Shown piece by piece: positions 1 to 64,000 of a stretch of DNA of 64,000 nt. The notes under the pieces are model-generated. The model worked only from the letters and a program-made list of their open reading frames with translations. It was not told where the DNA came from and did no database searches. Within the stretch, counting starts at the first letter, position 1, and each line of letters begins with the position of its first letter. A program made the position numbers and the translations under genes. Source of the stretch: Astropecten irregularis (lineage: Eukaryota > Echinodermata > Asteroidea > Paxillosida > Astropectinidae); contig OZ020258.1 in NCBI GenBank assembly GCA_963971285.1, forward strand, positions 620,001 through 684,000, in the 5' to 3' direction.

Positions 1-431
1 GCTTTACAAAGACTGATCCTAGAGAATCTTGGTACTGCACGGAGTAATGATAGCACAGCCTGGTGTGTGCTTCTTCATCTGATGCATAGCCAATTGGAAA
101 GATAGGCTTCCAGTTCATGCGTGTGATCTATCATCGTGACTATCCAGTGTATTTCGTATCTTTCCATCACAGCCCGAGATATTGGCATTGAAATCATTGT
201 TAAAACTTGGCTACAGCTTTCTGAAAGAGGGACAGAAATCGTGACATGCAACACTAATATAGTTAAGTTTGTAGGTTGCATTACTTTTTACCCTTTTGTG
301 ATTTGCAGTTCTTACATGATTCCCCATTATCAAGTAGACATCGCTAGCAACATCCCGCTTGATACTCTCGTCGGCTTTTGATACACTGGTTTGTTGTTCC
401 TCATTTTTCCAGACTTGGATCTCTCACGTCA
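1..431. other. unassigned non-coding stretch
   Basis: I see no recognisable gene here. An open frame on the plus strand at 136-381 has no recognisable domain. A pyrimidine-rich run ending in TTTGCAG at about 302-308 resembles a splice acceptor, and the frame after it stays open to the stop near 381, but nothing ties it to a known protein. It could be a chance acceptor in intergenic DNA. Confidence 0.4.
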
Positions 432-850
432 GGGGCCAATTTCATAGAGCTGCTTTAGCACCAAAATTTGCTTAAGCACCAAACACCTTGATCAATAAAA
501 TCAGTATGCCAGCCAAAACTCCTTTCGAATGTTATGCCCAGCAAACAATGGCCGACTCAGATACACATTGTTGGTATATACTCCTGTTTGCTCAATGAAG
601 ACTTTTTAAATCACTGTGCAAAAACTTTGGTTTCCGCATGCGGAAACGGGCTTCGATATTGACCGGAAACCGGCCCGTTTCCGCACCGTGTCCTGTTCGT
701 TTCCCATTGCCGTTTCTGTGGCCGTTTCCAGTCGACGTGTTTGCACCCCTCGCTTCCGTAAATTTACCTTCTTACGGAAACTGCCTTAGAAACTACCGCC
801 GGGCTTACTGCGTTTCCGAAGGCTTGGAAACGCCCTGGAAAGCCGATTAT
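432..850 (+). mobile_element. composite family A / GC-rich TIR element
   Basis: The left end begins GGGGCCAATTTCATAGAGCT and the next 190 bp match the interior of the family A copy at 54607 (shared ATCAGTATGCCAGCCAAAAC and AACAATGGCCGA). From 630 the sequence switches to a GC-richer module full of GTTTCC/GGAAAC, opening with a perfect 18-bp palindrome at 630-647. The blocks GACGTGTTTGCACCC (735-750) and TTACTGCGTTTCC (806-818) recur in the same order on the minus strand at 10521-10673. The expected family A right end is missing, so this is a hybrid or truncated non-autonomous DNA element. No transposase is present. Confidence 0.6.
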
Positions 851-1388
851 TTATAATGCTCAGGAATACTTTGTTATTGTAATTGTATTAATGGGAAACA
901 ATCTTTGAAATGTTGATAGGGTGGCTAACCGAGAGTTGTTATTTTTCTTTTAATCCAATGTTGGGTTCGTTGCTCTGTTGCTAATGCCCTAAATAATGGA
1001 ATGTTTCATTTTCTTTGACAACGACACAAGTTTTAAATAATACTATATAGACAATCTTTTATTGTTTCATTGTTTTTATTTTTCATGGAAACTTATTCAT
1101 TAATCTTTAAAATCTCACTTAGCTAGGGCAATTTACATGAACATCTGTTTGCAGACATTATTAACTGAAGCCTGTCATTATTTCATGAAAACAAATATTG
1201 TAATAAATCGCTGTGAATCTGCTCAATGTAAACTTCGGCATGGCATGGAATCTTCCACGTGTTGAACCATGGCTGTATTGTGCAGCTAAAGGCAATTTCT
1301 TAATTAATGTGTACAATCATCAAATAACCACAATGAAAATTATCACTGAATTTAGGTCATTGAAAAGTGAAGCAAGTCAGATTTGACT
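851..1388. other. AT-rich unassigned stretch
   Basis: AT-rich sequence without a convincing open frame, RNA gene or repeat that I can match elsewhere in the window. Confidence 0.4.
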
Positions 1389-1475
1389 GGAGCTGGATTC
1401 ATATTAAAACCAGCGATCTCTGGAATACCGTACCGGCGCTCTTACCAATACCAACCGAGCTATCCAGCCCTAATC
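1389..1475 (-). repeat. degenerate tRNA-derived SINE head
   Basis: Read on the minus strand, this gives a tRNA-like start with an A-box-like TAGCTCGGTTGGTA, a body resembling GAGCGCCGGTACGG, and a decayed B-box region (GCTGGTTTTAATATGAATCC). Inserted or substituted bases in the D-arm and the broken TTCGA of the T-loop argue against a working tRNA. It is best read as an old tRNA-derived retroposon fragment. No tail or target-site duplication is clear. Confidence 0.45.
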
Positions 1476-1744
1476 ATCGTTGTTCGTTTGACAGTCAGAA
1501 GCCATGTCTTTGTTTAAGTCATGCAACATTTCACAATTTCCTTGAACGGCCGTCTGTTGCATAAACGGGAGAGGCTCTCAAAACTTTTAAACTCAAGGTT
1601 AAACTGTTTCAAATACTATTCATAAACTACCGTTTTGCGAGGTCCATCAACAAATAATCCGTCCTTTTTATATTTTAAAATCATAAAACTCATTATTACA
1701 ATTAATATTAGTCACTCCAGATGGTTGGCCGACCCATCAACCAG
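1476..1744. other. unassigned non-coding stretch
   Basis: No gene or repeat recognised. Confidence 0.35.
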
Positions 1745-2093
1745 TAAGGCCTAAAAAAAAAATTGTTGTGTTGCCCTCAAGACGAGTGGAAAAATAAAAA
1801 ATTTGGGTCGGTCGGTCGATTTTTTTTTTTTTTTTAGATTTGCTTTTTGGCAGACTTTCAAACATTTAAGAATAAATACAAGATGTATGGTCACCAGGGC
1901 TTATAAATCAACGGTTTTGTGTCGTTTAGAGGAGACACGCTTTTTTACTGCTAAATCTTACATTTTCTATTAAAAATTGTGAGTTTTTATACTTTAGAAC
2001 TCAGAGAAAAAAAAAAAAAAAAAAATCCCGACCCAAAGTTTTGGCATTTTACGGTCGGTCGCTGAGGGCAACACAACCATTTTTAGGCCTAAT
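1745..2093. mobile_element. TIR element with TAGGCCTAAAAA ends
   Basis: The two ends are inverted copies of about 30 bp. The left end reads AAGGCCTAAAAA, then TTGTTGTGTTGCCCTCA; the right end reads TGAGGGCAACACAACCA, then TTTTTAGGCCTAA. Just inside the left end is GGGTCGGTCGGTCG beside a T tract (about 1819-1835). Just inside the right end is an A tract (about 2009-2027) with CCCGACCCAAA and ACGGTCGGTCG, so the inverted homology continues inward. At about 349 bp with no open frame, this is a MITE-like non-autonomous DNA element. Confidence 0.7.
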
Positions 2094-4164
2094 TCCTGTA
2101 CCTAATGTTTTTGCATTTTGTTATTTTGTCATATCAAAAGTGGACAGTGACATTTAACTCAAACCTCGCAGTATTGTGTATTTACAGTCATTACGTTGTA
2201 AACATCTGACCAACAAGCTGTACACGTAAATAACTATAAATTGCAGTAACAGTGTAGCAGCTTTAGCTTTGCCTGAAAAATCAAGAGGTCTGCTCTGTTT
2301 GGTACTTTCCGTTGAGCCACTCTCCAGCTGGTTTAACTGCCACCGGTAACTCCTCCACCAACGAGCCATAGAGAAACCGCTCATTCCGCGCAACTCAAGT
2401 CTTCTCTTTTGTAATTTCTCCGCCATTTGATGATTCAAGCTCACAGCATCTGAAAAATGACAACGGAGTATATAGGGCCTATGCATTAATAATAGGTCAG
2501 TTATTGCTGGATTTTGCTCATTTTGTTTGAACTCCTTTGGTCAAGGAAGTGAAGCTAGATTCAGAACTCAGACCACCCATGGTCATCAAATCCATACTCA
2601 TTGAAATACATGTAGGGCTATGTCATTGCCATGGAATGAATGAACACTGTAAACTACGGCATGGCAATCGACCATAGGTGTCGATTTCTTTACAAGGGAG
2701 CCAGAAGAAAACTTGTATGGTATACATGCATTAGGTCCAAGATCCCTGCAATGATCAAGCTGGGTCCTATTAGTTACCACATGTCAAGGACAGTGGTTAC
2801 ATTGCCCCTGCCATGCCATGCATGTCTTATGCATGTGCCCTCTGGGGAAAAGGTTGCATGGGATTGTTTCAGCGTACAATACATGTAGGCATAGTTGCCT
2901 GTGTGTTGCTGTTTACTGCTAGACCATTAGTAAGGGATAGGCAAGACGAATATAAAATGTATAGTCACCAACATTTAGATTTTTACATAGGGCCTAACTC
3001 CTTTTTACATTAGTTTTTAAACAATGTTTAGGGCCTTCAGTCATTGCCAACCTTGGGGCTAATGAACCTTCGTTCGACCTACATTTTAGTATAAATATTT
3101 AAACAAAAATGTGCTCAAAATTAAACTTACAAAGGCAAGATGAAGCACATTTTGCAATCGGATGTCCCATGACAGAGGCTCATTTATGAAAGACAGTCTG
3201 TAGCCATCCTTTACTGCAGTCCACTTGACGAAGGTCATCTAAGCTCTCTCTCACGCCTCTAGTACAAACCTTTACCATAGGAGTAAAGTACAAGAAAACC
3301 ATGCATCAGCTATATTTTCTCATAATGTATTATACATTGCAAACTGAATAATTATATGCGTTGGAATTTGGATGTATTTTGACTATTTTCCCAAAACTGA
3401 AAGTACACACTGCACAACATGACATGAAATCTTTTTTCTTAATCGATATAGCCCATGATCCCAAACTTTAACAACCCGAAACCATGAGTCAGGGAAAAAC
3501 AAATTCGCCGGACCTAAACAATTGTGGAACCGTATTTCAGTCAACATCATTATTTATTTTAAATCTTTGGACATTTAAAAAAAGTATTAGAGTAAAAGAT
3601 ACATTGGCAGGTGCTGCCCAGGGAAGACAAAAGTTAAAAGAAAACCTGTCATAAAAAGATGTGCCTTCTAATCAAAACTAATTTTGATTTTATTTTCAGT
3701 TGAAAACATGTATAAAACTGTATACATCGAAATCTAGGCGTAACGTGCAACTAAGTCACCATAACTTTGCCAATTGTAGACTGGAAAACTAGTACAAGTG
3801 GTAGTACCATGTATATACAGTGTAGGTTTCAGTATTTTTATTCCTCCATGAGTTGGCCTGCGTGTGATAACTGTCATTACTAGACCCATGGATGAAGGAA
3901 AGACGACCAGATGAATCTATGATGAATATAAATACAAGAAACTTAAAAGAAAGCGTGGATATACACAAAAACACGAAAATACTCACCGTGTTTTCACCGA
4001 ATCATGAAGAATTCCTGAGCCAACTGCACCGACACGACAAACGTTCCACTTGCTACCCGCACAAATAAAATCTAACGGTCGTTCGTTTATAATGTTGTGT
4101 TTTCATTGGCTAGTGGGCTACAGTGTATACTCAGGTAATAGGGTCAAGGCTTCCTGGCTATAAG
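2094..4164. other. 2 kb unassigned stretch
   Basis: Several short open frames lie here (for example minus 2154-2486, plus 2640-2888). None shows a domain, signal peptide or repeat structure that I can recognise, and opposite strands are open over the same bases, as expected by chance. TAGGGCCTA-like motifs occur at about 2475 and 2990. I call no gene. Confidence 0.4.
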
Positions 4165-4290
4165 TTACTGTAAATACAGTAACATTTGAGTCCCATACGA
4201 TGCCCATTTTATGAGAAAACAGTGAAAAACGGCCACAGTATTTCTTAAGTCTTTTCTCAAAGATCAAAGAAAGTTTGGAAGAAAGTTTGG
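4165..4290 (+). repeat. family D fragment
   Basis: The segment matches the middle of family D: GAGTCCCATACGATGCCCAT, a GAGAAAACAGTGAAAAACGG block, then CCACAGTATTT and TTTTCTCAAAGATCAAAG. The outer TIRs are not recognisable, so this is a partial copy. A more complete copy begins 270 bp downstream. Confidence 0.7.
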
Positions 4291-4490
4291 CTTGGTATGC
4301 GTAGTCATTTTGAGGACAGCCGAAGATTAAGAAATAAGAGTGCTCCGTGAAAATTGAAGGGCAAACATTGAACTCCTGCATGTACTTCACATGATCGCCT
4401 ATTTATAATGTATATTAAAAAACAAGGTTTGACTTGACTTGATTTGTATTAAACTGACAAGTTGGGACTGGAAAATAAAGTTTGGCATCA

Positions 4491-4518
4491 CCCCCCCCCC
4501 CCCCAAAAAAAAAAAAAA
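4491..4518. repeat. C14 / A14 homopolymer junction
   Basis: A run of 14 C is followed at once by a run of 14 A. It lies between a family D fragment and a family D copy. Lengths of such runs are prone to assembly error. Confidence 0.9.
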
Positions 4519-4563
4519 TTTCGCGCCTTTAACTATATATACATGTTCTGAGTGCATTAAGTA

Positions 4564-4895
4564 AATAGGTAATATATCATACTTTGGGTTTTGTCAGAGA
4601 AATACAGATTCATCATGGGCAAAAATATCGAGGAAGATACAGTAATTAACAGTCATCTGTGAAAAATGGTAGTCCCATTATACTGTGCCCACTTTTTGAG
4701 AAAACAGTGTTAACGGCCACATTATTTATACGTCTTCTCTTTTATTTTTGACCTTTAAAAGATCAAAACTATTTTGGTCACTGGTTTTACTCTTTTCTGG
4801 ATGAATACAGCATTTCATGCAGAAATATTTTAATGGTATGTTTCTACCATCACCATACCTTTATACAAGGCTAAGATCTGTGAAGATTTTTTTTG
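4564..4895 (+). mobile_element. family D TIR element
   Basis: Begins TAGGTAATATATCATACTTT and carries the family landmarks in order: AAATACAGATTCAT, AACAGTCATCTGTGAAAAA, TGAGAAAACAGTG, AAAAGATCAAAA, TTTTCTGGATGAATACAGC and GTATGTTTCTACCATCACC. The right TIR has decayed after TCTGTGAAGATTTT. No coding capacity. The family is non-autonomous; its transposase source is not in the window. Confidence 0.8.
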
Positions 4896-7800
4896 TGAAA
4901 GCGCAACTTGTAATAATTCCTAAACTTGACATGTCCTTCCACTAATGTTGTAGGTTTATAATTCGCATGATGCACCCTTCATTATTTTCCCTGCAATGGA
5001 GTAAGATTACTTTAACAATCAAATGATGGCGAATGCCCTTTTTGTGAGCAATTACAAGTATATCCGAGGATGAAATAACTGGGATTTAAGATTTGTAAGC
5101 TACCAAATCTCTTACAGACTGACACAAGTTTAATTAAAAGCGCCCTCTATTCGTTTATATCTGCATAATAAACATTTAGTCATTATTTTAAATCGAATAA
5201 AATATGATTTAAATACTTAACATCTCCGAAAATAAAATAACTTTTCATTTTTTAATATAATAAATACTGGACAACAATATTTTAAGCAATTCGAACATTT
5301 TTATCAAAGTTAAATTTTTCATGAATTTCTCATTTTTTTCCCAACGAAAATGCGTACGAGTACATAGTAGTCAATCCTTAAATTTTTCCATCGTTCGGGC
5401 AAAATTTAGAAATGCAAAATTGTGTGATTTTATATCAAAAATGAACTCATTTGAAATGTAAACATGTTTAAATCCAATATTTCGATATCCTTGCTCAGTA
5501 ATTTTGTTAAATAAGTGTTGCAGGAAGCCATCCGAAGAAGTACTTTTGAAGTATTGATGTTTCTCTTCATTCTTGTCACGAGCCTTTCGATTATCGTCTT
5601 GACTTTCCAAAAGAATTCGCCCACTGTACTTATAATAATAATTGTAATAATAATGCTTATTGCTATATAAGGGTGACATGGGAGAAAACAAGTACAAAAA
5701 GGCGACAGTGCTGAATTTTCTCATTTATGTATGTTCCGGTGTTGTTTTGACACAAACATCATTTTTTGACTTGTATTGCTCCATTATTTCCATGACAACA
5801 CCTGTCATTTTGTCGCTTTGAGAATATAACTTTTCTGGTGTCGCCTTTTCATATTTTTACTCCAGAATCCACATTAAGGTAACCTCCTTATATGTTGCCA
5901 TCTTATAGCTCCAGGAGTTATAACCATAAAAATGCTCTGTTAGGGAGACAGTCACTGGTTAATGATACTATAATCAATTTGTCGGTATAGAAAGTGTGAA
6001 GAAACATGTGACAAATTAATTTTATTTAAAAGCCAACACTTATTTTTAGGTATTCCTATGGTCTGCCGAGTTTCCTCTTCAAATAAGGATTAAGTGCTGG
6101 AATTTCATTAAATTCAAAATAGGCCCATCTGCTGTCCTTGATAGGTTACTGCCATTCTACTGGTAGCCTCACTCTGTCAATAAAATTAATGTAGCTTTCA
6201 TATAAAGGTTTGTCACAACTCAGTCACGGTGTTTGTGAATGCAAAGAAAACTTTAAAACTATTGTAATAAATGTGTAAAATATTTAACCATTGCTATATC
6301 CTTGAGTTTATGAACTGGTTTGAAAGATCCGGGTTTTTTGTTTTTGCCAAAATAACTGGGGCATTTCAGTGAGCAATACAAATTTATCAAAAGTCAACTA
6401 TTTCATTGGTATCTACAATTGAACAAATTCATTTCCAACTACTAATGGTTATTCAGTTAATTAATAAAATAAGAAATACAACAATTTTTTCCGCTTGTTT
6501 TTTTCGGATGGACCCTTGGGTTTTCAGTCTCAGAAAAAGGGGCCGCCAGGAGTGGCCAGGCTATAGTTTGCAAAATCATCGATTGAATTAAAGTACATTT
6601 AAAATCAGCTTTAATTTAATTTTAATGTTTTATTATAGTTCACGCAGACATGACAGAATACTGAATTGTTGGCTAATTATTGTCATGATAGTGTAACCTG
6701 GAAAATGACACACCTTAACAAACTCGAGGATCTAAAGGACGGGACGCGAACTGTTTATTAAAAATAGCCGTTTGGAACGACTGACAAAAAAAGAAACACA
6801 AATCTAAACCAGCCAAAAACAAAATGTTTGCGCATGACATGTATTCTTGATAATTCTCTATAATAACCATAAAGAAAATTTGATATCATGACTAATATCC
6901 GACAGTGGGCCTATTTGATATTTACTTTCCAAAAATCCAGACTTTGTTATATTCAATGGTTGCTTTTTAATATATAAAAAAATAAAAAAATAATATAGGC
7001 ATAGGCCTATTCAAAATGCGTGTTTGTATGGGCCGCCAATGCAGCAGTATCACCCTTCCCTCTCGCTCGCACTTTCATCAATTCCATTTCTTTCTTTTAA
7101 AATATTATTTTACTTCAGGTTAAAGTTAATTTTCTCTCCAAATATACAAGTTCTTTTAGAGGCATGAGAGGCAAATAAAATGCACACATGATGCAATTTG
7201 TTTACAAATTTAGAAATATTTATTTTGGATCCGTACTACCCAACACTCGACCGACGAAATATAAAGTACATCATAATGAGGATTATAGAATTGATAAAGA
7301 TGCGTATTAAAGTCACATCAAGGTAATGGCACCCGTTAACTAATTAGTCAACGAATTGCACATTAAAATGTGATACTCTGTGTATACAAAACATTTTAAA
7401 CAACTGTTACTAACTTGTGAGGAAATATAGAACTCGAAATAGAATTTCACATTTACGGTGATATTGAACTGAGCAGAAAGGTTAGTATTCCACGACAATA
7501 GTAAATGACAACATAGGCCCTAATAATTTTACTCATTTGTAGGCTATTGCGCCGAAGTTCAAATGTAAAGGCGTTCAAATAAACAAATTATATAAATATC
7601 ATGTGAAACAAAAAATGACTAGACTTACATTTACACGCACTAACAGTAAATGAAAACTAATAACAACACACCAACATGCTATATTAAAACATCCATATAG
7701 CTCTAGTCTCAGACCTCAACTTAACACAGGTAAGAAAAACAACTATACATCAAGCCCCCAAAACATTAGCAAGCCACCATCATTACATGTATATCTTAAG

Positions 7801-8654
7801 GCATGTGTATAATAGGAGAGGGAATGTAAACATATATTTTTGATTTGATTTTAAACATTACAATTGTGTATGTACAAAGAAAAGATTTAAGACTTAGTTT
7901 CAAAGAATCGAGCCTTTTGATTCACTTGTGTTAAAGTTATTGAAGATTTTGTGACCATGCACTCAGTTGACTTTTTTGACTGGGCAGTTTGACCAGAGGT
8001 CATAAAGTTATATTTTGTTGTTGCTGTAAACTTATGTTGCTTTCATTGCCATGAGGACTACTTTTAAGGACTTACTTTTATTTGCTCTGTTTCTAGATTA
8101 TTTCTGTAATTAACTGAGGCCTATTCCATCCAAGGCATGACCAAGCAATCAACAAAATTTTGAAATAATTCCCCTACACCAAATGTGCAAAACTGCCAAG
8201 GACATAATGTCAGGGTATGAACAGTACAGATGTTGAACAGCCTTTTGGTGAGCAGTTAACCAGGCTCATATTCCTCCATTAATGGTACGGATGGAATCAC
8301 AAAACGTGTTAACCCTTCAACACAGAGTCATGAGGAAATGGCATGGAGAAATAAGTACTATGAGGCTTCTTCCAGTTGCTGGAACCGAAATCAGATAAGG
8401 TTTTGAAATCCTTTGAACTTTCTCATATTTCTTTCTATACTCTTATACTGAAATAGAACTCTTTCATTTTTGGTCATTACCAACCCAATCCTATCTTTAA
8501 AATGCTGTTGGAATTTCTGATATCAACGCTAAATTTTCCATTTTTGTTATTTTATACGACAGTAATGTTGAATTGTCAAAGCACGACCTATTGTGCATCT
8601 AGGCCTATATATTTTAATTGTTTACCGGTATATAACTTCGTGCCGTGAACAACA
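4896..8654. other. 3.7 kb AT-rich unassigned stretch
   Basis: Very AT-rich DNA with scattered short frames (for example minus 5371-5724) of low-complexity composition. An ATTTCCATGACAAC sequence at 5785-5798 is a weak RFX X-box match. An AGCGCCCTCTAT at 5139-5150 is a minus-strand CTCF-like core. I find no repeat family copy and no gene. Confidence 0.4.
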
Positions 8655-8795
8655 AAATTAATTATCAATACAAGTAATAAACTGCAGCAAGTACTCGAAG
8701 TTAACCAAAGTAATGATTTGGGATAAATAAAATGACAGGAGATGGCCTGACGGTTCGATCCTTGGAAGATATCTGTCTTTCTCAAAGGAACCTTT
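8655..8795 (-). repeat. family J hairpin repeat, decayed copy
   Basis: On the minus strand the order is GAGAAAGACAGATATCTTCC, then AAGGATCGAACCGTCAGGCC, then a tail resembling ATTTATCCCAAATCATTAC and a CTGCAGTTTATT block. The same order appears in the copies at 14025, 21408 and 41140. The GATCC/GGATC hairpin is damaged here. Confidence 0.6.
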
Positions 8796-8938
8796 TTTTG
8801 CTAAAATTGACACGTCAGGCCCTCCTGTATATCTCTACAGTTTTAAGGTACATGTATATAGCATGCAATGAAGGTATCAAGTATTTCTCCATCATGGACG
8901 TATATAAAGATCTACCACGGGTTAAGCATAGCGTAATG

Positions 8939-8962
8939 GTGTACAGTGTGGTGTACAGTGTG
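8939..8962. repeat. 12-bp tandem duplication
   Basis: GGTGTACAGTGT occurs twice in direct tandem and is followed by a partial third unit, GGTTTG. Confidence 0.9.
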
Positions 8963-9476
8963 GTTTGTTCTAGCTCTGTGAATTGCATAATGTTATATAA
9001 CGCTAGAACTGACTTGGCTCAAGTTACTGGCCGGGGGCCTTGAACAACGAGGTCTGGCAATGTGTAATGTACAATAAAAATGGGATTGGTTCTACCATTG
9101 AGGATCCCTCCATGGTTTTACGGTTACCATGATAGAAAAAAGGAATATATACTAGAGTAAAGGTTTCACTGTCTGTACGGCTCTAGAATACAATGTAAGA
9201 GTGACCAGTAATTATCAACTTGTACATTTTGCACTGAATACACAAGTTAGACAAAATGTTGTTGCCCGTTTTCAATGCGGCGGTCGTCGATCGTGGTTGA
9301 GTAGACCTTATTAACTGCTCGTCTTCCTCATTATAATATGACGAAATAACAGCGTCTCCATTTTAGCCACTGATATAGTACGGCACTGCCTCTGCACGGT
9401 CGCGGGCCACGAAAATACAGCATACTTCTTCGGAGAGTCACTACTCACTCGCACACAATTGTTCAAGTTGCTTATA

Positions 9477-9506
9477 GCATGGAGGAATCTATTTCTTCCT
9501 CCATGC
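9477..9506. repeat. short foldback GCATGGAGGAA / TTCCTCCATGC
   Basis: An 11-bp perfect inverted repeat with a loop of about 8 bases. A further CCTTCCTCCATGG lies about 25 bp downstream, so this motif is locally repeated. No function is assigned. Confidence 0.8.
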
Positions 9507-9810
9507 TTATAGTGTCGACTTTCCTTCCTCCATGGTTTCGACCATGTGCGTCAAGTTATGTCTGTCCTAGTCTGTTAAAAAAATGAAGAGACGAGTATAG
9601 AAATATACAATCTAAACGTTGCCGCATATTCTATTCACAAACCTCTTCAAAAATTGTTATTGCAACATCGAGATAAAGTACAATACCAGTGTACCGGTAT
9701 ACAATCACTGATTTAAAACAGATCAAAATCGACACTCGCTATTATCTTGAAGTTGAACACGGGTGAAAAGGCACCGATTGATGAAAATGTTCAGAGAATA
9801 ATTAATATAT

Positions 9811-10001
9811 GATGTATAGGCCTAGATTTTCAAATAATGTTAGAAGATTGGCGATTCAATCTTCCTAAAACATGATGTACAGGCCTAGATTTTCAAATAA
9901 TCATGTTAGAAGATTGGCGATTCAATCTTCCTAAAACATGATGTACAGGCCTAGATTTTCAAATAATGTTAGAAGATTGGCGATTCAATCTTCCTAAAAC
10001 A
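9811..10001. repeat. 65-bp tandem repeat, three units
   Basis: Three consecutive units run at 9811-9873, 9874-9939 and 9940-10001 (63, 66 and 62 bp). Each carries AGGCCTAGATTTTCAAATAA (the first has TAGGCC), then GAAGATTGGCGATTCAATCT. The middle unit has an extra ATC. Each unit contains an 8-bp stem, GAAGATTG with CAATCTTC around a six-base loop, so an RNA from this region would form three identical hairpins. Near-identity implies recent expansion. Confidence 0.92.
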
Positions 10002-10520
10002 AACACCAATACACCATGATGATTCATGCCTGAAAGTAGCCTGTGGAATTATGGGTTTTACTAAATAATATTACGATAGAGGCCTAATATAATTTCGATA
10101 TGGCTCAGTTCAGTGATTGGGCTTTAACTTTTTTAATTTTAATTTTTGACTGAGAATTGTTGTAAATTTTCTTGTGTTTTCCCACTTTTCTTTTGCAATC
10201 AGACTGCAGTTTAAATGATTTAAGATTTTTTGACACGTAGGCTAAATGATCCTTCTAAGATAAATAAAACATGTTTTCTAGCATGGATAAACGGAACTCA
10301 CCAATATAGAAGCTGGAGCCTGATTCGTAGAATCACAGCTAGATCTAGACAATTGTCAGTACTGTCCCAGGCTGACCATGGAGCTATAGCTCCATGCCCT
10401 GACCAAGGACCAAGGGATCTTTGCCCCTGACCCCAAATGAGGTGAAACATCCTATTCCTCAGTATAGACAAGTCAACCCATTGAGAAATGCAGACACTTT
10501 CCGTGGGGTTTATCAATGTA
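10002..10520. other. unassigned stretch
   Basis: No gene recognised. Small frames on both strands overlap over 10230-10516. The local inverted pair CCATGGAGCTATAGCTCCAT (10377-10396) is a short palindrome. Confidence 0.35.
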
Positions 10521-10762
10521 GGAAACGCAGTAAACGGTGAATAGGATCACCATACCCAGTTTCCAATGTTGGTAAATGCTCTACGTATATTTGGGAAACT
10601 GGGTGCTACGCTTCCTTGCCCGTTTAAGTTGTGCGTAAACTGCCGCCGGAAACGACCGGGTGCAAACACGTCGCCCGAATACATGGGTAGGAAATTTTCG
10701 GAAATGCACACTGTTCGCACAGTGAATGTTGTGCTTAAGTAGCTAGCTCTATGACATTGGCC
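10521..10762 (-). mobile_element. GC-rich element with a family A end
   Basis: On the minus strand it starts TGGGCCAATGTCATAGAGCT followed by ACTTAAGCAC, a family A terminus. Next come TCACTGTGC, TTTCCG, GACGTGTTTGCACCC and finally TTACTGCGTTTCC. The last two blocks occur in the same order at 735-750 and 806-818. The open frame across it (minus 10547-10765) is a by-product of the repeat. A matching far end is not visible. Confidence 0.6.
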
Positions 10763-12409
10763 CAAGGTGCGAACCTACGTCACACTTGACAATCTGCTGC
10801 CACCGAGTGTCACATTTTTGAATACCCGCGGAACATGAGGCAGCAACCTTCAATACACGCATTAGATACCTTGGAATCAAAATGGCAGACAGGCCTACAG
10901 CAACACCCTTACTCGCCTCATGGTACTTAATAATGACCGTGTACGCGAGGTATATACTCCCATCAATCCGTCTCATTTCAAGACGATTCCCGCCCATTAG
11001 AAGCACAGGAAACATAGTAAAGGTGAACTGATTGTATTACAATGTGGTAACGCACAACACTCCGTCCATGAGAATATTAAGTCAGGATTTATTAGAGCGT
11101 GCATAATTGAGGCAGTTCTAGGAACACAGGTAACTATGCCAAAGCTTGATATTTGAACAAACGCATATTGTGCAATATGTATTATCATACAATTGGCGCT
11201 CCATACTTCATTTGATTATGCGTATATATACATTTTATGGCCTCAGTAATCAAAATAATTCAAAATTGTAAAATGCATAAAGTGCAGAACACTCACAGGA
11301 CAAAATTCATCTCCCAACTAAATACAAAATCATCAAAATGCGAGACATTTGCAATACTTCTTAGGGACAAAATTAGAAATGCATCTATTTCTTTACTTCT
11401 ACTCCCTTCCATGTTTGCTTAAACCCCAGGCAATATTTTTGCTTCAATATTTATGCTTTGTAAGAAGGCTTGTCTCCTTTTTAATGTACAATAATCACAT
11501 GCGTGTGGTTCCGTCTTCATACTGAAGAAAATCTTTCTCGTTGGTAAAATAATTTATGGCAAATATTTTGTTGAGTCCTTGTTCGTAGCGTCCGTACAGT
11601 ATATCATTGGTAACGTGTATTCACATTTTCACACTTATATTTGACTTGGTGCCGTGAAAATGCTCCTGTTATGTCTTGGCTGAAATGTGTCATTAAATGA
11701 GCAACCTTGAGTTAATACAAGCCGTTATCGGGCAGCTTTCTTATACAATCGACATCTAGCAAAAAGGAAGCTGTCGAATAAGATGGATGTAAAGTTTCAT
11801 AAATACAAACACCGACATTCGTGCTCCAATTGAATTGAAAAGAAGGGTTTGATTTAACAGACATTAACAGACGAAACTGCGATATTTTAGGAGATTTGAA
11901 TTGGATGTCAATGTGGAAAGATTAATAGTTAGTCAGTACAACTACACCTGGTTACTTCCCATCCTTCAACTTGAAGGCACGTCACACAAGTAGGCTATTG
12001 CAGCAAGGCAGTAGTGTTATACTTCAAATCTCCCCTGAGCCTTTATTTTTGATAAATGTTGTGCACTTTCAACCTTTAGTCAAGTTGAAATTGAAACATC
12101 GTCCGGGCTTTTCAAGCGCAGATTACGTCGAGCAAAAGCCGAGAGGTTTTGTCTTGTTAGGTGTTTTGTGTCAAGGCATCAAGTTCACTTGAGTTTCTTC
12201 GCTTCAGATTGCCTGAGGGTGAGTTACACTCCACTGGAATCTAGGCATACACACATACATCAGTAGCTAACTAATCCAAGCGAACTGCCAAAGGCCAATC
12301 AGAACTTTTCCTTATATACCCTGAAGGTGCTAGGTAAATTATTAGCGCTGCCCCTCAAAACACACCAAGACCTTTACCACATACTAAGTCAAAGACTCGT
12401 GACACCTTC

Positions 12410-12423
12410 ATTGCCACGGCAAC
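12410..12423 (-). promoter_or_regulatory. RFX X-box-like site
   Basis: ATTGCCACGGCAAC reads GTTGCCGTGGCAAT on the minus strand. This fits the palindromic RFX-family X-box (GTTNCC, two-base spacer, GGNAAC) except at its last base. RFX factors bind such sites at ciliary and other promoters. Binding here is not shown. Confidence 0.4.
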
Positions 12424-13550
12424 TTGAGACCGATTTCGTCTGACCGGAAATTTAAGTGGTCCTCAAACTCTGGCTCTATTTTCTAAACGCCAACCGTTTT
12501 ACCTCACCGGGGTCCCAGGTAACACGATTCATCGAGGTAATAACTTCCCTTCTCCCGCGGTCATAAGATTTCTGACAAGTTTTACAGAAAAATCCATTTT
12601 TTTTGCTTTTTATGTCTAAACGTGAGTAATTTGTTTTCTGTTTGGGGCACAATTTTGCAGACAGCGTAGTTCTTTATGATGCGATGAGAAGGGACGTATG
12701 CTGGGCGTAGTACGTGATGTGCGTTCCTTCTTCCACACGTGCTGTCCTGAGCAGAGACAACATTATAATATTATCTTGTGAATCTTATAAAACGTCTATT
12801 TGTCGTTTTGTCGCATTCTATGATTTTAAGGTCCCCGTTTGTTTGTTTGTTATAAAAGATTGATGAGCGTACACTTACCATTATACACTTGTCATTATAC
12901 CGAAGATGCCAGGACGTTGAGTGTGTTCAAGTCAAATTGAAAAATTCCATCCAAATTTTCCGCATGAACCAAGCTTACGATGCAGCAAGACGTGTGTAAC
13001 TTCAAGTGTAACCGCACCAATTAATTTTTGTTCCCTTTTTTTCGAAATGTTTCACCCTTTTCCTGCGTAAACATAAAATTATAATTTTAATGAGTATATA
13101 ACAATGAACAAATTGATTTACAAAAATAAATTGATGATCGATTAATTTATCTTTAATTAGAAATAAAAAATAATATGAAAGTGTTTTTGTTAATGTCGTT
13201 TGCTTCTTTTTAATATGACATTTTTCAAGTTTTATACCAAAACATTGCCATTATTCACTCTTACAAACTTTAGTTCTCGCCTGATGTCTTTTCATATTCG
13301 ACGAACTGAATTTAACAGCTCAAGCAATTGATCTAATAATGGATCTATTCTTTTAAAACAGTCCGCGTCTTAAGCCCCACAGAGGCTCACTTGTGCACGT
13401 ACATACCATCAGATTGGTAAGATAATCCCAGGTTTATGAAGAAACGTTGTCTCATTTTTACCCAAATACAAGGCCATTTAGCACGGTCTCTGTATGAACA
13501 TTGAAATCACATGAACTATAGGAGACAGAAACTCATATGAAACCACGATC

Positions 13551-13604
13551 GTTTCCATAGCAACCGATGTATATTGCACTGGTGACGTCATGCTAATGAC
13601 GTAA
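13551..13604 (+). promoter_or_regulatory. X-box plus two CRE-like sites
   Basis: GTTTCCATAGCAAC at 13551-13564 fits the RFX X-box. TGACGTCA at 13583-13590 is a perfect cAMP-response element, and TGACGTAA at 13597-13604 is a one-base variant. All three lie within 54 bp. X-box followed by CRE is an arrangement known from RFX/CREB co-bound promoters. The AT-rich DNA that follows contains several TAAT and ATGAATATT motifs up to about 13850. I see no adjacent gene to assign. Confidence 0.4.
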
Positions 13605-14024
13605 TCGGTATGCATATAATTTATACCAACCCTATAGTAGTAATCAGGAGAAGATCTCTCGCTGATGTAAATAATGCATTGGCGTAATTGCTGAGATGTC
13701 TTAGTGTGGCAATAGATGAATGATGCTGCCTGATCATTAATACACTGTCAGGACCAGTGAATGTTTATTATACAATCTTCATGAATATTTCAGTAGCAAT
13801 TATCATCAGTGAGTAATGATCATTTGCTGGTTAATGTAAATCATATTAAACAAGTCAGTCACACACATCTAAGCCTCGTGCTAGACACGACCAACATTTA
13901 TTCTGATGTTTTGGCTAACTACCAGCCATGTTGCAATTAGAGACGCAACGCTTCGCTCATAAAAAACAGCATTGAAAAAATTGTGTTTGCAGAATGGAAA
14001 GTTAAATTCTTATAAGTTACCGTT

Positions 14025-14175
14025 CTTGTCTTCTTGTCATTTGGCCTTCGATAAAGGTCCTGCTATAGAATCGAAACGCGTCAGGCCCTCCTAACTCCAA
14101 GCATTGTATAAGTTTCAGGTCATTATTTTGTCTGATAGCAGTTTGCAGCAGTTTATGACTTATTGAAGTTGTACT
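14025..14175 (+). repeat. family J hairpin repeat
   Basis: Contains CTTCGATAAAGGTCCTGC, a mismatched partner arm (GAATC) and GAAACGCGTCAGGCCCTCC, then TAACTCCAAGC. The tail runs through AGGTCATTATTTTG, CTGATAGCAGTTTGCAG and a TTATTGA end. The same order occurs at 41140 and, on the minus strand, at 21408 and 8655. The stem arms GGTCC/GAATC have lost some pairing compared with the copy at 41140. Likely a fragment of a Penelope-type or similar retroelement end. Confidence 0.7.
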
Positions 14176-15741
14176 AAGCATAGCGCAATGCAGAGAATCA
14201 TACAAGGATTAACGTGATCATATCAGGTATAACGAGTAATGACATACATCCTATGTGGAATTCAAATATGTAATACAGACTCCCTAAAGTCTACATTAAC
14301 TTCTTCCACCTATATTAAATCTAATTTCCGTTGTACAAACGTGTCGAATAATTCCCAAACTCTACATTCACCATACAAATCTGACAGAAATTCGCGACTA
14401 TAGAAAACATAGAAATTCCAAACTCAATTATTCGCAGTCGTAGAATATCTAAATAGGCCTATAGCCAATATAGCCAACTAACCTTTTCTTGATACTTTAA
14501 TTGCACAGGATTGGAGAGCAGAAATACCTAGCGTTAGTAATTACTAGATCGTCCGATACGATAACATTGAACGTCTTAGATTTATGATTATACTCTACCA
14601 CGGAATTCACAAATTCGTCTGTAAACATTCAAAAATGGATTCCATGTACTTGTATTTCAATTCGTAACCTATAATTAAAGTAAGCTGAATTATCGGATAA
14701 ATTAAAGTCAGTAACATCTTGGGAATCTTGCTGAATTGAACCCGACCATAAATTACTAATGTACCGAATATCATACCCTTATTGGGTGTCTAAATGTACG
14801 CCAGGAATGATGAAATATATAGCCTCAAAAACTCATTTCCTCTCAAACATCTTGGAGGCCTACACTTCTTGATTTCCCTATAGTGTCTTTTATTACAAAC
14901 GAGTGAAGAGCTTTCCTTGTTTCAAAATGGTGCTTCTCGACCTCGTCCTCTGATTATTATTTTTTAGAGTGATGCTTAATGTTATTAAGTTTTTCTTCTT
15001 TGAAATCAAGTTGTAATACATTCATTTCGATATAAACCTAAGCACGGTGCAGCCAGTCCCGACATTGTGTCGCCACACCGCCAATCTCTGATGACATTTT
15101 AACCGAACAGCATTGCTTGATGGACCGTAATCTAAATTCGTGTCACGGTAAATTAAAGCGAGAAATTATCTGAAATATCTGGGGTTGTCTCTTTCAAATC
15201 TTTACAAACCACGGCGTCTTGTCTCGCTCAAATATTGCTTAATTAGAAATGCGGGCAGAATCTGACACATGACAAAAAGAAAGGAAAGGAGGGTATAACC
15301 GGTAGAATGATGGTATAGGAATACAGACATGACCGTCGCCAATCTCTGATGAAGACACAGAAATTAGCATCTAGGTATTCTACTTGCTGGAAAGAAGATA
15401 GCAATCATAAAGAAGGTGCATGGCAATCAGAGGATGACATAGAATCCATTCAAGCGATACTACACTGCAAAGGTGAACTAGTGTTCACGATTAAACATAA
15501 CCAGAAAGAAAACGACAACGAATACGAAGCAAAAACCAAAAGGCACTCGTACGTACCGTTCAACATATCATTTTCTTTAGATATTTTGGGAGATATTTTC
15601 ATTTCTCTTTTGTTATGAAAATCTCATTTTTGACACAATATTTGCTAAAAGATAAGCATAAGTATTGACAGTTGATTCCAAATAATTCTGGCTCAATTGT
15701 AATTTGACTGGAGGCATCGTGTGTTTTTGTTAAATAAGACT
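14176..15741. other. 1.6 kb unassigned stretch
   Basis: AT-rich, with TAGGCCTAT-type motifs near 14455. A plus frame at 15349-15618 (89 codons) is hydrophilic and Lys/Glu/Asn-rich in its first two thirds, but no family is recognised. No gene called. Confidence 0.35.
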
Positions 15742-15966
15742 TGAAGCTAGCTATGCATGGTGGTACGGTAGTACTAAAATAAGGTAGGTTTGCGGTGACA
15801 ACGTGAGAGTGTGTGGTTCTGAGAAGAACCGTAGGTATTATCTCGACGTTCCGAACAGTGTGCTCTGTTCGTCTTCAGAAGGAACGTCGAGAGATAATAC
15901 CACCGGTTCTTATCAAAACCACACTCTCACAGAAGAGTACATGGTGTCAACGCAAACCCACCTTTT
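15742..15966 (-). repeat. family G foldback with ribozyme-like centre
   Basis: Two family G copies are joined head to head. The left arm (15782-15852) and right arm (15879-15966) are inverted copies sharing GGTTTGCG, GAGAGTGTG, AAGAACCG, GGTATTATCTC and GACGTTCC. The right arm keeps a 15-base stretch, ACCATGTACTCTTCT, that the left arm has lost. The centre, on the minus strand, has CTGAAGA, a perfect 6-bp stem GAACAG/CTGTTC with loop AGCACA, then GGAAC and GTC, a hammerhead-like layout with altered core bases. The open frame across this stretch is a by-product. Confidence 0.75.
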
Positions 15967-16447
15967 GAGTTGTTTTTCTGTATATTTTTCAGTACGTTGT
16001 ATAATGCAGATGGATATCGGTCTGATGTTATTTCACGTGACGTTTTTTACTCCCAGGTATATACCCATAACGCAGTTATCCAGTGTCATGAAAAAAAATA
16101 TCCTAATTGTATCAAATCAAACCAGGCAGATATTTGTCAGTTTCTATTCCAATCGATGCTTTGGCTTGCAACAAGACATCCTCTCTTTGATGCTTCTAGC
16201 ATGGATTGAATTATCTAACACCATAGAGAGATGCTGTTAACCTCCTTTCAAATATTATTGCTGTACTATCCAGGAAGATGTAGGATGGCAAGTCATAGCT
16301 GGTTGGTATTATTGCTAGTCTCTTTCTCACACGGCCACTGGGGGATTTTATCGATCAAAACAGCGGAGCGGTGACACTTGCATTTCCCAGAATGCAAGTT
16401 GAATCCAGACCGGTCCTTTGACAACTGAGAGCCGCTGAGCGAGACAT
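15967..16447. other. unassigned stretch
   Basis: Short overlapping open frames run to 16240 out of the foldback. Nothing recognised. Confidence 0.3.
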
Positions 16448-16688
16448 GGGGCCAATTTCATAAAACTGTTAAGCACAAAAATTTGCTAAGCATGACATTT
16501 CTGTCTAAATAAAAACAGGGTTAACAACCAAATTTCCACATGTTGTGTATCATGTGTGATTGTTCTTTGGCTGTTGTTCGCTGACCATGAATATCAAATG
16601 GAATTTTTAATGTTGGTTTGTTTTATTGGGCGAGACATTTTTGTGCTAAGCAAATTTTTGTGCTTAACAGTTTTATGAAATTGGCCCC
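16448..16688. mobile_element. family A TIR element, complete copy
   Basis: A 241-bp element with near-perfect inverted ends of about 45 bp. The left end reads GGGGCCAATTTCATAAAACT, then GTTAAGCACAAAAATTTGCT. The right end is the inverse, with TGCTAAGCAAATTTTTGTGC, CTTAACAGT and ATGAAATTGGCCCC. The interior, with GGCTGTTGTTCGCTGACC, matches the copy at 47394 and differs from the copies at 41661 and 54607, so two subfamilies exist. Not coding; MITE-like. Confidence 0.88.
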
Positions 16689-16943
16689 TGATTTGCTGGG
16701 TTGTATAGAAAAACCTTTTTAAGATGAAGAGGGAAATGGATATTGAAAATATCCCCTTCAATTGTCATGACAAAATGCGCCTTTTCATTTTGTTTATTTT
16801 CTCATGTTTTCAGTGAAACCAGATGAAATCAATGCACACGATTTATAATATTCTAAACAGGGACAGTACAGAATTACATTGCACCACGGTTGAAAGAATA
16901 TCCAAACCATTTCAATTAGTTTTGTCCTCACATGCAACAGAGC

Positions 16944-17187
16944 AGGGCCAATTTCATGGAGCTGCTTAAGCACAAAACTTTCTTAAGCATGAAAAGTCTT
17001 CCTTGATCAAACAGAATTGCCAACCAAATTTCCATGTGATGTTTACTGCTTTTGACTTGTATTCGGCCACTCTTTGCTGACCCTAACATTCACAAGGAGT
17101 TTTGGCTGACATACTGATTTTATTTACCAAGGTTTTTGGTGCTTAAGCAAATTTTGGAGCTTAAGCAGCTCTATGAAAATGGCTCCA
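16944..17187. mobile_element. family A TIR element
   Basis: About 244 bp, AGGGCCAATTTCATGGAGCT to AGCTCTATGAAAATGGCTCC. Inside each end are GCTTAAGCACAAAACTTT and AAATTTTGGAGCTTAAGC. The interior includes TTGATCAAAC and TGCTTTTGACTTGTATTCGG, as in the 41661 copy. It lies 255 bp from the other-subfamily copy at 16448. Confidence 0.85.
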
Positions 17188-17361
17188 GATGCGAGCATTA
17201 CAATAATTTACCTTTACTTTTTTGTTCTTATAAGATAAATAAATGACCGTTTCTCAATAACTGTTATTTACGCTCATTTAATAAATCTTTTATAGAAAAA
17301 CCAATCCTTTTGCCAAATTCAAAGAATCCTTGAAATAAACAAATACAAAATGTGAGTTATG

Positions 17362-17384
17362 TGAACTGCATGTATTGCAGTTCA
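17362..17384. repeat. 9-bp hairpin
   Basis: TGAACTGCA and TGCAGTTCA form a perfect stem around a five-base loop (TGTAT). Outer GTTA and TAAC would extend it after small mismatches. Confidence 0.7.
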
Positions 17385-18979
17385 TGTTAGTAACATTTAT
17401 GATTATACTTTAACCGGACTTAAATATAGAGTGCTGTGCACGTAGGCCAGCTGCGACAGAAGCGAAAGGTCATTTTGGCCAAACTCTATACCACACTGAC
17501 CTTAAAGAGAAGACATGTACTCGCCAAGGGACAAACCAAACCATCCTAGCTAGCTAATTTTCCAGCAAGCTTCTACATGCCCCGTTTGCCAGCCTCGCAT
17601 GGTATTGATGAAGGTGCTACCTAAGAACAATTTGCAACTTGAATGTCAAAGCACGATTAGAAAGCAACCAATTACTGGCCCCCATGAGCCCCATCGCAGG
17701 TGTTACATATGGTCTAAGAAAGACACAACAAAGCTCTGCACTTTCCCTTGTGGAGTGAACATGTTCCAGATACCTGTTTTCCGTAAGTGGACACTTCGTT
17801 CTACTTGGCTATCCATATCCCTGTATACGAAATCTAGAGAGTTTCTAGGCTCATCGATCATGGAAGATAAATATTGGAGACCTTTAACTTTCTTAAATAT
17901 TCCATCTTAGTTTCCTATAGGAGAAGAGAAGAACCAGAAAATACCATGCATTCCCTACTCACGGCACCTGTCCGTGATTTAAGGGGTAGGCCTACAAATA
18001 GATTTTAAGGAAATGTATTACTTTGGTTTCGTTCTCTTGTGAGTTGTAAGGGCCTTCAAGTTCCCAATTTACCATATGCAGGCATCTCATGGCACAGAAG
18101 AGATATCTTCATGAATCAAAAGTTATATTTTGGTAATCATTCTAGCTTTAGAATTAAGAGTTGGTTTGGAAGATGTTTTGTTTGGTGTGCTGCACTTTCT
18201 TGGTAAAGCAAGATATTAAAAGATCTCGACGTATCCCTTTGGCACTATTCATTGGAACCCGTCATAAACAACGAATAATTGGTATTCTGTCTCATTGGTA
18301 AACGCGTACTTTACCCCGTGAATAATGACCTTTGGTCAAAGTCACTGTGCATTATGGGATGACAAACACAATATTCAAGTATTCGCACGCCTTGCCTAAG
18401 TGATCTGCAAATAGACAAAATGTCTGATTCATTTACGATTCCAAGACATTCACGATCTTTACTCGAGATCTAAAATGCAGAAAGTGCACTTTTTTGACAG
18501 AGCGAGATCTGCACAGTTGGGTGTCTGTAAACATTTCCCAACCTTCCTCGATGACTGGACTGGTCAACCGAATCAGATTGTCCCATGAGGACATCTTTAA
18601 GTCGTAATCATTTGGACGTTACCTGTCAAACAACTGCTAATCTAACCCCTATGTACTACCTCTCCGTTCCTGTTCGCTACACTTACCCTCAGACACTCAC
18701 AGTAACTCTTGGCAAGGACCATAGCTTCTCTAAACACATGAGACCCTAATGCTAACAGAAGCTTGTCGATGAGTTTTTTACGAAATTAAACAAAGCGTCG
18801 GCACCTGGACAGGAAGAGTAAACACGGACGCAAATGAATTTTTCATCGACTATCGGAATTAGTTTCAGGTCTCCGTTAGATCTTTCTGCGGAGGGGGAGG
18901 AATGGGGTGGTTCTGCAATATCCAAAGTTGCATTTTATGTTTAATACAGTCATGATCGGTAGGAATTGAACTTGATTTA

Positions 18980-19022
18980 ACGCGTGCAACGCGCGCGCGT
19001 CGGGCTTTGACGCGCGTACGCA
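18980..19022. other. CpG-dense alternating tract
   Basis: Runs such as ACGCGTGCAACGCGCGCGCG and GACGCGCGTACGC alternate purine and pyrimidine, a composition able to adopt Z-DNA, inside AT-rich surroundings. Confidence 0.6.
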
Positions 19023-19119
19023 CTGTTAAAATACTGCAGAAAAAAAGACTGTAAAAAGCACAGTATCGAAAATTACCACATGCACGTACCAGCGAAGTGA
19101 CGCCTTAAAGATGTGGCAC

Positions 19120-19440
19120 TAATGGTATGAATTATTCATTAGTCAGACTAGTAGTGGCAGGGTCCTTGGTCTATCTAGTGACAGTTAAGGTGTGAGTTAC
19201 CAGTGAGACACATCTATGATTACATCATGGCCCACCGACGCTAATAGGCAGTTAAAGTCATAATATATGCACTTCATTTAATGATTAAAACTTTTATTAC
19301 ATTAGTGAGTGGTCGAGTTGGGCTGTATGAATATTCATGAACGTTAACGCCAGGTGATTGATACACAGTAGATAACATATTAATGTGCATATTTACACCG
19401 AGTATATCTGCCAATGCAGCTGATATAGATATCATGTAAA
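19120..19440. promoter_or_regulatory. candidate enhancer-like motif cluster
   Basis: The stretch packs a T-box half site AGGTGTGA (about 19189-19196), a perfect palindrome TGAATATTCA (about 19328-19337), a TTTTATTA homeodomain/Hox-Cdx-type site, several TAAT cores and a CAGGTG E-box. It has no repeat homology in the window. Such mixes are typical of developmental enhancers, but each motif is short and chance is not excluded. Confidence 0.25.
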
Positions 19441-20126
19441 GAAATCTAGAGTAACTAAATCATTTCTAGTAATGTATCTAGGTTAAAATAACAGGGGCGT
19501 GGCTAACTGCTTATAAGGGGGTGTTTAAGGGTACAACCCTCTTGATGTGCAGACTAGATAGATGGGTGTGATTTTCTTTTATCTTTATAATTGTTCAAGT
19601 TGATGCATACATCTTAAATGAACAATATTCCATTAGAAGACACAGCCATACCTAATGCTATGGTATTACTATGTGTAGATTCGTTTACTCATTAAACTGT
19701 CAATCCATAAGGCCTCGCAAACTAAGTCATTGATACAATCTTGCTTGGAGGCCCAAATCCAGAAGAAGTCGCTCAACTTCATATATTTGTGCTACAGTAA
19801 CTATAAGGAAGAGCAGAATTGGCTTGGCTGGTGATATATGAGACGCGTTGAGTGCTCTTTTTGCCTTTGTCTATTGGTACATGAGATGGATAGTCTAATG
19901 GACATACCAAGGTGTACGTAGATTGTCAATATAATTACCTGAGTTTACTAAGGTTATCACAACACCTGTCTATATACCACTCATCCCGTCAGGCTAAAGT
20001 AAATTCACCTCAACAACTTTAAACTTGGCGTTCTTAAATTACTCTTGAAATTAGAGCTAGAATGTTTCCCGAGCAGGCTTTAGATACACTTACTCATCTG
20101 GTAAACAGTTTGGCATCTAACGTTGT

Positions 20127-20280
20127 CTGGGGCCGATTTCACGAAGCACTAAGATTGATCTTAAGTGTGAATTCATCTTAATTGCTAAGCAACATGTGAT
20201 GTCATTATACAAATCACTATGGTGATACTGAACAACTCATCTTAAGATTAATCTTAGTGCTTTGTGAAATCCAGCCCAGG
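20127..20280. mobile_element. small TIR element with GGGGCCGATTTCAC end
   Basis: A 154-bp foldback. The left end reads CTGGGGCCGATTTCACGAAG, then CACTAAGATTGATCTTAAG. The right end inverts to CTGGGCTGGATTTCACAAAG, then CACTAAGATTAATCTTAAG. The unpaired centre is about 70 bp. The outermost bases resemble families A and B although the interior is unrelated. Non-coding MITE-like element. Confidence 0.85.
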
Positions 20281-21407
20281 GAATCTAAAACCCCATTGCT
20301 TGGCGTTCAACTTTACCAATTATACATGTTTGTCGCAGCTTCATTTGCATTGATATCATTACCAATGCAATTGGATGTTGTGTATTAGACTGATGTGTAA
20401 TTTATCACGGTAATCGCATGACATTACAGAGCCCATGAACAACAAATGGGATTTTCTTACTGATATGAGAAAGCGAGTGAGGAACCTTGGTGTTAATTAT
20501 CTACTCACTGCTGCAAGGCTTGGCACGGTCTCACACTACATCCGCTCTACGTGATCTCACTATTAGTAAACGTATGATAACGAGTTAAACACCAAGGAAT
20601 ATTGCCCAAAGCCGGGCAGATCTCTTCTACCATTGACAACTACTATGATATGCCTTTACGTGCTTTATATACAAGCACCACTCAGAAATGTGTCATCAAC
20701 AAGGAGCTGTATAGCTCCAAATCGAAATGGATAGTCAACATAGCCTCAGCTTCATGACCATCTGCATTGTACTTTAGAACAAACTAACCCCAAACCAATG
20801 ATGAATTCATAAATTGATATCGTGATGAATATTTAACCATTCTGGTAAAACCATAACCAAATTCCAATAAGTAAACGCAACGTGTTTCTATACCTTTTCG
20901 TCGCATTTGATTGATTTACTTTTATTTTCTTATCTTTTACTCTGCTCTTATATGAAGTAGATCTCTAATTGGTAGAAGGATTGCAAGTTTGGGTCAAGGA
21001 CCTTTTGGCCTTATGGTGAGACGTGAGATGACTCCCTGGGGCTTATTGCAAGGGAATCGTTTGATTGCATTTTGGTTGAGCTATTTCCTGAACAAACAGC
21101 GATCCACCCAATATGGGCACGCTGCAATTACCAAAATCAATTCTAAAAGCCACATTTATTTTCTGAATCGATGCGACAACCGCAGGAGAAAAATATCCAC
21201 CGATTTTATTTCAGAAAGTAAATATTGCATCTAAGAATTGGGAAGGTGTGGAGGCGTGTATTGGGGAACCGTTTGGGGTGCATGACTGGTAGTTCTGTGT
21301 ATTTCTTATTTCAATTCAATAAGTTTGCTCAGACAAGTAAAAGAAATGGAGGTAAACAGCTTAACATTTCGTAAGCCAAAGACATAAATAACACTTCTTT
21401 CTTTTCA
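20281..21407. other. 1.1 kb unassigned stretch
   Basis: An open plus frame at 20989-21234 has no recognisable domain. Nothing else is supported. Confidence 0.35.
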
Positions 21408-21502
21408 ATACAAGCCAAAATAATGACCGAATATATAAAACGCTTGGAGTTAGGCGGACTAACGTTTCGATCCTAGCAGGATCTTTCTCGAAGGCTAAAT
21501 GT
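21408..21502 (-). repeat. family J hairpin repeat
   Basis: On the minus strand: CTTCGAGAAAGATCCTGCTA, then GGATCGAAACGTTAG, CCGCCTAACTCCAAGCG and a tail with ATTCGGTCATTATTTTGGC. Stem arms GATCC and GGATC pair perfectly around TGCTA. This is the best-paired minus-strand copy. Confidence 0.72.
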
Positions 21503-21825
21503 TTTATCTTTTGTTTCACTTTGAAATACCATTGATCGAATCCTTGCTTACTTTTCCTCCTTTCAAAATTGCGTGAATAATACAAAGTACGTTTTAATTG
21601 TAAAATTTAAGTAAACATTTGGAAGTAAGTGAGTAACAATTTTTAATAATAAAAATCAATTCCAAGAAACATAATGTATGGGTAGTGACAGCGCAGTCCA
21701 TGTATACTCGTGTGGCGCTTGGAGGCTCAATGTAGTCGCCATCTGAGGCATGTGCAATGTATAGTGTTTTGAATTTTGGCGGGATTAAGGAAAGTTCCCT
21801 GTATACAATGCCATTAGTCCTCGGG
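21503..21825. other. unassigned stretch
   Basis: No gene recognised. TTTTGGCGGGATT at 21774-21786 is an isolated E2F-like site. Confidence 0.3.
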
Positions 21826-22189
21826 TTAAAGGTACAGTACAGGATTGGTATCATACCCCATCAGAAATGTTCACAGATTTACCTATAACTTTCAGGGTAC
21901 GAGGATGGTGCTGGTAGAAACATACCGTTAAAATAATTCCGCCTGAAATGCTGTATTTATCCAGTAATTAGTAAAACAGTGACCGAAAACAGTTTTGATC
22001 TCGGGGTAAGATCAAAACCATTCTGTATGTTTTGTAAGACATTTTGATTCGTGTTTTCGTTATTTTCACGTGACTCAGATGTCTGATTGAGCTCAAATTT
22101 TCACAGGTTCATCATTTCATGTACATGTTGGATCAGACAAAGTGTGAGTGCTGTTCTGTGAACATTACAATCATGTATTATACCTTAAA
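21826..22189 (-). mobile_element. family C TIR element, complete copy
   Basis: The ends are TTAAAGGTACAG on the left and TATACCTTAAAC on the right. Read on the minus strand it gives TTGAGCTCAATCAGACATCT, ATGGTTTTGATCTTACCCC, GAGATCAAAACTGTTTTCGG and GTATGTTTCTACCAGCACCA. The second half matches family D; the first half is specific to C. The same layout, interrupted, is at 61449, and its left part is at 63873. About 364 bp, non-coding. Confidence 0.82.
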
Positions 22190-22821
22190 CAGACTCTCAA
22201 CGTTCATATTGAAGTCTGATATTGACCTTATACAGTTACATCCTGGGTGACATTGGCCCATGGGGTTATTAAATAGGACTGTAAGTCTATTCTCAGAATA
22301 AAGTTACCAACATTTTACTGTAGATAAAACTCCCATAGCTTCTCAAATATTTCCTTCAGGGACAAGCTTTTTGCCAGCCATTTGAACACCCAAGCAATAA
22401 TAGTAGGCATATCCCCGGGAAACACATATTTCTACTTTTTTCTCGAATAAATCTAAAGACATGACTTTACAAGAATGGCAAAGTTTAAGTTCACCAAGCG
22501 AGTGGCTAGATACCAGCTGGCACTTCACTATCCTGCTAGTCATAGGTCATAGGCTACTGCCGTATCCCTCTGGTACATCGCAAATAGTTTAGATGTGCAT
22601 TATCAACGGAAAAACAACAGTATGTTCAAAGGGTAGGGACGTTTTCCAGCTATAACTTCTAATGTCAATTTCAATTTTTGGGACAACATACAAAACTGCG
22701 TTACCTTGATGTAGGAAGATGAAATGAAATAGCTCTCTTTCAATTATATCAATCAACCAAATGCAAACACAAGACACCAATTCAATAAAATTAGGACAAG
22801 CTTTGTTCTCCCAGAACCTCA
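22190..22821. other. unassigned stretch
   Basis: Minus-strand frames at 22343-22543 and 22589-22855 have no recognised domain; the second overlaps a repeat. No gene called. Confidence 0.3.
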
Positions 22822-23152
22822 ATAAAGGTAATTTCATATACTTAAATTTTCTCAAAATTTCAAGAAAGATTCAGTATCAGTCATCTGTGAAAATCCCAGT
22901 TCTATATGGTGCCCACGTTTTGAGAAAACAGTGAAAAACAACCACAGTTTTTTAAAATCTTTTCCCAGGATTTTGCTCTTCCGAAGATCAAAATTGTTCT
23001 TGGTAATTGGTTTTATACTTTTATTTCAGGCAGATAAATGTTAACGTATATATTTCTACCGTCACCATCTTTATACCCTGTAAGTTATAGGTAAATCTGT
23101 GGAGATTTCTGTTTCGGTATATGCTATACCAAAGTATGATACTACCTTTAAG
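22822..23152 (+). mobile_element. family D TIR element
   Basis: Left end AATAAAGGTAATTTCATATA is decayed. Family landmarks follow: CAGTCATCTGTGAAAATC, TTTTGAGAAAACAGTGAAAA, AGATCAAAATTGTT, TTTCTACCGTCACCATCTTT and ACCCTGTAAGTTATAGGTAA. The right TIR, CCAAAGTATGATACTACCTT, is intact and followed by TAAG. Confidence 0.85.
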
Positions 23153-23944
23153 CACAAATGACTGACTGTAACATTAATAGTACTTACGCGTACGGTGCGT
23201 AGTATCACAGCCTTGAACGGTAGCAGACAAGAGCCCTCAGCAACCAGTTAATGGCAATTAGCTCAATCACGGTGATGCGGTTGAGTATTCGTAGAATTAG
23301 AGTGCCATTCTCTACAGGAAAGATGAGAATAAAAAAGACATCGGTCATCCGGTCGGTTGAGTGCTTAAGACTGTGCCGTAGCCAGTTGGCGTTTCTCGTA
23401 CGAGGCAGTCTGTGGACCCATTAGTCGTGATTTCAATCGCCGTCGAAACTGCATTCTGAACCACTGGACGATCGTACTGGCGCTAATATGAAGACGATAC
23501 CACCGGCCGTCCTGCTAGACCACGTGACCATGATTGAGAACCACCGCACGGCACTGGTGTGGAATAAATCAATGCTGTTGGGGTGTTGTCAGTTCAAGAT
23601 GCGGTGCTTGTATGACAAGCCCAGCGATGCAGCGTCATTTTGACAAGAAAAAGAACGAGTGATAGAGAGATAGGGAACTAGCTGTTTGTGGCTGTAATAC
23701 CAGGAAATATTCATATATTATACTTTCATGCAGCGCTCAGGAAGTTCACTAGAAAATCGTTTTATATGTGAATCCAGGAGGATGTTGTTGTTTATTTTTC
23801 CTGTCGGTGAGATGTCCACGAGCTGAATAACAAAACATCGTTGCTTCCTTAACAATTTATTATCTTCATGTGATATTGGTTTTATTTACCACAGTATAGC
23901 CAAAGGACAAAATCGCATCATTTTGATTTTTTTTCTTTTTTACA
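23153..23944. other. 800 bp unassigned stretch
   Basis: More GC-balanced than its neighbours (about 23200-23650), without an open frame of note. Segments resembling tRNA arms near 23360 do not fold into a tRNA by eye. Confidence 0.3.
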
Positions 23945-24116
23945 GCACATGACTAGAAAGATTTTAGACTTTGCATGGTGACAATTGGTATGTGGATTGG
24001 TTTGCGGAAACACCATGTGAGAATCGTTCGTACTTCCGCACTTCTATTTTGTTCGCACTTCTCGTAAGGTCTCAACGTTTCGACTAGCCTGCTCTAGTCA
24101 TCATCAGGAAATGAGA
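23945..24116 (-). repeat. family G copy with near-canonical hammerhead core
   Basis: Carries GACTTTGCATGGTGACAATT, GGTTTGCGGAAACACCATGT and TTCGCACTTCTCGTAAG. A fragment at 58900 shares the first and last blocks and lacks the middle. The minus-strand right end holds a ribozyme-like fold, listed next. Likely a piece of a Penelope-type retroelement terminal repeat. Confidence 0.7.
24070..24115 (-). ncRNA. hammerhead-ribozyme-like motif
   Basis: On the minus strand: CTGATGA (24107-24101), one extra T, stem II GACTAG (24099-24094), loop AGCAGG, CTAGTC (24087-24082), then GAAAC and GTT (24081-24075). TTTC before the core and GAGA after it can pair as a 4-bp stem I (one wobble). CUGAUGA, a perfect stem II, GAAAC and a GUH cleavage triplet are the defining hammerhead elements. 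The very short stem III (AC/GU) is the minimal type known from Penelope-like retroelements. The extra base before stem II is unusual and may weaken or abolish activity. Confidence 0.5.
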
Positions 24117-25066
24117 TGAGAACATGACTAAATATCACCAGATAAACATCTTTCTGAGCTTTTTTTTTCAGTTCAGTTCTCTGCAAAACCTGATTCCTAA
24201 AAACCTAGGGAATACCCGGTCCATAATTTCAGAAAACGACCTGCAAAGATTGGCGCTACTGATTAGATCTTCCCTCTGTGCTTGGTAATCATTCTCTCTA
24301 GCCAAAACTTCAGAAATCCAGCAAACCTTAGGATTCTTTCCCTTAAAATTTCAATCTAAACCCTCCCAATTTTATGCCTACATGGTGAACGAACATGCCT
24401 TGCTCCTTGTTCTTCAAGTGTTTGTTGTGCCGTACAAACGCCACTTATGACGGCGAGAGCGCCTAGCGTTATTCCAATCAATACTTGCCTTGAACAAATC
24501 CAATATCACCGCTAGCCGTACAGACCACCGTTTACAGTCCCCAAAAGGCGAGCGGTATTACCATGTTGGGTTTGTAGATCAAGGCAGTCTGCCCCGGCGT
24601 GTTTTCATTTTACGTCTAATCGTGTTCTCGGTAAAAATTAAACACCAAGACTTGATCACTGTAATCAAGTCAGACATTTCGTACCGGCGATGAAACGTAA
24701 GTTAAATCGTTGTAGTTGGTCTTATTTTCATGCTGAGCTGCAGCTAGTTGGTGAGCAATTGGATATTAATAATAGAATCTGCTTTTTAGCCTTAATATAG
24801 TATCTCTATATCTCTTACTGTCTTTTTGTAGTAAAATTAAAAATTCCAGACCCCAATTTTGATTCATGTGGAAAGCTCAATAAATGTCATGAATAAACAA
24901 ACCAACCCACGCTGCATTGCATAAATTCATTACTAGCTTTCAGTCAACCAACATTCATGATTCCTATCCAGCATGGTTGAATCAATCTGTGCAAGTAAGA
25001 GCCACTTCCGGTACAATCACCCCAGACTTTCTGTGCAGAAATTTATTAAGGGCCTTTACTTGGAAG
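24117..25066. other. 950 bp unassigned stretch
   Basis: A short plus frame at 24490-24693 has no recognised domain. No repeat family copy. Confidence 0.3.
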
Positions 25067-25205
25067 GGTTGATTTCACGAACTTCCTATACGAGCGATCG
25101 TAACTTGAGTTACGAAGGATAATACATCGTATCCTGCGTAGGGCTGCAGTGCATCACAAGTCCTACGATTAATAGTAAGTTATGATGGGTTTGGTGAAAT
25201 CGACC
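25067..25205. mobile_element. 139-bp foldback with GATTTCAC ends
   Basis: The ends are GGTTGATTTCACGAAC and GTTTGGTGAAATCGACC, inverted copies of each other with two mismatches. The inside has a small hairpin TCGTAAC/GTTACGA (about 25089-25108) and an imperfect inverted copy of CCTACGATT. The terminal GATTTCAC resembles the element at 20127. Confidence 0.75.
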
Positions 25206-25239
25206 TCGCGTCTTGTGGCTAGACTTGGAACTTATTTTA

Positions 25240-25356
25240 CTACCGCCATTTGAGGTCCACAAAACGAAATGAAGGGATGACGAAGCCGAAGAAAGGCTCC
25301 AGCTTCGCCATGTATCTCAAACCCTTCATGTCATTTAGGACACAAAATGGCGGTAG
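25240..25356. mobile_element. 117-bp foldback with CTACCGCCATTT ends
   Basis: Left end CTACCGCCATTTGAGGTCC and right end GGACACAAAATGGCGGTAG are inverted copies, and further inward ATGAAGGG pairs with CCCTTCAT. The centre has CCGAAGAAAGGCTCCAGCTT. It begins 34 bp after the previous foldback. The open frame at 25250-25456 crosses it and is not taken as a gene. Confidence 0.75.
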
Positions 25357-25682
25357 CAAAACAAATCCTAGACTCATTCCTCATTTCATAAAAGCCCATA
25401 GCTTGGCGATACTTGAAAATGATGGCTTTACGGCGTACGTGTTCAGTGATGTATAGTTAGTCTGGCTATATAGGGCGCATAGTTACAGTGCATCTTTCCT
25501 CAATCTTATTAAGTTTGGTAAGTTTCATTTCAGAGACGAGAGAGTAAGACAAACAGCCATGAAGCCAGTGACTTCTTAGACCGTAGGGGTTAGCATCCCT
25601 TCTGTGTGTCCTCTATCTGCAGGTGTCCAATTAATTCAAACGTTATCGGGGAATTACTCACTATTTGCGCAACGCCTGGAGA
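25357..25682. other. unassigned stretch
   Basis: No gene recognised. GAGACGAGAGAGTAAGAC-type purine runs are present near 25533. Confidence 0.3.
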
Positions 25683-25716
25683 TTTTGCGCGGGAAAATCA
25701 TTTGCATTTCCCGCGC
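25683..25716. promoter_or_regulatory. E2F / octamer / E2F cluster
   Basis: TTTTGCGCGGGAAAA (25683-25697) is a perfect two-sided E2F site. ATTTGCAT (25700-25707) is the perfect POU/Oct octamer. TTTCCCGCGC (25707-25716) is a second E2F site. All lie within 34 bp. This pairing is known from S-phase and histone promoters. A downstream CCATGGCGA-type motif follows at 25722. No clear gene starts nearby on either strand; the minus frame 25654-25863 spans the sites and has no recognised domain. Confidence 0.4.
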
Positions 25717-27319
25717 TTTTCCCATGGCGAAATAGGGCAGAAGGATTAGGGCTATCTGGTTTATGAAATGGCGCCTTTGTTTACTGACTCTCTGGGAATG
25801 CCCTGAGAATGAGCTGAAGACTGTCGTAATTACAAGCTCATGGGTATTTTGTTGCTGTCCCACTGGTTTTTTATTTTAGAACATAACTGAATTAGTTTAC
25901 AACGCAACTTCGCAAGATGTTGGCCAGGGATTCACATCTTTTAAAAACCGGGATGAAAGTGCTTACATTGGCGATGGAAATACAAAAGGGCTTCCGAACT
26001 AAAATTTAAAATGTGGGATTTTTCAAACTGGGTTTCAAGAATAACAAAGAACCATGTTTTTGTTAGGATTCTGAATAATCAAACATTTATATCAAATAAA
26101 ACCTGTTCAAACAATTTAGGCCTACTCAATAGAATATATTTGATTAATATAAAGTGACGCTTTGCATAGAAATCGTGAGACAAATTGAATAAATTGATAA
26201 TATTAAGACTCAAATTTGTGTTTAACGATTATTATGACCATTTTTGGCCCGATGTCAAAATAATAAAAGTTAAAATATGGATCAACCTGGTTGCCAGTTA
26301 AATTGCCGTTGCAAATTCCCGATGTCCCTCGCAAAAACAAAACAAATGTATACCCCTTCACAAAATGTTGAATAATGGCCTCGGCCCTCGGGACATAAAG
26401 TGACAAGTTTAAATTTTTTTTCTCCGAATAAACCACGCTTAAGGCTACAAAATTGTGTTTGAGAAGCAGAACATACAGTTTTTATGATAAATCTTCCACT
26501 CCTGCTATGCCCCGTCACGCCTTGCCACAGAAATATGGGAAAATGTAAACCATTTACATATCTCACATTTCTATCTGTCAATTGTGTTTCATTAATGTAT
26601 GTTCAGACTCATCGTAAGTGTCTTAAACAGTTCGCTTTGGTGGACTAGATATCATAAGATGTCAGTAATGATACAGATGAAACTATACCGCTTCAAGACA
26701 TTCATGTGACAATAAAGTGACACTTTGTTGTGTTTAGAATCACATAGAAGGTATGTCTTAGTATATCAGCCAATACATTTATTAACTATTTTGTTTTACT
26801 CCCAATGTTGCTAATTCGTAAGTTACATACCACTTCAATTTGTGAGTTTATTGGGAATAATATTTTCCACCAAGTTTATATGGCCCCAAGCCGTCTACTC
26901 TGTCACATTAAGGCGTAAACACCACAACAATCCAGTGAGTACATTGGTTGTAGCTTATACACCTTATGGTGCAAGTGAAGGGTTATGATAAGATTGTTAA
27001 CGGTTAAAGGGAATTAGGCTTTTTATATAGAAGAGTTGTATATATTCCTCTTTTTCTTTTACTATTAAGTTTATTTGATGACGTCATGAGTTGGTTGTAT
27101 TCAGTTCTATGGCTCCATTAGCCCACAGGGGAGTTAGTAAACAACCTGTAAGATTTAATGTGCTTTAAGTTCTGTAATGCATGGACAATCTGCTTGAAGA
27201 ATTTCGTGGCAGTTGTAAAGGAAACACACTTCACGCATGGTGGGTGCGATTTCAAATCATGTGACTTTTGACGTCATCGAATGACAGTGCAACTCGTTGC
27301 TCATGTACACATACAGGAA
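25717..27319. other. 1.6 kb unassigned stretch
   Basis: AT-rich with overlapping minus frames at 26203-26581 that lack recognisable features. No repeat copies matched. Confidence 0.35.
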
Positions 27320-27545
27320 TATTACCTGATGACGGCTTGGCCCTACTGGTGGAAACGTTGGGCTTCCATCAGCTACTTACTCTCTTACAGCCAATAAATA
27401 AGACTTGAAGCTATGCATAGTGAAAGTACTAAAAGAAGGTAGGTTTGCGGTAATCTCTTCTGTGAGAGTGTGTGGTTCTGAGAAGAACCATTGGTATTTA
27501 TTCTCGACGTTCCGAACAGTGTGCTCTGTTCGTCCTCAGGAGAGT
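27320..27545 (-). repeat. family G copy
   Basis: ACTTGAAGCTATGCATAGTG (27402-27421) through GGTAGGTTTGCGG, GAGAGTGTGTGGTTCTGAGA and AGAACC matches 15755-15830. The minus-strand ribozyme-like core reads CTGAGGA, C, stem GAACAG/CTGTTC with loop AGCACA, then GGAAC and GTC with GAGA to pair with TCTC. A second, plus-strand CTGATGA...GAAACGTT pair lies at 27326-27359, but I cannot draw a convincing stem II for it. Confidence 0.68.
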
Positions 27546-29198
27546 GACTGGTTGCCTGTTTTGGAAGATGCTGAATATAAGTGCCAAGGATGCACTCTTA
27601 CAACCAGTTTTTGCTTTCACAAGGCTGATAAAGTATACCATCCAAAACGACTTGTGTACCTTTAATGTGAATCAGGCTAAACATGAATACGTCGTGTATA
27701 GATGCTGCTATCCTGTCACCAGCTTGTGGGATGTCATCCTCTCTACCCTACACGGACCTGTCACACCTTATCTAGTTATAGGTGTTGCTTGTTCCCATTT
27801 CCCCGTAATACGGTCAGACAAACGGGGTTTGTCTCACATGGAATCGTATTGATTGTTCTGAACCTGACATGTTGGAATTGTTGACATAATAATTTTAGTG
27901 ATATTTCTACCTCCGTGTCTTTGTCTTAATAAGAGAAAGTTAAGCCACTGAGTAGTCTTTGTAAAGGCAATGATATCGTCATTCAAAAGTTGATAATATA
28001 GCCCCCACCCCAAGGATCATTCCCAGAAATTGCATCAGTGAGATTTATTACAAAATCACGGCGCCTTTTTTAACCTTGAAAATGACTGTCCTTGCAAAGA
28101 TTTCGCCAAGGAATAATAAGAAACGCATTGATTTATGAGGAGAGATAGGTCAGTCCAGAAAATGATCAAGGCCATCTCAGATGAAGACCACGCTTTAGTG
28201 CCCTGGTGCTAGCTGTGATGACATGTCATTCCCTTGCAGTGTTACGGCTTCAACTACAAGCCGAAGTCTGACGAGTGAGTCTAGCTCACAGACTGTTGAT
28301 CCGGAGCTAGCACGCAACGTCACCCGATCCTGTGCCAGGGCTATGCACGTCGCTATCCAAATATTATGGCGGGTGTAGATCTTGTCTTGAATGTTCGTGA
28401 TGACCAGGAGCAGTGTTTCTATTAGGGATTGTTTCAATAGCAAGATCATACATGGCATAGTTCAAGTTGACACAAGTAAGGTTATTCCCCTTTTGGCTTC
28501 CTCGTCTGTTCATTCTGTCTTTTTTTTCATTTGTAGTGAAATGAATGCTTGGTAACTAGTCCAAGATTGTTATAGGATTTATTCTTCCGTTCTTGGGGAC
28601 ACTGAAGTCTGTTTACGTTGCTTGAAGCTACTTGAGTATGTCGAGATTGAGGATGTGGCAGGTGGTATGTACACCATTGACACTTGATACCAGGAGGCAA
28701 AAATGCTCATCAGTGAGTTCCCTAAGGGATAATAGGAAGATGAGCACCTCAGTACATACCTACCTGTCTACACCCTTTATCACCTGTTTGCCTACTTTAT
28801 CACGGATATCAATATTGAATCGTGTACATGTAACCTGCTCAACCTCAACAAAATAACTGCGAAGAAGAATTCCCTCATTAGCTGTGAGGCGAGTCGAATC
28901 ACACAGCGTCTTGCGTGGTCACAAACGCTCACTATAGACGGTACCACTTGCTCTGTTGCATCTCAGGTTGTCAATTCAGCACGGTGTGTAGGTATACACA
29001 GCGTAGACAGACGGGTATTTGCGTCTAAATCGTCGCCCCTGGCTCTCCCCCTCTCTCGCTCTTTCTCCCCGTCTCTTCTTTCTAGTTTCTGCGGCAGCGA
29101 AGAGGACCCTACTCCAGCACCGATTAAAGGTTCTAATCACCAACTGCTGATGCAATCGCTTTACGGTCGATGGGCCCAACCCTGGGACGGAAGCTTTT
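27546..29198. other. 1.65 kb unassigned stretch
   Basis: Includes a possible microexon at 28240-28274 and a CT-rich tract at about 29035-29090. Open frames on both strands (27472-27852, 28195-28458, 28632-28856) have no recognisable family. Confidence 0.3.
28240..28274 (+). other. possible 35-nt microexon
   Basis: CATTCCCTTGCAG immediately upstream is a good splice acceptor and GTGAGT immediately downstream is a good donor. The 35 bases between them read CYGFNYKPKSD in one frame. The minus strand is also open here, and no neighbouring exon is identified. This may be chance. Confidence 0.15.
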
Positions 29199-29244
29199 CC
29201 TCTTCTTCTTCTTCTTCTTCTTCTTCTTCTTCTTCTTCTTTTCT
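29199..29244. repeat. (TTC)n microsatellite
   Basis: About 13 uninterrupted TTC/CTT triplets flanked by T-rich sequence. A Ser-rich open frame over it is an artefact of the repeat. Confidence 0.95.
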
Positions 29245-30130
29245 TAGAGGGCGAGGGATGCAGGGTTATCTTTTAAGACACGGTACCGTGGTGTTCCCAG
29301 ATGTTTCCACAACCTCACCATCACACATGCAGCGTCACAAATTGTATTAATGTCAGATAAATCATTATCATTATTTGTGATAACATTCCATGTATCTTTG
29401 CTTAGATGAATTTGCCATACATCGATGAGATGGCGTCTTTAATGGGGGCACACTTTAAGGCATTTTGTAGTAGGTGTCTCAAGGGTTAGATCTGTTTATC
29501 TACCCCCAATGTGTCTCCTTCACCTAGCCACACCTGGCTCTCTCCAGCTCCTAATAGGTTCTGCAGGAAGTAATTGCTTGACGCAAATTGCACAAATTGA
29601 ACCCCTCAATTAAATGCCGTCTTTTAAACACTTGTTACGTTGTCTAGTCTCGTGACCTCTGACCCGGAAGGAGCAGCGGTCGTAAGCCAGTTGTAGAAAC
29701 TTGATTATGATCATACAGGATCGTGAAGATGATTAATATCGATCGAGTAAGCTGCTCATGACGACAGCAAGGTAAGACTTTATACAGCGGTTCTGAGTCA
29801 ATACAAAACATACAAGTTGTCTGAGCTAGATCTTCTAATCAGAGACTCAGTGTAATAAGACGCTAAGCATTCTGTCACCTGTCCCTTTGTCTTTGCCGCT
29901 TAACTTGAACTGTCATGAGCGTTGCCTTCATGTCCCAGAGCTGATGGCAAATCAATAATACCTAAAGGCACCCACTTACATGTGTGCAGGTTCGTACATC
30001 CAGGTTACTGTATAGTGTTTACTTATCAGCAGGGTTCAGATATTAGTGTTTAAGATAACAAACCCACTTCCGTACCTTTTTTTTAACAATATCGCTAAAA
30101 AGACCAGAAATATGATGTTTAAAAGTGTGA
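29245..30130. other. unassigned stretch
   Basis: No gene or repeat recognised. Confidence 0.35.
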
Positions 30131-30473
30131 TTTAAAGGTAATACCATACTGTGTTTTTTGTCTAAGAAATACAGATTCGTGGTCAAAAAATATAAAAGAA
30201 GATACAGTAACAGTCATCTGTGGAATTGTCAGTCCCATACATTGCCCACAATATGACAAAACAGTGAAAAACGCCCACAGAAGTATTTTTAAAATCTTTT
30301 CACCGTTGTGTTTGTTCCTTGGTTTTTACTCTTTTCTTGATATATACAACATATCAGGGAGAAACATTTAAACGGTATTTTTCTACCATCATCATCTTTA
30401 TACCCTGTAAGTTATACGTAAATCTGTAAAGATTTCTGTTTCGGTATGCTGTCAAAGTATGATACTACCTTAA
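30131..30473 (+). mobile_element. family D TIR element, complete copy
   Basis: Left end TTTAAAGGTAATACCATACT; right end AAAGTATGATACTACCTTAA. Family landmarks between them: AAATACAGATTCGT, AACAGTCATCTGTGG, AAACAGTGAAAAACGCCCAC, TTTCTACCATCATCATCTTT and ACCCTGTAAGTTATACGTAA. Flanking bases are compatible with a TTAA target. Confidence 0.87.
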
Positions 30474-30514
30474 AAACATCTCAAGTCTTTATTTGTTTTG
30501 GTTTTTCTTTAGTT

Positions 30515-30640
30515 CGCGATGGTGTTGCTGTTGCTGCTATGCTGCAGCTGTAGAAGCTGCTGTTAGTAGTGATGGTTGTGGTGGCAGATGAATGCTGCTG
30601 CTGTCTGTTTTCTGTTGTTGCTGCTTCTCTTGTTGATGGG
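30515..30640. repeat. imperfect CTG/TTG-rich tract
   Basis: Interrupted GCTGTT, GCTGCT and GTTGCTGCT triplets extend over about 120 bp. An open frame starting at 30576 reads Leu-rich through it; this is compositional. Confidence 0.75.
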
Positions 30641-33168
30641 TTTGAAATCAAATACCTTCCTGAATATAGCCACTTACCTCTGCTCGTGCATTAATCTGAA
30701 CCTAGCATCTCAAAGAGAGAGAGGGGGGAGAGAGCGAGTGATCCGTTTAAGTCAGAAACAACATCTACTGGCGAAAATAGGTAGAGTGGTGTCTCCTTCC
30801 GTGCGTGATGTCAACCTGATCCTATGCATTCATTAATTCTATCGGAATCTCTTTGATCTGTACTTAAACTGCTCCGACAGAAACCAATCCTGTTTGACTA
30901 TACATTGCTGGTTATATCACTTCAACTTCGCTGCATATATTATTACCAGTATGCAGGAATATATTTATATATTACTTCACAAGGCATTTATTTGTTTTAA
31001 AGCCAATTCGTTTGAATCAGATTTTGAAAAGTGAACTTCGGTTCACTTTAAAAACGCCTCAATATTTTATCTGTCAGCCGCTGAAAATAAAGACGACTGA
31101 GAATCTGCCAATCTTGTTAAGGTTGCAATAGCTTAAATGTCATGTCAAAGTCAGACTTTGGATTTTAAGGTTTGTCAAGTTAGTGATAGGTTTGGTTTAT
31201 TTTTAGTTATAGCAGACTTCCTTAACAGTATTAGCGCTGGCGGGCGTTTCTCAACTTGACTTTTATAAAGCATGTCTTGGCCTCAAGCTCAAAAACAAAC
31301 ACTGTAAATTGAAAAACAAAACAGACGTGTCTAGTGGATTACACTCACAAGACTGACATTTAATCAATGAGACAAACTCAGCATTGAAGTCAACGTTTAC
31401 GAATCAGAAACAAAATTACCAAATGATTGCGAAGCTCAAGACTTGTTGCAAATTTATCTTTAATTGTTGGGTAGCGCTTCAAGGGGTATGCATTATCAAC
31501 AGGAGGTTAAAGCAAAATTGTACACACATCGAAGTTAACGCTAGTCAGGTCCCCCGAAATTCTGCCATTGGTCTGGTCCCTTGGCGTCCTTTCTCCCTTC
31601 TTTTCTCTGGCTTGATGCTGGTAATTATAACCCATGACGTGCATCCTCGAAGTGTGAGAGAAGCTACTAAGCCGTCCATTAATTGTACCTTAAGAAGATT
31701 TTACTTTGACAGATTACCAAGTTGTTGCTTGCACTTTCCTAGAAAGGTCGCGGAAATCTGAGAGTGGATAAATCCGCCTGTACTTTCACTGCGATGCAAT
31801 GCATCGAAGCGTACCGTGCATTCCTGTTTAAAGTCGTTGTACCGCATTGACGCCAAATGTTTGGTATGTGCAAACATAGATGATGACAGCACATTTGGTG
31901 TAACACAAAGCAGCGACAATTTGCAGTCCCTTCTTGGTCCATAAGCACCACAGTTGACTAAAGGGTAAAGTGAGGCACCAAAAACCAGAGCTCAACAGTT
32001 CATCTTGCTTGACATCTCGCCTTCACAATCAACCAGCATTATTATTTAATTAACAACAATCTGAGTTTACTTTACCAGTTCATAAATGTCTGACATTTTG
32101 TGCGTATAGAAATAACTGTCCATAATTATCACGGTCACACCAAGAGGTAAGATTGATGTTTAAGTAACGATCGAAATTTCATAAGACCCTGGCATTTTCC
32201 AGAAGCAAATGTCTACTTTAAGTTATGAATTTAGTTCTGTAGTAGGCCTAATTGGTTTTTGATAATGTATTTTACAACTTGACACAGAATCCAACCAAGT
32301 CTTGAAATCAATTCACACATCCGACTGGATTCGAACCTACCTCGCAATATTGCCAGATGCAACAAGTATTTTACGAAGTAATACCAAAGAAATAATGACA
32401 CTTCGCCAATACGTGGCTTATTTCATTGTTGCCTCGAGAAAACTTTGAGTATCCTGACTCATATCGGAGAGATAAAAGACATCAAAATAAACGTTTGTAT
32501 TTGAAAATGGTGAAATACTGAGAGCAACGGCTTATTTCGATAGACTGTATAAAATGTCTATGTTTGACTTAGAAACGAATTGGCATAAATGTCCGTATGA
32601 TATACAGGCAATTTGGCCTCACTGCGAAACATAACAGGTGTTTTGATTTTGAAGAAGCCAGTCCCCATAACACTTGAATCCACTGGGAGATCGAGTCATT
32701 GCAACTGCTTGATATACAGCAAGAGGCTGCTTACAACATCTCGCTTCACTACTTTCCTCTCTGGATTTCCTTGGTGGTGTTTTGTTTTTCCTAGCACCTA
32801 GTCATCTGTCCGTATGATTCAGTGAGGATACATTGAAGAAACCTCCCTCCCCTATACACAGTATGGAATGGAATCACTCACTATGTCAGATCTTCATGTT
32901 CAGGGAAAGGTCGTACAGAGGCCATTAGGCTTAAACAAATGGGGAGGTAGCAGCTAGTAGGAGTGAATATACGATGGATGTACATCCAAATTGGCCAAGA
33001 CGTCTTCTTGAGAATGAGTGGAAATGAGGTGAACTAGAGCAACGCTGGGTCTTTGATGTCAGCTGGGACAGCCGAGAGTTCTTTGCAATTGTTCTACCTT
33101 TGGGCGAGTAGTGGCTTTGTCTACGAAAATGGAAGGATGATATGACATATTCTTCACAGGGATGTCTA
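30641..33168. other. 2.5 kb unassigned stretch
   Basis: A GA-rich run lies at about 30713-30742. A GGTTCGAATCC-like B box on the minus strand (about 32327-32338) suggests a tRNA-derived remnant, but no A box is visible. Frames at 31384-31761 and 31701-31951 overlap on opposite strands without domains. Confidence 0.35.
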
Positions 33169-33394
33169 ATACTCCCTGGGGAGTATAACCGCGCAGGGCT
33201 CAAATGAAGCACAAGCCATCTCTACCCTCACAGGTAACCATTTACACCTGGATGAAGAAGAGCAATATGTGATAAAGCGTCTTGCCCAAGGATGCAAGCA
33301 CCAATAACACATAGCTGGATTCGGACCCACAATCTGTAGATTGACCACAAGATCTTAAGTACGACACGCCACACCACTAGGCCACAGTCCCCAC
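33169..33394 (-). mobile_element. tRNA-derived SINE, minus strand
   Basis: The minus strand starts GGGGACTGTGGCCTAGTGGT (A box TGGCCTAGTGG), then AGATCTTGTGGTCAATCTAC and B box GGTCCGAATCC. The body that follows has TTGGTGCTTGCATCCTTGGG, CAAGACGCTTTATCACA and CCAGGTGTAAATGG, and ends near GAGTATACTCCC-like bases. Collinear with the plus copy at 39656. RNA polymerase III internal promoter boxes plus a shared non-tRNA body define a SINE. No coding function. Confidence 0.85.
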
Positions 33395-35645
33395 AGCACT
33401 CCTGTCCTCCTTACACCCTACAGTATATACACCTCAGATGTAGCATATTGTTGCAGCAAAGTATAGTGTGAAAATGAATAAGATAGTTCAGGATACAGCT
33501 GTTTCCACAAATGGCGCTGCTGTACAAGGTGCGGCAAGACGTCATGTTTCGTACTGAATCTTCCTTTCAACAAAACTTGAACATGGTGCCTTAGCCTGTA
33601 CATATACCTCACCTATACTGTGCGCCAGACTAATTTGGACCTCTGTCTGCGTTGACTTTGGTGCGTGAACGGAGTGCTATACTGAAAGAAATTGTATCTT
33701 CTGAAGCTACGGTTCCTGATTGGACAATGCTAATTGACGGTTCCCAATAAACCTCTTTCAAAACATGTCCACACAAGTCCATGATACCAAACCAAACTGT
33801 AGCAATACAATGCTCCTAATACAATGCTCCTTACGTATATTGATGCCGAGAATGTCCAATACAAATTGTTGTTATATTAAAGTATGATAACAACATAAAA
33901 CATGCGTCATTTGAACTTGTGTACCTAATTGCTCTAATTACGTTTAATGTACATTGCTCAATGATTTCACAGTCAGAATGCATTGTATAGCTTCTTTGTT
34001 TTAATACCTGCTAAGTTGCCAGCCATGTAGTTAGTGCATCTCTCTATCTCCATTGATTACCACCAGTGCAGCTGTAAGGAGCATTTTATGAAGTGATAAA
34101 CAATCCTTGTAAGATGTAGGAGTGGAAGTGTGCTGTCAGTAAATGTCACTTTAAAGAAAATTAGTCGTAAACAACCAAACTGCCACATAAAACTCACCAT
34201 AACCTATGATTATTGACATTTAATACTGGAATAAAGTTCCGACTTCAAATTGAAGATTGGACGGCAATTAATTAGCTACGCTGTATTCTTTATAGGACAC
34301 TAACCATTAATGGACACCAAGCTGAAAACAAAACAATGATGAAATTTTAACAGACGACAAAACAAGTCCACTGAGTAGTTTTCATTCAATGACGTCATCA
34401 ATCCTGATGAAATTACCTGTTACCATTATCAATTTTGACATTTAAGATCGACATCAAATTGTTGTTCCCTCTGTGATTTTGGAATAACCTGTTGAACGAT
34501 GCATTAGCCGTAATGTTCCCACTTTTATTTCATTTTTTTTGTGGGGTGTTATTTTTTTTCTTCCCAATCCATTTTGTAGAAGGCTGACCCCTGTTAACCC
34601 GCGTCAGGATCGATACTAGCAAACGCGTGCATTTGCGTACGTGATATTTGGCGCCTTTTCTCGTCTATGTCGCCTGCTTTTTGTTTCCTGCACGTTGCCA
34701 TGGAGAATCTGTACGATGTGGGACAATAAAGTGACAAATATAAACAGGAACATTTTCTGGACGCGCGTGACTTCAAGATTTGTGTCTAGTAATAATTATA
34801 AGATGAGAGAATACAGATTTGAAAGGTAGATAGGTTAATGTCTGCTGGCAAGATGTACAAGTTTGAAGAGAGAATAACCAATCAACAAACCTCCAAGCGA
34901 ATCAATGGTAACCTGAGCTAATAACAGTGGTTGTGTGCTGATTGAAAACTTAATCCTAGCTTAAACGTGGACTCGAATACAATCTACCTGTATTCAGCAA
35001 ACCTTTAGTTATAATGATAATAATTCCTATGCCTGCTGCCTCACAGGAAGTATGTATGTTCCTCTCGAAGGACATTATTGTCACAATAATTCCCGATGAA
35101 CTGGATATGAATTCACCCGGTTTTGTACACATACAGATTCCACAACATACCTTTACACTCCAATTTCACATGAGCATACTATATATCCATAGGCCATCGC
35201 AGATGACACCAAATACATACCATCCTTACGTGGATATTATTACGAAATTCGATATGTATTAGGTTTTTACTAATAGGGTCTACAGGGTGTTACACTTGGT
35301 GAAGTCTGTGCTAGCCTGGGTCGCCCTATGCGTCTAATAAGCACGCAGCTACAGTATGATGTACGTGTTTCCCAGGCTATGGGATTGAGCTTACCCAGTA
35401 CGACGCCTAGAATGCTAGATAGTCTTGCACATTTCTTATTTTGTAATCAAGGGAGAAATGCTCGCATACTGTCTGTCATTGCGTACTTTGTTGCATTCTG
35501 ACTGCGCTGATAAATCCGTCATCCGGGAATGCTGTGTCATTTGGATATCTACATGAAAAGCACAACATTGCTGCCGTTATATTATTATGAATACTGAATA
35601 ATATGAAACGAGTATAGTAATTTTTGCATGGTTGAGAGACTAGAA
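33395..35645. other. 2.25 kb unassigned stretch
   Basis: A 14-bp tandem duplication is at 33804-33831. GTTGCCATGGAGAA at 34694-34707 is a partial X-box. Small frames (34594-34829, 35014-35262) lack recognised domains. Confidence 0.35.
33804..33831. repeat. 14-bp tandem duplication
   Basis: AATACAATGCTCCT occurs twice in direct tandem. Confidence 0.9.
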
Positions 35646-35790
35646 TGAGTAACTTGGACGGCGGTGCGGAGACACCATGTATAACACTCTTCTTGGAAGG
35701 TGTGTGGTCCTGAGTAGGACCGATGAGAGTAAATTCTCGACGTTTCGACTAGTGTGCTCTGGTCGTCCTCAGGAGAGAGAAAGAGAGAGA
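35646..35790 (-). repeat. family G copy
   Basis: GGTGCGGAGACACCATGTAT, AACACTCTTCTTGGAAG, GTGTGTGGTCCTGAGTAGGA and CGATGAGAGTAAATTCTC match the minus-oriented copy at 40345. The ribozyme-like core (minus) reads CTGAGGA, C, stem GACCAG/CTAGTC with loop AGCACA, then GAAAC and GTC, with GAGA pairing to TCTC for stem I. GAAAC is intact; the core T is G. A GA-rich tail follows. Confidence 0.72.
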
Positions 35791-36946
35791 CGTTATGTGA
35801 AACGTTAACTCAATGTGCTTGTCCATCAGTACTTTCACATAACACAAACAACACCGTGAAGGGAAATCTGTCTAGATTCAAGCATGGACAGTCAATTCAC
35901 CATGGCATGATGACGATTTTGTTTTTCATCATTCTGGAGTCCCTTTCTGGTGAAATTAGGTTAAGCAAGAACGATTCTGCCCTTCGCTATAAACCTCAGT
36001 GTAAGATCACCCTTCCCACAGGCACGTATACCCCCATGGAAGACTACAGGTAATATAATTATAAAAACCGTGCCTTTCTAAGGTACGGCTGGGTGGATCT
36101 GTTGGGATAACTAATGACATAGTGCTTATACATGTATAGCATTGATTTAGTGGAATACCTAGTGGAGTAAAAGATATGTCATATTCAATTAAGATATATC
36201 CCTGGGGAGTAGGCCTAGTAAACCTTTGTGAATTTCGTTCAGGAAGAAAAGATTTAATATTTTCAGGTTTTTCCATGGAATGCTTGTACATCGCACTTTG
36301 GAATCTCGTGTACTTATATCTCGAGACAGGCCTATATCAGGAAAGCAAAGAATTAGTCCAGATGAAGGTCTTATGTCATCAACTTTATGTAACTTTACAT
36401 TTATAACTTATTGAATGACTCTATTGGTTAGCATTTGGAGACAGTGTCATAACGATATATAAGAAAATATTCACTGGATGAACATATTCTATTAATTTGT
36501 CTTCAGGCAGCATTTTCTTTTAAATTTCTAAACCTGATTTGAACAATTGTAACGCCCTGAGCAAAATCATTCAAACCAATGCAGATTTGCGCACCTTTCC
36601 TGTCACGTGACAAAGGGTACAAGTTATATATTGTTCAGCACCAGAGTCCTCCAATTACGAATTTCATCTTTGATTTGAGAATAACATTCACGCATCAAAT
36701 GCAAACAAAGGAGTTCCATGAACATAGTGGCGTGTTTTCATGTAGGCAGTTCAGATGAATACATCTTCATTTGGATCCCATTTTGTACCTACACATGTCA
36801 ATATTGCACGCTATACAAAGTAGCCAGTCAGCAGAAATATTGAACATAAGTGACTCCATTGAAACCGGTTGCACAATATCGACCCAACATGCATGGTCAC
36901 AACCCTGGGAACGTTCTCATCAACCTCTTCCTCAGGCACCGCCGGA
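35791..36946. other. 1.15 kb unassigned stretch
   Basis: Contains one exon candidate (35907-36049, listed next) and other frames (36176-36406) without recognised domains. Confidence 0.3.
35907..36049 (+). other. possible signal-peptide first exon
   Basis: An ATG at 35907 opens MMTILFFIILESLSG, a short hydrophobic N-terminus like a signal peptide, followed by a polar stretch. The frame runs into CTACAG then GTAATA, a plausible splice donor at 36050. No homologue is recognised and no second exon is identified, so this is a weak candidate. Confidence 0.15.
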
Positions 36947-37089
36947 AGTAAGGTCGTGTCCCAAATCTCTGGCTGCGACCTCATATAACACACACGTCTA
37001 TGGAAACAGCTGCAGTCACTGGCTAGTGGCTGTCATAGGTGCGTGTGCGATTTGCAGCCGGAGCCAGAGATTTGAGGCAAGGCCTTACT
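36947..37089. mobile_element. 143-bp foldback with AGTAAGG ends
   Basis: Left AGTAAGGTCGTGTCCCAAAT and CTCTGGCTGCGA; right GAGCCAGAGATTT and GAGGCAAGGCCTTACT. These are inverted copies of about 30 bp with a few mismatches, and further inner pairing occurs between ACACACACG-like and CGTGTGCG-like bases. It lies within an open frame at 36771-37148, which is therefore not taken as a gene. Confidence 0.8.
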
Positions 37090-38872
37090 CTCAAAATCCA
37101 AAGGTTATAAAGTCACCAATACGACCACCAAAACATCTTGTAATGTAAACTTTCCCCATGACTATAAACGCCTGGGATAGTTTGATTGGATAAGTTAGCA
37201 GAATGTTAACGTCAGGAAGTAGGAAAGGTTGATGACTCTAACCTCAGGTAATATCCTCCCTGTGATAATACCCTCTTGGGAATAACAGTTATGGTCCATA
37301 TACCTTCAAAGCAATTTATATCGCAACCTGAATTCATAAAACTGACTATACAGAATTACATTTTATTTATTTTCACCAACGCGGGAGTTGTCATGGGTAA
37401 TTATTCTGATTTTGTTTTACAATGTACTGGATCTAACAGATAATCAAATACATTGTGGGCTCGTTCCAATTTGCAGCGTAAATGAGGTACACACATCCCG
37501 TATACTATCAATCTACTGGGACAGTTTCTGATCATCAACTGTGGGAATTCTCCTCTTGTTTTATGGATGGCAATCTGGTGAATCGACACTTTATTGTTTC
37601 ATTGGGCGCCTGCAGTCTCGCAGAAATAAAATGCTCATCGTTATGTAGTCTCTGCTTCAAGGATTTATCTTACTCATCTGGGTCGTAGTCTCTGACTCAA
37701 GCCTGTAGGTGATTACAGAGCTAGGCTTCTTGTAATATGATGTAACCATATTCCTATAATGAAATGCTATTAGCCTAGTATATAGTCAATATGGACGTGA
37801 CTTGTCAATGTGAATTACTTGCCGGTTGAGTTATAGCTAGGCAGTTACATGGATGGTGAGTTGATAGAATGAGAACACATGAGCATCGGCAATTTATGAA
37901 ATTGCAATAATACAAACATAGGTGAATATTTACAAGCACCGATAAGACGTTCGTCTCCTCTTCTGGAGGAGTTTGTTATTATAATGAATTTCTAAGGAAA
38001 TAGTAAAACCTATCATTGTGTATTTCTTTCTTGTTCATTTCTTTTCTTTATATTCTATACTCATTTTCTGAGAGCTATTTCATTTTTCACTAAATAAAAA
38101 TGATATATTAATTTTTTGTGTTAAGTAATACATTTCGTGATTCATAATTTTCCCAATAAACTAATTGCTATACTTCACACAACAACCCCGCTCCCTACCC
38201 CCAAGGAAATTGAAATGGCGGTGTGTTTTACACACCTTAGACGACTTCCAAGAATGTTTAGACTGAAGAAAAACTTGGAATGACAGAATCAAATGATGCA
38301 GTGCAATATCTGCCACTGACCGTTCCTAATGCATTTTTGCTTCAAGTAATTTTTTACTCCAAGTTTGAATCAAATTAAAGGCGAAATTCACTTGGTTTTC
38401 CTAGTTTGCGTAAGTGCAGGATACGCCACTGGACTTTGACGGCATCGTATGAAGTCTGTACTCCCAAGTTCAAGGTCACGCTGCCCAAGAAAATTAAGTT
38501 TAAAACCATCCACTTTAGCTGGATGTTCAAGTGGCAGCTTCATATCTGCAGAAAATATCTGATTTTGTATTTTAAGAAGTATCTTTGAAATAGCCTTCAA
38601 GATGTAATTCGCTTAGGTCTTTTTCTTCGTAACTTGGACATTTTGTGTGTGGGGAACCCGAGGTATTACAAAGTTAAAAAGTATAGAGCTTTGGTTCTAG
38701 ATTAGGGACAATTGAAGCGCCACGTCTGTATGGGAACAAAACTTTATCGAAATTGATTAAGGTAATATGTTTTGTATGAATATAAACATAAATTCTTGTA
38801 TTTAAATACATTTCTTGTGATTGATTTCATTAAGAATTACACCTGTCGTGCTGTCTTGATTCTTACGAGAAA

Positions 38873-39084
38873 TTGATGGAAAATAATGCTTTCCCTTTGT
38901 CCTTGACAAAGTGTCCGGCACACCCACAATTGGCTAATATGGCTTCGACATATCTAAATGCTTTCAACCAATTACATGACGTTATCTCTCTTACCAGCCT
39001 CTTTATCACCCTAGGGACGCAGAAGTCTAAGCGGCGATATCAAAACACAGTTACACTTGCACTTAAAGATAAAACTTCGTCCGG
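38873..39084 (+). other. possible coding exon with strong donor
   Basis: An open frame of about 70 codons ends at TCCGG followed by GTGAGT at 39085, a strong splice donor consensus. It ends with basic and polar residues (TQKSKRRYQNTVTLALKDK). I recognise no domain. A chance donor in a chance frame is equally likely. Confidence 0.15.
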
Positions 39085-39263
39085 GTGAGTAAATCAAGCA
39101 AAAACTATCAAATTATAGATGGAAATGCAACAAACCGAGTTGAAAACCTCCCTTCATCTTATCTTTGAAGTCTTCGACACTTGCGTGAGTAATGACGCGT
39201 TACGGCTTTGCCACGGACTAACTCGACTTTAAAAAGGCTTACAGGTAGCATGTATAATATATG

Positions 39264-39287
39264 TTTCTACATCGTGTGATGTAGAAA
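39264..39287. repeat. perfect 10-bp hairpin with GTGT loop
   Basis: TTTCTACATC and GATGTAGAAA pair fully around a four-base loop. No poly-T run follows at once, so a terminator role is not suggested. Confidence 0.8.
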
Positions 39288-39655
39288 GCAGTCAGTCACA
39301 GGCTGTAAATGGATTTTTACGTCCATCAAAAAACAATGACATGGAATCAGGTTGAAGCTTTTAAATTAGTTTTTTTTTTCTTCCCACCATCCTGACCTGA
39401 ATAATAATTGTATTTTAAAGAGGTTGTGGATCTTTGAGGCTTTGCCGAGTCCTGGTTTGGGGAGGGATTTGGGGACACTGGGGAAGGAACAGGTGTAGTT
39501 GGAACTAGAAAAGGTCAAGTTGCTGTCTATGGGACCTTGTTATCACTGGTTGCCCTGTGTGATCATCCCTTTACCCTTGGCCTACAATTTGCTTAAATGC
39601 TGATAATTATCGTCTCAGAAAGGAAACGGGAAAGTGCACTTGTGTATCTTAATTG

Positions 39656-39998
39656 AGGTGCCGTAGCAGTGGTCTGGCGTGTCGTACTCAAGATCTTGTG
39701 GTCAATCTACAGATTGTGGGTTCGAATCCAGCCATGGGATAGTGGTGCTTGCATCCTTGGGCAAGATGCTATGTCATACATTGCTCCTCTTCACCCAGGT
39801 GTAAATGGGTACCTGTGTTGGTAGTGATGGCTTTGTGGTTTGATTAGACTATGTGTGCTGAATACGGCAGCCAGGGCTGTATATATACTCTCCAGGGAGT
39901 TGAGATGGTTTCAGGAATTTAAATTATGGTCCGATGACCAGGGATAATAATAATATAAGGTGCCTTGATAAATCCATATCATTATTATTATTATTAAT
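39656..39998 (+). mobile_element. tRNA-derived SINE, plus strand
   Basis: Starts AGGTGCCGTAGCAGTGGTCT (A-box region), then AGATCTTGTGGTCAATCTAC and a perfect B box GGTTCGAATCC (39719-39729). The body has GTGCTTGCATCCTTGGGCAA, GCTCCTCTTCACCCAGGTGT and AAATGGGTACCTG, and the 3' end has AATAATAATA and, further on, (ATT)n. Collinear with the minus copy at 33169 but longer at its 3' end, with a short tandem-repeat tail as in L2/CR1-mobilised SINEs. Confidence 0.88.
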
Positions 39999-40344
39999 GT
40001 CGTCTTGATTAGACAAATTAAGCGAATCTACAATGTTTGTCCTCGAATAACCTAAAAGCGTTGAGCCTTCAATTGGCTGATATTTCGAGTAAAATGATGA
40101 AAAGGTGAATTTTGATTGATATGGCATTCTTCAGTATCCTATTGCATTTCCAATTTCAGATGAAAGTAACAATAGACCTTACCTTTCCATCTGAAATGTT
40201 GTCGTGTTTATACAGATATCAGTTACTTTGCCATCTTTTACTGATTGGAATATGCGACATTGGGTCCATTGCTGAGAGAAAAATCTCACCAATTAAAGCT
40301 CAAACAGTATCACTCGTATCAATCATAAGGAATATACTTTGGGA
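39999..40344. other. unassigned stretch
   Basis: Part of an open frame (40112-40459) that runs into a family G copy. No recognised domain. Confidence 0.3.
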
Positions 40345-40455
40345 GCACACTGGTCAAAACGTCGAGAATTTACTCTCATCGATCCTTCTCAGGACCACAC
40401 ATCTTCCAAAAAGAGTCTTATACATGGTGTCTCTGCAAGTCTTACTTATTGTTTG
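40345..40455 (+). repeat. family G copy, inverted orientation
   Basis: AGCACACTGGTCAAAACGTC, GAGAATTTACTCTCATCGAT, CCTTCTCAGGACCACACATC and ATACATGGTGTCTCTGCAAG correspond to the reverse of 35646-35762. Only the 3' half of the ribozyme-like core (stem II partner, then AAAAC and GTC) remains; the CTGATGA half is gone. Confidence 0.68.
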
Positions 40456-40565
40456 GTAATCGTTACGGCATCTGTGATATGCATCAGTGCTGCGTGAGAT
40501 ATCACTAGCGATATTTTCATTGACATTGAGAGTAGCATCGCCGCCTTGTGTACACCTTGTCAGCA

Positions 40566-40599
40566 AGTGAGGGGGCTGGGAGGTGGGGGGGGGGGGGGG
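40566..40599 (+). other. G-run, possible G-quadruplex
   Basis: GAGGGGGCTGGGAGGT precedes an uninterrupted run of 15 G (40585-40599). Four or more G tracts of at least three lie within 34 bp, enough for a quadruplex on the plus strand. Confidence 0.75.
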
Positions 40600-41139
40600 C
40601 TAGAAGAGGCGCCTTGTAGTTTACTTGAGCCGTCTAAATCTCACCGTGGTTCACAGAATGCCCTGTCAGTACTGACAGAGTTCCTGACAGGTACTTAGGA
40701 AGCGCTGAGCCGGCAAATGAAAGGTTAATCACATTGAAAGTACGGTTATTTTTGAGGACTTGAGAGTATGGGGACGGGCCAAAGTAAAATGCCTTCATTT
40801 CCTAACCAGTCGTAAATGTTAAACCAGTATAATACTGCCCGATCACTGCTTAGTAATCAGGCTGTTTGAAAATCGGTTTAACATGTAACATGGTCACTAG
40901 GTTCTAACCTTTTTATCTTAAAGAATTTAAAGGTGAAAAAGGCTGTATTGAACAGGATTATTCCTTTCTTTGTTTAAGTAACCTTAAATAGATGGTCTTA
41001 GCTAAATATAGAAAATTGTGCCATTTGTTATTGGCGATAGTTCGCTTTGGAATCAATTTAAATAAATTTTAAATCAATCCTTGGAAAAAAATTAAATCAA
41101 ATCTGAAATGAATAAGTTATGACAATTTTCTTTTTTAGA
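40600..41139. other. unassigned stretch
   Basis: No gene or repeat recognised. CCTGTCAGTACTGACAG (about 40662-40678) is a short palindrome. Confidence 0.3.
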
Positions 41140-41275
41140 TTTAGCCTTTTAGCTTTCGATAAAGATCCTGCAAGGATCGAAACGCGTCAGGCCCTCCTAA
41201 CTCCAAGCATTTTAAATATTTCAATTCAGTATTTTGGCTGATGAGCAGTTTGCAGTATGTTACTTATTGTGAAAA
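41140..41275 (+). repeat. family J hairpin repeat, well preserved
   Basis: TTTCGATAAA then GATCC (41164-41168), loop TGCAA, GGATC (41174-41178) and GAAACGCGTCAGGCCCTCC, then TAACTCCAAGCATTTTAAAT, TATTTTGGCTGATGAGCAG and TTACTTATTG. The stem followed directly by GAAAC and a nearby GTC is the 3' half of a hammerhead layout, but the CUGAUGA half is replaced by CGATAAA. Likely a relic of the same general class of element as family G. Confidence 0.72.
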
Positions 41276-41660
41276 TAATTCGATGATAAACTAAAATTGG
41301 CGAACAATAATAATGCACAATTGCAAATAATTCACTTACAATTAAATATGACCATTCATTTTTCCTTTAAATGTGAAATTAAGTATACTAGTGAATAAAT
41401 ATCAACAAACATACATCAATCAAAAAGATAGCGGTTTACTCGCTGCCGAGCCCCAAACCAGAAACCGGTTAACATATTCCCCTGGCCCTTACACCGAACA
41501 GATGAAATGAGCAGCGAGGAAGAAGGTGGTAAGATTGGAAAGACCGGAGCAGGGTATGGCCTAGCATGGATTAGTACTAAGAGCCACGCTTTGCTAGGTG
41601 GTGAGAGGCGTACTGTGACGACACATTATTTACCAAACAGGACTGTCAACCGAGTTACCT
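41276..41660. other. unassigned stretch
   Basis: No gene or repeat recognised. Confidence 0.3.
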
Positions 41661-41902
41661 GGGGCCAATTTCATAGAGATGCTTAAGCACAAAATTTGCT
41701 TAAGCATGAAAGGTCTTCCTTGATCAAATAGGATCTCCAACCAATTTTGTATGTGATGCTAACTGCTTGTGACTTGTATTCGGCCATTGTTTGCTAGGTG
41801 TAACATTCACAATGAGTTTCGGCTGGCATGCTGATTTTATCTGCTAAGGCTTTTGGTGCTTAAGCACATTTTGGTGCTTAAGCAGGTCTGTGAAATTGGC
41901 CC
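41661..41902. mobile_element. family A TIR element, complete copy
   Basis: 242 bp from GGGGCCAATTTCATAGAGAT to GTGAAATTGGCCC. Inner inverted blocks are GCTTAAGCACAAAATTTGCT and AGCACATTTTGGTGCTTAAG. The interior, CTTCCTTGATCAAATAGGAT through TTGTATTCGGCCATTGTTTG, matches the copies at 16944 and 54607. Confidence 0.88.
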
Positions 41903-42863
41903 TGATGTGTAACACGGACAAACACCCCGTACGATTAGGCTTGCTACACCAGCCCGGGCTCAACATGCTTAAAACCCTTTGATTTCTTCTTGCTGAAAGG
42001 TCTAAGCCAAAGAGGCTCCGTGTAATTCGCTATTACTTGCCTCGGGTGTACACAGTAGGTATATGCACTGAGGAGAAGTGTTCGTGTATTTGCAACGCTG
42101 AGTTACCAATGGAGCAACACATAATACTTAGAAATCTAAATTACCATACAGTTTAAATGCACACACAAGTGGCAGGATAATTTGATTATCAGCAAAAATT
42201 AAAACCAAATCCAACAAAGAACGGACAAAAAAAGTTTTTAAAATTGAAAAAAACAAATGGACAAATGTTAGACAAAAACATATAACACCAGTTCTTCATT
42301 TCAAGAGACATTTATTTTGTGATATTCTGGATAAAAACAAAAGCCACGTCAAAACATTGAGGCAAAACATCTAGTACACAGCCAAGACTGAAAAAAAGCG
42401 AGAAATGACCACATTAATATGAGTATTCGTCCGCCGCGGTAACTACATACATGACGACCAGCCTTTTAACTCATATTGAAATATTGATCATCAATTTCCA
42501 ATCATTGACTTTGCTTCATCACTGTCTGAGTTTGATTCCCAAATCTGTAAAAACAAATTCTTCGTGATTGAAATTCAGTTCTCCATTTTCAATCAATCGG
42601 AGGTTTTGGATAACATAAGTTATGGGAACGAAGCGCTACGTGAAGACACATGCATTATAATATTTTTGGAATTAAAAAACGGAACCCAGACACATGGGCC
42701 TTCCTTTAACACTGAGATCGTTATCTTTCGATGATTGTTGAATACTGAAATAGTTCAACAGGCAGAACGAAATGCAGAGATAACGAACTATCCGAAAGGT
42801 AATGTTGCTGATACTGTTTGATTTATCTTGTATAAGTTGTTTGCTCGTGACTACGTAGTTAAC
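41903..42863. other. 960 bp unassigned stretch
   Basis: No gene recognised. A nested hairpin lies at 42718-42786. Confidence 0.3.
42718..42786. repeat. nested double hairpin
   Basis: Outer arms TCGTTATCT (42718-42726) and AGATAACGA (42778-42786) pair perfectly. Inner arms TGTTGAA and TTCAACA (about 42736-42760) pair as well. Two coaxial stems in 69 bp is unusual for random DNA. It may be a decayed foldback element. Confidence 0.55.
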
Positions 42864-43224
42864 AGTATACTATATACTTTGGTATACCGAAAAAGAAATT
42901 TCCACAGATTTAACTTAATACAGGGTATAAAGATGGTGATGGTAGAAACATACCGTTAATATTATTTTGTCTGTCTGAAATGGTGTATTGATCCAGAAAC
43001 GTGTGAATCCAATGACCAAAAACCAATTTGGTTTTCGGAAGATCAAATACAACGGTGACAAGATTTTTTAAAATACAATACTGTGGGCGTTATCCACTGT
43101 TTTCTCAAAGGGCGGGAACCGTATAGGATTGAACATTTAACATATGACTTACTATAACTTTCTTGATATTTATGCCAATGGATCTGCATTTCTTTGACAA
43201 AAACAAAGTATGAGATTATCTTTC
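42864..43224 (-). mobile_element. family D TIR element, minus strand
   Basis: Minus-strand landmarks: AAAGAAATGCAGATCCATTG, a damaged ACAGTGGATAACGCCCACAG block, GTATTTTAAAAAATCTTGTC, TCTTCCGAAAACCAAATTGG, GGTATGTTTCTACCATCACC and TCTTTATACCCTGTATTAAG. Both TIRs (AAAGTATA... and ...CTCATACTTTG) are partly decayed. The frame 43210-43440 starts at its edge and is not called. Confidence 0.82.
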
Positions 43225-43760
43225 AATGCATTCACCCATGCACGTTTGAGCAAGGCACTTTCTCTGAAACGACACATCGGATTCAGTATTCATAACTGTC
43301 CCGTTAAAGAGTTTGGTTTAGCTGTTTATCTAAGCTTACATTTCCTTGGGATGTTATTGCTATTAGGCCCCGTGTATCCATCACATTTGCATTGTTGTAT
43401 AAATCATTCAGTAATACACAGTCCAATACCGAGTCACTAGTCTAGTGTGTTCATCTGTCAGCCAGGGGGTCTGGCTTCGCCCATACCTTATACCATGTCC
43501 TTTATTAGCAGTATGCTGTTACCGCTGCGTTTATTTTCCTTTATATTTAGGCGGGAAAAGCGATTGTAATTTAATACGCCAATGAACAGAACGATGTTCC
43601 AAGCGAACTGTCATTTGAGTCAAGTGTGTCTAAGCCTATGGGCTGTTTGCTTGGGAAGGGGAACTATCTTCTTCTGCCAGAATATTTCCGATGAAAATAA
43701 TCAACTTTTCCTGTCAACTATGACTAGTTGGGAGGCCGGGTAAGAGTTGTCAATATTTGG

Positions 43761-43774
43761 TCCCCAGAGGGCGC
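43761..43774 (+). promoter_or_regulatory. CTCF-like core
   Basis: TCCCCAGAGGGCGC agrees with the AGRGGGCRS core of the CTCF motif and with three of the five bases upstream. Flanking sequence is GC-rich. A minus-strand AGATGGCGC/AGAGGGCGC-type core also occurs at 5139, 48374 and 50855. Confidence 0.35.
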
Positions 43775-44327
43775 CCCGGGAGGCATGACGCGTAACGGAT
43801 TGGCCAATCATAAAGCCGGATACTGACAGTGAAAAAATTGCAACACTTGAATGAAGTAATGTTGCACGTGGGATACGTGCGAACACCTTGTGCGGAATTC
43901 CGTGTGGGGAGTTTCACGTAAACAGGACAAACATCACAAATTTGTACGAAAAGGGACAAATGCCTTCAAAGTGTTTTTGATGTAAATTGAGTAGGCCTAA
44001 AGATTAATTCAATGATGGTTTAGTTTTTGCAATATAATGATTTGACCATTAATATAATCCTTGATTTATTAATGCCTATATTGACTTTAATTCTATAGGG
44101 AAATCAGAGATACTGAAATATAATCTCATATTGGACTGTAGACATAGATGACTGTATGAAGTGAAAGTAATCCGATTTATTCTACGGATGAAACCTAAGT
44201 AAATGTTTTTTTCACATCTTGCAGCAACACTTACAAATCAAGTGACATTAGACATTTCAGAGACATTAGTCCGCAATCCGGGCAACCCGAAGCCTATCAG
44301 CTGACAGACGATATCAACACTCTGCAG

Positions 44328-44360
44328 TTTCCCGCGTTTTGCAATAAAAGCGCGCCAAAA
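44328..44360. promoter_or_regulatory. paired E2F-like sites
   Basis: TTTCCCGCG (44328-44336) and GCGCGCCAAAA (44350-44360, minus TTTTGGCGCGC) are consensus E2F half and full sites within 33 bp. Confidence 0.35.
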
Positions 44361-45247
44361 TATCTGGTCATTGAACGCCTTGGTTTGTGTCTCCTGCGGA
44401 TCTGACTGTACAGTGCAGACAGCTGATGTGATGATGTGATCGCTACTCGACCTGAATATCTCCCAGCCTTATGTTCCACTGTGAACTCAAAAGACAGGAT
44501 TTTATTTTTTCCCAAATCTTGTTTTCTCAGACCAAACATCGTCACATTTCTTGACGCACAATAGCAGCATTTGATTCATAAAATTCATGATTTGCAGCTT
44601 GCATTGTCCGTTTTCTAAGTGAAATGTTCCCATTTTCGTTATTTCTCCCCGTGACCTATTTTAACCAGTTGAATCCTTTATGGTAGAGTCATTTAATTCA
44701 GTTTTTATCTCGAGGGCGTACTGAAACGTTTGTACCTCCATAATCATATTAAACGTAGAATCCACATTTCAGTAAAGTTGTTAAAAGGTCGAGGGATTTA
44801 TTTGGTACAAAAGAGTTTTTGTATTCAGGTTTTGAATGTATAAATCACTTAAATTACTAGAAGTAAATAGGTCAAGCATAAAACAGAGGATTGTGACTGT
44901 TGGTAGAAATATTTACTATAATTGCAGAGTGTTATTAACATGGCATTTACAATCATATAGTGACTAGTAAATCATGTCACTAACATGGCCAATAATACCA
45001 CAGTCCATTTCTGAAACAGAAATTACAAACATGTATTACGACTCACAAATTTACGAACTTGCTCGGAAGAACTGTGCATAAACAACCAACTGTAGTTATA
45101 CATAATGAAATCGGAACAAAACGACAAAAAAGGATGATAATTCGACACATTGTAGAATCTAGATCAGGAATGTTGGTATGCTTTCCTTAGTTATTAGCTG
45201 GTAGCTATTAGACTTTGCTACACCACTACACACATTATACAATGACA

Positions 45248-45580
45248 CTTTAAAGGTAATAATATCATACTTTGATTTTTATCAAAGAAATACAGATTCA
45301 TGGGTAACAAAATATTAAGTCAAATACAGTAACAGTCATCTGTGAAAATTTCAGTCCCATACGGTGCCCACTCTTTGAGAAAACGGTGAAAACAGCCACA
45401 GTATTTTTTAAGCCTTTTCTCTTTTATTTTTGATCTTTTAAAAGATCCAAAAGATTTTCGGTCCTTGAAAAATGTTAACAGTATGTTTCTACCAACACCA
45501 TCTTTATACCTTGTAAGTTATACGTAAATCTGTGAACATGTCTGTTTTGGTTTCTTACCAAAGTATGATACGACCTTTAA
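45248..45580 (+). mobile_element. family D TIR element, complete copy
   Basis: Starts TTTAAAGGTAATAATATCAT and ends AAAGTATGATACGACCTTTA. Carries GAAATACAGATTCATGGG, AACAGTCATCTGTGAAAATT, TTGAGAAAACGGTGAAAACA, AGCCACAGTATTTTTTAAG and CATCTTTATACCTTGTAAGT. Both ends keep the family TIR and are flanked by TTAA-compatible bases. Confidence 0.88.
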
Positions 45581-47393
45581 CTTCAACACTAATGTAAATT
45601 TGCATTGAAATATTTAATTGAATCTACTCCCTTTACGTATACATACGGGGCACACTGCAGATTTCTTTTCCTATCAGTAATGGTTTTAATGTTCCCTCTG
45701 TTTTTGTAGTTGTATCTGAACCAGTTCTGGGTCCCCCCATATAGAAGATGCACAAAATGATGTCTACACGAATAAAATGAAATGAAATGATGTTAAAAAA
45801 ATACACACAAACATGTCGCAACGGAGAAGAGATCCGTGAAATGTAGGGCGGATATCATATTGATTCCCTAAGTAGAATGGACACAACCTTGAAGCTGTCA
45901 CTATTCTCACGACCCACTCCAGCGCCAGACTCGCCAGAATAACGGGTCAATTGGAATCAATTTTGAGGTCGGAAATTTGTCTTGAAACTGGCGATTCTTG
46001 AGCACGTTGTGCGTGACTAGATTCAGTCTACCAGTGTGGATGTAGGCCTATAGGTATTGGATTGATGGTAATGTTAATGGGGTAACCTTGAAGAAAGCGA
46101 CCCATCTCAGTCTACACCAAAAGTCCGACTAAAATAAGGAAATGATTCCTTCTGGTGTTTTCAAACTCAATAAGAATATACGCAGTGAATATGTCTCGAC
46201 TTCAGTTGGCGACGACATGATGGTAAATTGTAACAAAATTGTGATGTTATTCCATCCGTCTGATATATGAATTGTGCGTATAATCAAATTGATATCTTAC
46301 TTCGAAAATGTTCACTTTTTGTCTTGATTTCCTTTTATATAGTTTAGTTCCTTATTGGTTTATTATTATTATTTATTATTATCAATTTTCGCTCATAATT
46401 ATATGTCGTACTCAATGTTTTTATTCGAAAAAAACAAAAAAAAATTTAAATATATATCAACTATATAATTATAAATATTTACTATATATTATGTTCAGTA
46501 TAATGATTATGAAGAAGGATATGAAAAGAGGATGCAGCAGCTCAAGACCGGTCCATTTGGAAGTTTTTCTCAAGTCAGGAAGCAAGTGCAGAAAATACAT
46601 GGAACTTTCCGGTTCGTTAGTTAATTGGTAAGGATTATATAACTCTCCTAAACGTTTTCCGTCAGGTTGGCGGTTCTCACAAATGAATTCTAATGTTTCT
46701 TGTGTTCTACAAGGGAGACTATCCAATGAAATGTGTTAGGCTAGCGGCCGATATCACCCAATCCAATATCCGAGACAGCTACAAACATTATTTAATTACA
46801 AGAGGAATGAGCATCCCACTTCGTATAAAACAAGAAAGGTCTAGATTTGCAGGAAAGCAAGCGAGTTCATAGCTGGTTATATACCATGGCGTCAAATATT
46901 CAAAATACCAGACTCTCATGGGAACTATAGGCCCCAGGGCTCCACGAATCGATTAAATCTCCAAAACAAAATAGCACATCTATCCAGACTACAGTTATAT
47001 AGCATTGGTCATATATCACTCCCAACAGGATCGTGTGCTTAGAATATTTCAAGTAAAAATGCTCAGTCCGAGGAAAATTCTTTGCATGGAAAGCTGTAGA
47101 GAAAGGGAAACTAGACGGCGTATTTCTGGCGCGGTTGTTAAACCAGCCGCGGGGTGAATTAGTCAAAAACACGGCAAGAAGATTGACTGATAAGAGGGAA
47201 TGAAAGTAATGAAGTAGGACTGATATATCTGCAACATGTAGGGGTGTTACGAGCATGCAACCATTGGACTAGTCTAGCTTATGCCGCTTTGTACAATGCA
47301 TTCATGGTCATACATCGACTTATAGGAATTATGTGACGATCGGCTGATGAAACCCCAGAGGGGGTGTACACTGAAAGATGGATCAACACGTGA
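45581..47393. other. 1.8 kb unassigned stretch
   Basis: Very AT-rich between 46300 and 46520, with TTATTATTATTATTTATTAT and long A/T runs. Frames on both strands (46308-46631, 46469-46726, 46900-47256) lack recognised domains. Confidence 0.35.
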
Positions 47394-47646
47394 TCTACAA
47401 TTTCACATCCTTGCTTAGCACACACATTATTGAAAAGCTTAACAATTTCTGTCTGGATAAAAACCAGGATTAACAACCATTTTCTAGGTGTTGTGTATCC
47501 TTTGTGATTGGTCTTTGGCTGTTGTTCGCTGACCTTGAATATCAAATGGAATTGTTGATGGTGGTTATTAATTTTGTTTTATTGAGAAAGACATTCTGTG
47601 CTAAGCAATTTTTGTTTGTGCTTAACAGCTCCATGAAATTGGCCCC
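47394..47646. mobile_element. family A TIR element, decayed left end
   Basis: The right end is intact (GCTTAACAGCTCCATGAAAT then TGGCCCC). The interior GGCTGTTGTTCGCTGACCTT, ATCAAATGGAATTGTTGATG and GAAAGACATTCTGTGCTAAG matches 16448-16688, placing it in that subfamily. The left end (ACAATTTCACATCCTTGCTT) has lost GGGGCC. Confidence 0.8.
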
Positions 47647-49310
47647 AGCACAACTACACCAATTATGCATGACAAATTCTTCACTTCCATGAATTGTTCA
47701 AAGTTCTTGTATTTGTCTATCGGAAGTTAGTGGTTTTAGTTTACATCTTAAAGACGTTTACTGATATTGATGATTATAGTTCTTCATTCATGGAATTCAT
47801 TGAACTAAACTGATCATCCCTCTGAATAACAAATCAAGGTTGTTTCAACATTTCCCTGAGATTTAACGACGTCAGTTTCCATAGAACTCAAAAATAAGAT
47901 GCGTTGCTATAACAACGATGACATGTAATATACATATAAAGAGAGACACGGCACCAATTATACCAAACACTGTCTGCTAACGCCAAGAGGAGATTACCGC
48001 TGAGTTTGACAAATGAATCGTCCTTCTGAGAAGCAGCGCCAGAAATCCCTTGGTTCGATCTGAGAATTTCATGAATGTATAAGTAACTGACCACTCACTG
48101 GGATTAATTTGGCAAGTTCTTTTCTACAATAATTGTGGGCGTTGTAACTATCTTTCTGTAGACAGCCATGGAGTTGATGTTTTACACTTGTCTTGCTATT
48201 ATAGACCTATGTAGTATTGAAATCTTTCAATGTAATACTATAGTTCAATATTTTAAGAACAAAAACACACACCAAATTGAAAAGGTCGACGACAGCTCAG
48301 CTAGTCCATAGCCTCGGCGTACCTTTGTCATTCTCTAGAATTGTGTCAAGTTTAAATTGAAAGAGGAAGATATAGCGCCATCTACAATTCGGCCGTTTGA
48401 AAGCTCCTTCCCAGTTCTGTTTGGTGGCAATCATAATTGTCAGCCTTGGATGTAAGTTACTCATTCCTGAGACTGTTTTGGGTTTTCAAGTCATTTCACA
48501 ACAATAATTTATTTAGAAAACAATTTGGCATCTGCTTCCAAAAAGAAGAAGCTTAATTAGGTAGAGAGTGGTTCCTAATCAGTATCTGGAATACAATCAG
48601 ACATAGGTTTATCGTCATAAGTACACCGAGCAGAGCAAACAAACAGCTAACTGAGATCTGACAAACAAAATCACTTGCTCGTTATTCATGAATTTGATCA
48701 AGTAAAGGATTCATCGGATTATTCTCACACCAATTAGAGTAAATAGAGTATCTGTGAAATGATGCAAGTCCCAATTAATATCATCTAACTGCTGTGGATA
48801 CCAGTCAAATATAATATACAAATACATATAAATTCTAGCTGGTGACCCGTGCTTTGTAAATAATGCACGGACTAGCTGTTGTGCTGAAACGGTCCAAGAA
48901 TCTTGGTCTACTTGTCTTGGTTCAACCCAAATTAAATGACTGGGTCGATGCTACAATTGACTGCATCAGTTCAAGCATGGTTCAATAGATCACGCAATGG
49001 GTACAACGTTTGCTCGTGACACTTGGTATGCAACTAGCAACATTATGATATCACTTGTATAGGATTTGTAGGCTCATGGCCTCTTGAACTATATCAGTTA
49101 CCCATAGGTGGCAATTATGACAAGATATGATGGTTATAACATGGCACGATTGAGTTTAAACCTTGCCGACTGACTGTGTACCGCCGTATAACAATAGGCA
49201 GATGTTCCTGTAGAATTCTGTGATGGTTAGGTCAGGCAGAAATTGCAAAAGAAATTGAGCTTCTTTTGGGATTTCCTTGACTAGTACAGTATATTGAACG
49301 CACAGTTCGT
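47647..49310. other. 1.66 kb unassigned stretch
   Basis: No gene recognised. GTTGCTATAACAAC at 47903-47916 is a loose X-box. An AGCGCCATCTAC at 48374-48385 is a minus-strand CTCF-like core. A stem TAGTATTGAAA/TTTCAAT...AATACTA lies at about 48212-48240. Confidence 0.35.
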
Positions 49311-49350
49311 GTTTAATGCAGTATAGTGATGTTTAATGAAGTATAGTGAA
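49311..49350. repeat. 20-bp tandem duplication
   Basis: GTTTAATGCAGTATAGTGAT is followed by GTTTAATGAAGTATAGTGAA: two units, two mismatches. Confidence 0.9.
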
Positions 49351-49579
49351 ATGATGCTTGATCTGAAGTATCCGTTACAAATTATATGAGTCATGGTGGG
49401 AAAATTCAATTTGGAAAGCAATTAATTGGTTGAGATATGGCACAGTTGAGGGCACTGATAATAAAAATGCTGAAGACTATTTTGACTTCTTCGTTAATCT
49501 TTCGAATTGTGCGGTCTTAATTAATTTGCACTTGTAAATACCACTTCAATGACAATTTTTTTTTCATAATACTGTAGCC

Positions 49580-49603
49580 TTTTTTTTTTTTTTTTTTTTT
49601 TTT
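49580..49603. repeat. T24 tract
   Basis: Twenty-four consecutive T. On the minus strand it could be an old retroposon A tail, but I see no matching body beside it. Confidence 0.9.
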
Positions 49604-49842
49604 CAAATTCACTGATTTGTACTTAATGCAACCATACAAGACGAAATTATCACATGTACATGTATGTGAAGCTAGTTAAGGACAACATGGTTTTTATTAT
49701 TTTGTCCAATTAAAATCTCCCAAACCTCTGGTGTCCAAGCTTAGAGGAAAGTAGCAAACTTAAAGCCACACATCCTTGGGAGATTTTCCCAGCTATATTC
49801 AGCAGCAATTAATTACCTTGAATTTGATAGGCGTCTCGTTCA

Positions 49843-49856
49843 GTCACCATAGTAAC
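49843..49856 (+). promoter_or_regulatory. RFX X-box-like site
   Basis: GTCACCATAGTAAC fits the RFX X-box with an AT spacer. A CAATTAATTACC homeodomain-type site lies 35 bp upstream (about 49806). The surrounding 49680-49970 is unique within the window. Confidence 0.35.
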
Positions 49857-52395
49857 GCAGCCACACTAATCAGTTTCTGGGATTGCCAATCAAGTGGCCA
49901 GTAGTTTAACTAACAAGACACATAACTTAATTGTCTCCGGTCAGCTGTAGACTGCACAAGTCGTCTTGCTTGTGTCGTATTGATCCCAACCACGCACACA
50001 CGGCCTATTTCGATTCGAGATCGAAAGTGCATTTTGTCGTCCAATGACGTTTGGAATTAACGGTTCCTATTTCCAAAACCAACCTTGTTTATTTTCTGGA
50101 GGTCTGTCCAGTTTATTGAATTCTGAGGAATGTTTTGATAAACATCTCTCTCCAAATATAATTACCAGTCCAAAGATGGATATAATACTAGGAAATAGCA
50201 GGAAGCTCTGTGTGTGATGGGAATGGGAGTTGTGTTTAGTGTAAGCAAGACAGCCTAAATAATTATAAATTTCAACTTCAGGTTTCACTTCCTTAGAAAA
50301 ACATGTCTTCAGTAGCGAGAATCCTGGTGCTGTATGACATGGCGACTACGGTTGACAGACTGTGCAGTCAAATAAACAAACACCACACTTCAACCAAACA
50401 AAACTCAATCTCATACCTAATCTACATTGGATTGGTTCTTGTGTCATTTTATCTGAGCTTAACAACAATCACTGTATTGCTAACATTATTGATGATTTCG
50501 TGCCGATTGACGTGGGAGACTAACTTGCCGAATTTTAACTATTGGTGGCTCCCTTTCTATAGCTCTGTGAAAAAGGGTTGTCAAATATAATTGGAATCAC
50601 TACTCAAAATTTTCATGGAATTTCTCAGACTTTTTTTTTCGAACAAAATGTCTCCAAACATCTACTTGCAGAGATCATGTCATCCCCATTAACAGATGGT
50701 ATAAAGTTAAACATGTATTTGCAGTTTATAGTGACAAAGAAATGGAAAAATGATCATTTAAGGTTTCAAGATTGTTTTGAATTTCATGAGTTCATGTGGA
50801 TTGTTCCAACGGATGTTTGACTGGCATCTTACAAACTAGCTAGTGACTGGGTATAGCGCCCTCTTGCGATCGACCTCTCTTAATATTATACACTGAAAAG
50901 AGAATACCGACCTCACAAATTCTTGCAGAACATTTCTCACAAACCAAGGTACATTTTGAAGAGTATAAAGGACGCCATCTTGCGATTAAATCAGGAAGAA
51001 GTGTGAACAAATCCCCATGAAAATTCCTTTTTTTCAGAAAGTATAGTTAGGAACACAGCATGTTCCTTAAAAAGGAAGGGGTTTCTTCAAAGCACATCGT
51101 TTTTCAGTGGAACAGCATGCAAGCGTCCTCTGGAAACGTTCCAGTCAGGAACGCACAAAGGACGTCTCATTGAGATCGCTCTTACATGATTTGCTTCTAG
51201 CATGTATCAAATAATCGTTTCCCCAGAAAATCTTGGGCAGCAAACAGCAGAATACCGCCATTGTGAAAAATACAGTACTCATGATATTTTATAATTTCTG
51301 AAATGAAATTTATGAGTTCTGTGTACACTATTTGCCTCTGCTCATGTTGTTGAAACAAGTTCCATTATTGACTTACCCCTCCATAGCTAAAGTACGTCAC
51401 ACATCATCGTACAGCAGACAATATGAAGAGCGCCACCATACGTTCCAATATCATCAGTCATAGCTTCCACAGTAACATCTTTCCAGTAGGACCAGCATAC
51501 GCATTGTGTGTCACTTCCATCCCAAACTTTGGATACAAGTTAAAGTTGTTTCTAACCCTTTAATAATGTTTGAATGATACCAGTGCAGGATTATATATAC
51601 TGAGTGCGTCACGTGTATTAAATCAGGCACCTTGATTTGCTTACACCGGACAGCTTTCACTTATAGTCTGGTGACCTACAACAATCATTCTATCATTAAC
51701 TGTTCCCCCTGAGACATCATCTCTGCTTGTAAATCATTCCTTGATTAATCTATTTAAAGAAAGGTTTGTCAGTTGACTAGTTGTATGGTCTGGTACCCTG
51801 TCGACCCAAGGTAGCGGGACAGTCAGCCTGTGTTACCATTAATAAGGATCAGTGCTGTTTGAGGGTTTCCATACTTTACCACATTAGGGTCACACACCAG
51901 GGGTGATAATGTATTGATACAATAACAACTCTAGTGACCCTCTTAAGAATGTTTCATTAAGATGCTTATTATTAGTCAAAGTGCAAGTCCTTATTAACCA
52001 GGTGCAGATGATAATTATAATAACAACCCAGTGACAAAAGCCTATTAATCATAACCAATCAATAATCGATTATCAATTATCAATAACAGATTTCTTTGTC
52101 GTTCGACGAAATCGTTTCAGATGAAATTATTCAATCGTGATATTTGCGTATCAAGCTTTATGAGTGAATATTTCCTGAAATAGTTCAAATGCTGGCATCA
52201 TAGTTCTAGATTCAAATGCCTCAAACGCGCACGTCCGAGAAAGCCGAAGGCATTTCCGATACGCCAACGTTTTCCCAAACATTTTTTTCCCAAAAGAACA
52301 GTCTAGTCATCTTAACAATTACAGAATCCTTTTAATGGGCGACTTTTGAGGCGTTGACGGCAGCAGACTGAGGTTTCTTTTTGTTATCTTTGAAC
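49857..52395. other. 2.5 kb unassigned stretch
   Basis: A plus frame at 50303-50590 (95 codons) has a hydrophobic segment, YLIYIGLVLVSFYLSLTTIT, like a membrane helix, but I recognise no family. GCGCCCTCTTGCGAT (about 50856-50870) and CGCCATCTTGCGAT (about 50972-50985) are a local direct repeat. Confidence 0.3.
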
Positions 52396-52443
52396 ATGCG
52401 CGCGCAATTGTCAGCATGCGCGCGTGCGTGTGCGTGCGCATCA
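52396..52443. other. GC-alternating tract
   Basis: GAACATGCGCGCGCAATTG and CATGCGCGCGTGCGTGTGCG form two alternating purine-pyrimidine runs, Z-DNA-prone and CpG-rich inside AT-rich DNA. Confidence 0.65.
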
Positions 52444-53668
52444 ACGTCTCCCAATTGTTTGAACATTGGGAAATAATCACCTACCGGTACCCAATTTGAC
52501 CCATGTTTATAACTGCAAACTGCAAACGTGTTCCTCCACGTCGGTGAAGGGCAAGCCTAATTTGCATATTATCTATCTCCCGACCAGAAATCATTTAATA
52601 TTCAAGATCCATAGTTGATGCACTCGATGCTGAAATGGAGGCTACAATGCGGTCAAGGGAAACACACTGCACGTCACCAATGCTGAGACAAGGATACATT
52701 GATTATAGTCATAGTACTGATTGTTATAATATAATATTGACACAATATACAGCTGTATCAACGTAATAACATATGACAGCAAGGAAATAGACCAATGTCA
52801 GAGCAAAATATGTTACACACCAGTCAGATTGAGTACAGCATATTGAGGAATGTACGACCATAGAACAATACCGAAATGTTTAGAAGATGTAGAGTCATAC
52901 TTACTGCTTGATTATACTAAATCATATGCAAATTAGGCTTGCCCTTCACTGACGTGGATGAGCACTGTATACTCGGTGCATTTCCCGACCAAAATCATTA
53001 ATACTCATGATATACCAAATCAGTCATGAATTACGTTATACTTTACGGAGTGTTACTTACATATTGTTGTATTCCTTTTGTTTCAACTTTGACGTGAAAA
53101 GACATTTCCAATAATTGCTTTGAAATAACATTTCCCCAAAACCCATAACAATAAATAGTAATAAAACTATTATTTGTTATTATTTCTTATACTTAATCAA
53201 TTTATATTTGTGAGTATGTCCCCAACTAATCCAAAATTTATTTTGCAGAACATTCCTCATTCTGCTTGAGCGGTCCACATCTAATAAAGACAAGTGTAGG
53301 CACTGTTGAATTTGCACAAGCACGCTGTTTTGTTGAAGGCTCTTAAATTCCTCAGGGACATTTGCTACAACCAGGTGAAGAACTCTCAAAGACCTCCTGA
53401 GATAATAACCAATGATTATTGAACAAACATAAGACACAGGCTTGATACAGTTATGGACTGAGCGCTCTACCGCCTTCAACTTATAAAGTTCACTTTTATA
53501 AAGTGAGATTGGTAAAGAATCCAATGGACTACTAGAATGTCATGTTGTTATCCATCCAGGGTAGGTTTATTTCCAGGGAACCAGTTTAAACTGGCTAAAT
53601 CTGTCAGTGTATCTTGAATAAAGGTTGTATATATTATTGTCAGGGTACGTCGGGAATGGGATGGTTTG
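52444..53668. other. 1.2 kb unassigned stretch
   Basis: AATTTGCATATTATCTAT (about 52559) and ATCATATGCAAATTAGGCTT (about 52921) form a distant inverted pair: AGGCAAGCCTAATTTGCAT-type bases near 52550 and ATGCAAATTAGGCTTGCCC-type bases near 52927, about 380 bp apart. The minus frame 53180-53524 has no recognised domain. Confidence 0.35.
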
Positions 53669-53694
53669 GTCACGTGACTGCTTCGTCACGTGAC
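53669..53694. promoter_or_regulatory. doubled GTCACGTGAC palindrome
   Basis: GTCACGTGAC occurs at 53669-53678 and again at 53685-53694, 16 bp centre to centre. This is the CLEAR/M-box E-box bound by TFEB/MITF-type and USF-type bHLH-ZIP factors. No adjacent gene is identified. Confidence 0.5.
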
Positions 53695-54606
53695 GCGTAG
53701 GGACTCACATGACCAATCATAAACTATGTTCTGTCAGTCCAGTGTTTTCTGCAATGACCAATTAATTGGTCATCAAATTTGCTGCAAAGGCATAAAAACG
53801 CAATTCGTGAACAACGATGTCAACTCGGTTCTTGTAGAAAGATGAAAAGTGCAACGATTAGACATGGTAATCTGACTATAGGTCTGTCCATGTACTAGAC
53901 ACGTGTCTGTCATCGTGTATAAGGAATTAACCATCCTGTCATCTGAGTAATCTCTCAATCTATGTAATTCTATCATAGTTCCATATACATCACTCATGAC
54001 AGAACTTGAACCCCTGATCATATGACAAACACCCAGCCAAGCTGGTGTCTCAAGCTCATCTTGGAATCACACAGTCGTGTTTCCCTCGAGACACATCAGC
54101 CATTTATCTCATTGACAGGCCTTATATCAGCTTGCAAGCAATCGGTGTCAAATCACTACACATCGAGTTGAATTAGTCCTATCGGCTGCGTTCACTGCTG
54201 TATGAGGGCGCTGTTGCTAAACAATAATGCTCCACGCCGACATTATAAGCACACGATATCGTTTTACAAGAGTGTAACTCAAAAGCACTTTGGGGTGCAA
54301 AAATGCAATCAATTATTGCCTGTTATCACTTATATGATTGATAACAATCTGATATCATTACAACCTCAATTTGTTTATAATAAGAGAAATTGGCATGTAC
54401 GTTTAGATTCTGCTCGTAGAACTCAGGGTTTGATTTTGAAAAGAATGATTCATAGTTACGTGTATTCATTTGTCGCATGTTCATCATACGCTATTCAGTT
54501 TCAGGGGAATCATTACTCAATATCATTTGCAAGAAAACAATCTTAAAGAAATAAAGAAACTGTGAAATGTATTCTTGCTACAATAATGTTAATCATAAGA
54601 AGAACA
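53695..54606. other. 900 bp unassigned stretch
   Basis: A plus frame at 54202-54546 (114 codons) is basic and lacks recognised domains. GAGGGCGCT at 54204-54212 resembles a CTCF core. Confidence 0.3.
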
Positions 54607-54849
54607 GGGGCCAAATTCATAGAACTGCTTAAGCACCAAAATGTGCTTAAGCGTCAAGCCCCTTAGTAAAAAAAATCAGTATGCCAGCCAAAACTCCTTG
54701 TGGATATCATTCTCAGCAAACAATGGCCGAATACAAGTCAAAAGCAGTAATCATCACATGAAATTTTGGTTGGTAATCCTGTTTGATCAAGGAAGACTTT
54801 TCATGCCTATGCACATTTTGACCTTAAACAGGTCTATGAAATTGGCCTT
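54607..54849. mobile_element. family A TIR element
   Basis: GGGGCCAAATTCATAGAACT on the left and GTCTATGAAATTGGCC on the right. ATCAGTATGCCAGCCAAAAC and CAAACAATGGCCGAATACAA match the 432 copy. An open frame 54641-54856 reads through it and is spurious. Confidence 0.85.
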
Positions 54850-57494
54850 GTCATGAGATGTGGATTGTGTACAAAATCGCATGGATAGGTAAATGGGCTT
54901 TTCTTAAATAACTTTGCCGTCTTGTTTTCCTTCTACCAAGTTGATGTATCTTCTTTTGACTTATCATAGCGTGCCAGCAAACCTATAATTACATTTATTA
55001 TATGCAGATTTTCCTAAACAGTCCCCCAGAACAAGACAAATTATGATATTATGTAATCAGATTAAATGAATTACTTAAAACATATCAAACCTCATCAATG
55101 GGATCAGAAAGACCAACAAGTTCCATATGAAGTTACCATTTTAAATACCAGCGAATATTTGTCAAATTCGTTTGAACATAACTCGTTCTAATTGCCGATA
55201 TCCAGACGAATTAGGATTCACTTTGTTGCAATTAACCAACGACAGTGTGTGTGTCTACATTTAGAACGAGTGAAATTGATCTACACGGGATAGGGCCTAC
55301 CAAGTTACTTGTAATACCTAAACTGTATTAAATGTGCTACATGGACCTAGCAGCGGATCTCAGCTGGACCGAGCAGGCGGTAAAAAATGATCGATTCCCC
55401 CGCTAGCACACCTAGCATCGCCCGCTTTATACCGATTACATGTCGGTGTAAAAGACCCAAGCCGATGACTGTTTCATGATTTAGCACTTTCAAATAAAAT
55501 AAAATGTAATGTGCCTATTATATCCAAACATCGGTCGCTGTTCCTCTGTGGCAGGCCTGGTGTTGGTTTACGATTGTATATTAGGTTAATAGTGTCAAAT
55601 ACTGGATCCGATACTTTGAACGGTAGTAAGGGATCAGGTTTAACTTCAGATGGTGGCTGATGCATCGCCTTAACAGATTCATAAGATCAAGAAAACACCT
55701 GCGGTGAAATCAGATATTGTGGCTTGACTAGAGAGAGATCAGCTTATAGTCTTTAGAGATTATAAACGTATCCAGTTCAAGAAACGTGGGTGACTTATAC
55801 ACGGCTTGATGTATCCCCATTTCATCTTTATTTCTCGTAGCTTGTACTGATAATGCAGATAACTACCGCTTGCTGTGATCAGGGCTGTAAATATCAAGCT
55901 ATGACAACGAGCTTAAGTTAGATCCCCTTGCATTTGGAATAGATACCAAATCTTCTGGGGTTTGTGAGGCGACACTAGACTCGTCCCAAGGAGAATATAT
56001 TTTCATCTTCCCTTTCCCAAAGGTTAAAAGGTAACGTCAAACAGTTATAACTTAACCCCAATACAGATCAGATACAATGCATGGACGCCCTGAGAGATAT
56101 CAATTAAAATCGACAGGTGCTTTGAATAATCTGTTTGCTGCGAGTCAAGTTATCGGCAATGCGCATGTCCAATCTGATGCTTGTCATGTTGTTCTTGTTC
56201 TTCTGGCAACTAAATCAGTTAATAAATCAATAAAGAGGTAATTTGTTTCATAGCATGAAAATCGCCTCGTGGCTTGCATGTTTGATATCATATCGTTGCA
56301 AAACAGCACAAGACAAAACAACACCTCATGTATGAGGCTCGAGCTAGTTGGTTCAAAAGTAATGCTTTATTTTGTTATCATGGTTATTGTCATAAGTTGT
56401 GTGTCCAGTCCCCCCTTCCCAACCATGTAGGACTTTGGTCATCGTATTTACCTTCATACTTAGAATGACAGTTCTACACAACGAAGTATTCTAAACAATG
56501 CCAAGTCCAATTGCTAAGAAAGTCACTTCGCTCAACTGTTACAAACTGGTTTCAAGAATCGAGGGAGGCGCACTCACACGCCTTAATTTGACGTGAATTC
56601 ATTTTACGAGAGTACCTTTCACAAAGTACGAGAACTTCCCTTAGGGAACGTGAACGCGAAACCCCAGCCGGCCCGGGAGATATCGCTTTCTCATCGGCAG
56701 GTGGGCCGGCAGAATTCACGCTGAATATTAGTTTTACGGTTCTGATGGAAAGCGCTATTTAGCGAAATGCAGCTCTAAAATCAATGTAGTTCAATGGACG
56801 CTGAAATTAATTTCAAGGCACAAGACATATATAAGTGATTAGAAGGCTAGTTTACCAAGAGTTCGCCTTGTGGCAATGCATGCACACGTTTGTAAGATAT
56901 ATGCCTATGACAAGACAACATGAAACATTTCCGTTTGAGTTGCAGTAGAAGCCGTTTCCATTAACTGAACGTTCACTGCATATTGCACTTCCATTTTCGG
57001 CAAATTAAAAACAAATTCAGAGGACTCAGTATAATTTCTTGCTTCAGTGAGGAGATTTTCAAGCTTAAAGGAATTTCCTCCTTTAATGGAAATCAAATAT
57101 TGATCGGTAAACCTGACATTTAGATGAAAGCGCAAGTTGAACGCAATTTCATTTCCCACTGATTTCCCAAGTCGAGTCATTACTTCCAAACCTAACTGGT
57201 TCAAGGTGCTTAATATGAACCATTTCTTGATTGTATCATCGAATTCCTATTAGATTTCGTCCATTAAATACACATTGCGTCCCATGGCGTAGTTTAGTCA
57301 GTTATAAAGACATCAATCATATTACTAACATACCCCCTTGGTGCGTGTATCCCGCACGCTTAACCTGTCATCGTACGCAAACCACACGCAAACTAGTTTT
57401 TTCGTCATCCAAATCCATTTACAGCGGTATGTTTACGTAAGCAGCGCGTGCCGACCCGTACCCCAGCTTGGAACAAGCCCACCAACCGTGCCTT
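54850..57494. other. 2.6 kb unassigned stretch
   Basis: Short frames (minus 55474-55665, minus 56905-57204) have no recognised domain. GCCGGCCCGGGAGATATCGC (about 56668) is a local GC island, and GGGCCGGC near 56704 is its partial inverse. No gene called. Confidence 0.35.
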
Positions 57495-57820
57495 CCTTAA
57501 AGGTGTCATACCAAAACAGAAATCTCTCCAGATTTGCCTATTACCTACAAGGTACAAAGATGGTGTTGGTATAGAAATATACCGTTAAAATTTGTCTGCC
57601 CGAAATGGTGTAGTTATCCAAAAAAGAGTCAAACCAATGACAAGAAGTATTTTGATATTCGGAAGATCAAAATAACGGTGAATTTAGAAAAACCGTGGGC
57701 ATTTTTCACTGTTTTCTCAAAAAGTCGGCACCGTATGGGACTGGGAAATCCACAGATGGCTATAATTGTATCTTTCTTGATATTTTTGCCCTGCATTTCT
57801 TTGACAAAACCCAAAGACTA
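57495..57820 (-). mobile_element. family D TIR element, minus strand
   Basis: Left end CTTAAAGGTGTCATACCAAA. The minus strand reads AAGAAATGCAGGGCAAAAAT, ATCCACAGATGGCTA-region changes, TTGAGAAAACAGTGAAAAAT, GCCCACGGTTTTTC and CTTTGTACCTTGTAGGTAAT. The right TIR is decayed. Confidence 0.82.
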
Positions 57821-58899
57821 AAATTTCCTAGTGCTTTATCGAAAAGTTTAAAAAAGAAATCAATTTATTATTTTCAAAAGTCCGACTCTCGTCTAACTCC
57901 AATGACGTTATCCACATTAAGTTTCAAGAGTCAATAATTTTATTCCAAATTAAACGAACAAATTTTGGGTTTTTTTTCCATGAAATTCTCATTTTCATCA
58001 GTTCTATAAACAAAATTCTAACATTATCATTAATCAATAATGTTTTCCTGAATATAGTTAATTGCTTATCATCTGCAAAGATGACAGCAACAGAATAACA
58101 TTTCTTGTAAGAAAACTATATTCACATTCCAAAGAGCAATATCAACCTTTTTTTTCAATGAAGTCCGCGGTTGAATGGAGCTTACATGCCCTTTATGGAT
58201 ATCATCACCGTGAATACTCTAGACAACCACAGGTCAAACCTCCCGTGAAGACGAGGCCAGCGGTTGCACAGTATGATCAAGTGGATAGCTTTGAAGAGCA
58301 CGCGAAAATATAAACATAACCGCTGTTATAATCTATACGGGCTGAATAACTGGAATCTTAATCATAATTAAATTAAATCAAACACAATTTCACGCTGTGA
58401 AATCAAAACTTGAGCCTCTTTTGAAATAAAGTTAAGTTTGATTCTGTATGCATTTCATTCTTACTGCGCCATTAGTGGGTATAGGTTATACACACATATC
58501 AATTATAATTTGATAAATATCCAGGTTTCTGGAATGTAACTCTTGTGGTGAAAAATTAAAATTGTCCACATAATAGCGACCCACTCAAACAATTTACTTA
58601 TTAAGCAAAATATCTCTGAACTTGATGCTCAATTTGACTATTTAAAAGGGCAATTTGTTGTTCTCATTTTTAACTCAGATTGTGAAATAACCTGTATTTC
58701 TGGTACCAATCATTCATTCTGACGGCATGTACAATTGTAGCATCCGTCAGGTAATAGGTATCTCAATGCAGATTGGTAGCAGAATAATACTTCAGACATA
58801 ATACTTCAAAATACCTTTTGAATATCAAATCCCCTTTTTGAAGTCGCGGCATGTTTCATTGTGGATTCATTACACACAAGGCTCATTAAGGTTAAGTCA
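57821..58899. other. 1.1 kb AT-rich unassigned stretch
   Basis: A short frame at 58062-58313 has no recognised domain. No repeat copies matched. Confidence 0.3.
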
Positions 58900-58990
58900 A
58901 GAAAGATTTAGGCTTTGCATGGTGACAATTGGTATGTGGATCGTTCGTACTATCTCACTTCTATTTCCTTCGCACTTCTCGTAAGTTTAA
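58900..58990 (-). repeat. family G fragment
   Basis: GGCTTTGCATGGTGACAATT, GGTATGTGGATCGTTCGTAC and TTCGCACTTCTCGTAAG match 23970-24067. The block GGTTTGCGGAAACACCATGT present in the 23945 copy is absent, and the ribozyme-like end is not reached. Confidence 0.7.
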
Positions 58991-59483
58991 GTCCTTAGAT
59001 AATTTACTACCGAACTAGTTTAGGCGTGGTTTCGCTGGTTACACTGCCAAACATAAGCCATAACAGCTATATAGAATAGAGTTCTCGTATTTATGATACA
59101 AATTCCTATCAATAACATTCCAAATTCAATTTGCTAACTAATACAAAGTATAATGCATTGCAATCCCCCTACCGTGGCTACGACACAGATAGCTGACATG
59201 GGTAAATTGACCTTATGACCAAAAAGCAAGTAAACTGTTTCAAGATTGGGATTTCAGATAACATTTTGTTCAATAATTATACCATAAATCAGGAGATTTC
59301 GTTTGGGTTTATATCAATAACGTTTGTTGAGAGAAACAACAAACTTCTATCTCTGTTGCCTCGGACGTACGTTTGTCCTTCCAAATGTCTGTCCTCTGTG
59401 TACCATAAAGGTTGGCTAGTGGCTTAAACATTTGTACAAAATATTGGGCAGATACTCAACTTATGAAGTATGTTCCTATAATC
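58991..59483. other. unassigned stretch
   Basis: No gene recognised; the plus frame 59215-59427 has no known domain. Confidence 0.3.
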
Positions 59484-59725
59484 TTGTTCTTTCCTGGGCC
59501 GATTTCATAAAGATCTGCGACGCGTCGCAACTCGATTTGCGACGCGTCCTAGCTGCGACGCGTCGCATCTTTGCGATGAGTCCATAGAGTATGGATGCGT
59601 CTTAACTCTGCGATGCCTAGTAATTAAGTTTGATGAAATCGGCCCCAGATCTTTAAAGGAAGGAGCGGGGCATACAATCCCATTCACCCATCTGACATTT
59701 GCCACACAAGAAAGGAAAAACACAA
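59484..59725. mobile_element. family B element, copy 1
   Basis: Shared from TTGTTCTTTCCTGGGCC to AAAGGAAAAACACAA with copy 2 at 61579. The inner termini are GGGCCGATTTCATAAAG and TTGATGAAATCGGCCCC. Between them TGCGACGCGTCGCA (59516-59529), TGCGACGCGTC (59538-59548) and TGCGACGCGTCGCA (59554-59567) repeat, then a small TCCATA/TATGGA hairpin. Copy 1 lacks eight bases that copy 2 has there. Non-coding. The minus frame 59505-59723 is a by-product. Confidence 0.88.
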
Positions 59726-61448
59726 CTCTAATGTAGGGAACTGCATTAATTTAGATTCATGGATTATATTTCCGAGCAAATCAAGGCGAGGATTGGACGG
59801 GAATTACCAACGAGGCTAACGGGTTCAAAATGCACAATTCCCCCATCAAATCACTCTCCATTTCCCGGCCAAATTGCGTATTGACCTTATTCAGTGCATA
59901 ACCTAATACCCATCTATTGAAAGGATATGACCTAATAAATACAGTCAGTTTGCAAGTACGATACGTGGGTAGTAATATCAAACGACCCGGTTCCTGCCCG
60001 GTTGTTTTTTCTTCGTCTTTGTCCCCGCCAGCGAACCTTTTAAAGAAATCTTCACCAGTATCAAAGATCGTGAAGCAGGTGAATTCGAAATAATCCGATG
60101 TGAATTTCTATAGTTATTCCGATGCGATTACATCGTATGGCAATAACGGTTGTTGCAGGTGACAGTTTAGTGGTTTGAACGTGCAGCCACTCGGTGCAAG
60201 TTTAGAAATTGTATTCAATTTATCAATTTATTATTGCAAATCTTTCGTTACAAATTTGTTTTCCGTGCGTCCAGCTTTGTGTTTAAAATGTCAAAAGGGT
60301 ATCATACCTCAATATGCAGTGCTGATCGGCTGCCTAGCAACTATGTGTCTACTTGTCACGTCTTGTCACAGTTAAGGACGGTTTCTTCTTTTAATAAATG
60401 ACAGTAATGACATATACGACAATGGCACTGACATCCTCCTATAGATCTAGCTCTGAGACAGAGACAGGTAAACAATGGGTCTTGATGTAACGGCAGCTAA
60501 GGCTACGGCTCATGATTCATCTTCGTCATCTCAATTCATGTTGATTTAACATCACACGAAAATGAATCAAAGCCGAAGCCTGAGTCAAACCGTAACCCAA
60601 GGTCGCTTCATCCTTCAAAATATGAACTGGTACCACCTCATATCTGTAAAATCTCAAATCATCAAATCGCGTGTGATGAATTGGGTACAATACCTGTGCC
60701 ATTAATGGAAAGATTAAGTTTTTCCATTAGTGAAGCCCGATCGTGATTCTTTACCGAAATTGAAAGGAGAATGAATCAAATACTGGGTCAGAGCAGATGA
60801 AAGCTTTTAACTGAACCTCGATTGAAATGACAATTATACCAACGTCCCTGTGATGCTTGCTAAAAGGTTATAAAGAACGACCATGATGAAAGGTTTTAGC
60901 CTAATTGAATATTTTAACCCAAAATGAATGACATTGAATTTCAATCAATATTTTTGTCCTTCCTCTTTCTTTATATATTAATGGAAACAAAATTATGAAA
61001 ATCGAACGGACCACCTAAAGTGACACAGCCTGCCTCAAAAACTCCTCAATGCTCTACAATACTGACCCTTTAAAGCTTGATGCTGAATCTGTGGGCTGTT
61101 TGTTATTTTAGCTTGTTTGTTGGTTGGTTGTTGAGGGAAAGGAATAGAATGAGTAAAATTTAGACCTTTCTTTTGCAACGTCACAGCTCGATCTTTTGTC
61201 AACCAAAATGGCGCAAACTATGGAGGGCCATCAAAGTCCTGGTTTGGCACGGTCTACCGGACCACGTACAAAGATTGACCGCCTACCTTTAATGATGCCA
61301 GTGCACTTTATTTTACACTAAGTGAATGACAGGAGAATGCATCACTGGATTGGATGTCTACATCTATCTCCTTTGACTCTTACAAAGGTCAAAGCTAATT
61401 ACAATACCTAAATATCCTCGCTGCGAAAGCTACACAACGAATTCTTGT
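59726..61448. other. 1.7 kb unassigned stretch
   Basis: No repeat copy recognised. GGCTGCCTAGCAAC at 60328-60341 is a loose X-box. Frames at 59781-59981 and 60175-60375 have no recognised domain. Confidence 0.35.
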
Positions 61449-62139
61449 TTAAACGTATTATACATGATTGATAAAGGTCACAGAACAGCACTCACACTTT
61501 GTCTGATCAAACATGTACATGAAATAATAAACCTGTGAAAATTTGAGCTCAATCGGACATCTGAGTCACGAGAAAATGTTGTTCTTCCCTGGGCCGATTT
61601 CATAAAGATCTGCGACGCGTCGCAACTCGATTTGCGACGCGTCCTAGCTGCGACGCGTCGCATCTTTGCGATGAGTCCTACTGTCCATAGAGTATGGATG
61701 CGTCTTAACTCTGCGATGCCTAGTAATTAAGTTTGATGAAATCGGCCCCAGGTCTCTAAAGGAAGGGGCGGGGCATACAATCCCATCCACCCATCTGACA
61801 TTTGCCACACAAGAAAGGAAAAAAACAAATCTGCATACATAAAATAAACAACCTGTGAAAATGTGAGCTCAATCGGACATCTGAGTCACGAGAAAATGGC
61901 GAAAACCTGACTCAATTTTTCTTATAAAACATGAAGAATGGTTTTGATTTTTATAAACCCCAAGATCAAAACTGTTTTCGGTCTTTGTTTTACTTATTTC
62001 TGGAAAAATACATCATTTCAGGAGGAAATATTTTAATTGTATATTTCTATCAGCACCATCTTCATATCCAGAAAGTTATACGTAAATCTGTGAACATTTC
62101 TGTTTGGGTATGTTACCAATCCTGTATTGTATCTTTAAG
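61449..62139 (+). mobile_element. family C TIR element interrupted by family B
   Basis: The left part ATTATACATGATTGATAAAG, ACTTTGTCTGATCAAACATG and TTTGAGCTCAATCGGACATC matches 22189-22070 in reverse. The right part ATGGTTTTGATTTTTATAAA, AAACTGTTTTCGGTCTTTG and CAGCACCATCTTCATATCC completes the C layout to TTACCAATCCTGTATTGTAT. A family B element splits it, and a 48-bp block is duplicated on both sides of the insert (61531-61578 and 61851-61898, one mismatch). Confidence 0.85.
61579..61828. mobile_element. family B element, copy 2 (nested)
   Basis: Same layout as 59484: TTGTTCTTCCCTGGGCC, GATTTCATAAAG, three GACGCGTC-centred palindromes, then GATGAAATCGGCCCC and AAAGGAAAAAAACAA. It retains TACTGTCC, which is missing from copy 1. 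It lies inside a family C element. Confidence 0.88.
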
Positions 62140-62934
62140 TTCATAGAATGAAAAACAGCAAAGTTAGTTTATAATGTAGCAGCAGTTGTTGCAGCTGTTG
62201 CATTGTGAATGTACCGGCGCGGATAACTTCAATTTCCTCTGATATTTGTAGAAGCAGTTCGCTTCTCTCTTCAACAGGAATGGTTCAAGCATGGGTGGCT
62301 TTGTTTCTGTTTCGGTATGAGGGAGAACCGCAGACTTGCTTAGTCAAGCCAAGTGCCACTTGATCGATAAAGATTGACTAGAGACGAGTCTAGCAAGACG
62401 GTACAGGTGTTTGATGAACGGAAACCCCGCCCAACCAAGACTAATAACTCCATACTGCATATGACCACCCTCATCTTTATCAAACTGGTGGATCCTATTC
62501 ATTATATCCTAGCTAGGGATAACTGAATCACGACGTCTGGGTACCAGACAGGTTGCTACACCTCTAGAGATGTACGAAGCTTTCAATCATGTCTTGGTAT
62601 AAATAACCGAAAGTGCAGTCGAACACTTCTGAAATTGGGTTAATCTCAAAACATTATGCACAGTCCGGTGTGGAATTTGGAGAATATGAAGTCTTTATAA
62701 TAATGTACGTTTTCAGAAAACAAGCCATGAACTAGCATGCAGGTTAAAATTCGTTTTCTAAAAACAAGCAAGTCAATCAGAAACTTATAGAGTGATTGAG
62801 GAAATATAATGGAATTAAAGATCAAGTCATCGGAACTATTTGACAGCAGGACAATTGTCTATAAAATTGTAGAAAAAATGAAATGTACATTCTTTGAACT
62901 GTTCATCAGTATACCTTTCAAGCAATGACTGTGC
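62140..62934. other. 800 bp unassigned stretch
   Basis: No gene recognised. GCAGCAGTTGTTGCAGCTG (about 62177) is a short repeat-like tract. Confidence 0.3.
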
Positions 62935-63297
62935 CTTTAAAAGTAATATCATACTTTGGTTATTGTCAAAGAAATGCAGATCCATGGGCAAAAATTTCAA
63001 GAAAGATACAATAACATCAATGAAAATTTCAGTCCTATACGGTGCCCACATTTTGAGAAAAAGACGGACAAACGTCCACAGTACTTTTTAAATCTTTTCA
63101 ACTTTATTTGTGATCTTTAAAAGATCATAATTGTTTTTAGTCATTGGTTTCACTCTTTTCTGGATAAATACAGCATTGCAGGCAGACCATTTTTAACGGT
63201 ATGTTTCTACCATTGCCATCTTTATACCCTGTAAGCTATACGTAAATCTGTGGAGATTTCTGTTTCGGTATGCTACCAAAGTATATGATACTACCTT
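62935..63297 (+). mobile_element. family D TIR element
   Basis: Left TTTAAAAGTAATATCATACT; right CAAAGTATATGATACTACCT. Landmarks GAAATGCAGATCCATGGGC, TTTTGAGAAAAAGACGGAC, TTTTTAAATCTTTTCAAC, GGTATGTTTCTACCATTGCC and TACCCTGTAAGCTATACGTA are in family order. Open frames on both strands within it are by-products. Confidence 0.87.
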
Positions 63298-63872
63298 CAC
63301 ACCATGACTGTGGCTTTAATGGTAGTCCTTCAATCTGCCTTATAGGGAACTGAATTGAAACAGGGGTTATTTCATCCAGCACACTTCCCTAAGCGGATTG
63401 AACGGATGTAAAATGTTTTCATTAAATGGCATTATGTGGATTGACAGGGTAGCAGTGTTCCAGGTTTGTGAAATGTCAGATGGACGTGTGAATATGCCGT
63501 GAATAAGCCGCCCTTTGCTGCAGGCTGATCCAGTCCTTTTTTCAGGGAACATGTCGATGGAAAATACTCGCTAAGAATCAATCGTCAACCATTCCAGCTC
63601 AGTGGGTTAGTTATACTGTAGTCCGTGTAATCCCGTACATACAGGAGTAACCCTAAAGCATGAAGGACGAATCCTGCCTTGTAAGAAACATACAGGACAG
63701 TCAAGCATCTTAAATCCATGCGTTACGACAATGCAAAAAAGACCTCAGCTACACAAAGCATGAGTTGATGACATTTATAGGAATTGTTTTAATTTGTCTG
63801 ACAGGAAACATTATAAGCTTATGACGATACTTTCTGACTAAAAAATAGACATTTATTGTGATTGGCTGTGCT
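63298..63872. other. unassigned stretch
   Basis: No gene recognised; the minus frame 63367-63552 has no known domain. Confidence 0.3.
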
Positions 63873-64000
63873 TTTAAAGGTGTAATACATGATTTGTAAA
63901 GATCACAACAGAATAATATATACACTTTGTCTAATGCAGCATGTAATATGAAATGATAAACCCGTGAAAATTGTAGCTCATTCGGACAGTCCCGAAAAAA
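63873..64000 (+). mobile_element. family C element, cut by the window end
   Basis: TTTAAAGGTGTAATACATGA, then ACTTTGTCTAATGCAGCATG, AATGATAAACCCGTGAAAAT and TGTAGCTCATTCGGACAG follow the left half of family C. The rest lies beyond the window. Confidence 0.8.

Follow-up and report, generated by a model that had tools for sequence, protein, structure and literature searches.

Does a short repeat in the genome of Astropecten irregularis carry a hammerhead ribozyme and, if so, what kind of mobile element left it there? The original prediction placed a near-canonical hammerhead core of the kind known from Penelope-like retroelements on the minus strand of the 64,000-nucleotide stretch of DNA analysed here (the window). 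Penelope-like elements carry minimal type I hammerheads without helix III, which may cut as dimers, according to two reviews (PMC6155905, PMC7761336). Little is yet understood of the mobility of these elements, and what their hammerheads do is called a mystery in one of the reviews (PMC7761336). The family described here is short, has many similar copies and shows clear footprints, and it thus offers natural evidence on whether both target strands serve for reverse transcription, as they do in vitro with the anole protein (PMC11167929), and a simple substrate for asking whether hammerhead cutting matters.

The candidate minimal hammerhead lies at 24070..24111 of the minus strand, in a repeat copy called B (Table 1). 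Its letters, confirmed one by one, run CTGATGA, T, GACTAG, AGCAGG, CTAGTC, GAAA, C, GTT, and bear out the parts originally named, which were CTGATGA, a 6-bp stem II (GACTAG/CTAGTC) with the loop AGCAGG, GAAAC, GTT and a 4-bp stem I. Together they supply the CUGANGA, stem II, GAAA and NUH of a hammerhead in a three-way junction, with a predicted cut site between 24074 and 24073. A core pattern allowing up to 3 mismatches had 2 matches in the 64-kb window and 0 in 100 shuffles; a stem-aware descriptor matched the window only at 24107 and 35772, both on the minus strand, and had any match in just 1 of 300 first-order Markov sequences. The hammerhead-like motif is real and lies beyond chance.

Table 1. 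Positions of the repeat copies and their parts, and of a second repeat family, in the window
Feature	Position	Strand	Remark
Copy B, short retroelement copy, motif near 5' end	23956..24121	minus	ends placed by direct repeats; nhmmer 23951-24111
Direct repeat TAGTCATGT, 5' side of copy B	24122..24130	minus	probable target-site duplication
Direct repeat TAGTCATGT, 3' side of copy B	23947..23955	minus	
Stem I of copy B, UUUC/GAGA	24108-24111/24070-24073	minus	one G-U pair
C3-A9 of copy B	24107-24101	minus	C3 at 24107
Extra base after A9, copy B	24100	minus	T
Stem II of copy B	24099-24094/24087-24082	minus	perfect, 6 bp, 6-nt loop
GAAA of copy B	24081-24078	minus	
ACGU (stem III) of copy B	24078-24075	minus	two pairs, loopless
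H17 of copy B	24074	minus	
Copy A, hammerhead-like fold, A13 to G	15729..15882	minus	lower-coordinate half of head-to-head pair
Ainv, inverted partner of copy A	15881..16006	plus	5'-truncated after stem II
Copy C, hammerhead-like fold, A13 to G, then histone-type hairpin	27392..27543	minus	
Copy D, full-core motif, C3 at 35772, then histone-type hairpin	35608..35777	minus	
Copy E, 5'-truncated in loop II, without complete hammerhead	40342..40452	plus	
Copy F, B-type body only	58897..58985	minus	start 5-10 nt past predicted cut site
Direct repeats flanking copy F			GACTTAAACTTA/GACTTAACCTTA
Histone-type stem-loop, copy A	15791..15835	minus	RF00032, 26.6 bits, E 0.0027, below gathering score
Histone 3' UTR-type stem-loop, copy C	27450..27494	minus	RF00032, 35.3 bits, gathering score 34
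Histone 3' UTR-type stem-loop, copy D	35681..35726	minus	RF00032, 34.5 bits
Histone-type stem-loop, copy E	40376..40421	plus	RF00032, 25.1 bits, E 0.0097, below gathering score
Second dispersed repeat family	30324-30460, 22997-23133, 45430-45566, 61988-62124, 63148-63284		

The motif departs from a standard hammerhead in two ways. The very short stem III of the original prediction is indeed short, but it is a loopless ACGU, and helix III cannot close inside one molecule. The same ACGU without a loop is present in 6 of the 6 window copies that cover the stretch, and its pairing could take place in a dimer only. The single unpaired base that had also been reported between CTGATGA and stem II recurs in every core examined, including those of the genome relatives described below (46/46 B-type and 36/36 D-type cores). 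A viroid hammerhead with weak activity reportedly has its extra core nucleotide at the same place as here, after A9, and in our cores this base may make catalysis weaker. A viroid hammerhead with an extra core nucleotide and weak activity is mentioned in PMC11014351. The dimer-cutting Penelope hammerhead variants, as presented in papers that cite their descriptions (Lunse, Weinberg, Breaker 2017; Cervera, De la Pena 2014), likewise have a conserved core and no helix III; the cores here may differ from them in the base after A9, and their cutting is predicted. In the minimum-energy fold of the monomer the junction is zipped into a bulged hairpin (-17.6 kcal/mol vs -15.4 kcal/mol for the hammerhead pairs), which counts against the explanation favoured below.

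The Rfam check that had been proposed along with the motif came back empty. Across the window and 40 genome loci (L011-L030 from the B query and L032-L051 from the D query, with L004-L010 and L052-L060 left out) no hammerhead family reached its gathering score; none appeared in the window at E values up to 1, and none in the local 181 bases at E values up to 10. Since the models come without a positive control for loopless variants, their silence weighs little against a hammerhead. A likeness to C/D-box snoRNAs in the local scan was rejected (E 4 and 7.5).

The window holds seven related pieces, A, Ainv, B, C, D, E and F, and a profile built from these same pieces recovers all of them at E 1.8e-8 or better (nhmmer). 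The 3' end of the profile (157-162) is reached by six pieces, with E stopping at 123, and at the 5' side four pieces begin near stem I and three (E, Ainv and F) are truncated further in. Four copies (15782, 27402, 35646 and 40345) had been said to share the fold of copy B. This holds for D, which has the whole core and a single C-A mismatch in stem II, and the fold is also present in A (15878) and C (27539), but in these two A13 is changed to G, as it is in Ainv. The claim fails for E (40345), where G12 is changed to A and both CTGANGA and the 5' half of stem II are missing. Across A-D, N7 alone varies in CTGANGA (A, T, G, G), with C3, U4, G5, A6, G8 and A9 constant. In pairwise comparisons the window copies agree at 62/66 in the 11 strict core columns, 106/138 in the other hammerhead columns and 346/612 in the body. 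The five pairing measures for five window copies are far above slid controls and weak against shuffles, 36 to 444 of 500 of which reach them.

Direct repeats of 9-12 nt flank copies B, C and F, and 0.6-1.9% of random pairs score as high; for the TAGTCATGT repeat of copy B the figures are 0.6% for a narrow search range and 1.9% for a wide one, and the repeat of copy C is found only with a 75-nt upstream range. The repeat at copy D is weaker (10-18% of random pairs score as high), and the same flank test found none at A/Ainv or E. Copies A and Ainv form a head-to-head long inverted repeat around a hammerhead-like stem II (15729-16006); the extent of Ainv is 15881-15937 by BLAST and 15853-16006 by nhmmer, and its far end is uncertain by eye. 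The next match of the seven-piece profile, at E 0.45, is at 27323-27360 on the plus strand. A stretch at 27326-27359 (plus), CTGATGA...GAAACGTT, adjoins the 3' end of copy C, shows no stem II pairing by eye and was set aside as chance or decayed.

We searched the genome (475.7 Mb, 168 contigs) with copies B and D as queries. Copy B gave 55 matches from the best-scoring 40 of 654 candidates and copy D gave 53 from the best-scoring 40 of 1951, and both samples favour intact copies. The B-type set comprises 27 loci and 59 pieces, 46 of which cover the whole core, and the D-type set 29 loci and 42 pieces, 36 of which cover the core. Among these best-scoring copies, all 11 strict core bases and H17 are kept in 38/46 B-type and 21/36 D-type cores, and the core is damaged in 8/46 and 15/36. 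N7 is T in 46/46 B-type cores, and in the D type it is G in 32 and A in 4. Both the damaged cores and the invariant B-type N7 count against the explanation that we favour. The extra base after A9 is T in 35, G in 9 and A in 2 B-type cores, and C in 31 and T in 5 D-type cores. Among the 46 B-type cores (best 40 of 654), 38 have a stem II of six pairs and 8 one of five. Genome relatives often have a longer stem I than copy B, as in GGUCUC/GAGACC, and 27/46 of these cores have 5-6 contiguous pairs there.

Stem II covaries in the D-type copies. In 34 distinct D-type cores from the best 40 of 1951, 190/203 stem II cells are paired, a value matched by 0/2000 shuffles in a test that leaves relatedness among copies in place, and slid controls pair at 5 to 74 of 203-204 cells. 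One of the pairs is TA in 13 cores, CG in 12, TG in 5 and something else in 4. Divergent D-type copies thus keep the core and compensate in stem II, and this conservation and covariation, like the motif itself, can be read directly from the sequence.

The ends of the copies are equally regular. Among the B-type pieces (best 40 of 654), 46/59 begin at reference positions 1-6, on the 5' strand of stem I, where the reference itself is cut, and by eye their upstream flanks look unrelated, the exceptions being neighbours in tandem or inverted order and the L021/L022 duplicates. Their 3' ends cluster at two places, 114-116 in 19/59 pieces and 153-154 in 20/59; measured on copy B, the first base of stem II is 111 nt away from the short end, and another 34 nt separate the short end from the long one. 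The short 3' end is less sharp in the D type. About 50 nt ahead of the motif are common to the C-type copies at window 27550-27600 and L021/L022 (by eye), hinting at a longer parent element and at subfamilies that do not all start at stem I. A segmental duplication seems to account for L021 and L022 (about 190-450 and 520-690).

At the predicted cut site neither B-type nor D-type copies show an accumulation of 5' ends, in searches biased by queries that contained the hammerhead; the templates of these copies were thus probably for the most part not cut there, which speaks against a role for cutting in copying. The lack of such an accumulation is one of the observations that would be expected if the motif were a ribozyme relic, whose letters persist through young copies, protein binding or reverse transcription with no cutting here. 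The change of A13 to G in copies A and C and the invariance of N7 in the B type point the same way. However, divergent D-type copies keep the core (21/36) and compensate in stem II, and N7 varies more than any other position of CTGANGA both among the window copies and within the D type (A 4, G 32), as for a working core. We regard a relic as a serious possibility, if not quite a probable one, and it is compatible with a Penelope assignment.

The arrangement of neighbouring copies tells more about how they arose. B-type neighbours form 15 head-to-tail pairs (8 of them in the L020 array), 11 head-to-head pairs and 1 tail-to-tail pair, with head-to-tail neighbours in 7/27 loci. Grouped into clusters (n=32), they comprise 18 solo copies (10 short, 8 long), 4 one-way arrays and 10 composites with two outward 3' ends. 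Nine of these ten composites join a long to a short end and one joins a long to a truncated end, with 0 long-long or short-short cases, and the B query, which reached neither 3' end, favours neither type. In the D-type composites (best 40 of 1951) exactly one end is long in 12/12, and seven of the partners end at 113-133, as placed by the aligner, the other five ending sooner. Of the D-type solo copies 17/18 are long, from a query that included the long end and so favoured long ends among its matches. Exactly one outward end is therefore long in 22/22 head-to-head pairs, 10 B-type and 12 D-type.

Direct repeats of 8-16 nt flank 13 of these 22 pairs. They score at least 7 in 6/10 B-type composites, compared with 5.4% of random pairs, the best being CATTTAGATTTTG (13 of 13), and at least 8 in 7/12 D-type composites, a count that has no matched background. 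Solo copies give a weaker signal than composites, with a score of at least 7 in 6/18 against a 5.8% background. Because the ends are asymmetric and direct repeats flank the whole, a composite is most simply explained as one insertion event.

These ends and repeats also bear on the proposal that the motif is an ordinary bulged hairpin in a DNA-borne, MITE-like inverted repeat, its hammerhead letters being coincidental. Minimum-energy folds of the monomers are indeed bulged hairpins, inverted pairs are common and covariation in the window copies is weak against shuffles, yet the conserved core letters, the 1/300 chance by descriptor and the covariation in D-type copies all argue against coincidence, and neither the variable 5' truncation combined with two preferred 3' ends nor the differing lengths of the direct repeats suit such an origin. 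We find it highly improbable.

Tandem arrays raise a different alternative, a retrozyme-like element in which hammerhead cutting would yield small RNA circles that are then copied by rolling circle. Head-to-tail arrays with hammerhead-like motifs occur at L020 1898-2733 (nine pieces, 87-bp period, one unit truncated) and L015 1992-2276 (three pieces, 80-bp period), and each has its fuller 3' end on just one end unit. Units of about 80-87 bp with one fuller end copy are reminiscent of animal retrozymes, in which small repeats bearing type I hammerheads stand in tandem (PMC7229834). The family here is similarly short, repetitive, hammerhead-bearing and sometimes tandem, whereas theirs are canonical hammerheads in tandem repeats; here solo and head-to-head copies dominate (18 solo, 10 outward head-to-head and 4 one-way arrays among the 32 B-type clusters), the hammerheads are without the helix III of canonical type I and the base that follows GUH is not where the copies start. 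A retrozyme-like origin is unlikely on this evidence.

The closest likeness is to the pseudo-LTR (pLTR) ends of Penelope elements. In the anole Poseidon element the hammerhead lies at the junction of pLTR and ORF, the ORF begins at stem II, and reverse transcription begins 111-118 bp into the ORF from one of two starts, the stretch between which is a 30-40-bp tail (PMC11167929). The anole protein cleaves and extends both target strands in vitro, and the authors saw the two strands behave alike in where synthesis starts; hammerhead mutants still insert, and cutting required added protein (PMC11167929). In Adineta vaga, Pen families have inverted, mostly head-to-head pLTRs, an optional 31-bp tail on one of the two pLTRs, and duplications of 8-10 bp that are missing at some insertions (PMC3846280).

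The copies studied here resemble these elements in several traits. They have a minimal hammerhead near the ORF-side end, within a terminal repeat as in the Penelope accounts (PMC6155905, PMC7761336), two preferred 3' ends, read as two reverse transcription start sites that give an optional tail (30-40 bp in the anole element, about 31-40 bp for the two elements together), inverted head-to-head repeats with the tail on only one, short target-site duplications, and tandem or partial-tandem copies. The short end 111 nt from stem II and the long end 34 nt on can be set directly beside the anole values. The differences are that the copies here are pseudo-LTR-like only, about 120-160 bp long with a B-type start at stem I, that no protein gene was seen here and that some subfamilies have a histone-type hairpin. 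The assignment to Penelope therefore rests mainly on matches to published Penelope anatomy in ends, tail, pairs and duplications, and the sequence supports the view, also taken in the original prediction, that the family carries a Penelope-type minimal hammerhead in a known kind of element; the core and the missing helix III fit it as well.

We consider it likely that the site is a short non-coding retroelement copy, the pseudo-LTR end of a Penelope element, probably moved in trans, and that it arose as follows. The element of about 120-160 bp would be the terminal part of a Penelope-like element, and the mobilising Penelope-like protein is probably encoded elsewhere. Its RNA would start with the minimal hammerhead, in which an additional base follows A9 and helix III has no loop. 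Through the self-complementary ACGU, such RNAs may pair with one another, as may neighbouring units of a tandem transcript, into a double hammerhead, which would cut after GUH. With both target strands nicked by the protein, reverse transcription would start within the RNA, at either of two sites separated by about 34 nt. Where both strands are extended, head-to-head pairs with one long and one short end would result, and single-sided events would leave solo copies. The ends, pairs and direct repeats in this scheme are observed; the RNA start, the Penelope protein, the double hammerhead, its cutting and the two-strand priming are inferred.

Copies A, C, D and E have in common a histone-type hairpin, with another segment in its place in B and F. 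RF00032 reaches its gathering score in two of the seven window pieces (C and D) and in 11/20 D-query loci, including L033, L045 and L049, with 12 matches of up to 37.7 bits; the 20 B-query loci, a set in which C-type copies occur at two loci as well, gave none. The hairpin is like the histone 3' UTR stem-loop in its 6-bp stem, AC-rich 3' flank and purine-rich downstream stretch and, by eye, in the 4-nt loop UUUC or UCUC of eight D-type copies, whereas here it lies inside a repeat with no histone ORF seen beside it. Histone genes were rejected as its source, with no histone ORF by eye and no histone family among ORFs of at least 85 aa. Beyond the Rfam match copy C extends for another 58 nt and copy D for another 73 nt, which implies that the copied RNAs did not have their 3' ends formed at the hairpin, and for the same reason we rejected it as a reverse transcription start site like that of the anole element.

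If it is functional, the presence of a histone-type hairpin in an element of this kind would be a surprise, and automatic Rfam annotation would call histone signals where these repeats lie. A literature search on histone stem-loops in retroelements returned none on topic, judging by titles and the start of abstracts. One could imagine a Penelope-type element that joined a self-cutting hammerhead to a histone-type hairpin, with its RNA bound by SLBP and perhaps U7 snRNP, and with paired proteins that always start one long and one short cDNA. This would tie RNA stability or 3' end formation to S phase, but we give the proposal as a whole little credence.

Among 51 window ORFs of at least 85 aa, Pfam recognised neither a reverse transcriptase nor a GIY-YIG domain, nor did the 10 scanned of 28 locus ORFs of at least 130 aa contain either domain, and this counts against the explanation that we favour. 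Matches to TraD_N (E 0.003) and Reoviridae_Vp9 (E 0.02) among the 51 window ORFs were rejected. The frame running from a conserved ATGGTG through the tail was uninformative, being open in 2035/5000 shuffles, and the other two frames are open too. Two family patterns scanned on viral contigs gave 0 matches; a generic minimal-hammerhead pattern gave two there, of which one falls within a long ORF and the other in an intergenic stretch between ORFs, both taken as chance. A neurexophilin-like ORF is present in L014 (E 6.8e-14). Elsewhere in the window, positions 9809-10001 hold three tandem copies of a 63-bp unit with 94% matches, and a second dispersed repeat family (Table 1) has five 137-nt copies with 64-85% identity to the reference copy.
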